Assembly: GCA_000381625.1 (NCBI GenBank)
Contig: KB906767.1
Coordinates: 5,075,357-5,139,356, forward strand
DNA: 64,000 nucleotides
Reading direction: 5' to 3'
Source: Bryobacterales bacterium KBS 96
GTDB lineage: Bacteria > Acidobacteriota > Terriglobia > Bryobacterales > Bryobacteraceae
In this document: positions 1-64,000 of the stretch, in pieces
Layout of the letters: the number at the start of each line of letters is the position of its first letter
Position numbering within the stretch: the stretch's first letter is position 1
Translations under genes and position numbers: made by a program
The notes under the pieces: generated by a model
Told to the model about the DNA's origin: nothing
What the model saw: the letters and a program-made list of their open reading frames with translations, nothing else
Database searches by the model: none

Positions 1-444
<444 letters not shown>

Positions 445-520
445 GGGGCTGTAGCTCAGCTGGGAGAGCGCCTGATTTGCATTCAGGAGGTCGCCGGTTC
501 GATCCCGACCAGCTCCACCA
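445..520 (+). tRNA. tRNA-Ala (anticodon TGC)
   Basis: A 76-nt cloverleaf can be folded by eye: acceptor arm GGGGCTG with CAGCTCC, D arm GCTC/GAGC, anticodon arm CCTGA/TCAGG around the loop TTTGCAT with anticodon TGC, T arm GCCGG/CCGAC (one G-T pair) with TTCGATC, and an encoded CCA. It lies in the 16S-23S spacer and is co-transcribed with the rRNAs. It precedes tRNA-Ile, the reverse of the usual bacterial order. Confidence 0.98.
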
Positions 521-573
521 GTTTTGCTCAGCGGCATGGACGGTTTTGGCCGTTAATGCCCAACTAAGGCAAT

Positions 574-650
<77 letters not shown>

Positions 651-903
651 ACGGCCAAACACTAGAAGTGATCCTTCGGAGGCAACTCCGAAGGATTTCT
701 CCTGAGGTTTGGCGAGAAGCTAAAAAGAGGGATGTTCTGCTGAAAGGCGGGGCAGGATCTTTGAAAAGAGAATAGATTTGACGGGCAACTACAAGTTGCA
801 AACGACGCTGTCGCGAGAAAAATAGGCGGCAGCGGGCGCTAGAAGGGATTGCGCCGGAGCGGCGGAAGCCGTGAGGGCGTGGTTCCGGACGATAAAAGAG
901 ACT

Positions 904-925
904 CAGAACGAAGAGTAGATTTTAT

Positions 926-933
<8 letters not shown>
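904..933 (+). other. 5' strand of the 23S processing stem
   Basis: This 30-nt stretch, which includes the first bases of 23S, is complementary to 3876-3905 across the 23S 3' end. By eye 29 of 30 positions can pair, two of them G-U. It is the long bihelical stalk that RNase III normally cuts to release pre-23S rRNA. Confidence 0.8.
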
Positions 934-3885
<2,952 letters not shown>

Positions 3886-4099
3886 AAAATTTACTCTCCG
3901 TTTTGGAGTTAGCGCTCTGCAATGCGCTAGTTTGTCCGTCAAATCTATTCCTAAAACCTCAGAAAATTTCTTGAGGAGCTGTAAGGCAATCAGTATCCCG
4001 TTTGCTGACGCGCGCGGTTCAGTGCTTTAGTATTTTGCACGGAACGGCGACCGTAAAGGAGCGGAGATTCGCGGATCGCCCAGCGTCCTCAGCCAATTT

Positions 4100-4215
<116 letters not shown>

Positions 4216-4224
4216 GTTAGTTTA

Positions 4225-4256
4225 AGCCCCGGATAGTCTGCTGTCCGGGGCTTTTT
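4225..4256 (+). terminator. Intrinsic terminator of the rRNA operon
   Basis: A nine-base perfect stem AGCCCCGGA/TCCGGGGCT (4225-4233 with 4244-4252), a 10-nt loop and an immediate T-run. It lies 10 nt after 5S and before the histidine kinase, so the kinase operon should have its own promoter. Confidence 0.92.
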
Positions 4257-4373
4257 CTCGTTTCCGGGCGTATCCGGAGACCCTACTTAACCTTTAACTC
4301 GTCCGTTCGCCTTATGACCGGTTTGCGAGAATAGGAATCCGCAGGCCTGGTAGGAGAGGAATGCCGGTATATC

Positions 4374-6536
4374 GTGAAGCGCCCTATTGACGTGATCAGG
4401 AAAGTTCCGTCCGAATTTCCGTGGCTGCTGCTCTCCACTTTAGCGCTAGCAGTTGTGATTTACTTCAGCCTGTCGGATTGGCAGCAGGTCCGAATGGCGA
4501 ACACTCATGCCCAGGTGAGGGAGCAGTCGCTGGGGAAATTGCGAGTTTTATTCTCCGTGCTGCAGGGGGCCGAAGCCAGTCAGCGCGGATACCTGTTGAC
4601 CGGAAATGAAAGCTATCTCCAGCCATTTCTCACAGCCAGGCAGGCAATTCCCAGCCGAATGGCTGACGTGGGCGCGCTTGCAACGACGAGCGCGGGCCAG
4701 CGCGCTCGAATCGCCGAGTTGAATGACCTAATCGAGCGCAAATTCAGCGAAATGGATCGGACCATCGCGCTGCGAAAGCAAGGCCGCATGAGCGCCGCGA
4801 TTACGCTGATTGAGGCGGACAAGGGAACCTTGATGAACCAGATCCGTCGACTGGTCGAAGACATAGAGGCCGAGGAAGACGTCGCGTTAACGGCCGCGTC
4901 CCGTTCCATAGAACGAAGAGCCGCCGTTGCGGGCGTCGCCTCAACTGTGGCTGTGCTGCTCGGATTGGTCCTACTGATTGTCGCCATTTCGCGTATACAA
5001 AGTGAGCGGACTGCGGCGCTGGAGGCGAATCAGGCAAAGAGTCGTTTCCTGGCCAACATGAGCCACGAACTCCGGACGCCGCTGAACGCAATCATCGGCT
5101 ATAGCGAGATGTTACAGGAGGAGGCCGAGGAAAATAATCAGACGGCGCTTTTGCCGGATCTGACCCGCATCCGGACGGCTGGACGTCATCTGCTGGACCT
5201 GATCAACTCTATTCTGGATTTGTCGAAAATCGAGGCGGGCAAGGTGGAGTTGTATCTCGAGACTTTCAGTGTTCGGGAACTTGTTGCGCAGATCGAGGCC
5301 GTCACGAGGCCGCTTGCCGAGCAGAATGAAAATGAACTGCTGATCGATTGTCCTCCGGGTATCGGCGCGATGTACGCCGATCAGACCAAAGTCCGCCAGG
5401 CGCTTTTCAACCTTCTCAGTAATGCCGCCAAATTCACCAAGAAAGGCAAAGTGAGTCTGCATGTCAGGCGTAAGCCGCAAACTCCAGAGGAAATCACATT
5501 TATTGTGAAAGACACAGGAGTGGGTATGACGCTGGCGCAATTGAATCGATTATTCCAGCCGTTCACGCAAGCGGATGCTTCGATCACGCGCCGCTTTGGC
5601 GGCACGGGCCTCGGGTTGGTGATTACGCAGCGCTTTTGCGAACTGATGGACGGAAAACTGAGCGTGGAGAGCACTCCGGGCCAAGGATCGGAGTTCACCA
5701 TGGTGCTGCCGGCCGGCGTAAGCAAGCGGCACGATGCGATCCCGGCACGGCCGGAAGCGGTATCGAATCGTAAAACCATCGTGCTTGCGATTGATGACGA
5801 CGCGAGCGTGCACGATCTGCTCCGCCGTTTCCTGGCGAAGTACGGTTTCCGCGTGGAGAGCGCGCTTTCGGGCGAGGAAGGGCTGCAACTTGCGCGAAAA
5901 TTGCTGCCCGACGCCATTACGCTTGATGTTTTGATGAAAGGAATCGATGGATGGGCTGTATTGCAGTCGCTCAAGGCAGACCGCCGGCTTTCGGTGATCC
6001 CGGTCATCATGCTGAGTGTGCTGGACAGCCGCAATCATGGGTTTTTGCTTGGAGCAACGGAGTACCTGTCCAAGCCGATTGACCGGGCTCGATTGCTCGA
6101 AATTCTGATGCGTTACCGGCGTCAGAACGTCCAGAGCATCGCGCTGGTCGTCGAAGATGACTTCGATTCCCGCCGCATACTTACTAATGGCCTAACGGGT
6201 GAGGGTTGGCATGTCGAGGAGGCGGAGAATGGTCTTGTGGCGCTTGAATATCTTGAGCGGCAAAGACCGGATCTCATCCTGCTCGACCTTATGATGCCGC
6301 GGATGGACGGTTTTGAATTCCTCGGTCACCTTCACGAAAAAATTGAGAACCGGAACATTCCGGTTGTCGTCCTCACGGCCAAGGAAATTACTCCCGCCGA
6401 CCGGGAGCGTATGAACGGACAGGTGAGCAGGGTGATTCAAAAAGGATCGCTGACGATTGAAGAACTGATGGCCGAGCTAGGCCGTGTGATCGATTCGCAC
6501 ATTCGAGAGACGGGCCCGGGAGCCGCGCAGCCGTGA
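4374..6536 (+). CDS. Hybrid sensor histidine kinase, CHASE3-HisKA-HATPase-REC-REC
   Basis: Membrane-bound hybrid kinase of 720 aa. A transmembrane helix at about 17-33 and another at about 187-205 bracket a periplasmic CHASE3-like helical domain containing GAEASQRGYLLTG. The HisKA H-box SHELRTPLN has the phosphoacceptor His at residue 231, followed by an HATPase domain with DTGVGM and GGTGLGL. Two receiver domains come next, with phosphoacceptor Asp near 518 (LDVLM) and 638 (LDLMMP). No DNA-binding output domain is present. The start is GTG, about 14 nt after AGGAGAGG; an ATG at 4361 is out of frame. Its stop overlaps the next start by 4 bp (GTGA), so it heads a translationally coupled operon. 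The ligand cannot be told from sequence. Confidence 0.93.
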   Translation: MKRPIDVIRKVPSEFPWLLLSTLALAVVIYFSLSDWQQVRMANTHAQVREQSLGKLRVLFSVLQGAEASQRGYLLTGNESYLQPFLTARQAIPSRMADVGALATTSAGQRARIAELNDLIERKFSEMDRTIALRKQGRMSAAITLIEADKGTLMNQIRRLVEDIEAEEDVALTAASRSIERRAAVAGVASTVAVLLGLVLLIVAISRIQSERTAALEANQAKSRFLANMSHELRTPLNAIIGYSEMLQEEAEENNQTALLPDLTRIRTAGRHLLDLINSILDLSKIEAGKVELYLETFSVRELVAQIEAVTRPLAEQNENELLIDCPPGIGAMYADQTKVRQALFNLLSNAAKFTKKGKVSLHVRRKPQTPEEITFIVKDTGVGMTLAQLNRLFQPFTQADASITRRFGGTGLGLVITQRFCELMDGKLSVESTPGQGSEFTMVLPAGVSKRHDAIPARPEAVSNRKTIVLAIDDDASVHDLLRRFLAKYGFRVESALSGEEGLQLARKLLPDAITLDVLMKGIDGWAVLQSLKADRRLSVIPVIMLSVLDSRNHGFLLGATEYLSKPIDRARLLEILMRYRRQNVQSIALVVEDDFDSRRILTNGLTGEGWHVEEAENGLVALEYLERQRPDLILLDLMMPRMDGFEFLGHLHEKIENRNIPVVVLTAKEITPADRERMNGQVSRVIQKGSLTIEELMAELGRVIDSHIRETGPGAAQP

Positions 6537-6964
6537 ACGACGCCCCTGACGCTCTTATGATTCAATCTTCTCAGGCTTCCAAACTGCTGCTCGTCGAAGA
6601 TAACGAGTCGAATCGGGACATGTTGAGTCGCCGCCTTGTGCGGCGCGGATTCGAGGTAGTGACGGCGACCGACGGGGAGAGCGCCATCAGAATTGCGCGG
6701 GAAGCAAAGCCCGATTTGGTTTTAATGGATATGAGCTTGCCCGGAATAAATGGCTGGGATGCAACGAGAATCATCAAGAGTTCTCCCGAGATGTCCGCGA
6801 TTCCAGTAGTCGCGCTGACGGCGCACGCGATGAGTTCCGATCGTGAGGAAGCGTTTGCCGCCGGTTGCAATGGGTTTGAGACGAAGCCCGTCGAGATGGA
6901 TAAGCTTCTTGCCACTATCAACCGACTGCTCGCGGGAAGACGAGGGCTTGATGTCGACGCCTGA
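6533..6964 (+). CDS. Single-domain response regulator (CheY/DivK-like)
   Basis: A 143-aa protein made of one receiver domain: acidic pocket VEDNES near residue 21, phosphoacceptor Asp at 66 (LMDMSLPG), conserved Thr in VALTAHAM and Lys in ETKPVEM. There is no output domain, so it should work as a phosphate shuttle or by protein contact between the kinases on either side. It starts with GTG overlapping the upstream stop by 4 bp, and its end overlaps the next start by 14 bp, consistent with coordinated synthesis of a three-protein relay. Confidence 0.93.
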   Translation: MNDAPDALMIQSSQASKLLLVEDNESNRDMLSRRLVRRGFEVVTATDGESAIRIAREAKPDLVLMDMSLPGINGWDATRIIKSSPEMSAIPVVALTAHAMSSDREEAFAAGCNGFETKPVEMDKLLATINRLLAGRRGLDVDA

Positions 6965-8498
6965 ACCAGCCCCTTCGGGCGGCCGGCCCGCGGAACTGCG
7001 CCACATCCTGCGTACTCCCATCAATCACATGATCGGGTATGCCGAACTGCTGCTTGAAGACGAGCAGCGGCCGCGGCAAAGTGAGCCGTATCTCGCCACA
7101 ATTCTCGCTTGCGCACAGCAGATTCTCACGCTGGTCCAGCGCCACCTACAAAGCAGCGATCCGAGTTCGGCCTCCTCCGAAGTCGAAATACTTCGGGCTC
7201 AATCGCGAGGCGCCCTTCGTGAGGCGGTGGAGGCGACGGAAGCACTGAGCCGGATTGAAACGGGGCAACGGCTGGAGGATGTCGAGAGAATTCGGTTTGC
7301 GGCCGAAGAGCTATTGGCATTCGCGGTGGGATCTCTTCCGCCGAACGTACAAACACCGCGCCGGGCCGTCCCGGTTGTGCCGCAATCGCCGGCGAAGATA
7401 GTGGCGCGCTTTCTTATCGTGGACGATTCCGAACTCGGACGCGAGATGCTGTGCCGCATGCTCGAGCGGCAAGGTCATACCTGCGTCGCTGTCGAAAGCG
7501 CCGCCGAGGCGGTGGCGTGCCTGCGGTCCGAGCGATTCGACATGGTTTTGCTCGATTTCATGATGCCGGGCACCACCGGAATGGAGTTGCTGAACCAGAT
7601 TAAATCGGAACCAGGTTTCCAGGAGACGGCCATCGTCATGCTATCGGCATTCGACGAGGTTGCCGAAATTGGCCGCTGCCTTGAACTCGGAGCCGAAGAC
7701 TATCTGCTAAAGCCGTTCGATCGCGCAGTTCTCACCGCGCGGCTTCACGCGATTCTCGAGCGGAAGCGATTGCAGAACCTGGAGCGAAAGCGCACCGAGC
7801 AACTGGAAGCCGCCGAGTGCGATTTGCGCCGTTCGAATGAAGATTTGCAGCGCTTCGCATCGGTGGTCTCGCACGACTTGCAGGAGCCACTGCGGATGAT
7901 CTCGAATTACGTTCAATTGTTGCAGCTCAGTCTGGGCGAAAGCGCTTCCAAGGAGCAGCGGGACTACATCCACTTCGCTATCGATGGCGCCAAGCGCATG
8001 ACCGTGCTGATTCAAGAATTACTCGCATACTCGAATGTGACGGGGAGAGATCACACGCTGGAAGCTGTCGATTGCAATGAGGTGCTGGACGAGATAAAAC
8101 TCGAGCTGGGAGCGTCGATCGCCGAGACAGGAGCCGTAATCGTTCATCCGCCGTTGCCCCAGGTGACGGCCAATCGGCCGCAGATGCGCCAGCTATTTCA
8201 AAATCTGATTAGCAATGCGATCAAGTACCGGAGCCAGGCGCCGCCGGTGATTCGGATCGCCGCGCAACGCGTCGATCGCTTCTGGCAATTTTCCGTTTCC
8301 GACAACGGCATCGGCATCGAACCGGAATATCAGGATACGATTTTTGGAATGTTTGTGCGCCTCCATAGCCGCTCAGTCGGGGGAGCCGGCATTGGCCTTG
8401 CCATCTGCCAGCGAGTAATAGAAAGGCTGGGCGGCAGGATCTGGCTCGAGTCCGCCAAGGGCAAAGGCTCCACCTTCTTTTTCACGATTCCAGCCTGA
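6951..8498 (+). CDS. Hybrid histidine kinase with two H-box-like motifs, HisKA-like-REC-HisKA-HATPase
   Basis: A cytoplasmic protein of 515 aa with no signal or membrane helix. Residues 14-30 carry an H-box-like motif (RHILRTPINHMIGYAELL, His 18) with no ATPase domain directly after it. A receiver domain follows (Asp 202, LLDFMMPG), then a coiled linker, a second H-box SHDLQEPLRM with His 308, and an HATPase domain ending in VGGAGIGLAICQRV. I chose the ATG at 6951 because the family-like sequence begins there; the longer frame upstream lies inside the preceding gene. The first motif may be a phosphotransfer site fed by the lone receiver upstream, or a relic. It abuts the convergent TPR gene with no gap. 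Confidence 0.88.
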   Translation: MSTPEPAPSGGRPAELRHILRTPINHMIGYAELLLEDEQRPRQSEPYLATILACAQQILTLVQRHLQSSDPSSASSEVEILRAQSRGALREAVEATEALSRIETGQRLEDVERIRFAAEELLAFAVGSLPPNVQTPRRAVPVVPQSPAKIVARFLIVDDSELGREMLCRMLERQGHTCVAVESAAEAVACLRSERFDMVLLDFMMPGTTGMELLNQIKSEPGFQETAIVMLSAFDEVAEIGRCLELGAEDYLLKPFDRAVLTARLHAILERKRLQNLERKRTEQLEAAECDLRRSNEDLQRFASVVSHDLQEPLRMISNYVQLLQLSLGESASKEQRDYIHFAIDGAKRMTVLIQELLAYSNVTGRDHTLEAVDCNEVLDEIKLELGASIAETGAVIVHPPLPQVTANRPQMRQLFQNLISNAIKYRSQAPPVIRIAAQRVDRFWQFSVSDNGIGIEPEYQDTIFGMFVRLHSRSVGGAGIGLAICQRVIERLGGRIWLESAKGKGSTFFFTIPA

Positions 8499-9776
8499 CT
8501 AATGCTGCTCGCCCGTAAGTTGCGGATCATGATAAACGCGGCCAGTGATTTTCTGCTCCAACTGGTCCGCGCTCTCGCGCTGCAGATTTCGCACGGCGGC
8601 CAACTCCGCGTGTGCTTCGGTCTTGCGGCCTAATTGCATCAATACCTGGGCGCGCAAATAATGAACGCTGGCGCTTTTCTCATCAAGTGCGCCGGCCTCA
8701 TCGAGCGCCTTCAATGCTTCCGGATAGCGCTTCTCCTCCTTGTACATCTTCGCGAGCCCATACCAGGATGTGCCGAGCCGGTGATTGAGTTTCAACGCCC
8801 GCTGAAAATATAGCTTGGCGTCCTGCTTCTGGTCGAGCGACTGACAGATGATGCCGAGTTGTTCATAGTTGTAAGCAACCCCGGGCTCGACGGCGGAATC
8901 CTTCAAAAATTCGTCCTTGGCTTTGGCGAGGTCTCCGTTGCCGCGATACGCAACGCCGAGATTGTAATGGACAAATGGGAGCTTCGGGTTGATTTGAGCG
9001 GCGCGTTGCAGCTCCCGCAGAGCGTCGTAATTCTGGTCGCGCGCCAGATAAGCCTTTCCGAGAAACAGATGAAGCTCGGCAGAGTCCTTCCCCACTTCGA
9101 GAAGCCGCGCGAGCGCTTGCTGGGCCAGATCTTCGCGCCCCGCATTCCCCGCGGCCACCGAGAGGACATAGAGATAGCTCAGGTCGCTATTCGAACTGGG
9201 CCAGAGACTCGCCAGCGCGCTCGCGGCGTCCCTATAACGCTCTTCGAAAAAGTAGCAGAGCCCCAGCAGGCGGCCGGCTTGAATCGATTGGGGCTGGTCT
9301 CGTACCACGGATTCAAACGGGGCGATAGCGCTTTCGTACTTGCCTTGCCGATAATAGGCAAGACCGATATTTAAGCGGATACCCGGTATCTGCGGCGCAA
9401 GTTTTTCGGCGGCTTTCAGCTCCGCAAGCGCCGGTTTCCATTGTTTCCGGCGCATATAGATCACGCCCAGGTTGCCATGAGCGCCGATGTCGCCCGGCGC
9501 GATTTTGAGAATCTCGCGGAACGCTTGTTCGGCCGCATCCAGTTCGCCACTCCGCAGGGCCTGTTCGCCACGTTCATAACCCTCGCGAATGGCGATTTCA
9601 CGATTCGCCGTCTGCGCTCCGGCGGCGACCGCGCCCAGAGCTACAGCAATGATCGATAAAACCGTTCGGCTCCGGTGCAGCACCGAGAATAGTGTAACTC
9701 GATCATGCGAACGACCGGTTGTTACTTTCTTTCTGTTACTTTTATCCTTGCATCGGAAAGCAAATAGGCGTAGCAT
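8499..9776 (-). CDS. TPR-repeat protein, probably exported
   Basis: A 425-aa protein made almost entirely of tetratricopeptide repeats: repeated 34-residue units such as AHGNLGVIYMRRKQWKPALAE and VHYNLGVAYRGNGDLAKAKD appear across residues 60-400. A hydrophobic stretch at about residues 37-54 (TVLSIIAVALGAVAAGAQ) looks like a signal sequence after an unusually long, basic N-terminus. The real start may therefore lie downstream of 9776, but I see no ATG there. The partner and function are unknown; TPRs mediate protein contacts. It is divergent from the TonB receptor 30 bp away, and the two promoters must overlap. Confidence 0.8.
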   Translation of the reverse strand: MLRLFAFRCKDKSNRKKVTTGRSHDRVTLFSVLHRSRTVLSIIAVALGAVAAGAQTANREIAIREGYERGEQALRSGELDAAEQAFREILKIAPGDIGAHGNLGVIYMRRKQWKPALAELKAAEKLAPQIPGIRLNIGLAYYRQGKYESAIAPFESVVRDQPQSIQAGRLLGLCYFFEERYRDAASALASLWPSSNSDLSYLYVLSVAAGNAGREDLAQQALARLLEVGKDSAELHLFLGKAYLARDQNYDALRELQRAAQINPKLPFVHYNLGVAYRGNGDLAKAKDEFLKDSAVEPGVAYNYEQLGIICQSLDQKQDAKLYFQRALKLNHRLGTSWYGLAKMYKEEKRYPEALKALDEAGALDEKSASVHYLRAQVLMQLGRKTEAHAELAAVRNLQRESADQLEQKITGRVYHDPQLTGEQH

Positions 9777-9806
9777 GATTTCGCTATTGCTTTGGGGGAG
9801 GACTTC

Positions 9807-12800
9807 ATGAGTAGGAAGTTCTGTGTAGCTGTATTGTGTTTTGCGGGCTTTTCCGGGGCACTGTTTGCTCAGAACAGCAGCTCCATCACCGGCACTGTCC
9901 GGGATTCGACAGGCGCGGTCATTGCCGGCGCCGATGTGACGGTCACCAACACCGCGACCGGCGTCGCGCAGAAGGCGACGAGCAATTCATCGGGCGACTA
10001 CCTGATTGCCGGCTTGTCTGCCGGCGCTTATAACTTGAAAGTCTCGACTACGGGTTTTAAGACCTTTCAGGCCCGGAATGTAATTCTCCAGGTGAATCAG
10101 AAAGCTCGTATCGATCCGAACATGGAAGTCGGGGAGATCACGAGCGAAGTGCAGGTGGAGGGCACAAGCGTTGCTCAGGTGGAGACGCAGTCCTCGGAGA
10201 TGTCCGGTGTTGTCACGAACAAGGAGATCAACAAGATCGTCCTGAACGGACGAAACTTCACGCAGTTGGTGACCCTTATTCCCGGCGTCAGTAATCAGAC
10301 CGGCCAGGATGAAGGCACGGTCGGCGTAAACGGCAGCGTCTCCATGAGCGTTAATGGCGGCCGCACGGAAGATAATAACTGGGAAGTGGATGGCGGCGAC
10401 AACATGGACAATGGCAGCAATGGAACGCTGAATGTCTATCCGAACGTCGATGCAATTGCCGAAGTGAAAGTGCTTACGTCAAACTACGGCGCACAATATG
10501 GCCGGAACGGCTCGGGAACCATTGAAACGGTAACGAAATCCGGGACGAAAGACTTTCATGGCGACGTTTTTGAATTTCTTCGCAACGACGCGTTCAACGC
10601 GCGAAATTTCTTCCAATCCACCGTGCCGGAATACAAGAAGAACGATTTCGGTTACACAATCGGCGGCCCTGTATTTATCCCCCGCCTTTACAACACGAAT
10701 AAAGACAAGACGTTTTTCTTCTTTTCGGAGGAGTGGCGCCGCGATGTCGTCCCAGGGCAGACATTCTTTCAACAGGTGCCTTCGGTGGAAGAACAGCATG
10801 GCAATTTTTCCGATGTCTGTCCGGGAGCCGGCTCAGGCGTGGACAAGACGGGCTTCCCCGATTGTCCGGTGAATCCCATGACGGGCGCTTATTTCCCGAA
10901 CAACACGGTGCCGATCGATTCGAATGCTCAATCGATTCTGACTCTGTTACCGCAACCGAATGTCGGCAGCGGAATTGGTTCCTATTTTCAAGCCGCTCCC
11001 GCGCAGCCGACGCACTGGCGCGAGGAATTGGTTCGAGTGGATCACAATTTCAGCGACAAGCTCAGTTTGTTTGGCCGGTATATTCACGATTCGTGGAGCA
11101 CCGTTCAACCGACCCTCTTTGGGGCAATGGCGCCTCCTTTCCAACCGTTGGGACGGACTTCGTCGGTCCGGGTGTTAGCCTGGTTGCCAACCTGACTGCG
11201 AACGTCTCGCCCACGCTACTGAATGAGTTTACATTCAGCTACACCACCGACCATATCACTCTGAACGCCATAGGTCCGGTAAACCGGCCCTCATCAATGA
11301 CGATGACGGGTCTATATGCCAACGGCTTTGGTGGTCTTCTTCCCACGGTAACGGTGGGAGGCGGCGTGAATTACGATGTCGGTGGGTTCCAGCTCGATAC
11401 CGGCTATTTCCCCTGGAATAACGCCAATCCAACGTATACGTATAAGGACCAGATTAGTAAGATCGTCGGCGGCCATAATATGTATTTTGGCGCCTACTTC
11501 GTCGCGGCCCAGAAGAATGAGTTCAACAGCCCTTATATTCAAGGGATTCTGGACTTTTCTAATACTTCGACTGTAACCACCGGCAATGCTTTCGCGGATT
11601 TAATGCAGGGAGATATCGGCTCGTACAGCCAAGTGAACCAAAAGGTCAAATATTGCAATCGCTATAAAATCCTGGAACCTTATTTCCAGGATGACTGGCA
11701 CGTTACATCAAAATTGACTCTGAATCTGGGAGTACGGTTAAGCCTCTTCGGAACTTATAGGGAGAAGTATTACCATGCTTACAACTTCGATCCCGCGGCC
11801 TATAACGTAGCCAATGCGCCGCAGATTGACGCGACCGGCGATATCACCGGCCAGGAAGGCGCCATCGTGCCGGGCAGCGGCGATCCCTATGCCGGCCTGG
11901 TTCAATGCGGGAAAAACGGCATTCCGCGTGGTTGCCTGACGGGCCATCTCTTCAATCCCGCGCCGCGCATCGGATTTGCCTACGATCCGTTTGGAGACGG
12001 CAAAACGGCTATCCGGGGCGGTTACGGAATTTTCTTCGAACACACCAATGGGAACGAAGGCAACACGGAGGGTTTAGAAAATAGTCCGCCATACGTGCTG
12101 AACTCGACGCAGTACAACATCTCCGGATACACGAACATTGGTGGCGGCGGCCTTGCGTTTCCGCTTACGCCGAAATCGATTCCTACCGCCGTGCGGTGGC
12201 CGTATGTTCAGCAATGGAATCTGAATGTTCAGCGCGAAATTGCCAGGGCGACAGTTTTGACTGTGGCCTATGTCGGAAGCAAAGGGACGAATCTCGGCCT
12301 TCAGGTGGATATCAACCAGCTCCATCCGATCAGCGCCGCGCAAAACCCCTATGCGGCCGGACAGCCCATGACAGGGGGCGATTGCTCGAGCGGCACGGTA
12401 AACGGCGTTGCTCCCACCGGCGCCGCTGCTGTCCAATTTGGCGTCCCCTGCGGCGGAGACGCCAATCCTTACCGGCAATACCTCGGCTATGGAACGATCA
12501 ACACGAACCAGTATGTCGGAAATTCCAGCTACAACGCGCTTCAGGTTTCGCTCCGCCGGCACGTGGGGCGGCTTAGTTTCGATCTTGCGTACACGTGGAG
12601 CCACTCGCTCGACGACGCGTCCGACTACGGCAGCAGCAACTTCGTCGATTCCTACAATCTAGCGCTTTCGCGGGCCAGTTCGGATTTCGATCAACGCCAG
12701 ATTCTGAATATTGGCTACGTCTACGAGTTGCCGTTGTTCACGCGTGCCGGACTAATACACACGCTGCTCGGTGGGTGGGAGTGGTCCGGGTTGACTACAT

Positions 12801-13306
12801 TCCAGACGGGCACGCCTTTCAGCGTCAATGACGATCTATACGGTTCCGGCGTCGGCAACGGTTCCGGCACCGGTGCGCGCCTGGACCTTGTCGGAGATCC
12901 CAATAGCGTGCCACCTTCTCTTAACAATCAACCCGGCGTAATCGGGCCGCTGCTGTTCAATCCCGCCGCTTTCACCGCGCCGCAGGGTCTTACATTTGGC
13001 CTTTCGGGGCGCAACGTGTTGAACAATCCGTCGCGCACAAATTTCGATATGGGTCTGTTCAAGAACTTCGCTATCAAGGAGCGGATGAACGTGGAGTTCC
13101 GCGCGGAAGCATTCAACATTTTCAACCACACGCAATGGTCTCCGCTTGGCGGAAACAACAGCACCGGGAACGCCAGCACAAGCTGCTTTGGCGGGTCTAA
13201 TTTTTCGGCCGGTGATGCAAGCTGCCTTGCGAACAGCAACTTCCTACGGCCGGGGGGCGCGCATAATCCGCGGATCTTGCAATTTGGGCTGAAATTCCTG
13301 TTTTAG
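9807..13306 (+). pseudogene. Oar-like TonB-dependent receptor interrupted by one frameshift
   Basis: An outer-membrane receptor of about 1,166 aa if restored. The first part (ATG at 9807 after GGGGGAG) has a signal peptide ending near LFAQ, a carboxypeptidase-regulatory-like domain (SITGTVRDSTGAVIAGADVTV), then a plug domain with LNGRNFTQLVTLIPGV and MSVNGGRTEDNNWEVDG. This frame ends at 11195. The barrel continues in another frame to 13306, ending in the typical terminal strand RILQFGLKFLF. The join lies between 11131 and 11147, where adding one base restores APPFPTVGTDFVGPG. No other lesions are visible, so it is a recent mutation or a sequencing error. Acidobacterial relatives are numerous; their ligands are mostly unknown. 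Confidence 0.88.
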
Positions 13307-13319
13307 ACGCCCGCGATTA

Positions 13320-13940
13320 TTAACTCTTCCAGTTCTGTTCAAGCATCTGCGTGTACTCGCCGGAAGCATAAAGATCGTATGTGAACTCGTCGTCGTTACA
13401 GCGAGCGATCGCCCTTTGTTGGATTGAAAGATCGAACCATTGATCGATATAGCGGTGATATCGCCGGAGGAAGTCCGAATTGAGGCATTCGAGCGGCGGC
13501 GGTTCGGAGAACACGATGTGGACGCCCAGCGCTCGGCGAAAGAGCGCGGGGAAATCCAGGACGCCCCAGGTTTCCAGCTTGCGGCGCACAGCCGGAGGCA
13601 CTTTTTGCACCAAGAGACAGACAAAACTCTCCCGGGTCAAAGATCGCCGGGACAATTCCTCATCTACGCCGGCCACCTCGACGCACTGCTCCAGCCATCG
13701 GGTCAGGTCTTTACCCACATAAAACAGCATGCGCAACTCCGCATAACGGCCACGGAGAAGGCTCCGGTCCAGGTCGTCGGAGGACTGCCCGCTATCCGGC
13801 AACAGACCCTGCATCACCAGACTCGCTCGCGAGCTTTCGGTGAGCACGGAGCTATCCTCGGTGCTTGAAAAAGGATGCAGAATCAGAGGAGGCAGAGTGA
13901 ACATGGTGCTCGATTTCTGGGTTTCTGTCATTACCGGCAT
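13320..13940 (-). CDS. Hypothetical protein, function unknown
   Basis: A 206-aa soluble, mildly acidic protein with no signal peptide or membrane segment that I recognise as belonging to no family. The N-terminal ~50 residues are Ser/Thr-rich and probably flexible; the middle is helical (LRGRYAELRMLFYVGKDLTRWLEQCVEV) and the C-terminus is rich in Tyr, Trp and Arg. ATG at 13940 is preceded by AGAGGGAAG; a second in-frame ATG at 13931 is possible. It converges on the TonB receptor with 13 bp between stops. The length and even amino-acid use favour a real gene. Confidence 0.65.
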   Translation of the reverse strand: MPVMTETQKSSTMFTLPPLILHPFSSTEDSSVLTESSRASLVMQGLLPDSGQSSDDLDRSLLRGRYAELRMLFYVGKDLTRWLEQCVEVAGVDEELSRRSLTRESFVCLLVQKVPPAVRRKLETWGVLDFPALFRRALGVHIVFSEPPPLECLNSDFLRRYHRYIDQWFDLSIQQRAIARCNDDEFTYDLYASGEYTQMLEQNWKS

Positions 13941-14053
13941 CTTGCTTCCCTCTGCTGATCCACGTGGCTCTTATCGGTCGAATTTCCCACGACCAACAGG
14001 TTTGCGCCGGATTTCGACCGGTGCGAGGATCGCTTTGGGTAAGGGATATTTTC

Positions 14054-15025
14054 CTAAGGCTTCCCCACCGCGGGAATCGTCAATGCACAGCATTTCTCGC
14101 TGGATTGCACGCTGGCCTGTTGCTGCTTCTCCTGCTGGCGATGCTGCAATTCAATTTGTATTAATAGGTTCATCTGATCGGCCGATAGAGCGCCGGCGAC
14201 CGTGCGGCCGTTCACGAATAGCGTGGGCGTCTGGACGATGCCAAGCAGTCGCCCCTCCTCGATCGTTTTATCGACCTGAGGCGCGGTGGCGTTGCTATCC
14301 ATGCACGCAGTGAGTTTCTGAGAATCGATCGGCTGGCCCTTGGCGAATTCGAGAACTTTATCACGCACGTTTGTTGGATTGATCTCCGGTTGGTGCGCAT
14401 AAATCCAATCGTGATAGGCCCAGAATGCGCCGCCGTTCTGTTCCGCAACGCATGAGCCGGCGACGGCCGCCGGCCTGGCCCACGGGTGGATGCTCGACAG
14501 CGGAAAATTCTTGAATATCACCCGAACATCGTTGGCGTGTTCTTTCTCAATATCCTGCCTCAGCACTTTGGCTTCTTCGCGACAGTAGGGACATTCAAAA
14601 TCGCTGAAAATATAAATCTGGACGGTCGCATTCTCTGGTCCGAAGCTAGGCGCGCCTTCCAGCTTCAGCGCATGCAGATTCGCGATAAAGGGTGACTTAT
14701 CCAGATCGAATACCGGGCCGGTCACAATCTGCCGCCCATCCTGCGTGATGTAATACGTGCGGATCGCCTCGTTTTTGTTGGCCGTCAAGCGCACTCGAAG
14801 TTCGTAGAAGCCCGGGAACGGACTAGGCTTCGGGTCGTCGATGGCGACCTGTACCTGCGGCGTGAAGCCTTCCGCGTAGCGTAGGTATTTCGTTACGGCG
14901 GCCTTATCGATCTTCGGGGCGGCGCTCGGAGCGCTTCCGCTGTGCTGATGTTGCGCCCCGGCGGCGCCGCACAGTGACGCCAACCCTATCGACCATAGAG
15001 CAAGCGAAAACAGGACAGAACGCAT
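14054..15025 (-). CDS. DsbA-family thiol-disulfide oxidoreductase, exported
   Basis: A 323-aa periplasmic protein with a signal peptide (MRSVLFSLALWSIGLASLCG, cut near AGAQ) and a His-rich linker. A ~90-residue N-terminal extension precedes a thioredoxin fold of the DsbA/BdbD type with active site CPYC at 145-148 (FSDFECPYCREEAKVL) and the cis-Pro loop TPTLFVNG near residue 280. Such proteins introduce or isomerise disulfides in exported proteins. The N-terminal extension (VTKYLRYAEGFTPQVQV) is typical of the acidobacterial form of the family. No DsbB-like partner is adjacent. Confidence 0.88.
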   Translation of the reverse strand: MRSVLFSLALWSIGLASLCGAAGAQHQHSGSAPSAAPKIDKAAVTKYLRYAEGFTPQVQVAIDDPKPSPFPGFYELRVRLTANKNEAIRTYYITQDGRQIVTGPVFDLDKSPFIANLHALKLEGAPSFGPENATVQIYIFSDFECPYCREEAKVLRQDIEKEHANDVRVIFKNFPLSSIHPWARPAAVAGSCVAEQNGGAFWAYHDWIYAHQPEINPTNVRDKVLEFAKGQPIDSQKLTACMDSNATAPQVDKTIEEGRLLGIVQTPTLFVNGRTVAGALSADQMNLLIQIELQHRQQEKQQQASVQSSEKCCALTIPAVGKP

Positions 15026-15073
15026 ATTTCATCTCAGTGTACGAAAACCCAGCCGGCGCCGGGGCTGAGGAGA

Positions 15074-15676
15074 TTAGCGCATCAGTACGAACTCGTTCAC
15101 CTGAGCTCCCGTATGAACATGCAATTTTCCGTTCACCGGATGTACCCACAAGCCCGTTCCATCCGTTGGGGCGGGGATGTCCGCCGCTCCGTCAACCGTG
15201 ATGAAGCGATCGTTTTCCATGCCGGGCAGAAGTTTGCCGATATGAAGGTGAGTATGGCACTGGGTTCTACGCTGGTCGCCGTTATAGGCGATGGCCCAAT
15301 CCTCGCCCCATAATTCACGCGCTTTCGCGATTGCCGCCGCCCAGAGGATATGGCGGATTTCGGGGGGCAGCGCGGCGAGCGCGTGTCCGCCGGGTTCGTG
15401 CATCCGCGGAAGAGCGAGCAGGCGGTTCGGTTTTGTCGGATTCTTATCTTTCAGAAAGAAAACATCGACGTAGGCCGGCTGCTTTTCCGCCTCGATGCAC
15501 AAGCTGCACTCGCGATGCTCTTCCATGGCCGCGATGTTCGAGATGTCGCAGTGGCACGCTCGGATGTCGGCTAAAACCGGCCGGGAGTTCCAGATGCGGC
15601 CGGCGCCGAATCCGATGAAAAGAATCGCAAGAACCAGTAAACACAACCGTGTGCCGGGCTTCAGCATGGCCGTCAT
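15074..15676 (-). CDS. Membrane-anchored HIT-like hydrolase (CDP-diacylglycerol pyrophosphatase-like)
   Basis: A 200-aa protein with an N-terminal membrane anchor or signal (LCLLVLAILFIGFGAG) and a HIT-type catalytic triad QCHTHLHIGKL near residues 139-149 (His-x-His-x-His). The overall plan, with an exported domain containing ECSLCIEAEK early, resembles CDP-diacylglycerol pyrophosphatases or related nucleotide-diphosphate hydrolases; the substrate is inferred only. The start is uncertain: ATG at 15676 or 15667. The first lies 8 bp from the divergent glycosyltransferase start, leaving no room for separate promoters between the genes. Confidence 0.75.
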   Translation of the reverse strand: MTAMLKPGTRLCLLVLAILFIGFGAGRIWNSRPVLADIRACHCDISNIAAMEEHRECSLCIEAEKQPAYVDVFFLKDKNPTKPNRLLALPRMHEPGGHALAALPPEIRHILWAAAIAKARELWGEDWAIAYNGDQRRTQCHTHLHIGKLLPGMENDRFITVDGAADIPAPTDGTGLWVHPVNGKLHVHTGAQVNEFVLMR

Positions 15677-15684
15677 TATACTGG

Positions 15685-17148
15685 GTGTTGACTCGACCCC
15701 AACGCATCTTCGTCATCGGTGTATTTATTGCCGCGGTCGCCAGTCTGTATCTCTACAATTTGAGCGGCACGGGCGTTCTTGACCCCGACGAACCGCGCTA
15801 TGCCGCCGTCGGCCGCGCGATGGCGCAGAGTGGCGACTGGGTGACCCCGCATTTGTGGGGCTCGCCATGGTTCGAGAAACCGGCTCTTGTTTACTGGCTC
15901 GCCGGCTTGGGCACACTATCAGGGCTCGGTCCGGATATGGCCGGACGCCTGCCTATGGCGCTACTGAGCCTCGCATTTCTGGCCGCATGGTTTCTCCTGC
16001 TACGCGCTGAATTCGGGCAACGCACGGCGGCAATCGCCACATTATTACTCGCAACGTCCGCGGCATGGCTCGTCTATAGCAGCCTGTGCCTTACGGACCT
16101 TCCACTCGCCGCGTTCTTTTCGCTCGCTGTCGCGTTTGCCCTGCCATTGCTTCGCGGGCACGATTCTCGTGCGCGCTGGCTGGCGCTGGGGGCTGCGTTA
16201 GGTTTGGCCACGCTGTCGAAAGGCCTGGTTCCAATCGTTCTGGCGATCCCCTTCCTCTGGTTTTTGCGTCGGCAATGGCGGCGCTGGTTGCTTGCCGCCA
16301 TCGCTTTTTTTGTGGTGGCTGGTCCCTGGTATGCGCTCGTCATCGCTCGCAACGGTTATCCATTTATCGAAGACTTTTTTTTGAAGCAGCATTTCGCGCG
16401 CTTTTACTCGCAGACGCTGCAGCATGTACAGCCTGTATATTTCTATATTCCGATTTTGCTGGGCGAGTTGTTTCCGTGGACTCCTCTGCTCCTGCTTATT
16501 CGCCCTCGTCCGATTGGCAAGGATGAGCGTCTGCGGTTTCTCACGGTCGTGTTTGTCTTCGGCTTTATATTCTTCAGCGCATCGCTGAACAAGCTGCCCG
16601 GCTACTTGCTGCCGCTGCTGCCGTGTCTTTTTGTGGTTATTGCTACCGAGATCACGGAGCGTAGTTTGCCGAACCTATCGCGCCGTTGGCTGATTGCATC
16701 GAGCATCCTGATTGCGTTGATTCCATTTGTAGGCCAACTGATTCCGGTGTTGCTGGTTGGGAAGGTCACTTCCGCCAGTCAAGTGTTCCTGGCGATGCTG
16801 CCCATCACGCTTGGAATGCTTGTATTGTTTGCGACGCCGCTGGTAGTGGCCGCGTTCGCTCATAAGAGCATCGCCGGTGGCTTGCTGGTGCTGTCTTTCG
16901 CGGTGGCGGGCATCTATGTCAAATCGACTATTTACCCGGTGCTCGACGAGCAGGCGTCGGCGCGCGGCCTTTGGCGTCAGATTCAGGGCGAATCGGATCG
17001 GGTCTGCGATGCGGGACTGAAGCGCACTTGGGAAAACGGCCTCGCATTTTATCGTGGATCGCCGATCCCGCTCTGCGCGCAGCACCCTATGCCGGTACGC
17101 CTTGTTCCCGGTGTCGCGGGCCGGCCGGTCGTCTTGCCGCCGCGCTGA
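15685..17148 (+). CDS. Glycosyltransferase family 39-like membrane protein (ArnT/PMT type)
   Basis: An integral membrane protein of about 487 aa with some 12 hydrophobic segments. The first periplasmic loop carries the family motif DPDEPRYA (the DE pair is catalytic in ArnT and PMT enzymes), followed by GDWVTPHLWGSPWFEKPALVYW, typical of polyprenyl-phosphate-sugar-dependent transferases that modify lipid A or glycoproteins. No ATG start fits: GTG at 15685 or TTG at 15688 are the likely starts. The C-terminal ~60 residues are soluble. The donor and acceptor cannot be assigned. Confidence 0.85.
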   Translation: MLTRPQRIFVIGVFIAAVASLYLYNLSGTGVLDPDEPRYAAVGRAMAQSGDWVTPHLWGSPWFEKPALVYWLAGLGTLSGLGPDMAGRLPMALLSLAFLAAWFLLLRAEFGQRTAAIATLLLATSAAWLVYSSLCLTDLPLAAFFSLAVAFALPLLRGHDSRARWLALGAALGLATLSKGLVPIVLAIPFLWFLRRQWRRWLLAAIAFFVVAGPWYALVIARNGYPFIEDFFLKQHFARFYSQTLQHVQPVYFYIPILLGELFPWTPLLLLIRPRPIGKDERLRFLTVVFVFGFIFFSASLNKLPGYLLPLLPCLFVVIATEITERSLPNLSRRWLIASSILIALIPFVGQLIPVLLVGKVTSASQVFLAMLPITLGMLVLFATPLVVAAFAHKSIAGGLLVLSFAVAGIYVKSTIYPVLDEQASARGLWRQIQGESDRVCDAGLKRTWENGLAFYRGSPIPLCAQHPMPVRLVPGVAGRPVVLPPR

Positions 17149-17491
17149 TTTATAGTTCCGGCAATGCAGGCCCATGCGCCGATGATCCACCCAAATTGAT
17201 GTCGGCCGGCGCGGAACCGCGCGGTCAGGAGAGAGGACTGCCGCTGCGCTTTCCGCGTCATGTCTTTTGACCGCGACGATCAGGTTTTGCGATGTGGGCC
17301 GTCGCATCGAAACAAAGGAACGGTTACAACACAATGAACAAGCTGCTACAATTTCGTATTCGTAACCGGGCTTACAGGCGGAAGCCGATCGGATTTCTCG
17401 CTCCGGCCACTCCAGGGCGCTGGAATCGCGGCGTTTTCCCGCGGCTGCCTTACACCTGGAACCTTGCCCGGATTGGAAAGGAAACCGCCGC
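17149..17491 (+). other. Intergenic region, no gene supported
   Basis: About 340 bp between the glycosyltransferase and the PAP2 gene. Open frames run through it on both strands, but none has a convincing start with a ribosome site or a recognisable product. I see no tRNA, terminator or repeat. It presumably carries the PAP2 promoter. Confidence 0.5.
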
Positions 17492-18196
17492 TTGTTGCAA
17501 AGGCTCGATTGGAATATCACGGAATTTTTCAATCAATTCGCTGGGAAGCACCAAATCGTAGATCGAAGCATCCACTTTCTGGCGGACTACAGCCTCACCA
17601 GCAGCATGCTGTTATTGGCGGTGATCTGCTATCTCTGGTTCCGGGAGAAAGCCGACTCGCGGCCCATACGGGCGCGAATGATAGCGGAGATAATCGGAGC
17701 CGCCTTGGCCGGACCGATTAGCCGCGGGTTGCAACTCATCCTGAGGTTTCATCCGAGACCGCTCCATGACCCTTCAATGGCTTTCCAGGTTCCTTACAGT
17801 GTCGATCCCGAAATATTGAACCACTGGAGTTCTTTCCCGAGCGACCACGCCGCCGTTTATTTCGGATTAGCCACCGTCATTTGGCTGCACTCCCGCTGGT
17901 TGGGAGCCGCGGCCTGGGTCTGGGCCGCCTTGCTCTGCGTTTTGAGAGTCTACTTGGGCTACCATTGGACCTCCGACATTCTGGGCGGCGCGGCCATTGG
18001 AATCCTCTGCGTCCTCGCATTTCGCACGATTGTCCCTCGGGTGCTCCTTTCGCAAGCGCTGACGTGGGAAGAGCGGTGGCCCGGGATCTTTTATGCTTTT
18101 GCTTTCCTGGCTTGTTATCAAGTCGGCACGCTTTTTGAGGACCTCAGGCATTTGGGCGCTTCGCTTTTGCAAGCGGCCCGGATTATTGGTTTTTAG
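17492..18196 (+). CDS. PAP2-superfamily membrane phosphatase
   Basis: A 234-aa membrane protein with about five hydrophobic helices and the three phosphatase signature blocks: a degenerate block 1 ending in RFHPRP (residues ~84-90), block 2 with SSFPSDHA, and block 3 with RVYLGYHWTSDILGG, which holds the catalytic His pair and Asp. Members hydrolyse phosphatidate, undecaprenyl diphosphate or related lipid phosphates at the membrane. The start is taken as TTG at 17492 after GGAAAGGAAA; TTG at 17495 is equally possible. The C-terminal half adds two helices beyond the core. Confidence 0.85.
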   Translation: MLQRLDWNITEFFNQFAGKHQIVDRSIHFLADYSLTSSMLLLAVICYLWFREKADSRPIRARMIAEIIGAALAGPISRGLQLILRFHPRPLHDPSMAFQVPYSVDPEILNHWSSFPSDHAAVYFGLATVIWLHSRWLGAAAWVWAALLCVLRVYLGYHWTSDILGGAAIGILCVLAFRTIVPRVLLSQALTWEERWPGIFYAFAFLACYQVGTLFEDLRHLGASLLQAARIIGF

Positions 18197-18311
18197 GCCT
18201 TATTTCGTTACTTTTGCCCGCTTGCTCGCCACAAAGACAGAAGACGAATTATCGCGCGCCCCCAGGAAGGCGGAAGTCACATCCAGGCGCGGTTCCGCAT
18301 CTAAATGGGCA

Positions 18312-18578
18312 GTGATATCTATTCGCTCGTTCGTCAGCCTTATAGCCGTATGCCTGACGTTAGGCCTCTGGGCATGCACTACATCAAGTGAATCGGCCAG
18401 CCAGCGTGAAAAAGATGCTAACTCCGCCGCGGGGAAAGTCGGAAAGGCCGCGCATTCCGTAGCGAAGGAAACAGGCAAGGTTGCGGCTGCCGCCGGCCGA
18501 AGACTCGGGAAAGCCGCTCATCAAGCGCATGAAGGCTGGAAGCAGGCGGAGCGCGAAGACGACGCAAAAAGGAAGTAG
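18312..18578 (+). CDS. Small putative lipoprotein with Ala/Lys-rich tail
   Basis: An 88-aa protein from a GTG at 18312. The N-terminus MISIRSFVSLIAVCLTLGLW followed by Cys is a lipoprotein signal. The mature part is short, charged and repetitive (GKVGKAAHSVAKETGKVAAAAGRRLGKAAHQ), resembling small entericidin-like or YtxH-like stress proteins in composition only. The ribosome site is weak, and the start could be slightly upstream. No function assigned. Confidence 0.55.
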   Translation: MISIRSFVSLIAVCLTLGLWACTTSSESASQREKDANSAAGKVGKAAHSVAKETGKVAAAAGRRLGKAAHQAHEGWKQAEREDDAKRK

Positions 18579-18813
18579 TATCCCCTTCCAGGTAAGGCTG
18601 GTTCTAGGCCAGACCCGGCGTTTTAAGGCCGATATCCTTTCTTGAGAATGTGTCCTTTGCGATCGCACTAGTACTCTTTCTCATTCGGTGATCGTTAACC
18701 AGCCAGTTCTTCCGGCAAATTCGCCGACACGCTGGATCTTTTTTCGTGAATGGACGAGGAGTAGAGATAGAAGCGAGCAGTTCAAATTCGCCGGTAGGAA
18801 GGTGCAACCGAAA

Positions 18814-19347
18814 ATGATGGCGCGAATCCAACAGGTTGTGCGAGATTGCGTGGAAACTAACGTTCGAGTGGAAGAATTGGATGGCTCACAAAGTGCAACT
18901 AGCTCACGGGTGAGCCAGTCCTTGCTTCGCTATTACCTGCACGATGGAACCGATGCTTTCCGATTTGAATTGATCGGAAAGCTCTCCGCTATGGATTTAG
19001 CGGAATTAGATGGATGTTGGAGAACCGCCAAGTCCAGCGTTGCCGGGCGTAAGCTGCGTCTGGATCTTCGCCAAACCGTAGATGTCGACGATTCGGGTCG
19101 TCAATGGCTAACCGAAATGTTAGCGGAAGGAACCGAGTACGTTGTGAGCAGCGGCTTTTCGGAAAGCCTGGCGCGGGAACTGTGCCTGCCCTCGATTGTC
19201 TTTTTGCCAAGCTCTCCTCAGAAAAATCTGAGCTGGCTCAGACGGTGGCTCGGTGGCTCACCGGCTGGGCCGGCTCAGAGACCTGAATTCAATCCCAGGA
19301 ACAGTCCGCTTCCACTGACAAGGTGCGACGAGGTGAACGGCTCGTGA
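18814..19347 (+). CDS. STAS-like domain protein
   Basis: A 177-aa soluble protein. Residues ~45-115 look like a STAS (anti-sigma-factor antagonist) fold: FELIGKLSAMDLAELDGCW, then LRLDLRQTVDVDDSGRQWLTEML, where an Asp-Ser-Gly sits at the position of the phosphorylatable Ser of SpoIIAA-type proteins. It may therefore be controlled by a Ser kinase, though no kinase or anti-sigma factor is adjacent. ATG at 18814 is preceded by AGGAAGG and preferred over the upstream 18688 start. It converges on the Crp/Fnr gene with 2 bp between stops. Confidence 0.7.
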   Translation: MMARIQQVVRDCVETNVRVEELDGSQSATSSRVSQSLLRYYLHDGTDAFRFELIGKLSAMDLAELDGCWRTAKSSVAGRKLRLDLRQTVDVDDSGRQWLTEMLAEGTEYVVSSGFSESLARELCLPSIVFLPSSPQKNLSWLRRWLGGSPAGPAQRPEFNPRNSPLPLTRCDEVNGS

Positions 19348-19349
19348 TC

Positions 19350-20021
19350 TCACGACGCTAAAGTCTGAGGGATTGGAAATGCGGCGGCATCGCGCAGGCG
19401 AGCGGGTGAAGGAATCGTGATTTTCCCACGGGAAAGCGTTAGCAACGCGTTTCGCTCCATTTGATTCAGCATCAAGGAAGTGGTTTCACGCGTAGCGCCG
19501 ATCAGATTTGCCACGTCGCGCTGTGTCAGCGGCAACGAAAATGAGCCATCGCTCTCCCGCTCACCATGCCCGGCGAGGTCGGCGAGACATAACAGGATTC
19601 TCCGCTCAACGTCGTGAGCTGCAATCAACTCCAGCCTGTGTTCCAACGCTTGCGTCCGGCGCACCATCGTTTCCATTAGAAACATGGCAAGGTTGGGGTT
19701 GCGAGAGCCGGATTCGAGAACCTGGCTGCTTGGGATTCGATAGATGGTCAGCGGTGTCAGCGCTTCGGCTTGAGTCACAAACGACTGGTGAGGGATTAGC
19801 GCCTCTTCTCCCAGAAGTTCTCCGCTACCGCATAAATTCAGCGTGACGCATTGATCGCCCGATCCAGGCCGATCGAGCTTCACCAATCCGCGGTCGATAT
19901 AATAAATGGCGTCAGCCGACTGACCATATATGTACAGTTCTGCCTTCCGCCTCAGCATGAGTCTAGTTGTGCCAGGCAAAGGCAATAAATAAGCCTGAAC
20001 GGCTGTTGAAAGATCGTGCAA
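19350..20021 (-). CDS. Crp/Fnr-family transcriptional regulator
   Basis: A 223-aa two-domain regulator: an N-terminal cyclic-nucleotide-binding-type beta roll (ELYIYGQSADAIYYIDRGLVKL, then SGELLGEEALI) and a C-terminal winged helix with the recognition-helix segment QRDVANLIGATRETTSLMLNQMER. No cysteine cluster of the FNR type is visible, so oxygen sensing by an Fe-S cluster is unlikely. The N-terminus is slightly short of the usual. Targets are unknown. Confidence 0.92.
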   Translation of the reverse strand: MHDLSTAVQAYLLPLPGTTRLMLRRKAELYIYGQSADAIYYIDRGLVKLDRPGSGDQCVTLNLCGSGELLGEEALIPHQSFVTQAEALTPLTIYRIPSSQVLESGSRNPNLAMFLMETMVRRTQALEHRLELIAAHDVERRILLCLADLAGHGERESDGSFSLPLTQRDVANLIGATRETTSLMLNQMERNALLTLSRGKITIPSPARLRDAAAFPIPQTLAS

Positions 20022-20554
20022 GTGCGCCCCCCGATGAATGAGCTTGGGCGCCGCCGCGGAAATCTGGGGAAATCTCTTCCGAATTGACCAAAACAGTGCG
20101 AGCTGAAAGACCTTACAACCCGCGTGACCGATTCATTCCCGTGTTTTCCCGCGCCAGCCACCGCTCCTGATTTATTTCGCTAAACAGCCGGCTGACCCCG
20201 GCATGCACCTCACAGAGGCCCGTCAGCGCCCAAGTGATGAATGCAGAACCCACGATTACTAAAAGATACACCAAATCAGCTCCCGCGTTTCCGGCCTCTA
20301 ATTCGTATCGGACAAACCAAACACTCGCTGTAGATCCAAATACTGTCCGATCACCGGCCTTTATCGAAACCTGAATGCCCGGCAACTGAACGGAAGCTGT
20401 TGTATTAGTTTTAACTGATGGTAACTCTACTCACGCGAAATTGCGCTCTGTGCTTCAGTGTTTTCCGTACCATTACCTTTGAGCATGCCCAAGGCCGTTC
20501 TTGCTGTGCCATCAGTTATGCTGAGAGCGACATTTTCTGCGGAACTCGATCTTG
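20022..20554. other. Intergenic region with no convincing gene
   Basis: About 530 bp between the divergently transcribed Crp/Fnr and mannose-6-phosphate isomerase genes. A 90-codon minus-strand frame (20113-20385, TTG start) encodes one plausible membrane helix (LVYLLVIVGSAFITWAL) but has no ribosome site or known relative, so I do not call it a gene. The AT-rich stretch at 20400-20470 is the likely place for the manA promoter. Confidence 0.45.
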
Positions 20555-21505
20555 ATGAAGGCTTCCAATTGGCGCTCCCCGTTTCGGATTCTGCCTACGT
20601 TCAAAGAGCGCGTGTGGGGCACGACCGAACTGAGCCCATGGTTCTCACAGCCGCAGTTGCAAGCCACTGGTGAAGCGTGGTTTACCGCTGCGGATAACCC
20701 CGTTTGCGATGGGCCGTCGCTTGGCGAACTGCTGAGGCGGCATTCGGACATCCTGGGAACGGGCGCCTCCCCGGATTTTCCCAGCTTGTGCCCGCTGCTC
20801 GTGAAGCTGCTGTTCACAACAGGCAAATTGTCGATCCAGGTCCACCCGCCAGACGACTACGCGCGCGAGCATCACCACAGCCTTGGCAAAACGGAAGCCT
20901 GGTATGTGCTTAAAGCTGAACCCGGAGCACAGATCGCGCTGGGCTTCAAAGAGCGGATTTCTCCGGAACGCTTGCGGACTGCTGCCGCCAGCGGTGAGAT
21001 TGAATCTCTCTTGAACTGGCGCGCGGTTCAAGCGGGCGATTTTATTTTCGTGCCCGCCGGCACGGTCCATGCGATCGGCGCCGGTCTGACGATCTGCGAG
21101 ATACAGCAGAGCTCGGATATCACGTATCGTCTTTATGATTACGGCCGGCCCAGGGAACTGCACCTTGAGGATGGCTGCCGCGTTGCCAATCTAGAGCCTT
21201 ACAGCGCATACACCGAGATACGGCAGATCGGTCCGGGAAGGCGCATTCTTATCGAGTCCACATATTTCTGCATCGAGCACCTGCGTCAGAAAGAACAGCG
21301 AATCCGTATATCTGGAAGCTTGCCGCATTACATGTTGCTCGTCTGCATCCACGGGCAGGGCGCCATTGGAGAGCGGATATTCGGGGAGGGTCAGGTATGG
21401 CTCGTGCCCGCCTGTTCAGTGCCACTCGCGATCGAGAGCGGTGATGCCGAATGGCTGCTCGCCTATCCAGGCCGAGAATCGCTCCCCGCTATCAGCGTCG
21501 GATGA
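20555..21505 (+). CDS. manA: Class I mannose-6-phosphate isomerase
   Basis: A 316-aa cupin-fold enzyme that interconverts fructose-6-phosphate and mannose-6-phosphate, supplying GDP-mannose synthesis. Metal-site motifs are visible: SIQVHPPD (Gln and His), GKTEAWYVL (Glu), and the second-cupin His in VPAGTVHAIGAG, with IQQSSDITYRLYDYGR typical of the short bacterial ManA form. ATG at 20555 follows a TTG at 20552; neither has a strong ribosome site. The ~316-aa length matches the Bacillus-type enzymes. Confidence 0.92.
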   Translation: MKASNWRSPFRILPTFKERVWGTTELSPWFSQPQLQATGEAWFTAADNPVCDGPSLGELLRRHSDILGTGASPDFPSLCPLLVKLLFTTGKLSIQVHPPDDYAREHHHSLGKTEAWYVLKAEPGAQIALGFKERISPERLRTAAASGEIESLLNWRAVQAGDFIFVPAGTVHAIGAGLTICEIQQSSDITYRLYDYGRPRELHLEDGCRVANLEPYSAYTEIRQIGPGRRILIESTYFCIEHLRQKEQRIRISGSLPHYMLLVCIHGQGAIGERIFGEGQVWLVPACSVPLAIESGDAEWLLAYPGRESLPAISVG

Positions 21506-21537
21506 GAAGGACCTTGGTGAAAATGAGTCCGATTTCT

Positions 21538-22479
21538 TCAGCGCGCCGCATGAACCTGATGCTTGGCTATGTCGGGCTCTGCCGGTGAGGGGTGAATCGG
21601 GGCAGGACGCTTTGCCGTTTCGCGCAGCCATTCTGTGAATGCTTTCTGCGCCGAACCCGCCACATGCCCCCGCGCCCGTACGTAACCGATCCGGCGAATG
21701 GCTTCGCGCTCGAGCGGCAGGAAGTCGCAGCCGCTCTCTTCGGTAGTGGCCATTTGCGGCACAAGACTGATGCCGAAGCCCGATGAAACAAGCGAGAAAA
21801 TACTCGAAAACTGATCCGTTTCAAATACGGAAATGAACTGCGTTTGTCCCCGGCTGCATACCGTGAGAGCATTATCCCGGAAACAATGCCCTTCTTTCAG
21901 GAGCAGCATCCGTTCGCGGCTCAACTCGGCCAGCTTCACGCGTGGCATCCGTGCGAAGCGGTGGCCTTTGGCAACCGCTACGACAATGTTTTCCCGCAGT
22001 AACTCGGAGCAGACGATGTCGGGATTTTTAATTGGCAGGCCGGCAATGGCTATGTCGAGATCGCCCGCCTGCAATTGTTCGACGAGTTTGGGCGTAATGT
22101 CCTCGAAGAGCCGGAATTCGACGTCGGGATAACGTTTGGCGAAGCCGCCAATCCTCGGCGCCAGGAAATACGGAGTGATGGTGGGAATACAGCCGATATT
22201 CAGCCGGCCGCGTACGCCAGAACGCACGGAATCCAGGGCCGGGCGAACGGCATTCACTTTCCGCAGGATCTCTTGGGCCTGCGGCAGCAGCGCGCGCCCA
22301 AACTCCGTAAGCTGCACGCGACGCCCGAGACGGTCGAATAATTTCGCGTCGAGATCCTGCTCCAGTCTCACGATCTGTTGTGAAAGGGACGGTTGCGATA
22401 TCCCTTCTTCTGTTGCGGCTCGCGTAAAACTTCCAGCCCGAGCGATAGCGCAGAAATACCGGAGTTGGTGGATTTCCAT
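21538..22479 (-). CDS. oxyR: LysR-family peroxide sensor OxyR
   Basis: A 313-aa LysR regulator with an N-terminal helix-turn-helix (FTRAATEEGISQPSLSQQIVRLE) and a periplasmic-binding-like effector domain. The redox pair is conserved: GHCFRDNALTVC puts cysteines at residues 199 and 208, the same numbers as in E. coli OxyR, where peroxide joins them by a disulfide. It is divergent from katA, with a matching operator between the genes (22525-22561), so it very probably activates katA and may repress itself. The C-terminal tail is about 10 residues longer than in E. coli. Confidence 0.94.
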   Translation of the reverse strand: MEIHQLRYFCAIARAGSFTRAATEEGISQPSLSQQIVRLEQDLDAKLFDRLGRRVQLTEFGRALLPQAQEILRKVNAVRPALDSVRSGVRGRLNIGCIPTITPYFLAPRIGGFAKRYPDVEFRLFEDITPKLVEQLQAGDLDIAIAGLPIKNPDIVCSELLRENIVVAVAKGHRFARMPRVKLAELSRERMLLLKEGHCFRDNALTVCSRGQTQFISVFETDQFSSIFSLVSSGFGISLVPQMATTEESGCDFLPLEREAIRRIGYVRARGHVAGSAQKAFTEWLRETAKRPAPIHPSPAEPDIAKHQVHAAR

Positions 22480-22524
22480 AGGTCCGCTTTATTAGCGTCT
22501 CACGAATCGATAAAGCGCTCGCCG

Positions 22525-22561
22525 ATAGGCTGAGGCTATGCGAGGAATAGTAGGCGACGTC
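22525..22561 (+). promoter_or_regulatory. OxyR operator in the oxyR-katA intergenic region
   Basis: ATAG at 22525, CTAT at 22536 and ATAG at 22547 are perfect and each separated by exactly 7 bases, as in the published ATAG-N7-CTAT-N7-ATAG-N7-CTAT consensus. The fourth element (22558-22561, CGTC) keeps only the first base. The site ends next to the inferred katA -35 position. Confidence 0.85.
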
Positions 22562-22590
22562 TGGCTTCCCAACCTGACCCGGCATACGAT
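22562..22590 (+). promoter_or_regulatory. Inferred katA promoter
   Basis: TACGAT at 22585-22590 is a fair -10; 17 bases upstream, TGGCTT (22562-22567) is a poor -35. A weak -35 touching the OxyR operator is what an activator-dependent class promoter looks like. Transcription would begin near 22597, about 32 nt before the katA ATG. Confidence 0.5.
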
Positions 22591-22628
22591 GCTGTTGAGA
22601 CAGCATTTTTCAAGTTACAGGAGTATAC

Positions 22629-24116
22629 ATGGCGCATCAGAACGGTAGCGATGGCAAACACGATGAATCGCAGATGACGACGACCTCCGGTCGGCCGGTT
22701 GGCGATAACCAGAACTCGATCACGGCGGGCCCGCGTGGTGCGGTGTTGATGGAAGATTATCTGCTCTTCGAAAAAATGGCGCATTTCAATCGGGAGCGGA
22801 TTCCGGAGCGGGTAGTCCACGCCAAGGGGTCGGGCGCCTTCGGGACATTCACCGTAACAAACGATATTTCCAAATACACCAGCGCGAAGTTGTTCAACCA
22901 GATCGGCAAAAAAACCGAAGTGCTGGCGCGGTTCTCGACTGTCGCCGGCGAGAAAGGTTCGGCCGATACCGGTCGCGACCCACGGGGATTCGCCGTTAAG
23001 TTTTACACGGAAGAAGGCAATTGGGACATGGTCGGCAATAATACGCCGATCTTTTTCGTGCGCGACCCGCTGAAGTTCAGCGACTTCATTCACTCACAGA
23101 AGCGCGATCCGAAAACCAACTTGCGCAGTTCGACCATGATGTGGGATTTCTGGTCGCTATCGCCCGAATCGCTGCATCAGGTAACGACTCTGATGAGTGA
23201 TCGGGGCACGCCGGATGGTTATCGCCACATGCACGGCTTTTCAAGCCACACATTCAGCCTGCTCAATGTCGATAATGAGCGGTTCTATGTGAAATGGCAT
23301 TTCAAGACGATGCAAGGGATCAAGAATCTAACAGCCGAACAAGCCGAACGACTGGCTGGCGAAGATCCCGATTACGCGCAGCGCGATCTGTTCACGGCTA
23401 TCGAGCGCGGCGATTTTCCGAAATGGCGTGTATGCGTGCAGATCATGCCGGAAACGGACGCAGAGATGTATCACATTCATCCGTTCGACCTGACAAAGGT
23501 ATGGCCGCACAAGGATTATCCGCTCCAGGAAGTTGGCATTATGGAGCTGAACCGGAATCCAAAGAACTACTTCGCCGAGATCGAGCAGGGAGCCTTCTCA
23601 CCGGTGAATATTGTTCCAGGCATGGGCTACTCGCCCGATAAGATGCTGCAAGGGCGGCTGATCAGTTACCCGGACGCGCACCGCTATCGCCTCGGCGTCA
23701 ACTATGACTCGCTGCCGGTGAATAGGGCTCGCTGCCCCATCCACACCTATCATCGGGATGGTTCCATGCGCTTCGATGAGAACGGCGGCGAAACACCCAA
23801 TTACGAGCCAAACAGTTTCGGAGGCCCGAAAGAAGATCGCCGTTTCGTGGAATCGCCATACGCGATCAGCGGCGATGCCGGGCGCTACGATCATCGGGAA
23901 GGCAATGACGATTACCAGCAGGCGGGCGACTTATTCCGGCGGTTGAGTCCCACGGATAAGGATCACCTGATTCACAATATTGCGCTAGCGATGAAGGGCG
24001 TCCCCGAGTGCATTATTAAATTGCAGGTCACGCACTTCGCAAAAGCCGATCCGGAGTACGGAAGCCGCGTTGCGGAAGCAGTGGGCGTCGCGCTGGAAGC
24101 CACCACCACGGCCTGA
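22629..24116 (+). CDS. katA: Monofunctional haem catalase
   Basis: A 495-aa small-subunit catalase that dismutates hydrogen peroxide. Catalytic residues are in place: distal His 64 ([10 protein letters not shown]), Asn 137 ([12 protein letters not shown]) and proximal haem-ligand Tyr 347 in [14 protein letters not shown]. The NADPH-binding-type region around HTYHRDGSM and the C-terminal helices are present, and there is no C-terminal flavodoxin-like domain, so it is the short (~500-aa) clade. The ribosome site ACAGGAG is 7 nt upstream of ATG. Regulation by the divergent OxyR is strongly indicated by the operator. Confidence 0.97.
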
Positions 24117-24126
24117 TGTGACGAGC

Positions 24127-24151
24127 GGGCGCGGCAGGGCAGGCTGCGCCC
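24127..24151 (+). terminator. GC-rich hairpin after katA
   Basis: A nine-base stem (24127-24135 with 24143-24151, one G-U pair) around a 7-nt loop, starting 10 nt after the katA stop. There is no T-run, so it may act as an RNA-stabilising end or a weak terminator. Confidence 0.4.
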
Positions 24152-24285
24152 AGCTAAAGTTTGGACATTTTGAGACGCTCGACGGCGCCGGGCAGAATGA
24201 CATTCGCGCGAAGGTAACGATTTGACAGTTTGCTCGATCTTCGGAAGACATGGGATGATTAACGCCAGCCGCTAAGGCGTGCCAC

Positions 24286-25554
24286 ATGAACGAAGAAAGA
24301 CAGACACACCGCGCAAACGTACTTGCAAACCTTGACGGACTATTGCCCGAGCTGGAGTCCGCCTACAAAGATCTTCATTCTCACCCCGAACTGTCGATGC
24401 AGGAGAACCGGACAGCGCGTATAGTGGCGGACCGTCTTCGCGCCGCAGGCTATGAAGTGACCACCGGAATCGGGAAGACGGGCGTGGTGGGCTTGCTGCG
24501 GAACGGCAACGGGCCAACCATTATGCTGCGTGCCGATATGGATGCATTGCCCGTGAAGGAGGCGACCGGGCTGTCCTATGCCAGCAGCGCCACGGCGACC
24601 GATGCCGAAGGAAAAACCGTGCCTGTGATGCACGCCTGCGGCCACGACATGCATGTGACCTGGCTGATCGGCGCGGCCGACTTGTTCGCACGAACTCGGG
24701 ATGCATGGCGAGGGACGTTGATGCCTGTCTTCCAGCCGGCTGAGGAGACAGCAGCGGGTGCTCAGGCGATGATTGACGATGGCCTTTTCAAGCGCTTTCC
24801 CAAGCCGGATGCCGTACTCGGACAACACGTCATGGTAGGGTCCTCTGGCGTACTTAGTTCGCGCGCTGGAGTCGTGACCTCCGCCGGCGATAGTTTGCAG
24901 ATTCGAATGTTCGGACGAGGCGCTCACGGATCGATGCCGCAGGCCAGCATCGATCCGGTCGTCATGGCGGCCGCGACGGTGCTCCGTCTGCAAACGATTG
25001 TTTCCCGCGAAATTGCAGCTACGGAAGCCGCTGTCGTCACAGTCGGTTCGCTGCAGGCCGGCGCGAAGGAAAACGTCATCCCAGACGTAGCAATTATCAA
25101 GCTGAACGTGCGCACCTTTGACGATGGCGTCCGCAAACGGGTGCTTGCAGCGATCGAGCGCATCGTCAATGCGGAAGCCGAAGCTTCAGGCGCCCCTAAG
25201 AAGCCCGAGATCACGCCTCTGGACCGTTACCGTCTTGTTAAGAATGACCCGGATGCAGTCAGGCGAGTAGATGACGCGTTTCGCAAGTACTTTTCGGCTG
25301 ACCGTGTGCAGAAAGCCGAGCCGACGAGCGCCAGCGAGGACTTCGGATCGTTTGGAGCCGAGTGGGGCGCGCCATCCGTCTTCTGGTTTGTCGGCGGCAC
25401 CGATCCGGGCCTGTACGAGAAAGCCCAAAAGGAGGGCAAGATGGGGGAGATCCCCACGAATCACAACCCGCGTTTCGCGCCGGTGATCCATCCAACGTTG
25501 CAAACAGGCGTGGAGGCGCTGGTGGTTGCCGCGCAGGCCTGGTTATCGACATAA
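24286..25554 (+). CDS. M20-family amidohydrolase (N-acyl amino acid / hippurate hydrolase type)
   Basis: A 422-aa cytoplasmic metal hydrolase of the M20D/amidohydrolase group. The dinuclear metal-site motifs are present: MLRADMDALPV, MHACGHDMH, FQPAEETAAGAQAM and, near the end, HNPRF. The dimerisation insert occupies about residues 190-300. Relatives remove acyl groups from N-acyl amino acids or aminobenzoyl-glutamate. The TRIC-like channel starts 5 nt after its stop, suggesting co-transcription. No signal peptide. Confidence 0.9.
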   Translation: MNEERQTHRANVLANLDGLLPELESAYKDLHSHPELSMQENRTARIVADRLRAAGYEVTTGIGKTGVVGLLRNGNGPTIMLRADMDALPVKEATGLSYASSATATDAEGKTVPVMHACGHDMHVTWLIGAADLFARTRDAWRGTLMPVFQPAEETAAGAQAMIDDGLFKRFPKPDAVLGQHVMVGSSGVLSSRAGVVTSAGDSLQIRMFGRGAHGSMPQASIDPVVMAAATVLRLQTIVSREIAATEAAVVTVGSLQAGAKENVIPDVAIIKLNVRTFDDGVRKRVLAAIERIVNAEAEASGAPKKPEITPLDRYRLVKNDPDAVRRVDDAFRKYFSADRVQKAEPTSASEDFGSFGAEWGAPSVFWFVGGTDPGLYEKAQKEGKMGEIPTNHNPRFAPVIHPTLQTGVEALVVAAQAWLST

Positions 25555-25559
25555 GCCCG

Positions 25560-26234
25560 ATGGTCGTAAACGGGCACATCTTGATAAACACGCTGCTGGT
25601 CGCCTTCGATCTGGGCGGCACGTTCGTTTTCGCGCTCAGCGGCGCGATGTCCGGAGTCAAGCACAAGCTCGATCTGTTTGGGGTACTGGTTTTGTCTTTC
25701 GCCGCCGGCAACTTGGGCGGCATGAGCCGCGACGTGCTGATTGGAGCCATTCCGCCTGCGGCGATCCATGACTGGCGATACGTCGCTGTTTCCATCCTGG
25801 CGGGCCTGATTACGTTCTACTCGTATCGAACCGTCAACCGCCTAAGCATGCCTGTGCTGGTGTTCGACGCGGCGGGGCTCGCGATGTTTGCCGTTTCGGG
25901 AGCGGGCAAGGCGCTCGCATTTCACGCAGGACCAGTCGCGGCGACGCTGCTCGGCATGCTCACGGGAATCGGCGGCGGCATGGTGCGCGATGTGCTCGTG
26001 AGGGAAATCCCCACTGTGTTGCGTACCGAGCTTTACGCGGTCGCGGCGCTGGTGGGCGCCGGCGTGGTGGTAATCGGAAACATGCTGCATCTCCCGACTG
26101 CCGTGGCAGGGCCCGTGGGCGCCGTGCTTTGCTTCGGACTTCGCGCGATGGCGATACGGTATAGCTGGCAACTTCCGATCGCGCGTCCGCTCGAGCAATC
26201 GGAAACGAACGTGAATCGATTGGACAGACAATAA
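25560..26234 (+). CDS. TRIC-type (YadS/UPF0126) membrane channel
   Basis: A 224-aa membrane protein with seven hydrophobic helices in two homologous halves, each beginning with a glycine-rich block: FALSGAMSGVKHKLDLFGVLVLSF with GGMSRDVLIG, and FAVSGAGKAL with GIGGGMVRDVL. This duplicated pattern defines prokaryotic trimeric intracellular cation channels (K+/Na+ conductance). The frame is open further upstream, but the protein proper begins at ATG 25560; no good ribosome site is visible, so translation may be coupled to the M20 gene. Confidence 0.88.
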   Translation: MVVNGHILINTLLVAFDLGGTFVFALSGAMSGVKHKLDLFGVLVLSFAAGNLGGMSRDVLIGAIPPAAIHDWRYVAVSILAGLITFYSYRTVNRLSMPVLVFDAAGLAMFAVSGAGKALAFHAGPVAATLLGMLTGIGGGMVRDVLVREIPTVLRTELYAVAALVGAGVVVIGNMLHLPTAVAGPVGAVLCFGLRAMAIRYSWQLPIARPLEQSETNVNRLDRQ

Positions 26235-26353
26235 CTCAAGAGGTTCTAACATGAGCGCAACTGTGCTCGTTTGCGGCGTGGAATTCGCTGCATCAGCCGG
26301 ATGAGAACTTTGTTTCTGCGTGAGTTCCGCAATCTCAAAGAAGCTGGAACCAA

Positions 26354-27439
26354 CTAGGCTGACGGCTCTGATGAGAACACCATTCGATGCTGCGGCTTCG
26401 GCGGCGAGGGCTGGAACGCTTGCAGATTCACGATCTCGGTTTTCGGCGGCAGACGCGCGAATGCCGACTCGACGACTTCACGCAGCAGGTCGGGACTGGC
26501 TTCGGCGCGCAGATTCAGAACCAGATCGTGCCTGCTCGCGGGAGATGCGGCGAGATCCCCCTCTACATCCGGTTCGTCGCCATTGCGGCAAACGGCGATC
26601 TTGATGCTACCGGTCGGGGCGCCGTCGAAGACTTTCAGATGAGCGATGCGAGCGCCGGCTGCTGTGAGCGCTTCGTCCAGTCCATCGACTAGCGGACCAG
26701 CCAGCACTGCCGGCGACAGCGGCTCTTCAAGATCCGCGAGAACGCGTGCATTCAACCAGCCGAGCGCGGCCTCTGCGTGCGTATAACGGTCGTAATCGAT
26801 TGTGAGTGCTTGGGAGGCGACCGGCAGTGTGCCGCCGAGCGCCTCGTCGAGCCAGGCGGCGACGCCATCGCCGGTTTTGGCGCTCAGCCGATGCTGAATG
26901 GAGATGCCTGGCAACTCCGTGCCGCCGTCATATAGATCCGACTTGCTGAGGCAAACCATATCGGCCTCTTCAATTTGCTTCCGGAACAGGTACGCAATGT
27001 CGGAATCCGCCGTGTAAATTTCTTTTGCAAGAGCAGGATCGACCAGCACTGTCAACGGCGCGACTCGAAGCTGCAAACTGTAGGACGCTTGCAGCGGACG
27101 CAGCACCGTCGCCGCGAGATCGGTGCAGCTTCCCACCGGTTCGGCGAAAATCACTCGCGGCTGGTGATCTAGCAGCCTTTCGGCGGCATCCAAGAAATCG
27201 GAAAATCGGCAGCAGAAACAGCCGCCTTGCACGCCAGTTACGTCTGCACCGTGCTCAACGGCCCATTCCGTATCCACCAGATCATCGCCCTGATCGTTGG
27301 TGATGAGAGCGACCGGCGTGCTGCTGTTTGAAAGGAGTGAGGCGGCCCGCAGCAGGAGGCTTGTTTTTCCTGAGCCGAGAAAGCCCGCGACAAACACGAC
27401 AGTTGGAGGAAGTTCAGATCGCAACGGAGAGTTGCTCAT
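26354..27439 (-). CDS. CobW/G3E-family GTPase (metallochaperone-like)
   Basis: A 361-aa P-loop GTPase: Walker A GFLGSGKTS at about 19-27, a Cys-x-Cys-Cys metal motif GGCFCC near residue 73, a switch region with FAEPVGSCTD, and the guanine-specificity motif SKSD near 166. G3E GTPases deliver metals (Zn, Co, Ni) to client enzymes. The C-terminal CobW_C-like domain is shorter than usual. Its start lies 26 bp inside the end of the GH116 gene, so the two are translated from one mRNA. A metal link with that glycosidase is inference only. Confidence 0.88.
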   Translation of the reverse strand: MSNSPLRSELPPTVVFVAGFLGSGKTSLLLRAASLLSNSSTPVALITNDQGDDLVDTEWAVEHGADVTGVQGGCFCCRFSDFLDAAERLLDHQPRVIFAEPVGSCTDLAATVLRPLQASYSLQLRVAPLTVLVDPALAKEIYTADSDIAYLFRKQIEEADMVCLSKSDLYDGGTELPGISIQHRLSAKTGDGVAAWLDEALGGTLPVASQALTIDYDRYTHAEAALGWLNARVLADLEEPLSPAVLAGPLVDGLDEALTAAGARIAHLKVFDGAPTGSIKIAVCRNGDEPDVEGDLAASPASRHDLVLNLRAEASPDLLREVVESAFARLPPKTEIVNLQAFQPSPPKPQHRMVFSSEPSA

Positions 27440-30110
27440 TCGGCCCGATGCTCACGTCCTCGTCCAATGTGATGACGGTGCTTTTTCCCCGGCGCTCGAT
27501 CTTATGTTTCAAGTCTCGCCCGGCAAGTTCCACGTTCGACCGCTTGCGGCGTCCTGAGCCGGAGAATTCCACAACACGCACAACGAGCGCGCCTTCTGCT
27601 ACTCCTAGCGTGAACCGGGACGGTTCCAGGGAAAACGAGCCCCAGCCGCCACCCGCCGACCAAAAGCAGCGGAATCGCGGTTTCTGCACGGGAGGCGCCA
27701 CGATAACGTGCCGCGCAGTCCCTCGATAACGAAATCCGCTCAACGCCAGTAGGCTTGACCAGGAAGCCATGGCTCGCGCGTAATGATGGCCGCATTCGGC
27801 TTCGTCCCAGGGATTGCGCCGGACCCCATCGTATCGCCTGCGGATGTCCGCCACGCATTCCACGCCGCGGTCGATCATTCCCGAATACAGCATCAGAGCC
27901 GCCGTCGAATGCTCAAACCCGGTCATCACTTCGGCATAGTACGGAAATGGAATTTTCGGCCGTTCACCTTTGCCGTAATCGCAGATAACCATCGCAGCTT
28001 CGTCGTTCAGCGCAAACGTGCGCTCCACGCAATCGTGATTGTAGAGATCCGGCTTGTGGTTGTAGTTGTAAATCGAATCGAGAGCCGCTTGAATATTCTC
28101 CGGCTTCAGCAGAGGACCCAGACCGGCCACGTGCGAGAGGTATTGTCCCAGGAGTTGATCGACCAGGCACCCGTTGCCTAATTGATATTGAGGGTGTTCG
28201 GGATCGTCGGCGCCCATGCCGCTGCGTAGTCCCGCCGCAATTTCGTTGGGCTTGTAACCGCGAATCTGCTGGATATAGTATTCCCCATTGAACAGGTTTG
28301 CATCGAGCCAGCGGCTTCCGCTTTCAAACAGCCTGCGGTATTCGCCGGCCGACGTATCGCCCATGGCGCGCGCCATTTCCTCCGCGGCCCGTAACGCCGC
28401 CAGATAATAAATGCCGCAAAGCGGATTAGGCCCGTAGAATTCGACGTCGTACGTGTTGTGCTGCACGCCTTCCATAACGCCGTCGCGGTTGGCGTCCCAT
28501 CCGCCTGGAACCCAGCAAAATTCGATGGCCTTTCTCACTTTTGGCCAGAATTCGCTCAGGAAATTATTCTTACCGGAGAGCTGCCAGTCGATGTAGACTT
28601 TCACGATCTGCCCCATCTGGCCGTCGGCCGCGGCAAAGCCGGACCGCTCGATGCCATCCGGCAGAAGCTGGCGGAAATACATCGCGCCACGATCGTCCAT
28701 TGAATAGCCGAATGCGGACCGCCGCAGCGATTGCGAGAGATCGGGGAACAGGTTTGCCGTCGCGGTTTCGTAGTTCCACACATGCGTGCAATTGCCGAAG
28801 CAGCAGCCGACATGGTCGTTAACGCCCTCGAAGCCGTGGAACTCGCCATCGGACGTACGGAAGCAAGTGGGACTGACGAGCGTCGAGAGGTTCGCGGATG
28901 CCGCTTCTTTTACGGCGGGCGGCAGGCTGGATTCGCGAAGCGCCTCCGCAAACCGGCGTGTTCTCGCGTTCAGCGCATCGAGATGCGCCGCCGCATATTC
29001 CACAGAGTCCCATGCATCGTCGAAGCGCTTGGCGTACCAGTTGCCGATGACCGTTTCCTCGTAGCCTTTAGGGGCTTCCCATCCACAGCGTTTCGGCGTC
29101 CGGTTTGGGAAATGCCAGGCAAGAACGAAACGGTAGTCTGCCTCTGCTCCAGGCATGACGCGGCGTTTCACACACACGGCGCCCACCGGCCCAATCTTCT
29201 CTGCCTCCGGGCCGAGTGCGCCATCGGCCGAGAAATCGTCCCAGTACAATAGCGGACTGTTCCACCAGCGTCCGGCGGGCCAGCCGCGCAGCATCGTTGT
29301 TTCGGAAGCTCCATCATCAAAAACAGCGAGCGCAAAACTGCCGTATCCGGGGTCGTCCCTTGCAAGCCCCGGATTATGCATAAAAAGGCCGCGAACACCC
29401 TCACTCTTTCGGATGTCGTTGGTGCGCGATTCCGTTTTGTGCTGATGCGCCTGCGCAAGCGATCGGACGGGATTGTCGACGGAGAAGGCAATCGCGACGT
29501 CCACCGGCGTCTTACCGTGGTTTCGCACCCGGTAGTGAAGTGAGGCAACCGGTAGTCCCGATTCGTCCGCGTCCATGGGAATGAACGGCGTACCCGCTTC
29601 CAGGCTCACTTCCACCGGCAGATCGCGGTCTTGAAAATCGATGCGCGCCAGCGGAAACTCACCGGTGAACGTTGCGCCTTCGAGGCGCGACAATCCCGGG
29701 GCATTGCGGGAGCCCAATCCGTTCTCGCCTTCATACGGAGTTTCGATTCGAGATTCCAGAACCCTGGCAACCGGTTTATGCCCCGGAGCCTGCGCCCAGA
29801 TGCCGGCGAATGCGTAATCCGGTGAGTTGCCCTTGTCCGCGCAATTGAAAATCTGCCAGTCCCGAAGTTGCCCCCGTCCTCCCAAGCCGATGCTTCCGGC
29901 GCCAACTCCGCCCAGCGGAAACGAAATCATCTTTAATGCCGGGCCGGTGAACGTGCGTGGGTAGGAAACCGGCTCGGCGGAACTGGCCTTGGTTACGTTG
30001 GGCAACGAGGCGGCATCCGCGCCTTTAGCCATGGCAGGCGATAACGCTGCCGGCGCGGCCAGCACGGTTGACAGGAAGTTGCGGCGATTCGGACCGTCCG
30101 GCCGGCTCAT
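27414..30110 (-). CDS. GH116 glycoside hydrolase (non-lysosomal glucosylceramidase-like), Tat-exported
   Basis: An 898-aa enzyme of the GBA2/GH116 family, which cleaves beta-glucosides or beta-xylosides with retention. The N-terminus has a twin-arginine signal (NRRNFLSTVLAAPAAL). A beta-sandwich domain (~50-400) precedes the (alpha/alpha)6 catalytic domain with the nucleophile in CTHVWNYETATA (Glu 448) and the acid/base in HNTYDVEFYGPN (Asp 555), by analogy with characterised members. Export of a GH116 enzyme suggests it acts on polysaccharide fragments or glycolipids in the periplasm. An inverted repeat at 30131-30155 lies just upstream of its start. Confidence 0.92.
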   Translation of the reverse strand: MSRPDGPNRRNFLSTVLAAPAALSPAMAKGADAASLPNVTKASSAEPVSYPRTFTGPALKMISFPLGGVGAGSIGLGGRGQLRDWQIFNCADKGNSPDYAFAGIWAQAPGHKPVARVLESRIETPYEGENGLGSRNAPGLSRLEGATFTGEFPLARIDFQDRDLPVEVSLEAGTPFIPMDADESGLPVASLHYRVRNHGKTPVDVAIAFSVDNPVRSLAQAHQHKTESRTNDIRKSEGVRGLFMHNPGLARDDPGYGSFALAVFDDGASETTMLRGWPAGRWWNSPLLYWDDFSADGALGPEAEKIGPVGAVCVKRRVMPGAEADYRFVLAWHFPNRTPKRCGWEAPKGYEETVIGNWYAKRFDDAWDSVEYAAAHLDALNARTRRFAEALRESSLPPAVKEAASANLSTLVSPTCFRTSDGEFHGFEGVNDHVGCCFGNCTHVWNYETATANLFPDLSQSLRRSAFGYSMDDRGAMYFRQLLPDGIERSGFAAADGQMGQIVKVYIDWQLSGKNNFLSEFWPKVRKAIEFCWVPGGWDANRDGVMEGVQHNTYDVEFYGPNPLCGIYYLAALRAAEEMARAMGDTSAGEYRRLFESGSRWLDANLFNGEYYIQQIRGYKPNEIAAGLRSGMGADDPEHPQYQLGNGCLVDQLLGQYLSHVAGLGPLLKPENIQAALDSIYNYNHKPDLYNHDCVERTFALNDEAAMVICDYGKGERPKIPFPYYAEVMTGFEHSTAALMLYSGMIDRGVECVADIRRRYDGVRRNPWDEAECGHHYARAMASWSSLLALSGFRYRGTARHVIVAPPVQKPRFRCFWSAGGGWGSFSLEPSRFTLGVAEGALVVRVVEFSGSGRRKRSNVELAGRDLKHKIERRGKSTVITLDEDVSIGPNEQLSVAI

Positions 30111-30582
30111 GATTTCCTTGAAAACCCGGACCAGACATCCATCTGTGTGGTCTGGCAGCCTTGCCAGCGCAGGCAGGTCGCGAACCCATACCAGCTACTT
30201 AATAGCGAAATAGTGTTCGATTGACGCAAATGCCGATTCTGAGCCGGGAAGTGTAACCGACCTAAAAACGAGGCTAGAACGGATCGAAGCGAGCCGCTGC
30301 GGTTCGTCTGGGGGCGCTTACGCTCCCGGCCCAGTTTCCGCCCAGCCTGCGGCGTCGAGACTTGTCCCTTTTTCATGGCCCGTTGTGCGCCTGCGCGCAA
30401 TGAGTACTCGACTATCATACGATTCCAAGCAGCGGATGCGGAATCTGAAAGACGGTTTATAAATTTTGCTTATGTGAAGGCGCCACCGGCTGGATGACAT
30501 CGTTGAATGCAAACGTCAACATAAGGCTGCCCATTGACCCACCCGACCGCTTTCCCTTAGCCTAAAAGATCGTGGGGGTTTC
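30111..30582. other. Divergent intergenic region, GH116 / adenylate kinase
   Basis: About 470 bp with no supported gene; a 103-codon minus-strand frame has no known relative or ribosome site. It must hold promoters for both flanking genes. An inverted repeat is annotated separately. Confidence 0.5.
30131..30155 (-). promoter_or_regulatory. Candidate operator upstream of the GH116 gene
   Basis: CCAGAC (30131-30136) and GTCTGG (30150-30155) form an inverted repeat with a 13-bp spacer, centred about 33 bp before the GH116 ATG. The size and place fit a dimeric repressor site, but there is only one copy and no regulator gene beside it. Confidence 0.3.
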
Positions 30583-31254
30583 GTGGTTCTACTGCTCTTT
30601 GGGCCGCCTGGTTGCGGCAAAGGCACACAAGCCCGGATGGTGTCCTCCTGGTTAGGCATTCCGGCGATTTCGACGGGCGATCTGCTGCGCGCCGAAGTGG
30701 AGGCGCGCACGGCGTTGGGCATTACCGCGGCTGAGATCATGGAGACCGGAGGCTTGGTTGGCGATGGCCTGGTGAACGCCATGCTTATTCGCCGGGTTGA
30801 GCACTCCGATTGCGCCCGGGGATTTCTGCTCGATGGATTTCCGCGTACCGTCGCGCAAGCTGGCTTCCTTGATGGATACCTGGCGAGTCGGCAGTTACCG
30901 CCGGGCAGAATCATTTACCTCGATGTAGAACGCCAAACGCTGGTCGATCGGATGTCGGCGCGCCGCCAGTGCCCTGTCTGTGGAAAGATATACAACTTGC
31001 TGCATCAGCCGCCGCGAGCAAAAGGTGTTTGCGATAACGACGGCACTGTCCTTATCCGGCGCAAAGACGATCACCAATCGATCATCCGGCAGCGGTTGAA
31101 AGAATATGACGAGCTAACGGGACCCGTGCTCGATCACTATCGGGGGCCGCGAGTTCATTCAGTTGACGGCGACCAGCCAGCGGAGCGCGTGTTCGAGGAC
31201 ATCGCCGGCGCGATCCAGTGGGCCCCCGAGAGAGAGCCTTCGAGTGCTGCCTGA
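30583..31254 (+). CDS. adk: Adenylate kinase, long form with zinc-type lid
   Basis: A 223-aa enzyme for AMP + ATP = 2 ADP. P-loop GPPGCGKGTQ at 7-16, AMP-binding STGDLLRAEV and GFLLDGFPRT, and a LID domain with CPVCGKIY then CDND, giving three Cys and an Asp as the likely zinc ligands. The start is GTG after GTGGGGG. It stands alone here rather than in the ribosomal-protein/secY operon where adk is usually found, so a second copy elsewhere in the genome is possible. Confidence 0.95.
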   Translation: MVLLLFGPPGCGKGTQARMVSSWLGIPAISTGDLLRAEVEARTALGITAAEIMETGGLVGDGLVNAMLIRRVEHSDCARGFLLDGFPRTVAQAGFLDGYLASRQLPPGRIIYLDVERQTLVDRMSARRQCPVCGKIYNLLHQPPRAKGVCDNDGTVLIRRKDDHQSIIRQRLKEYDELTGPVLDHYRGPRVHSVDGDQPAERVFEDIAGAIQWAPEREPSSAA

Positions 31255-31299
31255 TAACCGAACATCGCCGGATCCGGCGCGGCCGTTTCCGTGGATGGT

Positions 31300-32640
31300 T
31301 CAATCTTCTTCCGGATTCTTCAACGGCTTTGTGCCAACCACCACGTCCGCGGCGGCATGGCCGGTAATGAGCCGCGCGCCCCGGTGGAACGTGACGTAGA
31401 AGAACGCCCATTGCACGAATACCAGAATGCGATTCTGGAATTCCACGATGTACATGAGGTGGATGAAGAGCCAGATCAGCCATGCCGGGAGGCCCCAGAG
31501 ATGAAACCCAAACACATTGGCCACCGCTGAGCCGCGGCCGATCACGGCGAGATCGCCTTTATCGAAGTATTTGAACGGCGGGAGATCGGCGTGACCTTTC
31601 AGGCGTTTAACGATTGCGTGAGCCGCATAGCTGCCCTCCTGCATCGCGACCTGCGCTACGCCGGGCAGCGGTTTGCCCTGTTGATTCAGAACCAGAGCCT
31701 GATCGCCGATAACATAAATATCGGGATAGTTTGGGATTGTAAGATCGGGCAGTACTTTGATCCGGCCCTGCCGGTCGCCATTCATCCCCGTCCGTCGCGC
31801 AAGAACATGCCCGAACTCGGTAGTGGCCACCCCGGCCGCCCAAATTACCGTGCGGCAGGGAATCCGCCCCTTCTGCGTCAGTCCGTTGTGCTGAAACTCG
31901 AAATCGACGCCATAGCCGTCGACTTCGATGACCTTTACGTGGCTCCTGACGCGGACATGCAATTTCAGCAGTGCCCTCTCGGCGTGCTTCGAAAGATCCT
32001 CCGGATAGGTGGGCAGCACGCGCGGCGAGCCGTCGAGCACGAGGATCTGCGCCTCTTCCGGTTTGATATAGCGAAAATCGTTTTTTAGCGTTTCATGTGC
32101 GATCTCGCCGAGTGCTCCCGCCAGTTCCACCCCTGTCGGTCCGGCCCCCACAATGACGAACGTCAGCCAGGCCCGGCGCTCCTCCGGGTTGTTGTGCGCG
32201 CGCTCGGCCGCCTCGAACGCGTAAAGGATCTTGTGGCGAATGGCGGTCGCGTCTTCGACCGACTTCAGGCTTGGGGCCCACTCGCGCCACTTGTCGTTTC
32301 CAAAATAGCTTGACTGCGACCCTGTCGCAACGATGAGCGAATCATACGGAATCTGGCCGCCATCGCGCAAATATACGATTTTTGCGTGCGGGTCGAGGTC
32401 CACTGCTTCTTCGAGCAGCACTCTCGTGTGTTTTTGTTTATTAAGGACCGCGCGAATGGGAGCCGAAATCTCCCCTGGTGAAAGCGAGCCCGTTGCTACT
32501 TGGTAGAGCAGCGGTTGAAACAAGTGGAAATTGCGCCGGTCGACGACCGTGACCTCCACGGGAGCGCGTTTCAGCGCCTTCGCCGCATACAGACCGCCAA
32601 ATCCACTGCCTAGGATGACTACTCGATTCTTTCCCGTCAT
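31300..32640 (-). CDS. Type II NADH dehydrogenase-like FAD/NAD(P) oxidoreductase
   Basis: A 446-aa flavoprotein with two Rossmann nucleotide-binding motifs: VVILGSGFGGLYAAKAL at the N-terminus (FAD) and FVIVGAGPTGVELAGAL near residue 170 (NADH). NFHLFQPLLYQVATG and IWAAGV are typical of NDH-2. The C-terminal ~80 residues contain a hydrophobic segment (LPAWLIWLFIHLMYIV) consistent with membrane attachment. It would feed electrons from NADH to quinone without proton pumping. The ATG at 32640 is preferred over upstream starts because GGAAGAGG sits just before it. Confidence 0.92.
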   Translation of the reverse strand: MTGKNRVVILGSGFGGLYAAKALKRAPVEVTVVDRRNFHLFQPLLYQVATGSLSPGEISAPIRAVLNKQKHTRVLLEEAVDLDPHAKIVYLRDGGQIPYDSLIVATGSQSSYFGNDKWREWAPSLKSVEDATAIRHKILYAFEAAERAHNNPEERRAWLTFVIVGAGPTGVELAGALGEIAHETLKNDFRYIKPEEAQILVLDGSPRVLPTYPEDLSKHAERALLKLHVRVRSHVKVIEVDGYGVDFEFQHNGLTQKGRIPCRTVIWAAGVATTEFGHVLARRTGMNGDRQGRIKVLPDLTIPNYPDIYVIGDQALVLNQQGKPLPGVAQVAMQEGSYAAHAIVKRLKGHADLPPFKYFDKGDLAVIGRGSAVANVFGFHLWGLPAWLIWLFIHLMYIVEFQNRILVFVQWAFFYVTFHRGARLITGHAAADVVVGTKPLKNPEED

Positions 32641-32817
32641 ATCCTCTTCCAGCGTACCGGGAGGCATGTTTGCCTCGGATCCGCTCCATCTCTTGGATGA
32701 TTGCAACGAGATAATTTATGCCGTCGACGGCGGCGGTTTGGGCGAGGGTGGCGGCGAGGCGTTCGCGGCGACGCAAACCGCGGAAATGCACACCCCGAAA
32801 CGGAAATTGTGAATTGG

Positions 32818-33033
32818 ATGTCTACTTGCCAAATGCGTTTCATGCAATTAAAGAGCAAGGCATACCTGAACGTCGATTGCGTGATGCTTGCCGAGGTCAA
32901 AGAGACAGAACCGAGACAGGCTGTCATCACTCTGGCCGATGGCGCCGTGCATCGGATACACGATGAGGACGTCGGCAAACTTCTCGAACTTATGGGCGTG
33001 CAAAGAGATCCGTCCGGTCGCGCGGCGAGCTAA
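32818..33033 (+). CDS. Small hypothetical protein
   Basis: A 71-aa protein from ATG 32818 (or ATG 32833), part of a longer open frame with unlikely Arg-rich sequence upstream. It has the look of a compact beta-rich domain: KAYLNVDCVMLAEVKETEPRQAVITLADGAVHRIHDEDVGKLLELMG. No family recognised. It lies alone between the NDH-2 start and the multicopper oxidase. Confidence 0.5.
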   Translation: MSTCQMRFMQLKSKAYLNVDCVMLAEVKETEPRQAVITLADGAVHRIHDEDVGKLLELMGVQRDPSGRAAS

Positions 33034-33228
33034 ATTGCAACTTGTAACCGTTAGACCGAAACTGTTTCACCCGGATTGGACTCTGCCAAATGCGCGGTTT
33101 GATGCTGCGGCTTTCGCGCGACTTCAATCCGGCGCAGCAGGGCGCAACCGGTATCGGGCCCCGCAGGGTCGCAAGCTAGACTGGTGGCTGGCGAACTTGA
33201 CGCCTAATTTACGAAGTAAGGATCTGGA

Positions 33229-35517
33229 GTGAAGAAGTTTTCCCTTCGCGTCAAAGACAACGCCACGGGAAAGCGCTGTTTGCTTTCCATTACGGCTTTA
33301 TTAGCGACTTGCGGACTTGCCGCCGCACAAACTGCGCTGCCCATTCCGCCTCTGCTCACTCCGGTGATGCAAGACGGCGTCAAGACGTTTTCACTTAACT
33401 TGACGAACGGACAGGGGCAGATCGTACCAGGGCTCACGAGCAAAACCATGGGGTTCAACGGCTCGTTTCTGGGCCCGACGATTTACGTCAACGAAGGCGA
33501 TCCCATCCACTTGGCCGTCACTAACAGCCTGGGGGAAGATGCAACTGTTCACTGGCACGGCTTGCACCTGCCCGCAGCTTACGATGGCGGCATCGAAGAA
33601 GTCATCCCATCCGGCACAACCTGGAATCCGCAATACACCATCCGGCAACCCGCGTCCACGAACTGGTATCACCCGCACATCATGGGCAGCACGGCGAAAC
33701 AAATGGCCATGGGACTGGTGGGAATGTTCATCATCAACGATAATTCGAGCGCAGCCGCCGCGCTTCCTCACACTTATGGTGTGGACGACATTCCTCTCAT
33801 CCTGCAGTCGGAAATCGTGGGCTCCGATGGAGCGATCAAATATGACGAAAATACGCTTGGCGCGCCGGGCGATCAATACCCTCTCCTGGTAAATGGAGTA
33901 AATGTAGCCTCGGTACCGGTGCTTAATACGACTCAGAGCCGCCTGCGTTTCCGCGTTCTGAATGCGTCCATCGGCGATGTTCTCACGCTATCGTTCACCG
34001 ACGGCCGATCGTTCAGCGAGGTTGCTACCGACGGAGGGTTCCTTCCAAACCCGCTGACGGTGACGAGTGTTCGCCTCACACCGGCGGAGCGCGCCGAAAT
34101 TGTGGTCGATGTGACCGGCGGAATGACTCTTCAGGCCACCCAGGAGGCCACCCTGGTCGCCGGCGGAAGTGGAACGCACAGCATTGTGCAGATCAACCCC
34201 ACGGGTTTCATTTCCACGCTGCCGCCAATTCCCAACGTTCTCAACAGCCCACCGAATCTCGATATCGCGGGAGCCACCAGGCGCACCATCGAATTCACAG
34301 GCGATGCTACTGGCTTCGGGATCAACGGAGTCGATGCCCACACAATGGCGGATCTCATGAAAACCGAGATTCGCGTGAAGGTGGGCACTACCGAAGTGTG
34401 GGACATCGTCAATACCACCGGGCAGGACCACGATTTCCACATGCACGATGGGTCTTTCCAGATTATTTCCGTCAACGGAGCGGCGCCTTCCGGCGATAAG
34501 GTTGGCTGGAAAGACACGGTTGAAGTGCCGCCGGGGCAGAGCGTCAGCGTCGCCATGCACTTCACCGACTACAGCGATGCAAACCACGCGTACATGCTGC
34601 ACTGCCACCTCGCGCCACACGAGGACCAGGGCATGATGGCTCTGTTCTTTGTCGATCCGGTCATCAATGGTAATGCGGGGAGAGTCACCGGTGATTTCGA
34701 TGGCGACGGCAAGAGCGATTATGCAATCCAGCGTTCGTCGGATGGCGGGTGGTATGTCTCGCCGAGTAGTAATCCTGCAGCGCCTTACATTCAGCAATGG
34801 GGGCTACCCGGCGACGTTCCAGTGATAGCCGATTTCGACGGCGACGGTAAGAACGACTATGTCGTATGGCGCCCGTCCGAAGGCATGTGGTACATCAAGC
34901 CGAGCAGCAACCCCGCCGCTGCCTATGCAGTGCAATGGGGATTGTCTGGCGACATTCCGCTGGGAGCCGATTTCGATGGCGACGGTAAAAACGATTATGT
35001 CGTGTGGCGCCCGTCCCAAGGCATGTGGTACATCAGGCCGAGCAGCAACCCCGCCGCTGCCTATGCAGTGCAATGGGGATTGCCCGGAGACGTACCGCTC
35101 GTGGGCGATTTCGACAGCGATGGGAAGCTGGATTTCGCGGTCTGGCGTCCGTCGAACGGGACCTGGTACATCATCCCCAGCAGCAATCCTTCTCTCCCCT
35201 ACACTCAGCAATGGGGACTGCCCGGCGATGTCCCGCTGGTTGGTGATTTCGATGGCGACGGCAAGAACGATTATGTCGTGTGGCGCCCATCGAACGGAAG
35301 CTGGTACATCAAGCCCAGCAGCAATCCCGAAGCCGCCTATTCAATGCAATGGGGCGCCAAAGGCGATATCCCGATCGCCCGTGATTTCGATCACGATGGA
35401 AAAACGGATTACGCGGTGTGGCGTCCGTCAAGCGGTTACTGGTTCATGATTCTGAGCAGCAATCCTGGTTCCTCTATCGCCCTTCAATGGGGGCTTCCAG
35501 GGGATGTGCCGCTGTAG
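33229..35517 (+). CDS. Multicopper oxidase fused to a six-repeat FG-GAP-like tail
   Basis: A 762-aa exported protein from GTG 33229, with signal peptide ending near GLAAAQ. Residues ~40-485 form a three-cupredoxin multicopper oxidase with all four copper-binding segments: TVHWHGLH, NWYHPHIMG, DHDFHMHDGSF and LHCHLAPHEDQGMM (the Cys and last His/Met form the type 1 site). Residues 489-762 are six 46-residue repeats, each opening with an Asp-rich calcium-type loop (DFDGDGKNDY). Such oxidases act on metals or phenols using O2. The tail probably gives a propeller-like adhesion or stability module. The gene is monocistronic. Confidence 0.92.
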   Translation: MKKFSLRVKDNATGKRCLLSITALLATCGLAAAQTALPIPPLLTPVMQDGVKTFSLNLTNGQGQIVPGLTSKTMGFNGSFLGPTIYVNEGDPIHLAVTNSLGEDATVHWHGLHLPAAYDGGIEEVIPSGTTWNPQYTIRQPASTNWYHPHIMGSTAKQMAMGLVGMFIINDNSSAAAALPHTYGVDDIPLILQSEIVGSDGAIKYDENTLGAPGDQYPLLVNGVNVASVPVLNTTQSRLRFRVLNASIGDVLTLSFTDGRSFSEVATDGGFLPNPLTVTSVRLTPAERAEIVVDVTGGMTLQATQEATLVAGGSGTHSIVQINPTGFISTLPPIPNVLNSPPNLDIAGATRRTIEFTGDATGFGINGVDAHTMADLMKTEIRVKVGTTEVWDIVNTTGQDHDFHMHDGSFQIISVNGAAPSGDKVGWKDTVEVPPGQSVSVAMHFTDYSDANHAYMLHCHLAPHEDQGMMALFFVDPVINGNAGRVTGDFDGDGKSDYAIQRSSDGGWYVSPSSNPAAPYIQQWGLPGDVPVIADFDGDGKNDYVVWRPSEGMWYIKPSSNPAAAYAVQWGLSGDIPLGADFDGDGKNDYVVWRPSQGMWYIRPSSNPAAAYAVQWGLPGDVPLVGDFDSDGKLDFAVWRPSNGTWYIIPSSNPSLPYTQQWGLPGDVPLVGDFDGDGKNDYVVWRPSNGSWYIKPSSNPEAAYSMQWGAKGDIPIARDFDHDGKTDYAVWRPSSGYWFMILSSNPGSSIALQWGLPGDVPL
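34693..35514 (+). repeat. Six tandem 138-bp coding repeats
   Basis: Repeat units begin at 34693, 34831, 34969, 35107, 35245 and 35383, exactly 138 bp (46 codons) apart; the last is 132 bp. Units 2, 3 and 5 are nearly identical in DNA, with stretches of more than 20 identical bases, which points to recent duplication or gene conversion. Each unit encodes DFD-x-DGK-x-D, then WRPS-x-G-x-WY and a QWG-xx-GD end. Confidence 0.95.
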
Positions 35518-35525
35518 CGTTCGGG

Positions 35526-35831
35526 CTATTGCGGCTTCTTGGGCTGGTCGGGAATCACGAACGACGTATCGCCCGGGTGAGTCTTGCCTGTGCGCTGCCG
35601 CACGACGCTTTCCTGTAAGTCCGGATCGTTCTTTAGGCGATTGATCCGTTGCTGCTGCTCGCTGTTCTGCTTTCGCATATTGGCGATTTCCACTTCGAGT
35701 CGATGCGCGGTATTTTGCTTCTCTTGAAGCGCCGCGAGGCCCTGCGGTCCGCGAAGCATGATGGTTGCGTAGGCGGCGAGCGCAATCAATCCAAAGATAA
35801 TGAAGACGGGACGTAAGACCGAACGATACAC
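35526..35831 (-). CDS. FtsB/DivIC-like septum formation protein
   Basis: A 101-aa single-pass membrane protein: a hydrophobic helix at about 8-25 (PVFIIFGLIALAAYATIML) is followed by a coiled coil (LQEKQNTAHRLEVEIANMRKQNSEQQQRINRLKNDP) and a short C-terminal segment. This is the layout of FtsB/DivIC, which with FtsL and FtsQ links the early and late divisome. The C-terminal tail (VIPDQPKKPQ) is low-complexity. Identification rests on architecture, as sequence conservation in this family is low. It is convergent with the oxidase gene. Confidence 0.75.
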   Translation of the reverse strand: MYRSVLRPVFIIFGLIALAAYATIMLRGPQGLAALQEKQNTAHRLEVEIANMRKQNSEQQQRINRLKNDPDLQESVVRQRTGKTHPGDTSFVIPDQPKKPQ

Positions 35832-35901
35832 GATTAAGAAAATTCCTTACATCTCTTTATAAACATGTTTGCGCCAAAGGTCCAGAAGGATAGCAAGTTT
35901 T

Positions 35902-36228
35902 ATGCACAAAACTTTCATAGTTTTTTGTACCTGCAGCGACGTGGCTGAAGCCAACAGGCTGGCGCGGGCACTGGTTGAGGAGCGCTTGGCTGCCTGCGTC
36001 AACGTTCTTCCCGGTCTGACCAGCATCTATCGATGGCAAGACAAAGTAGAAGCTGCTTCGGAGCATCTTCTCTTCGTGAAGACCACGTGGGAACGGCTCC
36101 CGGCTGTCGAAAACCGGATTCGCGAGTTGCATTCGTACGAGCTGCCGGAGGTTATCGCCGTGCCCATAACCGCTGGGTCGGAAAGATATCTGGAGTGGAT
36201 TCAGGAGCAGGTCTCGACGGAAGGTTAG
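35902..36228 (+). CDS. cutA: CutA-family divalent-cation tolerance protein
   Basis: A 108-aa protein with family signatures TFIVFCTCSDVAEANRLARALVEERLAACVNVLPG and SIYRWQDKVEAASEHLLFVKTT, ending EVIAVPITAGSERYLEWI. CutA is a trimeric ferredoxin-like fold linked to copper tolerance in E. coli, though its molecular role remains unsettled. ATG at 35902 is favoured over the upstream in-frame start at 35869 because the family begins here. Confidence 0.93.
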   Translation: MHKTFIVFCTCSDVAEANRLARALVEERLAACVNVLPGLTSIYRWQDKVEAASEHLLFVKTTWERLPAVENRIRELHSYELPEVIAVPITAGSERYLEWIQEQVSTEG

Positions 36229-36232
36229 GCAA

Positions 36233-36265
36233 GCCGGTGAGCACTCGGAGGAAATGCTCACCGGC
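36233..36265. terminator. Perfect inverted repeat between convergent genes
   Basis: An 11-bp perfect stem (36233-36243 with 36255-36265) and an 11-nt loop starting 4 nt after the cutA stop, in the gap facing the convergent MFS gene. No strong T-run follows on either side, but the place and strength suggest a two-way transcription end. Confidence 0.6.
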
Positions 36266-36341
36266 CGCGTCCAGGTATGTAACGACACACGAGGACGCTT
36301 CTCGCGGGCAGCCTAATCGGCCGCTAATTTCAAATACTGCC

Positions 36342-37631
36342 TTAAGCCGTTGCCACCTTCTCCGAAGCTAATTCCGTGGACCAACACACCCGCTTGGTTT
36401 TGCCAACCACCAACCAATATCCTGCCACTCCCACGAGTAGCATCAGGCACGAAACCGCAAAGGCAAGCAGAAAAGAATGTGTTTTGTCGAGTATCGCTCC
36501 GGTTAACCAGGGTGCCGTAATACCTGCAAAATTTCCCAGGCAATTTTCTATACCGGTCCATTTTCCAGCCGCCTCCGGTCCGGCCAGCGTCTGTGTAAGC
36601 GCCCAATGATTAGACGAGAAAAGTCCCAAACAGATGCACGCGACAATTAGCAGTGTAATGGAAATAGTTTCGTTACGAATAATGACCGCAGGCAACATGA
36701 ACAGGCAGCACCCGAGGAGCCCGAGGGAAACCGTCGCTTGCCGGACACGAGAAGCGGCTCTTCCTCGACGGATGATGGCATCGGCCGCCAGTCCAGCGAG
36801 CATTGATGAAACAGCAACGCCCCAAAACGGAAGCGAACTCAAAATGGCCAGACTGTCATGCGCGTAATGGCGGTCGGTCTCAAAATAATAGGGAAGCCAG
36901 GTAAGCAGCAGGTACCAGGTATAATTTCCACCGAACAGCCCCAATACCGTGCCCCAAAATGCTCGGTGGCGGAGCATCTCGCGATACGGCGGGGCTTTGA
37001 TGGATGAGCACTCCTGCCGGGACGTGAGTTTTGGTGTCACCGCGCACCAGGGGATCAACCACAGCAGGCTGGCCGCGCCGATTACGATGAACATTCCTCT
37101 CCACGTTAGGCGGTTCATCAGGAAAAAGCCGAGCATGACGCCAAGTGCGGGCCCCACCTTCGACCCGGCGTCGATTGCGGCGTTGGCGGCGCCCCGCAAA
37201 GTCTCGGGAAAGCTGTTGCAGATGATTTTCGAGTACGCCGGATAGGCTACCGACTCGCCGCAACCGAGAACCAACCTCAAAGTGAAAAGAACGGCGAAGC
37301 TGCTGGCCGTGAAGCCCAGAAAATGGATCTCTCTGGCAAAGCCCGTCAGAAGCGTGGCGGCGGACCAAACCAGATATCCGCCCGCATAGACCCAGTTCAC
37401 ATTGAAGCGGTCGATGAGCGGCCCAGCCCCGATCTGCAGCAGTGCGTAGCTGACAAAAAACGCCGTCCCGAGCAGGCCCAGCTGATCTTTGTTCAGATGA
37501 AATTCGCCCTCGATACTGTGGAGCGCAACCGAGAGATTGCCGCGATCGAGGTAGTTAATGCCGACGGAAAAAACCAGCAGGATGAGTGCGAACCAAAGCA
37601 GACGCGAAGGCTTAGGCGGCGTGGTTGCCAT
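36342..37631 (-). CDS. MFS transporter, anion:cation symporter (ACS) type
   Basis: A 429-aa membrane protein with 12 predicted helices. GINYLDRGNLSVAL in helix 1 and LRLVLGCGESVAYPAYSKII in helix 4 are the hallmarks of the ACS group, which imports sugar acids such as hexuronates, glucarate or galactonate with protons or Na+. The large loop between helices 6 and 7 is usual. The neighbours do not define the substrate, although sugar-acid enzymes are found 11 kb away. It is convergent with cutA. Confidence 0.9.
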   Translation of the reverse strand: MATTPPKPSRLLWFALILLVFSVGINYLDRGNLSVALHSIEGEFHLNKDQLGLLGTAFFVSYALLQIGAGPLIDRFNVNWVYAGGYLVWSAATLLTGFAREIHFLGFTASSFAVLFTLRLVLGCGESVAYPAYSKIICNSFPETLRGAANAAIDAGSKVGPALGVMLGFFLMNRLTWRGMFIVIGAASLLWLIPWCAVTPKLTSRQECSSIKAPPYREMLRHRAFWGTVLGLFGGNYTWYLLLTWLPYYFETDRHYAHDSLAILSSLPFWGVAVSSMLAGLAADAIIRRGRAASRVRQATVSLGLLGCCLFMLPAVIIRNETISITLLIVACICLGLFSSNHWALTQTLAGPEAAGKWTGIENCLGNFAGITAPWLTGAILDKTHSFLLAFAVSCLMLLVGVAGYWLVVGKTKRVCWSTELASEKVATA

Positions 37632-37720
37632 CGTGAGTTTCGCCTAGCGTATCAGACTTGCCCTGATCGCGGACGCAAAGCATAGGAAAGGGCGCGAGCG
37701 AGAAAGCGATCTTCGAGCTG

Positions 37721-39526
37721 CTAGAAGATGATGTCCAACCCGCCACGGACGGCCCGCGGCGCTTGCACCAGCAGCAATTGATGGCCGTCGCCGCCGGCAA
37801 CGGGGATGTACCCTTCGGCCAACAAGTTGCGCAGGTCGGCCGAAAGCTCCAGCCGGCCGACGCCGAAAAAGGAAGGAAGCGGCTGCCGGACGAGAAAATT
37901 CAATCCTGGTTCCGCGTACAGGCGCTGACTGGCAAAGATATGCCGCGGTACCAGCGCATTGCCGGCAACGTATTCGTAATTACCGATGATCCTCGTCCCG
38001 AAGCGAGGCAGGGTGGATGTTACGTTCAACGACGCGATGGGATGAAGCGAGCGGTTCAGAAAATCATTGCCGCGCATGCCTGGCTCGCCAGCGATCGTGA
38101 AGCCGCCAAGGGTTCCCGCGACGATGGCCAGATCCAAATTGTCGTTCACCTTCTGATCGACGGACCCGACGAATCCACTGCGATTGTACCGGCCGATATT
38201 GTAGATGGAAGTTCGGGTAGAGAGATCGGGCAGCAGGTTGCCGGAGATGAGCGGCGACAAATCGCCGGCCACGTTCATCCTCCCGTCGTTCACGTCTTCA
38301 TAGAAGGCGCTGGCGCCATAACTGCGGTTTCCGGCAGTCTTCAGATAACCAATTTCATAGTTCTGGGTGCGCTGGAGTTGCAGATGCCCGTCGCGGATGG
38401 AAAACTGCGGTAACGAGCCAAGCGCGCCAATCATGCCGGCGAGGTCGGCCTGTTCGCCAAACTGGTGGATGTAGAGGTCGTTCGGCGGGCCGCCGTTGCT
38501 GTACACCGCCGCCACCGTGCCCACGCGTCCCAGCGACACCGTAGCGCGGGCAAATGGACTAGCTCGCGACAGATGATCCGAATACGAAATCGTCTCCAGG
38601 GAAGCGCCATATTCCAGATGCACCCGATCGAGCGTGTCCAGCGTGTCGTAATAGCTGAAAGCGGCGGATCTCACGGCCGGCGAGCCTTGCGACCCGGCGG
38701 CCCCATAAGCAGACCGGTTCGGCAGCGAAACCTGCAAGGCCGTCAGTGTCATCTCCGGCATCGCCGCATAGCCGTCGCCGTTGTTCCGGGCATAGGTGCC
38801 ACGAAAAGCCATGGTGGGCAATTGGCTGCTTAGGCTCTCTCCGAAAGCGCCGCTGAACGTCAACTGGTTGGCGCCATAGACGCTGGTCTCCAAAGCGAAC
38901 GAAGTGCCAAAATCGGCAATTCCAACATCCGAGAGTAGCGATCCCGCATCTCCGGCAGATAGCGAAACCTGGGCGCGGGTTCCGGAAAAAATCTTTTCGG
39001 GGTTCTCGGGGCTGCTCGACGTGCCCTTTGAAAGCTGCGGCATCGCCCGGGTAATCGCGCGAGTGGCCGAAGAAGCTCGCAGCACCCATTTCCAGTCGTC
39101 GCTCATGATGCTGGTTGGGGCAGTGTACTGCAGTTGGATGCTGCTGAAAACCGATGCCAGACGGACCTCCAATACGCTGCTGAGGCCCGCACGGATTGCG
39201 ATATCGTCCCGCGTTGCGGGAAGGAACGACGTAACCGAAACACGGATCGAATAATGGCTTGGGCTCAGTCCTCCGAACCCAAATCGCCCGTTCGAGGACG
39301 TGAATGTCTTGCGAAGCGCGTGGTGGTAACGGTCGTAAAGCTGGACGGGGGCGCCTATCTGCGGCGTCCCGAGAGCATCTACGACAATGCCAAAGAGATT
39401 TCCGGAAAACGGGGAAGGCAAATCGGCCGCACTAGTGGCAGGCGCAGCGGCCAACAAACCCGCCACGGCGATGGAGGCGATTCCGAGCCGTCCGAATGCT
39501 CTCTGCAAGGCCTTGTCCCTGCTCAA
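37721..39526 (-). CDS. Outer-membrane barrel protein with carboxypeptidase-regulatory-like domain
   Basis: A 601-aa exported protein (signal ends near TSAADLP). Residues ~40-125 form a carboxypeptidase-regulatory-like beta domain (GNLFGIVVDALGTPQIGAPVQLYDRYHHALRKTFTS). The remainder alternates hydrophobic and polar residues as in a beta barrel and ends in Phe (RGGLDIIF). I see no typical TonB plug motif, so a TonB link is uncertain. It follows the GWxTD gene with a 10-nt gap on the same strand, and the two are probably one transcript and functional pair. Confidence 0.75.
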   Translation of the reverse strand: MSRDKALQRAFGRLGIASIAVAGLLAAAPATSAADLPSPFSGNLFGIVVDALGTPQIGAPVQLYDRYHHALRKTFTSSNGRFGFGGLSPSHYSIRVSVTSFLPATRDDIAIRAGLSSVLEVRLASVFSSIQLQYTAPTSIMSDDWKWVLRASSATRAITRAMPQLSKGTSSSPENPEKIFSGTRAQVSLSAGDAGSLLSDVGIADFGTSFALETSVYGANQLTFSGAFGESLSSQLPTMAFRGTYARNNGDGYAAMPEMTLTALQVSLPNRSAYGAAGSQGSPAVRSAAFSYYDTLDTLDRVHLEYGASLETISYSDHLSRASPFARATVSLGRVGTVAAVYSNGGPPNDLYIHQFGEQADLAGMIGALGSLPQFSIRDGHLQLQRTQNYEIGYLKTAGNRSYGASAFYEDVNDGRMNVAGDLSPLISGNLLPDLSTRTSIYNIGRYNRSGFVGSVDQKVNDNLDLAIVAGTLGGFTIAGEPGMRGNDFLNRSLHPIASLNVTSTLPRFGTRIIGNYEYVAGNALVPRHIFASQRLYAEPGLNFLVRQPLPSFFGVGRLELSADLRNLLAEGYIPVAGGDGHQLLLVQAPRAVRGGLDIIF

Positions 39527-39536
39527 AATAGTGCTA

Positions 39537-41228
39537 CTACGATGTTACCGTAAATGCAGCGCTCTGTTTGATCGTCTGATTCTTCAGCTTGTCGTTCAGG
39601 TTGATTTTCAGCGTGTACTTCCCAGGCGAAAGCTTATTCAGCGGCAACATCTTCTCAACCGTCACCAGCGATGACGAGGCATTCGGCATGTGCGAAATGT
39701 CCTCTGAAAAGTCAATCACGGTCTGTTTCGTGGCATCGCTAACCACTTCGTAATCGACGCTGCCTTCCGGCTTGCGCGTCTTTTGATCCATCCCGAGGTT
39801 GTAAAACTCGGTATAGATACCCATCTTCTCGCTTTGTTTGAACGTATCGCCCACGCGCGGCCTGACCTTGGAACTGCGGATGACAAACGGTCCAGCGCCG
39901 ACGCTGGTTGTGGGCAGCCGCTCAATCTGGTCGGCCAGGATCAAACTGCTCGAGCCGATCGCGTCTTCCTGATATTCGGGAACGTGAAGCGGCATCTCAA
40001 AATTGTTCATCGTTCCGGCGACGGTGTCCTTCGCCACGATGTTCAGGCGATAGGTCCCCGGTTGAAGCGGAATGGACTTGAAATAGATGCTCTGCCCGTT
40101 CATCGCCTTTTGCAGCATTTCCGCGGGTATCGGGCCTACCTGCACCGTGTCCTCAAACCAGTTCACGGAACGCCGCGAGAGCGTCGTGATACGGCCGTAC
40201 AGGTTCACCGTAGCGGTTGCGTTGCTGTTCTTGGTCTGGTATTGCAGGTCGTTCCGGTTAAAGGCTACAGTCAAATTCGTCAACACGGTCGCGTCCGTCA
40301 CTTTTATGTAGTCGGCGCGCACCTGCATCGGCAGGGTGTTGTATTTAATGGTCGAATCGACGACTGCTTGCAGATCCTTAAACTTGATGACCGGCGCCCT
40401 TTGGAGCTTCGCGAATTGCTCGAGCCGGCTAAACTCATTCTGACTCTCAGAAAGCGGCATGTTGCCGGTGCCCAAGTGCGTGCCGTCGGTCCGGTTAAAT
40501 CGATCGGTTTTGCTCGACATGCCCATCTGCTCGTACATCGTCAGACCAGCGCCCGGAACGTACAGCAGTGCGTCTTTCTCCGACGGGTCCATGGTCATGT
40601 GATACTCGCCCGTCATGGTCGGATCGACAAATTCAATCTCGATGTTGCTGCCGATGCCCTCAAGGTAGCGGTACCGCCAGTCCTCGAAGGGATAGGTCGA
40701 GGTTTCGCCGCCGCCTTCTTCCATCGGACGCTCATAGCTGCCACCCGACGGATGCGAATCGACCTCATCCGGCGCGCCGTACTTGATATAAATCATTCCT
40801 CGGTCGGTTTTCCAGCCGGGAATGCCGGAAGCATAATGGTCGTTCGCGTAAGCGATACGGCGGTAGATTTCCTCTTTGTACTCGTTTTCTTCCGTGTCGG
40901 GTGTCGGATCGCGGCGCTTCCAGAAGTTCTCAACGAACTGTTCGCGTTCTTCGTCGGTCTGCAGATGCTTGAAAGCCTGGCGCTCCTCATCGGTGATGAT
41001 GTAGGTAACGTCTTCGTTCAGCCATTTCTTCCATGGGCCCTCAAGCTCCTTCCGGAGTTGCTTCTCTCTCCGCTTCTGTTCCTTTTTGGAAAGCGGCTTC
41101 GATACTGTGGTGTCCGAGTCGCTCGAACTGGATTGCCCCAGGATCAACGGAACGATCAGTGTCGCCGCCGCGACGCCTAATACCACCGAGGAGCGGGCGA
41201 GGGCCTGGGAGAGGGAAGAAAACTTCAT
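39537..41228 (-). CDS. GWxTD-domain protein
   Basis: A 563-aa exported protein from ATG 41228 (another ATG lies 4 codons upstream). A signal peptide covers about 1-31, followed by a Lys/Arg-rich charged segment. Residues ~55-210 form the GWxTD domain, with the name motif in IPGWKTDRGMIYIKYGAPDE, preceded by FVENFWKRRDPTPDTEENEYKEE. The C-terminal half contains beta-sandwich segments. The domain is widespread in Acidobacteriota and other phyla, but its biochemical role is not established as far as I know. It is first in an operon with the barrel protein. Confidence 0.9.
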   Translation of the reverse strand: MKFSSLSQALARSSVVLGVAAATLIVPLILGQSSSSDSDTTVSKPLSKKEQKRREKQLRKELEGPWKKWLNEDVTYIITDEERQAFKHLQTDEEREQFVENFWKRRDPTPDTEENEYKEEIYRRIAYANDHYASGIPGWKTDRGMIYIKYGAPDEVDSHPSGGSYERPMEEGGGETSTYPFEDWRYRYLEGIGSNIEIEFVDPTMTGEYHMTMDPSEKDALLYVPGAGLTMYEQMGMSSKTDRFNRTDGTHLGTGNMPLSESQNEFSRLEQFAKLQRAPVIKFKDLQAVVDSTIKYNTLPMQVRADYIKVTDATVLTNLTVAFNRNDLQYQTKNSNATATVNLYGRITTLSRRSVNWFEDTVQVGPIPAEMLQKAMNGQSIYFKSIPLQPGTYRLNIVAKDTVAGTMNNFEMPLHVPEYQEDAIGSSSLILADQIERLPTTSVGAGPFVIRSSKVRPRVGDTFKQSEKMGIYTEFYNLGMDQKTRKPEGSVDYEVVSDATKQTVIDFSEDISHMPNASSSLVTVEKMLPLNKLSPGKYTLKINLNDKLKNQTIKQSAAFTVTS

Positions 41229-41472
41229 AGACCTGACCATGGATGAAACTGTTGCGGGCTAAACTCCAGTCTAAGGATGTTTTACATACCCGTCAATGAG
41301 CCGAAGGACGCACCGGGGGCGCGGCAGGTTCCGCGTTGGGACGCTATCGCGCGGCTCCAGGACAAATGCGGGCGGCAAAAAGACCTCGGCAAATGCCGCT
41401 GTTCGCCCGTCCTCATTTCCGAATCCGGGAACCGTCGCTTCCAAAAGACAAATTTACCGCAAGAGGAAACCC

Positions 41473-41501
41473 TTGGATTTGGTACTAAATTGCTGTATTC
41501 T
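41473..41501 (+). promoter_or_regulatory. Candidate sigma-70-type promoter of the PDZ-kinase gene
   Basis: TTGGAT (41473-41478), a 17-bp spacer and TATTCT (41496-41501), each hexamer matching consensus at four of six positions, in a locally AT-rich stretch of an otherwise GC-rich gap. It would give a ~100-nt leader before the kinase start. Confidence 0.45.
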
Positions 41502-41526
41502 CAGTCTACTAGGGGAACTTCGGCAA

Positions 41527-41607
41527 ATGGTAGCCAGCGTGCTATCGGAGATTTGTCTTGTTAGGGAGGACACCGGCGGCAGTAGTGTCACCGCGCGGTG
41601 GAAGTGA
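41527..41607 (+). CDS. Possible 26-aa leader ORF
   Basis: ATG at 41527, 10 nt after AGGGGA, opens 26 codons (MVASVLSEICLVREDTGGSS and six more) whose TGA is immediately followed by the GTG start of the sensor kinase (TGAGTG). The arrangement would allow translational coupling. Short and without known relatives, it may be chance. Confidence 0.3.
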   Translation: MVASVLSEICLVREDTGGSSVTARWK

Positions 41608-44544
41608 GTGCGAGAGCTAAAAAGTCAGTTCGCGGGCGCGTTGCTGCTAATCCTGGCGGCAGCGGCTGTCCTCGCGGCTGTCATTAATTTTCAACAGCTC
41701 AACAAATTTCTTCTTCCCGACGACGGCGTCACCTGGATCGACCGCACCGGGGCAGATGGATCCAACCACGTCATCGCCGCCTACGTGAAGGCCGACTCTT
41801 CCGGAGATCGCGCTGAAATTCACGTTGGCGATGAGGTGACACGGATAGCCGGAACGCCGGTTCAAAACGCTCTCGATGCCACCAGAATACTGGCCGGCCT
41901 ACCGGTATTCAGTAAAACGACCTATTCTTTGCGCCGGCATGGGATCGATTTCGAAAAGCAGAACGTCTTTATCGAAGCGGCCGCCCGCGATTCCGCGGTT
42001 TATTATCAGTACGGCGTTGGCGTTTTTTGGCTCTTTATCGGGCTTTTCGTTTATTACCGGCGCACCAGTTCTCCCAAGGCCCTGCACTTTTTCCTGCTCT
42101 GCCTGGTCTCGTTCATCGCGTCTTGTTTCCATTACAGCGGCAAGCTCAATAGCTTCGATCAGGTGATTTACTGGGGCAACATTGTAGCCAGTTTGCTGGC
42201 ACCTTCCATTTTCTTGCACTTTTGCGTCAGCTTTCCCGAAAAACCCAGGATTCTTGTAGGCCGCGGCCGCTGGCTCGTCCTTTACGCTCCGGCGCTGGTT
42301 CTGCTGGCGCTCGTGACGGGATCGGCTTCGGGCCTGCTGCGTTTTGGGACACCGCTTATTGAAGTGCGGTGGATGCTTGACCGCCTGATGCTCGGCTTCT
42401 TTGTCGGCATGTATCTTCTCGGCGCGCTCGCCCTAATGCGGGATTACAGCCGCGCCGAAGATCCGGTGCTCCGCCGCCAATTGAAGTATCTGCGCAATGG
42501 AGCGCTTGCCGGCATTCTGCCGTTCGCCATTTGCTACGCGATCCCGTATGTGTTCGGCGCCGTACCTGGGCATATTCTGGCGCTCAGTGTGGTTTCGCTC
42601 GCCATCATTCCCATCTCCTGGTCTTACGCGATCACGCGCTACCGGCTGATGGACGTGGATATCATCTTCCAACAGGGGTATGTCTACACACTCGCCACGC
42701 TCCTGGTAATCGGCATTTTCTATGCGCTGATTTTCTATATCGGCAATATCAACACGATCACGGCGCCGGCATTCGTCGTTCTCATACTGTTTGCCACGTT
42801 CGTGTTTCAGCCGATCCGTCGATGGGTGGAGGAACAACTCGACCGTTACGTGTTTTATCGCGACCGCTACGATTACCGCCTGACATTGATCGAGTTCGCG
42901 CGCGACCTGAGTTCGGAGACCAACATGGACCGCATGTTGGCTTCGGTGTCCGACCGGCTGCTGCGAACGCTGTCCATTGAACGAATTGCCTTCTTCCTGG
43001 TGAGCGAGAGCGATTCCAGTTTCTATCTGCATTCAGCTACCCAGCAGCCGAAGCTCGTGCCGCGAACGCCGCTTGCTTCCGCCGATCTGAGTTTCCTCGA
43101 GACTGCGGGCGACCGGCCGTACCTGTTCTTCGAACGGCCCCGCCATTTGCACGACATCGTGTCGCAGCGATGGCCGCAGGCGGTGCGCCATACCATTGCG
43201 GAACTCGATCTTACTTACTACGTGGCGTGCCGCTCGCGCGGCCGGACCATCGCCTATTTGGGCGTCAGTCGCACGACGGAAGGCGATTTCCTGTCGAGCG
43301 ACGATGTCGAACTGCTGGTTACGCTTTCCGGCTACGTGGCGATCGCGGTGGAGAATTCCAGGCTCTACCATTCGCTCCAGAAGAAAGCCGATGAATACGA
43401 ACGATTGAAAGAATTCAGCGAAAACATCGTTGAATCGATCAGCGTTGGCATTCTCGCCGCGGGACTGGATGATCGGGTGGAGAGCTGGAACCCGCAGATC
43501 GAAAAGCTGACCGGCATTCCGCGCGAGCGGGCTCTGGGACACCGTCTCGGTGAATTGTTCCCCGAAGAACTCTGCCGCAAATTCGACGAAGTCCGGGCCC
43601 GCACCGGCATTCACAACGTATATAAATTTGTCCTGAGGCCGCGCGTTCACGCGGACGGAAATGGCTCCGGTGAAAATGGAAACGGACACTCCGGCCGGAA
43701 TGGCGCCGTCCGCGAATCCATCGTAAACCTCGCGATCGCGCCGCTTGTCTCGAAAGACATGGAGCAGATCGGACGCCTGATCATTTTCGATGACGTGACC
43801 GATCGCGACGAACTCGAGCGCCGCTTGGTGCAGGCGGACAAACTCACCTCGATTGGCCTGTTGGCCGCCGGCGTGGCGCACGAGGTGAACACGCCCCTCG
43901 CCGTTATTTCTACGTATTCGCAAATGCTGGCGAAGCAGATCTCGGGCGACGACCAGAAAGCGCGGCTGCTGGAGAAGATTGCGAAGCAGACGTTCCGGGC
44001 GAGCGAGATCGTCAATTCGCTGCTCAATTTCTCGCGGACGTCTACTACCGATTTCATCGATCTCGATTTGAATCGAATCATCGAGGAGACCGTTTCGCTG
44101 GTTGAACACCAGCTCAGTAAATCCGGCATCGAACTACTGTTGAGAGTCTCGAGCACCCTGCCGAAAATCCGCGGCAATTCCGGGAAACTGCAGCAGGTGT
44201 TTTTGAACCTTGTACTCAACGCGCGCGATGCAATGGCCGAGGGCGGCCGGTTGACCGTGCGGACATGGTCGGAAGCGGGTTTCGTGCATGCCGAAGTAGC
44301 TGATACAGGTCAGGGCATACCGGCGGATCACATCGCGCGGATCTACGATCCATTCTTTACGACCAAGGGCATACGCAAAGGCACTGGTCTTGGACTGTCG
44401 GTAACTTATGGAATCGTCCAGGAGCATAACGGCATCATCGAAGTAGAGAGCCGCCCCGGCGCCGGAACGCGCTTCCGGCTGGAATTCCCTGCCTCCACCA
44501 AAGAGCAGACGGCGCATCCGGCACGCGAAGCAGTGACAGCGTAG
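41608..44544 (+). CDS. PDZ-7TM-GAF-PAS sensor histidine kinase
   Basis: A 978-aa membrane kinase. An N-terminal membrane helix is followed by an extracytoplasmic PDZ-like domain (~45-125, with IHVGDEVTRIAGTPVQNALDA), then about seven to eight hydrophobic helices (130-400). The cytoplasmic part carries a GAF domain (~430-600), a PAS domain (~615-735) interrupted by a Gly/Asn-rich linker, HisKA with His 758 (GVAHEVNTPLAVI), and HATPase with DTGQGIP and GTGLGLSVTYGIV. This resembles ComP-type multipass kinases with an added PDZ. No response regulator is adjacent, so its partner is elsewhere. The start is GTG. Confidence 0.9.
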   Translation: MRELKSQFAGALLLILAAAAVLAAVINFQQLNKFLLPDDGVTWIDRTGADGSNHVIAAYVKADSSGDRAEIHVGDEVTRIAGTPVQNALDATRILAGLPVFSKTTYSLRRHGIDFEKQNVFIEAAARDSAVYYQYGVGVFWLFIGLFVYYRRTSSPKALHFFLLCLVSFIASCFHYSGKLNSFDQVIYWGNIVASLLAPSIFLHFCVSFPEKPRILVGRGRWLVLYAPALVLLALVTGSASGLLRFGTPLIEVRWMLDRLMLGFFVGMYLLGALALMRDYSRAEDPVLRRQLKYLRNGALAGILPFAICYAIPYVFGAVPGHILALSVVSLAIIPISWSYAITRYRLMDVDIIFQQGYVYTLATLLVIGIFYALIFYIGNINTITAPAFVVLILFATFVFQPIRRWVEEQLDRYVFYRDRYDYRLTLIEFARDLSSETNMDRMLASVSDRLLRTLSIERIAFFLVSESDSSFYLHSATQQPKLVPRTPLASADLSFLETAGDRPYLFFERPRHLHDIVSQRWPQAVRHTIAELDLTYYVACRSRGRTIAYLGVSRTTEGDFLSSDDVELLVTLSGYVAIAVENSRLYHSLQKKADEYERLKEFSENIVESISVGILAAGLDDRVESWNPQIEKLTGIPRERALGHRLGELFPEELCRKFDEVRARTGIHNVYKFVLRPRVHADGNGSGENGNGHSGRNGAVRESIVNLAIAPLVSKDMEQIGRLIIFDDVTDRDELERRLVQADKLTSIGLLAAGVAHEVNTPLAVISTYSQMLAKQISGDDQKARLLEKIAKQTFRASEIVNSLLNFSRTSTTDFIDLDLNRIIEETVSLVEHQLSKSGIELLLRVSSTLPKIRGNSGKLQQVFLNLVLNARDAMAEGGRLTVRTWSEAGFVHAEVADTGQGIPADHIARIYDPFFTTKGIRKGTGLGLSVTYGIVQEHNGIIEVESRPGAGTRFRLEFPASTKEQTAHPAREAVTA

Positions 44545-44702
44545 CGGGCGCCATTCCAATGTCGTTTACTTAAGCCGCGCTCGGGCCAGCCCTGTGCGGC
44601 CCTACATGAAATTCGTCGTCTGTTGTAAGGCGAGACATGCCTCAGGGCTGTTCTACGGACAAACCGAAACCCGCACGCGCGTAATCTAATCTCGAAAGTA
44701 GG

Positions 44703-46082
44703 TTGCAAGAAACTCCACGACCTTTCCACGAGCGCGCGGCGGGACAACATCATTCTCGTCCGTCGAGCACAAGCGCCGGAGCACTAGGGGCGGCTATTCG
44801 GGCGCTGCATCACCGCAATTACCGTCTCTACTTCACCGGCCAGAGCGTTTCCCTGATCGGCAGTTGGATGACTCGTATCGCCACGAGTTGGCTCGTCTAC
44901 CGGCTAAGCGGATCTACGCTGATGCTCGGGCTGGTCGGATTTGCGGGCCAGCTTCCGACGTTTCTGCTTGCGCCGTTCGCGGGAGTCTGGGTCGATCGCT
45001 GGAACCGGCATCGTCTTTTAATTGCGACTCAAATCCTCGCCATGGTTCAGTCACTGGCGCTCGCGGCTTTAGCTCTTGCCGGCATCATCACGATCCCTGA
45101 AATTCTCGCGCTCAGCGTATTTCAGGGTCTGATCAACGCATTCGATATGCCGGGCCGCCAAACGTTCCTTATTGAGATGGTGGAGGACCGAGCGGATCTC
45201 GGCAACGCCATTGCCCTGAACTCATCCATGGTGAACATGGCGCGGCTGCTGGGGCCGTCGCTCGCGGGCATCATCATCGCCGCGGTGGGCGAGGGATATT
45301 GCTTTCTGATCGACGGTCTCAGTTACATCGCCGTGATTGCCTCACTGCTGGCCATGCGCCTGAAACCCTCGACGGAGAAGCGCGCAACCAGACCCATGCT
45401 TACCGAATTACGAGACGGATGGCAGTACGTCACTAGATTCGCACCGATCCGCTCCATTCTGCTTTTGCTTGCGCTGATAAGCCTGGTTGGTATGCCTTAC
45501 ACGATCCTGATGCCGGTGTTTGCGGTAAAGGTGCTCGGCGGCGGCGCGCACACGCTGGGCTTTCTCATGGCCGCAGTAGGAACGGGCGCCCTCGCCGCGG
45601 CATTGCGTCTTGCCACGCGAAAATCGGTTCTGGGACTCGGGCGCGTGGTGGTCGCCTCCGCCGCAATTTTCGGGCTGGGGCTGATCGCGTTCGCGTTTTC
45701 GCACGTTCTCTGGCTATCGCTTCTGCTGCTGTTTGCCGCCGGCTTCGGAGTAATGCAGCAGATGGCCGCAAGCAACACCATCGTCCAGACCGTAGTCTCC
45801 GGCGAAAAGCGCGGCAGGGTGATGAGCTATTACGTAATGGCCTTCACGGGGATGGCGCCGTTCGGCAGTCTGCTGGCTGGCAGCGCGGCGCATTATCTGG
45901 GCGCCCCGGCGACCGTCGTGTTGGGCGGGTCTTTTTGCGTTCTCGGAGCCGCTTGGTTTCATAGCCAGCTTAAGGGCATACGCGCACTTCTGCGGCCCGT
46001 CTATATCGAATTGGGCATCCTGCCGGAAATTGCGGCCGGCCTCGGAACAGCATCCGATCTGCAGTCGCCGCCGGAAAATTAG
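44703..46082 (+). CDS. MFS transporter, EntS-like exporter family
   Basis: A 459-aa membrane protein with about 10-12 helices and the family opening ALHHRNYRLYFTGQSVSLIGSWM, followed by APFAGVWVDRWNRHRLL and DMPGRQTFLIEMVEDRADLGNAIALNS. Members of this MFS_3 group include the enterobactin exporter EntS; many others have no known substrate. The start is uncertain: TTG at 44703 is the first possibility and gives a ~35-residue hydrophilic N-terminus with no good ribosome site. It is convergent with the copper protein gene. Confidence 0.85.
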   Translation: MQETPRPFHERAAGQHHSRPSSTSAGALGAAIRALHHRNYRLYFTGQSVSLIGSWMTRIATSWLVYRLSGSTLMLGLVGFAGQLPTFLLAPFAGVWVDRWNRHRLLIATQILAMVQSLALAALALAGIITIPEILALSVFQGLINAFDMPGRQTFLIEMVEDRADLGNAIALNSSMVNMARLLGPSLAGIIIAAVGEGYCFLIDGLSYIAVIASLLAMRLKPSTEKRATRPMLTELRDGWQYVTRFAPIRSILLLLALISLVGMPYTILMPVFAVKVLGGGAHTLGFLMAAVGTGALAAALRLATRKSVLGLGRVVVASAAIFGLGLIAFAFSHVLWLSLLLLFAAGFGVMQQMAASNTIVQTVVSGEKRGRVMSYYVMAFTGMAPFGSLLAGSAAHYLGAPATVVLGGSFCVLGAAWFHSQLKGIRALLRPVYIELGILPEIAAGLGTASDLQSPPEN

Positions 46083-46172
46083 GTAAACCACTCAGCTTCA
46101 GTTTGCCTGCAAACGGCGCCGCCGCGCTAGGTTCGGAATCAGGGTAACTCTCTGGTCGCGGCTTCTGTTCGT

Positions 46173-47522
46173 TCATCGCGCCGCCGATGCGGTGGCGATG
46201 GCGCTCTGCCCTGGCGGCGTATCCACATACTCGATCCAGCCGTCCATCATTTCCGTCTCGCTGGCGGCGCCCCAGCGCACCACCTTGCTCGAATCCGGGT
46301 TCACGGGGTTGTTATTCGAATTATCGAAATACGCGTCGATCTTCAGCCGCGTGCCTTTCGGTATGAAGAGCGGTTGAGCCTCGCGATACGTGATCTGCCA
46401 GTTGAAGTCATATTTCGGCACATCGAGCAGAGTCTCCGATCGCCCGTCCGGATAGGTTACGGTGAATTTCATCGACTTTCCACGCAGGTGCATGTGCGGT
46501 GTCAGGCTCGTAATGTACATGTCCTGGTCGAACGTATGGCACTCTGTCACTTCTCGATTCGGATCGCCCGCCGGAATCAGAAACATGTGGTTCGAAAGAT
46601 CGATGCGCCTGGCAATTTGCTTCGGCGGCTTTTTCGCGAAAATCAATCCCACGCTAGTCGCGTCCGTTTCCGGCTTGCCGGTCGTCCGTGAATAATGGAT
46701 CTGGAAGCTGACCTTTGCGCCGGCAGGAATCTTTCGAGCCGTTCCTTCCGGATACACGTCCGGCCCGCGGCCCGGCAGATACGAGCCGATCAAACTGCCT
46801 AATGGATTCTGTTTGCTTCCGGGGAAGGCTCCGTTGTCATCTCTCAGGCAACCGTCGTCGATGACGGGCGCATCGGGCCGGATGAATTCGAGAGTTCCCT
46901 GTTTCACCATCAGCCAGCGGGTATAGGCGGCAGCGGGAGTATCAGGCTTCTTTTTATCCGGCGGCTCAACGACGAATACGTGAGCGTGATGAACCACCTT
47001 GCGATTGCCCGGACGCAGTTCAGCGGCAACAACCCACTTGTCTTCGGTCAAACCGGTGGGCACCGTCACGTATGTGTATTCGTCGGGACCGGTCGCAGCG
47101 AGATCGTGCTCCGGGATGGAAATGACAAGATCCGGCTTGCCGATCTTCCATCCCTCGGTAAACGTGGGTTGCGAAGGCAGTTCCTTCGGATCGCCCTCCG
47201 CCTTGTCGCCGTCCGCCCAGGCACGAATGGTCGCAATTTCCGCCGGCGTGAGCCGGGGATCGTTGGACCATTTGCCGTAACGCGGATCGGCCTTCCACGG
47301 CGGCATCTTGCCCGTCGCGACAGCTTCTTTCATCGCCGCCGCCCAGGGCCGCGCGTCGCGATAGGTCAGCAGCGACATGGGAGCGACGTCATTCGGATGA
47401 TGGCACTTCACGCAGTGCTTGTACAGAATAGGGGCCACATCGTGACTGAAGGTCACTTTCGCTGCACGCATCGTGAATGCTGCGGCGAATGCCACGAGAA
47501 ACGATAAGGCAAATAGGCGCAA
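46173..47522 (-). CDS. Cytochrome c fused to PHM-like copper monooxygenase domain
   Basis: A 449-aa exported protein (signal ~1-20). Residues ~22-105 form a cytochrome-c-like domain with a single haem site CVKCH and a Met candidate in GKMPPWKADP. The rest resembles the ascorbate-dependent type II copper monooxygenase (PHM) fold: HHAHVF for the first copper site and SLTPHMHLRG for the second, with Met in the final segment. Related two-domain proteins occur in Acidobacteriota and Planctomycetes. A redox role is likely and hydroxylation is inferred; the substrate is unknown. Confidence 0.85.
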   Translation of the reverse strand: MRLFALSFLVAFAAAFTMRAAKVTFSHDVAPILYKHCVKCHHPNDVAPMSLLTYRDARPWAAAMKEAVATGKMPPWKADPRYGKWSNDPRLTPAEIATIRAWADGDKAEGDPKELPSQPTFTEGWKIGKPDLVISIPEHDLAATGPDEYTYVTVPTGLTEDKWVVAAELRPGNRKVVHHAHVFVVEPPDKKKPDTPAAAYTRWLMVKQGTLEFIRPDAPVIDDGCLRDDNGAFPGSKQNPLGSLIGSYLPGRGPDVYPEGTARKIPAGAKVSFQIHYSRTTGKPETDATSVGLIFAKKPPKQIARRIDLSNHMFLIPAGDPNREVTECHTFDQDMYITSLTPHMHLRGKSMKFTVTYPDGRSETLLDVPKYDFNWQITYREAQPLFIPKGTRLKIDAYFDNSNNNPVNPDSSKVVRWGAASETEMMDGWIEYVDTPPGQSAIATASAAR

Positions 47523-47986
47523 GTAATATTCGCTCCGCTGGCAGGCATTATACGACGAGTGGTGGCGGGCGAGAGTCCCGTAGGAGCACCCGCGATCGGA
47601 AGATCGTTACGCCGGCCGGCGCGGCGCCCGCGCCCACGCGGAAGTACGCCGGGCCACGGAATCCGTAGAATGAGCGCTCCATCCCAGTAGCTCCAATGTA
47701 TAATCTGGATTCGGATTTTTCGCAATTGCAGCGAAAGGCGAACTCAACGAGTGAGTACACGTTGCCTAATCCCTTGCTGGGTGAACAGCGACGTTTGGGA
47801 CGAATGTCAGGGTTGCTGGACCCATCGAACTCGCTCACATTGCCGGGTTAGGGGTGCGTCCGGGCTGGCACGAGCGTGATTGACTAGGCTACACATGCGC
47901 AGGGCCCAATGTGAAAACAGTCGCGGATGCCCGCATTATCCACACGCGCCGTATACACTGTGGGAGCTATCCCATTCAAGGCGCCA
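47523..47986. other. Intergenic region, no gene supported
   Basis: About 460 bp between divergent genes. A 96-codon minus-strand frame (47548-47838) has a Pro/Arg-rich unfamiliar product and no ribosome site. No RNA gene or terminator is recognised. It should contain the promoter of the seven-gene cluster that follows. Confidence 0.45.
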
Positions 47987-48916
47987 ATGACTATATCCCG
48001 TCGTGAACTTTTGAAGAGCCTGCCGGCAGCCGCCGTTGCGGTTCCACTATTTGCCCAAACCGGGCGTCCCGATATTCACTTCCCGGTAAGCCCGCGTGAA
48101 CGCCTCGCGGTCACTTCCTATCCCTTCCGCGCCTACATCGAGGCGCCATCGAATCATGGCCGCGACAAGTCCAAGCGAGGCATGGATGTCAAAGAGTTCG
48201 CGGCGATGGTGTCGCGGCGTTTTGGCGTTCCGAACATAAACCCGTTGAGCGATCATTTTGCCTCCACCGATCCCGCATATCTCGATGCGTTTCGTACCGC
48301 CGTCGAAAAGGCCGGTTCGCACGTCGTGGACCTGGGCCTCTCGGGAGGCTATTTCTATTCGCCCGAGGAAGCGAAGCGAACCGAAGGCGTGGACTATGGA
48401 CGCAAGTGGATCGACGTCGCGAAAACGATCGGGTCTCCCAGTGTGCGGCAGCATGTCAGGGGTGCGGCCCGATCTCCGCAAAGCGTGGATCTAGCCGCGG
48501 AGAGCCTTGGCCGATTGGCCGAATACGGCGCAACCCGCAACATCATCGTCAACCTGGAGAACGACAGCCCTGTTTCGGAAGATCCATTCTTCCTGGTCAG
48601 CGTCATCGAGAAGGTGAACAATCCCTACTTGCGCGCACTCCCGGATTTCGGCAATTCCCTGGTGGGACACGATCACGGCTATAACCAGAAAGCCGTAAAA
48701 GCCATGTTTCGGCATGCCTACGGGATGGCTCACGTGAAGGATGCAGTGCGGTCGCACGACGGCAAAGAGTACACGGTGGATCTCTCAAAAATGTTTGCGA
48801 TTGCCAAGGCCAGTTCTTATCGTGGTTATTTTTCGATGGAGTTCGATACGGGTTCGGGCGATCCGTTCGAAGGGACCGCACGCCTGGTTGAAGAGAGTTT
48901 GAAATATCTAAAATGA
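47987..48916 (+). CDS. Tat-type xylose-isomerase-like TIM-barrel protein
   Basis: A 309-aa member of the sugar phosphate isomerase/epimerase (AP endonuclease 2) superfamily. The N-terminus ISRRELLKSLPAAAVAVPLFA is a twin-arginine signal. Barrel segments include VVDLGLSGGYFYSPEE, NIIVNLENDSP (a metal-ligand Glu), LRALPDFGNS and FSMEFDTGSGDPFEG, placing Glu, Asp, His and Glu metal ligands as in the family. ATG 47987 is chosen over 47927 because the signal begins there. It is first of seven co-directional genes; its TGA overlaps an ATG of the next. Confidence 0.86.
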   Translation: MTISRRELLKSLPAAAVAVPLFAQTGRPDIHFPVSPRERLAVTSYPFRAYIEAPSNHGRDKSKRGMDVKEFAAMVSRRFGVPNINPLSDHFASTDPAYLDAFRTAVEKAGSHVVDLGLSGGYFYSPEEAKRTEGVDYGRKWIDVAKTIGSPSVRQHVRGAARSPQSVDLAAESLGRLAEYGATRNIIVNLENDSPVSEDPFFLVSVIEKVNNPYLRALPDFGNSLVGHDHGYNQKAVKAMFRHAYGMAHVKDAVRSHDGKEYTVDLSKMFAIAKASSYRGYFSMEFDTGSGDPFEGTARLVEESLKYLK

Positions 48917-48963
48917 AAGCCCGGGATGGCGCTGCGGGATTATCCCGGACGTGGCAGAGGACT

Positions 48964-49962
48964 ATGAATCGAAAGCTTGGGGCGGCGGCAAGGCTCGCCG
49001 TCATCGTTGCGCTTGGGGTGGCTGCTGTCGAGGGAAGCGACCAGTTGTCTCCGGTGGAGTTTCATCAAAGCGCCAATAAAATCGACATCTTGATCGGCGG
49101 AAAGCTCTTCACGACCTACCATTTCGAAGCGAGTGTTGCGAAGCCATATTTTCAGCCGCTGCGGAGCGCACAGGGAACGATTGTCACGCGGGACTTCCCC
49201 AATGGCAATACCGTCCCCGCGGAGCATCAGAAGGACAAAAATCTCGAACCGCACCAGCGTCCCATGTACTTCGGCCACGGCAATGTGGATGGCATCGATT
49301 TTTGGGGTGAGGCCGCATTTCCGAAATGGAGCGACGATACGGTTTTCGGCCGCACGGTGCTTAAGAGGATTGAAGAAGTTCGCGGTGGTGCCAACGAAGG
49401 CGTGCTGCGCGCGACGTTCGACCTTGTCGGTCCTCGCGGCCGGGTGATTGCGCAACAGGAGCAGGCGTATACTTTTCGCGGAGATAGCCGGATGCGGTCA
49501 ATCGATTGCGAGTTTACGATTAAGGCGAACCAGGGCTCCGCGGTGACCATGGGCGACACAAAGGAAGGCTCCTTTGCGGTTCGAGTCGCGCAGGAGTTGA
49601 ATTCTCCCCCGGGCCACATCGTGAACTCCGCGGGCGCGACGGACGCGAAGGTCTGGGGACAACGGGCGGATTGGGTGGATTACTACGGCAATGTAAACGG
49701 GGAGAATGCGGGTGTCGCCATTATGGATAGTCCGAAGAGTTTTCGCCACCCGACGTACTGGCATGCGCGAACGTACGGGCTTGCGGCCGCGAATCCGTTC
49801 GCCATCCGGGAATTCAGCAACGACCCGGCAAAGGACGGCAGTTGGACGATTCAGCAAGGAGAAACGCTGACCTTTCGCTATCGGGTGGTGATTCACCATG
49901 GTGACTATCGCGAAGCCGGCATTGCTGAACTGTATCGGCGCTATGCCGCGGAGCAAAAATGA
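48964..49962 (+). CDS. DUF6807 (PmoA-like) exported protein
   Basis: A 332-aa protein with a signal peptide (KLGAAARLAVIVALGVAAVEG). Motifs RPMYFGHGNVDGIDFWGE, KEGSFAVRVA, WVDYYGNVNGENAGVAIMD and HHGDYREAGIAELYRRYA are those of DUF6807, commonly labelled PmoA in databases. It has no relation to the particulate methane monooxygenase membrane subunit. The protein is probably a beta-rich carbohydrate-binding or lyase-type fold; no activity is established. ATG 48964 follows AGAGGA; an ATG at 48913 overlapping the upstream stop is also possible. Confidence 0.82.
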   Translation: MNRKLGAAARLAVIVALGVAAVEGSDQLSPVEFHQSANKIDILIGGKLFTTYHFEASVAKPYFQPLRSAQGTIVTRDFPNGNTVPAEHQKDKNLEPHQRPMYFGHGNVDGIDFWGEAAFPKWSDDTVFGRTVLKRIEEVRGGANEGVLRATFDLVGPRGRVIAQQEQAYTFRGDSRMRSIDCEFTIKANQGSAVTMGDTKEGSFAVRVAQELNSPPGHIVNSAGATDAKVWGQRADWVDYYGNVNGENAGVAIMDSPKSFRHPTYWHARTYGLAAANPFAIREFSNDPAKDGSWTIQQGETLTFRYRVVIHHGDYREAGIAELYRRYAAEQK

Positions 49963-49997
49963 TTGAGATTCTGGCAGCACTACAGTAGGAGGTTTCC

Positions 49998-51419
49998 ATG
50001 TCAAAGGCAAAAGAACTGAACCGCCGCGATTTCCTGGGAGGCAGCACGGCCGGGCTGGCGGCGCTCGGCGGACTCGGCTTGCTGGCGCGACCCCAGAGCG
50101 TGCTCGGCGCGAATGATCGCGTGCGAGTGGCGATCTGCGGCCTGCACGGGCGCGGAATGGATCACGTCCATAATTACTCGAAGCTGGACAACGTCCAGAT
50201 CGCCGCGGTCTGCGATATCGACGAGAACGTGACGCGGGAACGGGTCGCGCAGATGGAGAAGATGGGAATTCCCAAGCCCGCCACCTATGTCGACGTGCGG
50301 AAGCTGCTTGAAGATAAATCGATCGACGCCATTTCCATCGCGACTCCCAATCACTGGCATTCATTGATGGCGATCTGGGCGTGCCAGGCAGGCAAAGACG
50401 TTTACGTTGAAAAGCCCTGTACGCACAACATTTTCGAAGGCAAGCAACTGGTTGCGGCGTCGAATCGTTACAAACGGATGGTCCAGCACGGAACGCAGTG
50501 CCGGTCGGATCTGGCGATGCGGGAAGCGGTGCAGAAACTGCACGATGGAGCGATCGGCGATCTCTACATGGCGCGCGGCCTCTGCTACAAATGGCGCGAC
50601 ACCATCGGACGCACGCCGGTCTCGCCGGTGCCCGAAGGCGTTGATTACGATCTTTGGACAGGTCCCGCTCCGAAGCATGAGTTCACAAAAAACCGTTTTC
50701 ACTACAATTGGCATTGGTTCTGGTATTACGGCAACGGCGATCTGGGCAATCAGGGCGTGCATCAACTGGATGTGGCCCGATGGGGAATGGGGCTCGGTTT
50801 CCCGAACAAGGTCAGCGCCATCGGTGGCCATTTCATGTTCGACGACGACCAGGAGACTCCGAACACGCTCAGTTGCTCGTTTGAATACGATCTGCCCGAA
50901 GGTAAGCGTCGCATGATTACGTTCGAGGTGAGGCACTGGATCACCAATCATGAAGCGGAGATCGGCACACCCGCGCTCGGCACGCCGGAGAGAAAGGCTG
51001 CACCCGGCAAGCCTAAACTGGGGCCTATGGCCGGATCGCACAACTCGGTTGGCGATATCTTTTACGGGTCGAAGGGATATCTCTCGACGGGAGATGAAGA
51101 CGCCGCGACGTATAAGATATGGCTGGGCCGCGACCAGGAGCCGCAGCCGGCCGTTACCAAGGGAAACGAGCGAGCTCACTTTCAAAATTTCATCGAGTGC
51201 GTGCAAAGCAGGAAGAAAGAGGATTTGCACGCGCCGGCGGAAGAAGGGCACATCTCTTGCGCGATGATGCACCTTGCCAATGCGTCGTACCGGTTGGGAA
51301 GAACGCTGAATTTCAATCCGGACACGCAGGAAGTGATCGGAGATGAGGAGGCGGCCCGGCTGCTGCGGGACGGCGATCGTGGCTACCGCCAGCCGTTTGT
51401 CGTGCCGGAGGAAGTGTAA
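49998..51419 (+). CDS. Gfo/Idh/MocA-family oxidoreductase, Tat-exported
   Basis: A 473-aa protein with a twin-arginine signal (NRRDFLGGSTAGLAALGG). The N-terminal Rossmann domain has VRVAICGLHGRGMDHVHNY and the catalytic-Lys motif DVYVEKPCTHN; the C-terminal alpha/beta domain includes NQGVHQLDVARWGMG, where the His is the usual catalytic partner. Exported members of the family are thought to oxidise or hydrolyse glycosides with a tightly held NAD(P). AGGAGG lies 7 nt before ATG. It is part of the seven-gene cluster, and the next gene follows after 37 nt. Confidence 0.9.
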   Translation: MSKAKELNRRDFLGGSTAGLAALGGLGLLARPQSVLGANDRVRVAICGLHGRGMDHVHNYSKLDNVQIAAVCDIDENVTRERVAQMEKMGIPKPATYVDVRKLLEDKSIDAISIATPNHWHSLMAIWACQAGKDVYVEKPCTHNIFEGKQLVAASNRYKRMVQHGTQCRSDLAMREAVQKLHDGAIGDLYMARGLCYKWRDTIGRTPVSPVPEGVDYDLWTGPAPKHEFTKNRFHYNWHWFWYYGNGDLGNQGVHQLDVARWGMGLGFPNKVSAIGGHFMFDDDQETPNTLSCSFEYDLPEGKRRMITFEVRHWITNHEAEIGTPALGTPERKAAPGKPKLGPMAGSHNSVGDIFYGSKGYLSTGDEDAATYKIWLGRDQEPQPAVTKGNERAHFQNFIECVQSRKKEDLHAPAEEGHISCAMMHLANASYRLGRTLNFNPDTQEVIGDEEAARLLRDGDRGYRQPFVVPEEV

Positions 51420-51456
51420 TCCAGTTCCGGATCGAGGCGGAGAAGCGGAGCGTTTG

Positions 51457-53655
51457 ATGAAGCGAAACACAAGGCGCGTGTTTATGAGGGGCGCCGTCGG
51501 CGCTCCGGCTATCCTCTCGGGAATGGGGATCGGAATGGCAAGAGAGGCGTCTCCCGCGACGGCCGATAGCCCCCGGCAGGCGCAATTTCCGGGCGTGGCG
51601 TATCGCAATTATCCGCGTTGTCTTCCGGATTACTTGCGGACCCTCGCGAACGCGTCCTATTTGAAGCGCAACCGGGCTGTGGCCGCACTGACGTCACCCG
51701 CCGCCATTCGCGAGCGCCAGCAATGGGCGCGCAAGACTCTGCTGGAATTGATCGGCTCTTTTCCAGAGAAGACGGACCTGAACCCGAAGGTGACGGGCTC
51801 TTTCGAGCGCGATGGATATCGTGTCGAAAAGATAGCCTACGAGAGCCGCCCGAAGCTGCACATTGCGGCGAATCTGTATATTCCGGCGAGCGGAAATGGT
51901 CCATTTCCGGCGGTGCTATTCCAGATGGGGCACTCGCTGAACGGAAAGGCGTATCACAGCTATCAGCGAGCGATTCAGGGGCTTGTGAAGCTCGGATTTC
52001 TCGTTCTGGCGTTCGATCCCATGGGCCAGGGAGAACGTGTCTACTATCCCGATTCCGGCGGGCTTCTCAGCCGCTTCGGAGACGCCGATGCCGAACACAC
52101 AGTGCCAGGGCGCCAGATGCTGCTGGCCGGCACGACCTGCACGCAGTTTCAGTTGTGGGATGCGATGCGTAGCCTGGACTATCTTGCGTCGCATCCTCTT
52201 GCCGACAAAAACAGGCTCGCTTCCACCGGGCAATCCGGCGGCGCCACGTTGACAATGCTTCTGTGTACGGTGGACGACCGCTTGAAAACCGCTGCCGTGT
52301 TTAGTGGCAACACGGAAAACGTGGCGTGTAAGAATTTTCTTCCACCGGGCTCGACCGACGATGCGGAACAGGATCTTGTGGGAGGTGGTCCGCTTGGATT
52401 CGATCGTTGGGATTTGCTGTATCCGTTCGCGCCGAAGCCGCTGCTGATTTCGATCAGCGACAAGGATTATTTCGGAACGTACTCGCCGAATTACATCGCG
52501 AATGGATGGGAGGAATACAAAAAGCTGGCCGGTGTCTATCGCGTCATGGGGGCAGCGAAAAATCTTGCGTGGTCGGATACCCCGTTGCCGCACGGCCTCT
52601 CATACGACAGCCGGCTCCAGATGTATAACTGGTTTCTGCGCCACCTCGCGGACGGCGGCAAACAAGTGGAGCGGGAGCCGGACGTGAAGCCCGAGGAAGA
52701 CGCGACCCTTTATGTTTCGTCGAGCGGCAACATGGTGCAGTCATTTGGCGGAGAGACTCCGTTCAGTTTGACAAAGCGGCGCGCTGCCGCTATTTCTGAA
52801 GAAGCGAAACCGGCTCGTCTGGAAGAATTGATTCGTCTGGAACGCCCTTCGCATGTACGGGCGAGCGTCCTGACGCAAGTTCCTTCCGCCGGCGGGGTGA
52901 CCATCGCCGCCGTCGATTTCGGCGTTTCGCCTCAGCTTGGTTTACCTGCGTGGCTGTTCCGGCCGAAGGACGATTCGGCGAATAAACCTGTCCTTCTCCT
53001 TCTGCATCCGCATGGGCGCAATTCGGCGTGGCACGAAGACCAGATCTACCCCTCGCTATCGCGGCAAGGCGCACTCCTGTGCGCGGCCGACGTGCGAGGA
53101 ATCGGAGATCTGGCTCAGGAATTCAGTTCGGGAAATCCCGGCTACATGCGCTCGCATCAGTTGGAAGAGGACTACGCCTGGTCATCTCTGATATTGGGCA
53201 GGCCCCTCGTCGGGCAGCGTGTCGCGGACATTCTGGCAATCGTTCAAGGACTGCAAGCCATCAAGGGACTTGAGAACCGTAAGGTCGTGCTTGCCGCGCT
53301 AGGCGGCATGACGATTCCCGCTTTATTTGCCGCGTCGTTCGAGCCGCGCATTACGAAGCTATACTTGGCCGGTGGACTTTCATCCTACCGCAGCATCGTC
53401 GAGACTGAAAACTATCACCATTCCCTCGCGGATTTCGTGCCGAATATTCTGGCGTACACGGACCTGCCGCGGATCGTCGCGCAATTAGCGCCACGGCGGG
53501 TGGTGATTGCCGGGCCACTCGACGGCGCGGGCTATCCGCTTTCCGCCGCATCCGCTCGGGACCTGTATAAGCAGGCGCTCACAGGCGGCCACCTCCAGCT
53601 TCGTGACAACGCCGATTGGGACGAAAACGCGCTCGGACAGTTCGCAGCCGGTTAA
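51457..53655 (+). CDS. Tandem alpha/beta-hydrolase (acetyl-xylan-esterase-like), exported
   Basis: A 732-aa protein with a Tat-like N-terminus (TRRVFMRGAVGAPAIL). The first hydrolase domain (~100-430) carries the nucleophile elbow TGQSGGAT (Ser 260), preceded by VLFQMGHSLNGKAY and LVLAFDPMGQGERV, as in acetyl-xylan or dienelactone-type esterases. A second, related domain (~480-720) opens with VLLLLHPHGRN but has LAALGGM where the elbow Ser should be, so it is probably inactive. Likely role: removal of acyl groups or lactone opening on a sugar. ATG 51457 is preferred; the upstream frame overlaps the previous gene. Confidence 0.85.
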   Translation: MKRNTRRVFMRGAVGAPAILSGMGIGMAREASPATADSPRQAQFPGVAYRNYPRCLPDYLRTLANASYLKRNRAVAALTSPAAIRERQQWARKTLLELIGSFPEKTDLNPKVTGSFERDGYRVEKIAYESRPKLHIAANLYIPASGNGPFPAVLFQMGHSLNGKAYHSYQRAIQGLVKLGFLVLAFDPMGQGERVYYPDSGGLLSRFGDADAEHTVPGRQMLLAGTTCTQFQLWDAMRSLDYLASHPLADKNRLASTGQSGGATLTMLLCTVDDRLKTAAVFSGNTENVACKNFLPPGSTDDAEQDLVGGGPLGFDRWDLLYPFAPKPLLISISDKDYFGTYSPNYIANGWEEYKKLAGVYRVMGAAKNLAWSDTPLPHGLSYDSRLQMYNWFLRHLADGGKQVEREPDVKPEEDATLYVSSSGNMVQSFGGETPFSLTKRRAAAISEEAKPARLEELIRLERPSHVRASVLTQVPSAGGVTIAAVDFGVSPQLGLPAWLFRPKDDSANKPVLLLLHPHGRNSAWHEDQIYPSLSRQGALLCAADVRGIGDLAQEFSSGNPGYMRSHQLEEDYAWSSLILGRPLVGQRVADILAIVQGLQAIKGLENRKVVLAALGGMTIPALFAASFEPRITKLYLAGGLSSYRSIVETENYHHSLADFVPNILAYTDLPRIVAQLAPRRVVIAGPLDGAGYPLSAASARDLYKQALTGGHLQLRDNADWDENALGQFAAG

Positions 53656-53797
53656 TCGCTTGGACTTCGCGAAATCGGATGCTTGTAGGGACGATGCATG
53701 CATCGCCCGCGCCATATTGGCTCCCGTTCTATCATCGGTTGATGGCGAAGAACGCTCCACGCATGCCCGCGAAATTATCGATCGAGGCCGCTGTATT

Positions 53798-54610
53798 TTG
53801 AGCGCCCCGGTCCGCGTTTTGCAGTCGCCCGATATTCCCGCTGCAATCGAACTATCGATGCTTGCCGGCTGGAATCAGACCGAGTCCGACTGGCGAACGC
53901 TGCTCGCACTCAGTCCGGAAGGTTGCTTTGGCATCGAGCACGAAGGCCGGCTGGCGGCGACCACGGTGGTCACTTGTTATGGCCGGGAGTTGGCATGGGT
54001 GGGAATGGTGCTGACGCATTCCGACTACCGGCGGCGTGGTTTTGCGCGCCGTTTGCTGGAGCATGCGTTGGAATATGTGGACGCTCGGCGCGTGGAATCG
54101 GTGAAACTCGACGCGACGGACCAGGGCCAGCCTCTGTACGAGAGTCTGGGCTTTCGCGCGGAGCAGGAGATCCAGAGGTGGTCCGGGTTAGGACGAGATC
54201 CCGCGCACATCGATCCGCCGGTGTCTTCCGCGTTCTCGGAAATTTGCGCCGCGGATCGCGAAGCGTTTGGGGTAGATCGCTCTCCGCTGCTTCATGCGCT
54301 GGCTGGCCATACATCGCCGTTCGTGCTTGGCGGGAATTATCTTTTGTGGCGGTCCGGCGTTCGCGCCGCGTATATGGGGCCGTGCGTCGCTGACGAAGCG
54401 GAATCGGCGCGGCAACTAATAGAGCATTGCGCCGGCGCTGATGAGGCACGCTGGTTCTGGGATCTTCTGGCTGCCAATGAACAGGCTGCCGAACTGGCGG
54501 TTGATTTTGGCTTTCGTGTGGAGAGAAGACTGATGCGCATGGCGCGGGGCGCGGAACTGCGGGGGAACGACGCCGCGATCTACGCGATTGCGGGCTTCGA
54601 ATTTGGGTAA
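53798..54610 (+). CDS. GNAT-family N-acetyltransferase
   Basis: A 270-aa cytoplasmic protein. The first ~135 residues form the acetyl-CoA-binding GNAT domain: SPDIPAAIELSMLAGWNQTESDWRTLLAL, AWVGMVLTHSDYRRRGFARRLLEHAL (pyrophosphate loop R-x-x-G-F-A) and LDATDQGQPLYESLGF. A C-terminal ~120-residue domain ends with a second GNAT-like half. No ATG is available: TTG 53798 fits the family start and follows CGAGG by about 10 nt. It lies 2 nt before the next gene. Its substrate is unknown. Confidence 0.82.
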   Translation: MSAPVRVLQSPDIPAAIELSMLAGWNQTESDWRTLLALSPEGCFGIEHEGRLAATTVVTCYGRELAWVGMVLTHSDYRRRGFARRLLEHALEYVDARRVESVKLDATDQGQPLYESLGFRAEQEIQRWSGLGRDPAHIDPPVSSAFSEICAADREAFGVDRSPLLHALAGHTSPFVLGGNYLLWRSGVRAAYMGPCVADEAESARQLIEHCAGADEARWFWDLLAANEQAAELAVDFGFRVERRLMRMARGAELRGNDAAIYAIAGFEFG

Positions 54611-54612
54611 CT

Positions 54613-55641
54613 ATGCCGATTGCAATTCAGACTGAAGAAGAACTGGAAGAAAGACTATCGCGGCCGTCAAGCGCGGACGCGGCCGCAATGGCTTCGCTCG
54701 ATGGAGATCTGCTGATCCTGGGCGCTGGCGGCAAAATGGGCCCGAGTCTCGCACGCCGTGCGCGGCGTGCACTAGAACAAACGGGAGTTTCGAAACGCAT
54801 CATCGCGGTCGCACGCTTTAGCAACCAAGATCTTGTCGCACAACTTCGTTCGCAAGGCATCGAAACGATCACGGCAGATCTTCTGGAACCCGGCGCACTG
54901 TCCCGTCTGCCGGATATCGGCAACGTGATCTTCATGGCGGCGCGCAAGTTTGGAACGAGCGGCGCCGAGCATCTCACGTGGGCGATGAACACGTATTTGC
55001 CTGGCTTGGTCGCGGAACGCTATCGCAATTCGAAAATTGTCGCGTTCTCAACGGGCAATGTGTACCCGCTTCGAGCCGTAAGCCAGGGCGGCGCTACCGA
55101 ATCAACGCCTGCTGAGCCTGTGGGTGAATATGGCCAGTCGGCGCTCGGGCGCGAGCGGATGTTCGAATATGCCGCGAGCAAGTGGAACACGCAGGTTTCG
55201 ATCTTGCGATTGAATTATGCCATCGATTTGCGCTACGGGGTGCTGCCGGATATCGGCCGCGCCGTGTACGAGCGGCGGCCCGTGGATGTACGAATGGGCC
55301 TGGTGAACGTGATCTGGCAGGGCGACGCGAACAGCATGTGCCTGCGTTCGTTTGCGCATTGCCAGTCGCCTCCGAATATTCTTAATTTATCCGGACCGGA
55401 AACGTTGTCCGTGCGATACATAGCGCAGGAATTCGGACGGCGCTTCGGCATTGAGCCGGTGTTGACCGGCGAAGAGTCGGGCACGGCGCTCCTCACGAAT
55501 GCGGCGAAAGTGCACCGGCTATTTGGCTATCCGGAAGTAACGGCGCTCGATTTGATCGACTGGACGGCGGATTGGATCGCAAGCGGTGGGGGCACACTCG
55601 GAAAGCCGACGCATTTCCAGGTTCGGGATGGACGATTCTGA
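54613..55641 (+). CDS. NAD-dependent epimerase/dehydratase-family protein
   Basis: A 342-aa short-chain-dehydrogenase/extended fold: dinucleotide motif LILGAGGKMGPSLARRA at 33-50, FSTGNVYPLRA and a Tyr-x-x-x-Lys-like site replaced by YAASKWNTQVSILRLNYA, where AASK/W keeps a Lys after Tyr 190. It probably oxidises or epimerises a sugar derivative with NAD. It lies 2 nt after the GNAT stop and its TGA overlaps the next ATG (TGATG), so it is tightly coupled with both. Compared with typical sugar epimerases, the N-terminal 30 residues are an extra acidic segment. Confidence 0.85.
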   Translation: MPIAIQTEEELEERLSRPSSADAAAMASLDGDLLILGAGGKMGPSLARRARRALEQTGVSKRIIAVARFSNQDLVAQLRSQGIETITADLLEPGALSRLPDIGNVIFMAARKFGTSGAEHLTWAMNTYLPGLVAERYRNSKIVAFSTGNVYPLRAVSQGGATESTPAEPVGEYGQSALGRERMFEYAASKWNTQVSILRLNYAIDLRYGVLPDIGRAVYERRPVDVRMGLVNVIWQGDANSMCLRSFAHCQSPPNILNLSGPETLSVRYIAQEFGRRFGIEPVLTGEESGTALLTNAAKVHRLFGYPEVTALDLIDWTADWIASGGGTLGKPTHFQVRDGRF

Positions 55642-56663
55642 TGAGCGTACGCGAAAAACTGCGGCAAGGTCTCGCCATTCCGGCGCATCCGTTGGCGCTT
55701 ACCTCGGACCGCAAACTGGACGAACGGCGGCAGCGCGCGTTGACGCGCTATTATCTGGCTTCGGGCGTGGGCGGCATCGCCGTCGGTGTGCATACGACAC
55801 AATTCGCGATCCGCGATCCGCGGATTGGGTTATTTCGGCCGGTTCTGGAACTGGCGGCGGAGGAGATGAAGGCTCGGACGGAACTAAAGATCGCCGGTGT
55901 TTCCGGGCCGACCTCGCAAGCCATTACCGAGGCCGGGCTGGCGCGATCGCTCGAATACGATGCCGCTCTTCTGAGTCTCGGAGCCTTGCGGGATGCGACG
56001 ACAACCGAGTTGATCGATCACGCGCGCGCGGTGGCCGCGATCATTCCAATCGTCGGTTTCTATTTGCAGCCGAGCGTCGGAGGGCGTGTTCTTCCGTACG
56101 AGTTCTGGCGCCGCCTGACGGAAATTGAGAATCTGGTTGCAATCAAGATCGCGCCGTTCAACCGTTATCAAACTATCGATGTCGTCAGAGCCGTGGCGGA
56201 ATCCGGACGCAGTGGCGAAATCGCTCTCTATACGGGGAATGACGACAACATCATTGCCGATTTGGTCAGCGCGTTCGAAGTGGGTGGTCAGCGAGTGCGC
56301 ATCGTGGGCGGATTGCTCGGGCATTGGGCGGTGTGGACGCGGAGTGCCGTCGATTATTTTCAGGCGGCCCGGGAGATCTCACAGAGCGAAGCTCCCATAC
56401 CACGGGAATTCCTGACATTGGGCACGCAAATTACGGACGCAAATGCCGCGTTATTCGATCCGTCGCACGCGTTCCACGGATGTATTGCGGGCCTCCACGA
56501 GATCCTGCGGCGGCAAGGACTCTTCGCCGGGCGCTGGTGTCTCGATCCGAACGAAGATCTTTCGCCAGGACAGATGGAAGAGATCGACCGCGTTTGCCGG
56601 CTGTACCGGCATTTACAGGATGATGAGTTTGTAAGAGAGAATCTGGATGCGTGGATGCGGTGA
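55641..56663 (+). CDS. DapA-family (dihydrodipicolinate synthase / N-acetylneuraminate lyase) aldolase
   Basis: A 340-aa class I aldolase-type TIM barrel. The Schiff-base Lys is Lys 169 in NLVAIKIAPFNRYQ, and the N-terminal strand-loop HPLALTSDRKLDERRQRALTRYY with GVGGIAVGVHTT holds the carboxylate-binding region in altered form. The family cleaves or makes C-C bonds of keto acids with pyruvate; catabolic members act on 2-keto-3-deoxy sugar acids. As last gene of the cluster it could be the cleavage step. ATG 55641 overlaps the previous stop. Confidence 0.86.
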   Translation: MSVREKLRQGLAIPAHPLALTSDRKLDERRQRALTRYYLASGVGGIAVGVHTTQFAIRDPRIGLFRPVLELAAEEMKARTELKIAGVSGPTSQAITEAGLARSLEYDAALLSLGALRDATTTELIDHARAVAAIIPIVGFYLQPSVGGRVLPYEFWRRLTEIENLVAIKIAPFNRYQTIDVVRAVAESGRSGEIALYTGNDDNIIADLVSAFEVGGQRVRIVGGLLGHWAVWTRSAVDYFQAAREISQSEAPIPREFLTLGTQITDANAALFDPSHAFHGCIAGLHEILRRQGLFAGRWCLDPNEDLSPGQMEEIDRVCRLYRHLQDDEFVRENLDAWMR

Positions 56664-57541
56664 GGTTTGCACGGATGTTCGCGCAATTACCCCAAGCCTG
56701 AGCAGTGCTTGACAGCGCCGTCCACCAACGGCCTTCTGCGCACGTACCGGCTGTCCGGCGTGTAATTCAGTGTTTCAGTCGGCGGCGTCAATCTCGTTGA
56801 CGAGGTCGGTTCTTCACTTTCCACTGCGACGCCTTGCAACAGAGCCTTCGTCCTGTGACGTCTCGAAGCCTTGCTACTTCTCTATCTGGTGATTCGATCA
56901 GCACATCCCACGAGTTCTTCAAAAGTTCGGCTTCAGTGATGAGAGCACTCCGATTCAGTTCTTCCGCTTGAATGAGGCGGGCGGCCCGCATCTCAAAAAG
57001 CGGCGCCAAGATCTTTCGATCTCGCTCTGGCGCTCTGTGGTAACATTCCGATGCATTCCAACCGTTGGCGCCCTTGAGCCATGCTTCCAGTCTGCCTCCG
57101 CATTGCGTGGGTCTGCTCGGCATTGCTCCTGTGTTGGCCAGCCTTTCCCCAGGGGTTCACCGTTTGTCTCAATTTTGGGGACAAGTCCAAGGCGAATCTT
57201 GGACCAACCCTTTGCGATCGGATGAGGTCCCACAATCTCTGCGTGCAGTCCATCTAAGACTCTGGCACTCGCCTACATTCCTGGTCGCGCGTATGCGGAC
57301 GCGTTCACCAGGGCAAAACGGCTTATTCACGGTCTGCTCTTGTGTTGGATCACCGACTGTACATCAATCGAAACGCCACGGATAGAACCGTCCCTTAAAT
57401 TTGAGCACACCTTCCCTTTTCTATGTGCCCGCGACACTAATCTTGAGTGAGCTCGATTTGGCCGAGCATCTATTTATGCTGCGCGGATTTTGTTGAGCGT
57501 TATTAGCCCGTTACATTGTCACCGGATTGCTAACAGCTCAC
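56664..57541. other. Decayed region without an intact gene
   Basis: Nearly 900 bp between the aldolase cluster and a kinase fragment. Short frames on both strands (for example 56788-57123 minus) have no recognisable product. The only identified element is a solitary IS end at 57159-57189. No RNA gene is seen. Confidence 0.55.
57159..57189 (+). mobile_element. Solitary IS3-family end
   Basis: This 31-bp stretch matches 61180-61210, the orfA-side end of the IS remnant, at 30 of 31 positions and in the same orientation. No transposase sequence lies beside it. It is the trace of another copy of the same element that has otherwise been lost. Confidence 0.75.
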
Positions 57542-58050
57542 TTAGCAGTCCCATCGTTCAGGCGGCCAGGTAAAGTACAACGTTGATCCTTCATCAGCAC
57601 GGGATTCCACCCAGAGGGTGCCGCCTCTTCGCTCAACGATGTTCTTACAAATCGCGAGGCCTAATCCCGTCCCGGAAATCTCGGCACGATGCAGTCGCTT
57701 CAACGGCGTGAAAACTTTCGTTACATCAGCGGGTTTGATCCCGATTCCGTTGTCTTCCACGGCGAAAGTCCAAAGAGGGGCGTTCCGTTTCGCAGAAATC
57801 CGAATGCAAGGACGCAGACGCCTGCGATAGTTATGGCATTTCCGATCAGGTTTTGAAAAAGGCAAATCAGGCGGACCGAGTACCCGCTAATGACCGGCAT
57901 TTGATGCCACATCAGATCCGCATCAGTCTCTTCGACCAGAGAATTGAGATTTGACTTTACTGTCTCCAGCACTGAATCGACGTTCACGGATTGCCAACGT
58001 GCCTCTGGATCTATTCTGGTTTCGGCGTACTGCAACAATTTCTGCAGCAC
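57542..58050 (-). pseudogene. Histidine kinase C-terminal fragment with frameshift
   Basis: The reading begins at about 58050 with MLQKLLQYAETRIDPEARWQ, the end of a dimerisation region, and runs to FQNLIGNAI (N-box). It then changes frame near 57838-57850 and continues as EDNGIGIKPADV, GTGLGLAICKNIVERRGG and GSTLYFTWP. One inserted base restores N-x-Y-R-R-R. The sensor and H-box regions are missing, so it cannot autophosphorylate. It resembles the HATPase end of the hybrid kinase at 6951-8498 in style, but the two are not close copies. Confidence 0.82.
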
Positions 58051-58102
58051 GCCCTTTTCCCATTACGGATCGTTATTGAGGACTCGAGTTGGCGATTGAG
58101 TT

Positions 58103-60034
58103 TTACGGCGGCAGCGTGCTGCGCCGCACCAAATCCGCGAAATGTCGGTCAGAACGCAACGGATCGAGAGGGGGCTCGTTTGCGATTGCCGGAAACTGCG
58201 GGTCTCGTTCCTGGCATGCCTTCTCCAGCCACGCGAGCGCTTGCTCCTTTTCTCTGAGTCCACAGTAGACGACCGCTATCCCGAACGGCGAACCAAAGCT
58301 GTTTTGCTGTTGGGCTTTCAGGTTTTTAATGACGTCAAAGGCCTGGGCTCGTTTCCCGGACACAGCGTACGCATATCCAAGCCACGGAGCCAGTAGCGGG
58401 CTGTCGCCTCCGGGAAGGGTTGCGGATTCCCGAAGCTCGGATAAACCCTCCTGAAACATCCCTTTTTGCAAATATGCCTTGCCAAGCCAGCAATGCGCGT
58501 GAGCAGAGCGCGGCTCCAACTCGATAGTCTTGCGAATCTGCTCGATTGCTTCATCGTACCTTCGAGCCATGTACAGCACCCATCCGCGCTGATCGCTTGC
58601 ATTGAGCGATATTGGATCGAGTTCACGTGCCCGGTCGAGTTCATCCAACGCTTCCCCGTGCCGCTGCATGGTGGTCAGCGTCTCGCCCCGCCATATATGG
58701 GCAGGGCTGTAGCCGGGATTGAGTTGAATCGCGCGGCGAAACTCTTGATCGGAGCCCGGCTGGTCCCACTTGAATACAGAATCATACAGGCCAAGCGCGG
58801 CATGAGCCTCGGCTAGTGTGTCATCAAGCGCCAAGGCTTTCAACGCTGCAGCCCGGGCCTTGGGGTACATGTTTTGCGGACGGAGATGGGCGTAGATGCC
58901 CAAGGAATTGTACGCGTTGGCCAATCCCGCGTAGGCCAGAGCGTAGCTTGGGTCCTTCTGGACGGCCCGATTGAAGTACTCGATACTCTTCTGCAGATCC
59001 TGCTCGGTTCGTTTGTTCCAGAAGTAGTTTCCCCTGAGGTAATTTTCGTGAGCGACCGGATCGACGGGCCGGCTACTCGACAGCCCGGCACGTTCTTGGG
59101 ACGTCAGCTTGATCCGGATCTCGCCAGCAATTGCTCGCGCCACTTCCCCCTGGAGGTCCAACAGATTCCGCAGATCGCGTTCATAGCTCTCACTCCACAG
59201 GTGCATCTCCGGCACTGCCCGGATCACCTGGGCCGTGATCCTCACCCGTTCGCCGGCACGCAACAGCGTACCTTCCACCACCGCATCCACGTTCAATTCC
59301 CGCGCAATCTCGGGGAGGGGCTTCTTGGCCCCTCGATATCGCATCACCGAAGTTCGTGAAATCACGCGTAGCGCGCGGATCTTGCTCAGTTCCGTGATCA
59401 GCTCGTCGGTCATGCCGTCGGCGAAATACTCCTGCTCTTTGTCGCCGGACAGGTTTTCGAGCGGCAACACTGCTACTGAGGTAATGCCTTCGAAAGCTGA
59501 CCGGCCAAACCAGTGAGAGTGCTGCGACACGGCGAATAGCGAAAAGGCAACAGCCGCTGTCGCCAGCGCAGGTAGCAGTTGCCTCACTCTCGGCCACTGA
59601 AGGCCTTTTTCCGGTTTAGAGGGTAGCATGGCGACCGCTCGCAACGCACCAGTCCACAGGTGTCGATGCGGACGTGTGTGCGGCGATCCAGTCCCGGTCA
59701 TCAAAGACGGGCTCTCCGGTCCCTGAACTTCGGTCACGGCTGCTACGAATGAGTAACCTCGACCGGAAACCGTAGCGATATACCGATGTTGCTTCGGGTC
59801 ATCTCCCAATGCCTTGCGCAAAGTGGAGACATTCTGAGTGAGGTTAGCTTCTTCGACGGCTGTATCCGGCCACAAGGCAGCCATAAGTTCGTCTTTAATC
59901 ACGACTAGACCGCGATGACGGACGAGTACGACAAGTGCTTCCAGGCACTTTGCTGGTAGAACGACGGGTTCCCTGCCTCGGTAAAGGGAGCGTAACTCCG
60001 GGTTCAGAGCGAACGGACCAAATTGGTAAATCAT
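58103..60034 (-). CDS. CadC-like winged-helix regulator with TPR sensor domain
   Basis: A 643-aa protein. Residues 1-95 form an OmpR/PhoB-type DNA-binding wing ([35 protein letters not shown]). A membrane helix near 152-168 ([17 protein letters not shown]) is followed by a periplasmic-type FlgO-like segment ([34 protein letters not shown]) and about eight TPR units up to residue 600. One-component membrane regulators of this plan are abundant in Acidobacteriota. It lies divergent from the truncated gene at 60141, its probable former target, and is intact within a decayed region. Confidence 0.9.
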
Positions 60035-60140
60035 CGTAGCTGGCCGTCGCCAGGTTATTTGCCTGTCGTTTTGAAAAGATTTTAGAACATTTCATTGTTC
60101 TTCACACGATTTTTAGATGTCCTCGGCTCAAGTCTGAGGC

Positions 60141-60344
60141 ATGACACTTCGTGCGGCGGCCTTTCCCCATCTGTTCGCGGTCCTGTGTCTTGCGGCATTG
60201 CCGATCCGAGCTCAATTGTTTGTTGCCCTACAGCCGACGAGTTCACAGGACGGGGCGATTCGCCTCAACTTACTATTCGGGTATATAGGATCGCGGCACT
60301 TTCAAGCTCGGTTCTCGTCTCGGCAGAACCGAAGCCGGTCGTAT
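60141..60344 (+). pseudogene. 5' remnant of an exported-protein gene
   Basis: ATG 60141 opens a clean signal peptide (MTLRAAAFPHLFAVLCLAAL, cut near IRAQ) and about 45 mature residues, then runs into IS-derived sequence at about 60345. The mature fragment (ALQPTSSQDGAIRLNLLFGY) is too short to name. The rest of the gene is lost. The promoter region is shared with the divergent CadC-like gene. Confidence 0.6.
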
Positions 60345-61210
60345 GCTGCGAAATGGATCCGGCGCGAGCAGGCATCCAGAATCACCGCTAGGAACACAAA
60401 CTCATCCTGCAAGCGGATGTAGGTGATATCCGCCACCCAGAGTTGGTCGATATCGGTTACCTCCATCTCACGGGCCAGGTTCGGATACACTTTCCGACCA
60501 TGGTTGGAATCCGTGGTAATCACGAATTTCCGTTTGCGCACGCACAGCAGGTTGTCTTCCCGCAGGATCCGGTACACGCGCTCTGCATTCACCGTCTAGC
60601 CGCGCGGCCGTAACTCGCGCGTGATCCGCGGCCGCCCGTAACACGGCCACTGCAGCGCAATGCGTTGAATAGCATCTCGTAGATCCATATCGCGATCCGC
60701 GCGCTGTCGTTGCTCGCCGCCCCCAAAGCGGTAGAAGCCGGACTGGCTTACTAGGCCCAGCTCCACCATGCGCTCGATCGTTAGTCCCCGGTTGGCTTTC
60801 ATTTCTTCTTGGACCTTCCGGTAGACCGCGGATTTCCAGTCAATGCCTGCAGCATCCGCCGTTCCTCGATGCGCTACAAGCATCCCTTCAAAAAATCGAT
60901 TTCCAGCGCCTGCTGGCCGAGCTTGCAGTCCAGCTCCGCTATCCGCCCCTCCGACCAGCGCCGGTTTTCCATTGCCAGAAAACGCGTCCCCTGGCCCTTC
61001 CCGGAACTCGCGCCGCCAACGGTGTAGCACGTTGGCGTTCACTTCCATGCCCGCGCCACCTCCGCTATCGATACCCCTTGCTCCAGCCGCTGCACAGCCT
61101 TCAGCTTGAACTCTTTCGTGAACTGCCTGCGAGACAATCCCATGACTCAAATTCCCCATTCGATGAATTTTGAGTCTTAACCGTTTGTCTAAATTTTGGG
61201 GACAAGTCCA
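60345..61210 (-). mobile_element. Decayed IS3-family insertion sequence remnant
   Basis: Minus-strand transposase relic. OrfA begins near 61143 (MGLSRRQFTKEFKLKAVQRL) and shifts frame after VARAW into EVNANVLHRWRREFREGPGDAF, then shifts again into a frame with GRIAELDCKLGQQALEIDFLKG. OrfB has RPRITRELRPRG, an in-frame TAG where family members have Trp, then NAERVYRILREDNLLCVRKRKF and the start of the DDE domain (DQLWVADITYIRLQDEFVFLAVILDACSRR), where it stops. The terminal inverted repeat is at 61186-61210; the other end and most of the catalytic domain are missing, so it cannot move. Confidence 0.9.
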
Positions 61211-61261
61211 GATGGCGTAACATGTCTTCTTGGCTAAATCTTGAATAGGAGAGCTGGTTCT

Positions 61262-62785
61262 ATGGCATATAGAATAAACGGCGCTTTTTGGCTTCTCGCT
61301 TTGCTTGCCGGCGCACCCGGGCTGGTGTACGGCGCCACTTATTACATCGATTCCAATCGCGGCCATGATACCAGCACGGGAACATCGCCGGAAGATGCTT
61401 GGCGAACTCTCGAAAAAGTGAATGCGACAGTGTTCAACTCCGGCGATCACGTGCTCTTTAGAGCCGGTGCGACTTGGAGAGGGCAGCTCTTCGTGAGGGT
61501 CTCAGGGTCAGACGGTCCACCGCTGGTCGTTGATCGTTACGGGCCCGGGGCAAAGCCTAAGATCGATGGTGGGGGCCGGGTCGAAGACGTCGTTCGGCTC
61601 TACAACATACAAAACGTGGAGATTCGAGACCTCGAAATCACCAACCATGGACCGCAGCCCGCCATTCGAAGAGGCGTTCACATCTTCCTCGAAAACTTCG
61701 GCACTGCAAGGCACATAGTGATTGCCGGACTCTACATCCACGATGTCAACGGCATCAACGGGAATGGCGACAATGCCAAGGACAATGGCGGGATCATCTT
61801 TCGAACGATGGGTGACAAAGTGCCCAGCCGGTTTGACGATCTCCGGATAGAGCGCAACATCGTCCAATCCGTTGACCGTTCAGGCATTGCAGCGCAGAGC
61901 TACCACGCTCTCCGCACACACTGGTTTCCGAGCCTGCATGTTGTCATTCGTGATAACTTCGTGGACGATATCGGCGGCGATGGTATTGTCCCTTGGGCGA
62001 CTAGCCATGCCCTGATCGAACACAATGTAGCCCGCAACTGCAATCGGCGCGCCCACAGTTACAATGCCGGGATTTGGCCCTGGAGCACTGACGACTCTCT
62101 TTTTCAACTGAACGAAGCCTACGATACGCGGACTACGCTGGACGGCGAAGGGTTTGATTCAGACTACAACTCGCGCAACACGGTGTTCCAGTACAACTAC
62201 AGTCACGATAATGAAGGCGGGTTCATGCTGATCTGCACACCCGTCGAGCGCAACGTGCAGGAGAACATCGGAAACGAAGGAACCGTCATTCGTTACAACA
62301 TCAGCCGCAATGATCATACTCGCGGCTTTAACCTAAGTGGCGCTGAGCACACAAGAGTTGCTCATAACGTTATCTACGTAAGTCCTGAAACAGACATGCA
62401 AATGGTTGCCGTCACAAAGTGGAAGGGATGGGCGCGGGATGCCGTATTTCGCGAGAACACGTTTTTCGCGCTGGGCGCCGCGCGATTCGGCCATGAAATC
62501 AAACGCAATCACGACGGTACATACGAACTTGCTCCGGGCTTTGGCCCGGCGAAAGATATCGTCTTCGAGGGCAATCGCTATATCGGGAAAATCGTCGATC
62601 GGCCCAACGACCCTCGTGCGGTCGCCCAAGCGTTCGCGCCGGAACCGAAGCTAGATTGGGCGGGCCCTCGATTTGATCCGGTTGATCCAAATCGTTTCGA
62701 TGCCTTTATGAAGGCGCACAGAAAATGGATGCTGCGACTGTTTGAGAAACAGTTTGGAGCGCCCGTTAAGCTTGGGCGCTGGTAA
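61262..62785 (+). CDS. Secreted right-handed parallel beta-helix protein
   Basis: A 507-aa exported protein: signal peptide MAYRINGAFWLLALLAGAPG, cut near VYG, then TYYIDSNRGHDTSTGTSPEDAWRTLEKVN, the usual opening of secreted polysaccharide-active beta-helix proteins. Residues ~75-420 contain many short strands with Asn/Ile ladder patterns (NIQNVEIRDLEITNHG, NVARNCNRRAHSYNAGIWPW). It is probably a polysaccharide lyase or glycosidase, but no catalytic set can be named. ATG 61262 follows AGGAGAG. It lies 51 bp beyond the IS end, so its promoter may have been replaced by the insertion. Confidence 0.85.
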   Translation: MAYRINGAFWLLALLAGAPGLVYGATYYIDSNRGHDTSTGTSPEDAWRTLEKVNATVFNSGDHVLFRAGATWRGQLFVRVSGSDGPPLVVDRYGPGAKPKIDGGGRVEDVVRLYNIQNVEIRDLEITNHGPQPAIRRGVHIFLENFGTARHIVIAGLYIHDVNGINGNGDNAKDNGGIIFRTMGDKVPSRFDDLRIERNIVQSVDRSGIAAQSYHALRTHWFPSLHVVIRDNFVDDIGGDGIVPWATSHALIEHNVARNCNRRAHSYNAGIWPWSTDDSLFQLNEAYDTRTTLDGEGFDSDYNSRNTVFQYNYSHDNEGGFMLICTPVERNVQENIGNEGTVIRYNISRNDHTRGFNLSGAEHTRVAHNVIYVSPETDMQMVAVTKWKGWARDAVFRENTFFALGAARFGHEIKRNHDGTYELAPGFGPAKDIVFEGNRYIGKIVDRPNDPRAVAQAFAPEPKLDWAGPRFDPVDPNRFDAFMKAHRKWMLRLFEKQFGAPVKLGRW

Positions 62786-63082
62786 GTGAGAAGAACGTGC
62801 CTGCGTACTGAGTGCGCCCCAACGTATCGAAGGCCAGCACCGGAGCCACTTACAGCGGGGTTATGCGTGGACATGCCCGCGGAGAGCGATATCCACTCTG
62901 AAATGTCTGACAGATACAGGGGAGAACACGGCTGCCTAAGAATTGAAAACTACAAAGGCACATCTAGCGTTTGATGAGATCAAGACGATGCACTTAGTCT
63001 TCAATTCGATTCGTGTCATCAACATGGATGAAAGCAACTCTCGAACTGCACAGAATAGACTGCGAATTTGAACATCACTATC
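62786..63082. other. Intergenic region between convergent genes
   Basis: About 300 bp with no gene. A 7-bp stem (62758-62764 with 62774-62780) overlaps the last codons of the beta-helix gene, without a T-run. Nothing else is recognised. Confidence 0.45.
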
Positions 63083-63964
63083 CTATTTCACGGCCGACTC
63101 ACTTGCGACAGCGGCGATATCGTTCTTCAAAATCTCAAGATTTCGACGCAGGTCGGCAATCCGATCTCCGGTGGGCGCAGACGTTTCAAGCATGGCAAAA
63201 CCCCTAAATCCAATGTCACGAATGGCCTGAAGCGCACCACGAACGGGAACGGCGCCGGAGTTGAGGTAGCCTTTGTCTTTAATATGAAAGGCGCAAATCC
63301 GGTCGCGCCCAAGCAGGCGAATTTCGTCAGGGACATTGAAGTGTCCGATATTCGTCGAGTTGCCGATGTCATACCAAATCTTTAAGGCTGGTGAGTTGAC
63401 GGCTTGTAAGATGCCGATGTTGTTGTAGGCCGAGATGGTGTTTTCGAATCCAAGCACGACGCCCACATCTTGTGCCATCCGGCACGCTTCTCGCAGCGGA
63501 CCAATCACAGATTTCTGTTCCGATTCTCGTTCGATCGCACATTTGCCGAAGAAGACCAGCATCAGAACGTTCGCGCCTAGCGCCTTTGTGATCGTTAAAC
63601 CCTCGCGGATCCAATGCGAGGCCTGAGCGCTGTTATTCTTCAAGCAATCCTTGTGTAACACGTCCAAGTAGGTGTTTGGCAGTGCGACACGGTATCGCTT
63701 TGAAGCTTCGACGAATTGGCGCTGGAGTTGCGGGTTGGAGAGAAGCAATCCCCCCGAAGGCTGCGGAGTTCCAAGTGTAACCTGCACACCAGCGAGCCCA
63801 AGGCTTGCGGCTGACGCGACGGACTCAGGCTGCGATGCTTGACCGAGTACACCATCCATTACGCCAATGTTCAGACCGCTGAGCGGCCGCCCCGAAAGGC
63901 GGGCGGCGAGACAAGCGGACGCAAATACGCCCAAACTTCGACGTCGAGATATAAGGGAATCCAT
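63083..63964 (-). CDS. Tat-type sugar phosphate isomerase/epimerase-like TIM barrel
   Basis: A 293-aa member of the same superfamily as the gene at 47987, but clearly different in sequence. The N-terminus SLISRRRSLGVFASACLAARL is a twin-arginine signal. Barrel landmarks: VVLGFENTISAYNN (Glu ligand), LKIWYDIGNSTNIGH (Asp), ICAFHIKDKGYL (His) and FAMLETSAP (Glu), so the metal site looks complete. AGGAGAG lies before ATG. Exported members of this family often accompany sugar-oxidising enzymes; none is adjacent inside the window. Confidence 0.88.
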   Translation of the reverse strand: MDSLISRRRSLGVFASACLAARLSGRPLSGLNIGVMDGVLGQASQPESVASAASLGLAGVQVTLGTPQPSGGLLLSNPQLQRQFVEASKRYRVALPNTYLDVLHKDCLKNNSAQASHWIREGLTITKALGANVLMLVFFGKCAIERESEQKSVIGPLREACRMAQDVGVVLGFENTISAYNNIGILQAVNSPALKIWYDIGNSTNIGHFNVPDEIRLLGRDRICAFHIKDKGYLNSGAVPVRGALQAIRDIGFRGFAMLETSAPTGDRIADLRRNLEILKNDIAAVASESAVK

Positions 63965-64000
63965 GATCCAAGCTCTCCTATCGTGTTCAAGTCCGTTTGC

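Follow-up and report, generated by a model that had tools for sequence, protein, structure and literature searches.

Organization of the seven-gene locus

The window, a stretch of 64,000 nucleotides, contains seven open reading frames at positions 47987-56663, which according to the ORF listing and the translations are all co-directional on the + strand. Based on Pfam profiles, the products of the first four genes belong, in gene order, to PF01261, PF14100, GFO_IDH_MocA (C2 type) and AXE1/Abhydrolase_7, and those of the last three to GNAT with Acetyltransf_18, Epimerase and DHDPS. These domain matches bear out the keto-sugar-type families that an earlier note on this DNA had named. We use the following terms for the genes and their products:

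47987..48916, + strand: xylose-isomerase-like TIM-barrel protein (TIM), Tat-like signal; PF01261, 76.4 bits; unit 1
48964..49962, + strand: exported DUF6807 protein; PF14100, 234.6 bits; unit 1
49998..51419, + strand: Gfo/Idh/MocA oxidoreductase (Gfo/Idh) with Tat signal; GFO_IDH_MocA and C2 domains; unit 1
51457..53655, + strand: two-domain alpha/beta hydrolase (esterase), Tat-like and exported; AXE1 match at residues 115-280
53656..53797, no strand: 142-nt gap between the esterase and GNAT genes, the longest of the cluster
53798..54610, + strand: tandem-domain GNAT, TTG start; PF00583 (Acetyltransf_1) and PF18014 (Acetyltransf_18); unit 2
54613..55641, + strand: Epi, extended-SDR fold without the YxxxK lysine; PF01370, 30.2 bits; unit 2
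55641..56663, + strand: DapA-like protein (DapA) of the DHDPS/N-acetylneuraminate-lyase superfamily with an HTTQF motif; PF00701, 40.5 bits; unit 2

The short gaps or overlaps described earlier, with 142 nt before the GNAT gene, are all found in the ORFs and the sequence. The stop of the TIM gene (48916) and the start of the DUF6807 gene (48964) are 47 nt apart, and an alternative start at 48913 would give an overlap. The remaining gaps downstream measure, in order, 35, 37, 142 (before GNAT) and 2 nt, while Epi and DapA share a single nucleotide at 55641 within a TGATG junction. Neither promoter-like sites (3 versus 3.6 in shuffles) nor terminator-like sites (10 versus 10.2) are in excess over shuffled sequence, so that transcription units are unreadable from the sequence; a GNAT-Epi-DapA transcript may begin at the 142-nt gap.

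The proposed division into an exported and a cytoplasmic half stands, judged mostly by eye: Tat-like RR motifs are visible in TIM, Gfo/Idh and the esterase, DUF6807 has a Sec-like N-terminus, and no export signal was seen by eye in GNAT, Epi or DapA. The NCBIfam TAT domain scores above its cut-off in Gfo/Idh only, and the Pfam TAT_signal profile stays under its own.

Epi and DapA as a conserved pair

We monitored the presence of the unit 2 genes in 150 genomes of the order, counts that include some gene fragments at contig ends. Epi occurs in 109 genomes and DapA, usually with one match, in 106; both are present in 105, Epi alone in 4, DapA alone in 1 and neither in 40. The resulting phi of 0.92 compares with 0.54 for the comparison pair DUF6807-DapA. 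Since comparison pairs (DUF6807 or a small Gfo family versus core genes) are themselves correlated, with phi values of 0.49-0.66, part of each co-occurrence reflects shared ancestry, which the p-values ignore. Among the genomes listed for genera g2, g10 and g18, Epi and DapA vary together, and genus g54 keeps both although they are not neighbours (e.g., in G005). The two genes are co-directional and at most 1.5 kb apart in 82 of the 105 genomes that carry both; many genomes are on short contigs, where missing linkage is partly missing sequence.

The same arrangement is found in contigs from about a dozen phylum-level names, taken from record titles that were unchecked for MAGs: 65 of 80 named contigs show Epi adjacent to DapA (co-directional, gap <700 nt), whereas Epi lies elsewhere in three of these loci, is absent from ten, and DapA is too close to the locus start in two. 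In all eight plasmid records read, Epi is next to DapA or one gene away. Epi and DapA are thus a deeply conserved pair, the constant heart of a widespread module.

The neighbors of this pair vary widely and include genes for biotin-carboxylase-like and HslU-like proteins (recognized by eye), RNase R, an adenosine-specific kinase and a Cys/Met PLP enzyme, so that no single sugar is indicated. Housekeeping-type genes often lie beside the pair, which would suit a damage-control or housekeeping function that clears a side product and serves no nutrient route, as would its retention in 105 of 150 genomes with usually one DapA match. We consider such a function improbable: a sugar ABC transporter adjoins the pair in Paenibacillus and, together with a hydroxyacid dehydrogenase, in Streptomyces, and neither gene was found in the 40 genomes mentioned above. 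The pair instead probably serves the breakdown of a sugar acid.

The earlier note had found the GNAT odd in this set, but it truly belongs with Epi and DapA: 93 of the 94 genomes with a tandem GNAT also carry Epi (phi 0.76 over the 150 genomes), and a GNAT lies beside Epi-DapA in Tistrella and Aquisphaera as well. This third member has no match in 16 of the 109 Epi genomes.

With 40.5 bits against a gathering cut-off of 22.1, DapA belongs to the PF00701 superfamily, and its AF2 model is confidently predicted (pLDDT 93.6). The assignment to the DapA family with lyase or aldolase residues, made previously, is confirmed by the alignment, in which the Schiff-base Lys169 and Tyr141 are kept in 52/52 rows. 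Proteins of the DHDPS fold also include dehydratases, an observation that counts against an aldolase reading.

A lysine-pathway DHDPS (TIGR00674) was rejected as identity, based on a score of 20.5 bits against a curated cut-off of 206, the lack of the DHDPS Arg and seven better PF00701 matches in the same genome. In the column corresponding to Arg138 of E. coli DHDPS, the residue for the second substrate, 50 of 52 rows have Val and the others Ala or Ile; this column was placed by reading and not by structural superposition.

The best profile match of DapA is N-acetylneuraminate lyase, and the likeliest chemistry of the pair is that a 2-keto sugar acid undergoes aldol cleavage. DapA could also dehydrate a 2-keto-3-deoxy sugar acid, in the manner of KdgD and 2-keto-3-deoxyarabonate dehydratase, with Epi beside it in an oxidative sugar-acid route. 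Fold and Schiff-base residues would be the same, and 2-keto-3-deoxyarabonate dehydratase is among the Foldseek matches of the model. The lyase as top match speaks against this alternative, however, as do the weak KdgD matches (NCBIfam, 18-19 bits, far under the cut-offs), and no aldehyde dehydrogenase was recognized among those recurrent neighbor clusters that were scanned; we therefore regard it as unlikely.

The lyase match would equally suit a second alternative, in which an acylated amino-sugar acid is de-acylated and loses ammonia to give a 2-keto-3-deoxy acid for aldol cleavage, while GNAT protects or re-acetylates the amine. In agreement with this, GNAT is co-inherited with the pair, serine-dehydratase-type beta and alpha proteins and an M20 hydrolase occur in 6, 5 and 5 of the 80 named loci, respectively, and a Glucosamine_iso-family protein adjoins DapA in locus L065. 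But the serine-dehydratase partners are confined to Paenibacillus and Cohnella loci and, as stated above, not every Epi genome has a GNAT match, making this alternative quite unlikely in our view. Glucosamine_iso-family proteins near DapA (1/39 order and 2/80 named loci versus 0/40 controls) are too few for any claim.

Epi was previously called an NAD-dependent epimerase. Its membership in the Epimerase family holds, as do GxxGxxG and the extended-SDR fold (AF2 model, pLDDT 94.9; Foldseek matches TerB/GalE), but the catalytic lysine of the classical Ser-Tyr-Lys set with YxxxK is absent. Whereas Ser146 and Tyr173 are present in 61/61 Epi rows, Lys is found at position 177 in 0/61, and Cys, Ala, Val, Thr or Gly takes the place of this lysine in all of them. 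Epi may be inactive as a redox enzyme. The missing SDR lysine, together with the weak KdgD score, also disfavors a pairing of uronate dehydrogenase and KdgD (oxidative hexuronate route).

The exported genes and their relation to the pair

Homologues of TIM with at least 57% identity exist in 5 of the 149 other genomes (G061, G095, G115, G134 and G144). Our linkage table for unit 1 comprises all 22 TIM rows and, from the rows listed for Gfo/Idh and DUF6807, 22 and 15, respectively. The set of TIM, DUF6807, Gfo/Idh and esterase recurs in G061 and G095, and three of the four in G134; among the matches listed, the Gfo/Idh relatives that adjoin TIM share 81% (G061) and 74% (G095) identity with the window protein. 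Among the rows taken into the table, DUF6807 adjoins Gfo/Idh in G109, G134, G137, G144 and G147. Of the 30 best DUF6807 loci, however, no more than 8, counting the window, have a Gfo/Idh match within ~1.5 kb, so this pairing is not general. Genes for an MFS carrier and for a Glucosamine_iso-family protein go with the exported set in G061 and G095; the latter accompanies it in G109 and G137, too. The absence of a transporter that had been pointed out thus applies to the window copy of the cluster but not to the exported set of relatives.

The earlier note took all seven genes for one route, which would run from periplasmic ring-hydroxyl oxidation, isomerization and de-esterification to uptake and cytoplasmic cleavage. 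Co-direction and short gaps favor this idea, and the Glucosamine_iso-family protein is common to exported sets and to the DapA loci L065, L125 and L129. The neighborhood comparison did not support a conserved route, since units 1 and 2 are not contiguous in relatives, where the exported set and the Epi-DapA pair lie at separate places. No match to the window TIM or DUF6807 was found at E<=1e-8 in 40 order and 80 named DapA loci (117 distinct loci, three being in both sets). For the enrichment test, from which L061 (8 kb) was left out, members of the Gfo/Idh family are present in 12/39 order loci, 25/80 named loci and 8/40 controls, and members of the TIM family in 3/39, 11/80 and 6/40; neither enrichment is significant, even though the profile seeds came partly from DapA loci, a bias that favors enrichment. 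In favor of a link, named loci show more Gfo/Idh hits per 100 kb than controls (3.0 versus 1.05; for TIM, 1.2 versus 0.79), but all 40 control regions were placed by hand within the order, several per genome, and are a poor control for named loci. Based on these results, we rejected the seven genes as one conserved cluster.

Gfo/Idh and TIM together are sometimes found beside the pair (5/80 named, 3/8 plasmid and 0/39 order loci; 1/40 controls), so that a joint route keeps some probability. In L073, an MFS gene, two Gfo/Idh and two TIM genes are divergent from GNAT-Epi-DapA. An Aquisphaera plasmid carries GNAT-Epi-DapA-acetylxylan esterase, adjoining TIM, Gfo/Idh and DUF1080, and a Mesobacillus plasmid the order TIM-Gfo/Idh-Epi-DapA; on a Nitratireductor plasmid, too, the pair is accompanied by Gfo/Idh and TIM genes.

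The esterase is a further candidate link. Of the "tandem esterase" described previously, the two domains are real, but only the N-terminal one carries the nucleophile Ser and the His, while the degenerate C-terminal domain has Gly at the place of the Ser. A GxSGG and a PH motif are present in 20/20 alignment rows (two rows are duplicate entries); the window esterase also has the aligned Asp, which 7/20 homologue rows lack. Counting the window, 18 of 52 genomes have an esterase homologue next to GNAT, and 4 have one next to DapA. In 17 relatives, the two matches of esterase and GNAT point away from each other across 25-141 nt. Linked esterases come from different branches of the esterase tree, in agreement with a single route; the esterases nearest to the window protein (G060, G104, G141 and G095) lack GNAT linkage. 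G141 and G095 yielded no core gene (GNAT, Epi or DapA), although absence is no proof in these drafts of 82% and 90% completeness; for G095, which has the exported set, this argues against one route. Near DapA, the esterase occurs in 5/39 order and 3/80 named loci versus 1/40 controls (p = 0.095 and 0.59), and we do not claim enrichment. It is a possible bridge of the two units, as the part of unit 1 most likely to be shared with unit 2. Considering also the 142-nt gap and the absence of a kinase and carrier from the cluster, we regard a single seven-gene route as rather unlikely.

Proposed mechanism and comparison with known systems

We instead favor, at about an even chance of being correct, two side-by-side units: unit 2 would be a local copy of the widespread module, performing aldol cleavage, and unit 1 an exported keto-sugar/de-esterification set. 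According to this model, Epi would bind NAD(P) and ready the substrate by oxidation, epimerization or elimination, adapted to the loss of the SDR lysine. Lys169 of DapA would then form a Schiff base with the 2-keto acid and, together with Tyr141, make a retro-aldol cut that converts a 2-keto(-3-deoxy) sugar acid to pyruvate and an aldehyde. GNAT could acetylate an amine-bearing, possibly inhibitory intermediate. In the window, the units might work one after the other.

We tentatively propose, with somewhat less than even confidence, that Epi-DapA represents an undescribed two-enzyme catabolic step, shared by at least a dozen phyla, with a lysine-less SDR fold and a separate HTTQF subfamily of pyruvate aldolases acting on a sugar acid. 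No paper on the pair was found in the literature searched, which is weak evidence because most subscription papers lie outside it. If correct, widespread "dihydrodipicolinate synthase family" proteins would be given Epi as a partner, GNAT as a frequent helper and a chemistry open to testing, in a module that spans soil phyla and the culturable Paenibacillus, Streptomyces and Zobellia. Epi would also provide an SDR-fold family that naturally lacks the catalytic lysine.

Unit 1 is best compared with the Bacteroides 3-keto-glycoside route. The window Gfo/Idh, whose closest solved structures are 8tdf/8tdh, is likewise exported, judged by its signal, and its best NCBIfam match is BT_2158_fam (NF058561), but 149.8 bits are far below the cut-off of 750 and it is not a member. 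DUF6807, which the one paper found to mention it (PMC10971088) does no more than name, stands in place of DUF1080: none of the seven window proteins matches this hydrolase (PF06439) at E<=0.01 in the Pfam profiles, and it is annotated beside the Aquisphaera plasmid copy of the pair.

The window esterase shows a distant match (E 5e-11, ~310 residues) to 6goc, which we take to be the pectin methylesterase BT1017. Like BT1017, it is an alpha/beta hydrolase with GxSxGG and an aligned Asp and His, but it differs by the extra degenerate second domain and has no DUF3826 match.

Epi shares fold, GxxGxxG, Ser and Tyr with GalE and TerB, whereas TerB retains the YxxxK lysine in the alignment. DapA resembles class I pyruvate aldolases and lyases (N-acetylneuraminate lyase, KDG aldolase, HOGA and DHDPS) in its TIM barrel, Lys169, Tyr141, Thr53 and the GNDD turn, but the 50 PDB matches listed share only 17-22% of its residues. 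It is set apart from these enzymes by HTTQF, in which the first Thr is Ser in 10/52 rows, and by its own invariant W156, R175 and Y176.

The seven genes and their families

The seven open reading frames between 47987 and 56663 were all recovered where the earlier note had put them. Their Pfam assignments, and three neighbouring features of the window, are as follows:

First gene, plus strand: TIM-barrel protein (PF01261)
Second gene, plus strand: DUF6807 protein (PF14100)
Third gene, plus strand: Gfo/Idh/MocA protein with C2 domain
51457-53655, plus strand: two-domain esterase (AXE1/Abhydrolase_7)
53798-54610, plus strand: GNAT protein with Acetyltransf_18
54613-55641, plus strand: Epi, extended-SDR-fold protein (Epimerase PF01370, 30 bits)
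55641-56663, plus strand: DapA-like protein (DHDPS PF00701, 40 bits)
46173-47522, minus strand: secreted-looking protein adjoining the cluster; sub-threshold copper monooxygenase C-terminal match in Pfam
58103-60034, minus strand: regulator-like protein downstream of the cluster (Trans_reg_C and TPR, Pfam)
60596-61450, minus strand: translation resembling, by eye, a frame-broken IS3-type transposase remnant

None of the seven proteins scored above the cut-off of an NCBIfam enzyme family; the sole NCBIfam entry above cut-off was the TAT-signal domain of the Gfo/Idh protein. The assembly of 6.7 Mb encodes eight PF00701 proteins, among which the DapA-like protein of the window is the weakest match.

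Co-inheritance of Epi and DapA

The last two genes, or three with GNAT, are the interesting object, being far more widely spread and more tightly co-inherited than the whole cluster. In one identical sample of 150 genomes of the order, matches to DapA were found in 106, to Epi in 109 and to GNAT in 94. Epi and DapA occur together in 105 genomes and are both missing from 40; Epi stands without DapA in G053, G056, G122 and G147, and DapA without Epi in G033. Phi for this co-occurrence is 0.92, compared with 0.54 for DUF6807 and DapA, and with 0.59 (DapA) and 0.66 (Epi) for A5, a family of short Gfo/Idh-like proteins that carry a DxSH motif (e.g., L145:11829-12749). A5 is present in 104 of the 150 genomes, including that of the window (C1:487729).

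Both genes are co-directional and less than 1.5 kb apart in 82 of the 105 genomes, and Epi is the commonest neighbour in the 40 DapA loci of the order (cluster sizes, window counted in: DapA 40, Epi 31, next 7). Over the stretches compared, three of these 40 loci match named Acidobacteria or Bryobacterales contigs without a difference, so the order is probably Bryobacterales (Acidobacteriota). Among the 16 genomes of the sample's third family that carry both genes, 12 do not place them within 1.5 kb of each other (in G005, for example, they stand at 4.09 and 5.47 Mb), so the tie between them outlasts the loss of linkage.

Outside the order, we scanned species-genome contigs for DapA. Of the best 80 loci among the matches listed (the named loci, 56-70% identical), 65 have an adjacent, co-directional Epi, 3 have Epi at another place in the locus, 10 lack it and 2 are undecidable. 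By record titles, the adjacent pair extends to Acidobacteria, Verrucomicrobia, Planctomycetota, Bacillota, Bacteroidota, Balneolaceae, KSB1, TA06, Elusimicrobia, Omnitrophota, Caldilineaceae, Spirochaetes and Victivallis. Each of the eight plasmid records read carries an Epi homologue (48-58% identity). It lies directly beside DapA in the records from Paenibacillus, Streptomyces (two), Aquisphaera, Mesobacillus and Prescottella, and one gene separates the two in Nitratireductor and Tistrella.

GNAT and Epi share 93 of the 150 genomes (GNAT alone 1, Epi alone 16, neither 40; phi 0.76) and lie less than 1.5 kb apart in 15 of these 93. GNAT also stands beside the pair, at 30-36% identity, in Aquisphaera, Tistrella and a Balneolaceae MAG. 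Seeded profile counts placed it in 7/39 order and 10/80 named loci versus 1/40 hand-placed control regions (p = 0.026 and 0.066).

Proposed chemistry and neighbours of the pair

Residues and fold make it probable that the DapA-like protein performs Schiff-base chemistry on a 2-keto acid. Lys169, Tyr141, Thr53, His51, Gln54 and Phe55 are kept in all 52 rows, drawn from different phyla, and Val holds the place of DHDPS Arg138 in 50 of them. The 50 Foldseek matches listed for its AF2 model (pLDDT 93.6) share 17-22% identity with it and comprise N-acetylneuraminate lyases, DHDPS, HOGA and L-2-keto-3-deoxyarabonate dehydratase. Because the single match of its profile to PDB sequences at 1e-6 was an N-acetylneuraminate lyase, we tentatively favor aldol cleavage over dehydration, with slightly less than even confidence. 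The role of Epi is the least certain step. Its model (pLDDT 94.9) has TerB and GalE-type folds; the GxxGxxG glycines, Ser146, Tyr173 and Lys112 are invariant in 61 of 61 rows, and position 177, the place of the YxxxK lysine, holds Cys (32), Ala (15), Val (8), Thr (5) or Gly (1).

Elsewhere, the neighbours of the pair include ABC sugar carriers and a hydroxyacid dehydrogenase, pointing to sugars and hydroxy acids. By seeded profile count, D-2-hydroxyacid dehydrogenase occurs in 6/39 order and 6/80 named loci versus 0/40 controls (p = 0.012 and 0.082). A5 lies near the pair in 10 of the 80 named loci. Another neighbourhood holds a tripartite carrier and a protein annotated as mandelate racemase. 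In six Paenibacillus/Cohnella loci (L111, L114, L117, L145, L095, L150), DapA is followed by a serine-dehydratase alpha subunit, beta subunit or both, in four together with an M20 hydrolase; these neighbours point to de-acylation and ammonia loss.

Two further proteins were observed beside the pair. One, of 470-490 residues, occurs in three lineages at 35-40% mutual identity (L147:4529-5974, L152:6725-8203, L105:9108-10520); these copies gave no Pfam match at 1e-5, and one copy searched, annotated as mandelate racemase, gave none in the PDB. The other is a small protein whose gene precedes Epi in L039 (11555-12055), in six further order loci and in L075, L084 and L118, in the order mostly overlapping Epi by 4 nt; the one copy scanned belongs to the adenosine-specific kinase family (PF04008).

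The exported set and its ties to the pair

The earlier note had read all seven genes as a single pathway, a reading that is supported only in part. In L073, TIM and Tat-like Gfo/Idh proteins, two of each, stand with an MFS carrier divergent from GNAT-Epi-DapA, and TIM and Gfo/Idh genes lie beside the pair in Aquisphaera, Mesobacillus and Nitratireductor, so the joining has arisen more than once. Against a single pathway, GNAT, Epi or DapA lies within 12 kb of none of the 21 TIM matches outside the window. Gfo/Idh and TIM occur together in 5/80 named, 3/8 plasmid, 0/39 order and 1/40 control loci. Taken singly, by seeded profile count, neither is significantly enriched near DapA: Gfo/Idh in 12/39 order and 25/80 named loci versus 8/40 controls (p = 0.2 and 0.14), TIM in 3/39 and 11/80 versus 6/40 (p = 0.92 and 0.68).

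We found esterase homologues (at least 48% identity) in 59 genomes; GNAT is present as well in 52. The two are neighbours in 18 of the 52, divergently in 17 and co-directionally in the window alone; in four genomes esterase and DapA lie next to each other convergently. In a tree built without G128 and G142, GNAT-linked esterases form two clades separate from that of the window, whose closest relatives (G060, G104, G141, G095) have no GNAT linkage. The structure 6goc, which we take to be BT1017, aligns with the N-domain over the Ser, Asp and His regions; the aligned Asp is absent in 7 of 20 rows, and in the C-domain of the window esterase Gly occupies the nucleophile place.

Of the 150 genomes, 16 encode window-type TIM proteins (E<=1e-50). 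TIM neighbours Gfo/Idh at a distance of 17 nt in G061, 71 nt in G095 and 593 nt in G134; in G144 the two are on opposite strands with looser spacing. DUF6807 and Gfo/Idh are adjacent in G109, G134, G137, G144 and G147, and just 8 of the best 30 DUF6807 loci have a Gfo/Idh match. In G061 and G095, an esterase lies near DUF6807 and less than 8 kb from Gfo/Idh; both sets add an MFS carrier, a Glucosamine_iso-family protein and an outer-membrane barrel receptor, and G095 additionally a LacI regulator. Glucosamine_iso-family (PF01182) proteins occur both in the exported set and in some of the DapA loci (L204:8442-9287, L065:4254-5006, L125:224-1051). The exported set resembles the periplasmic keto-sugar routes but falls outside them by the tests that define those routes.
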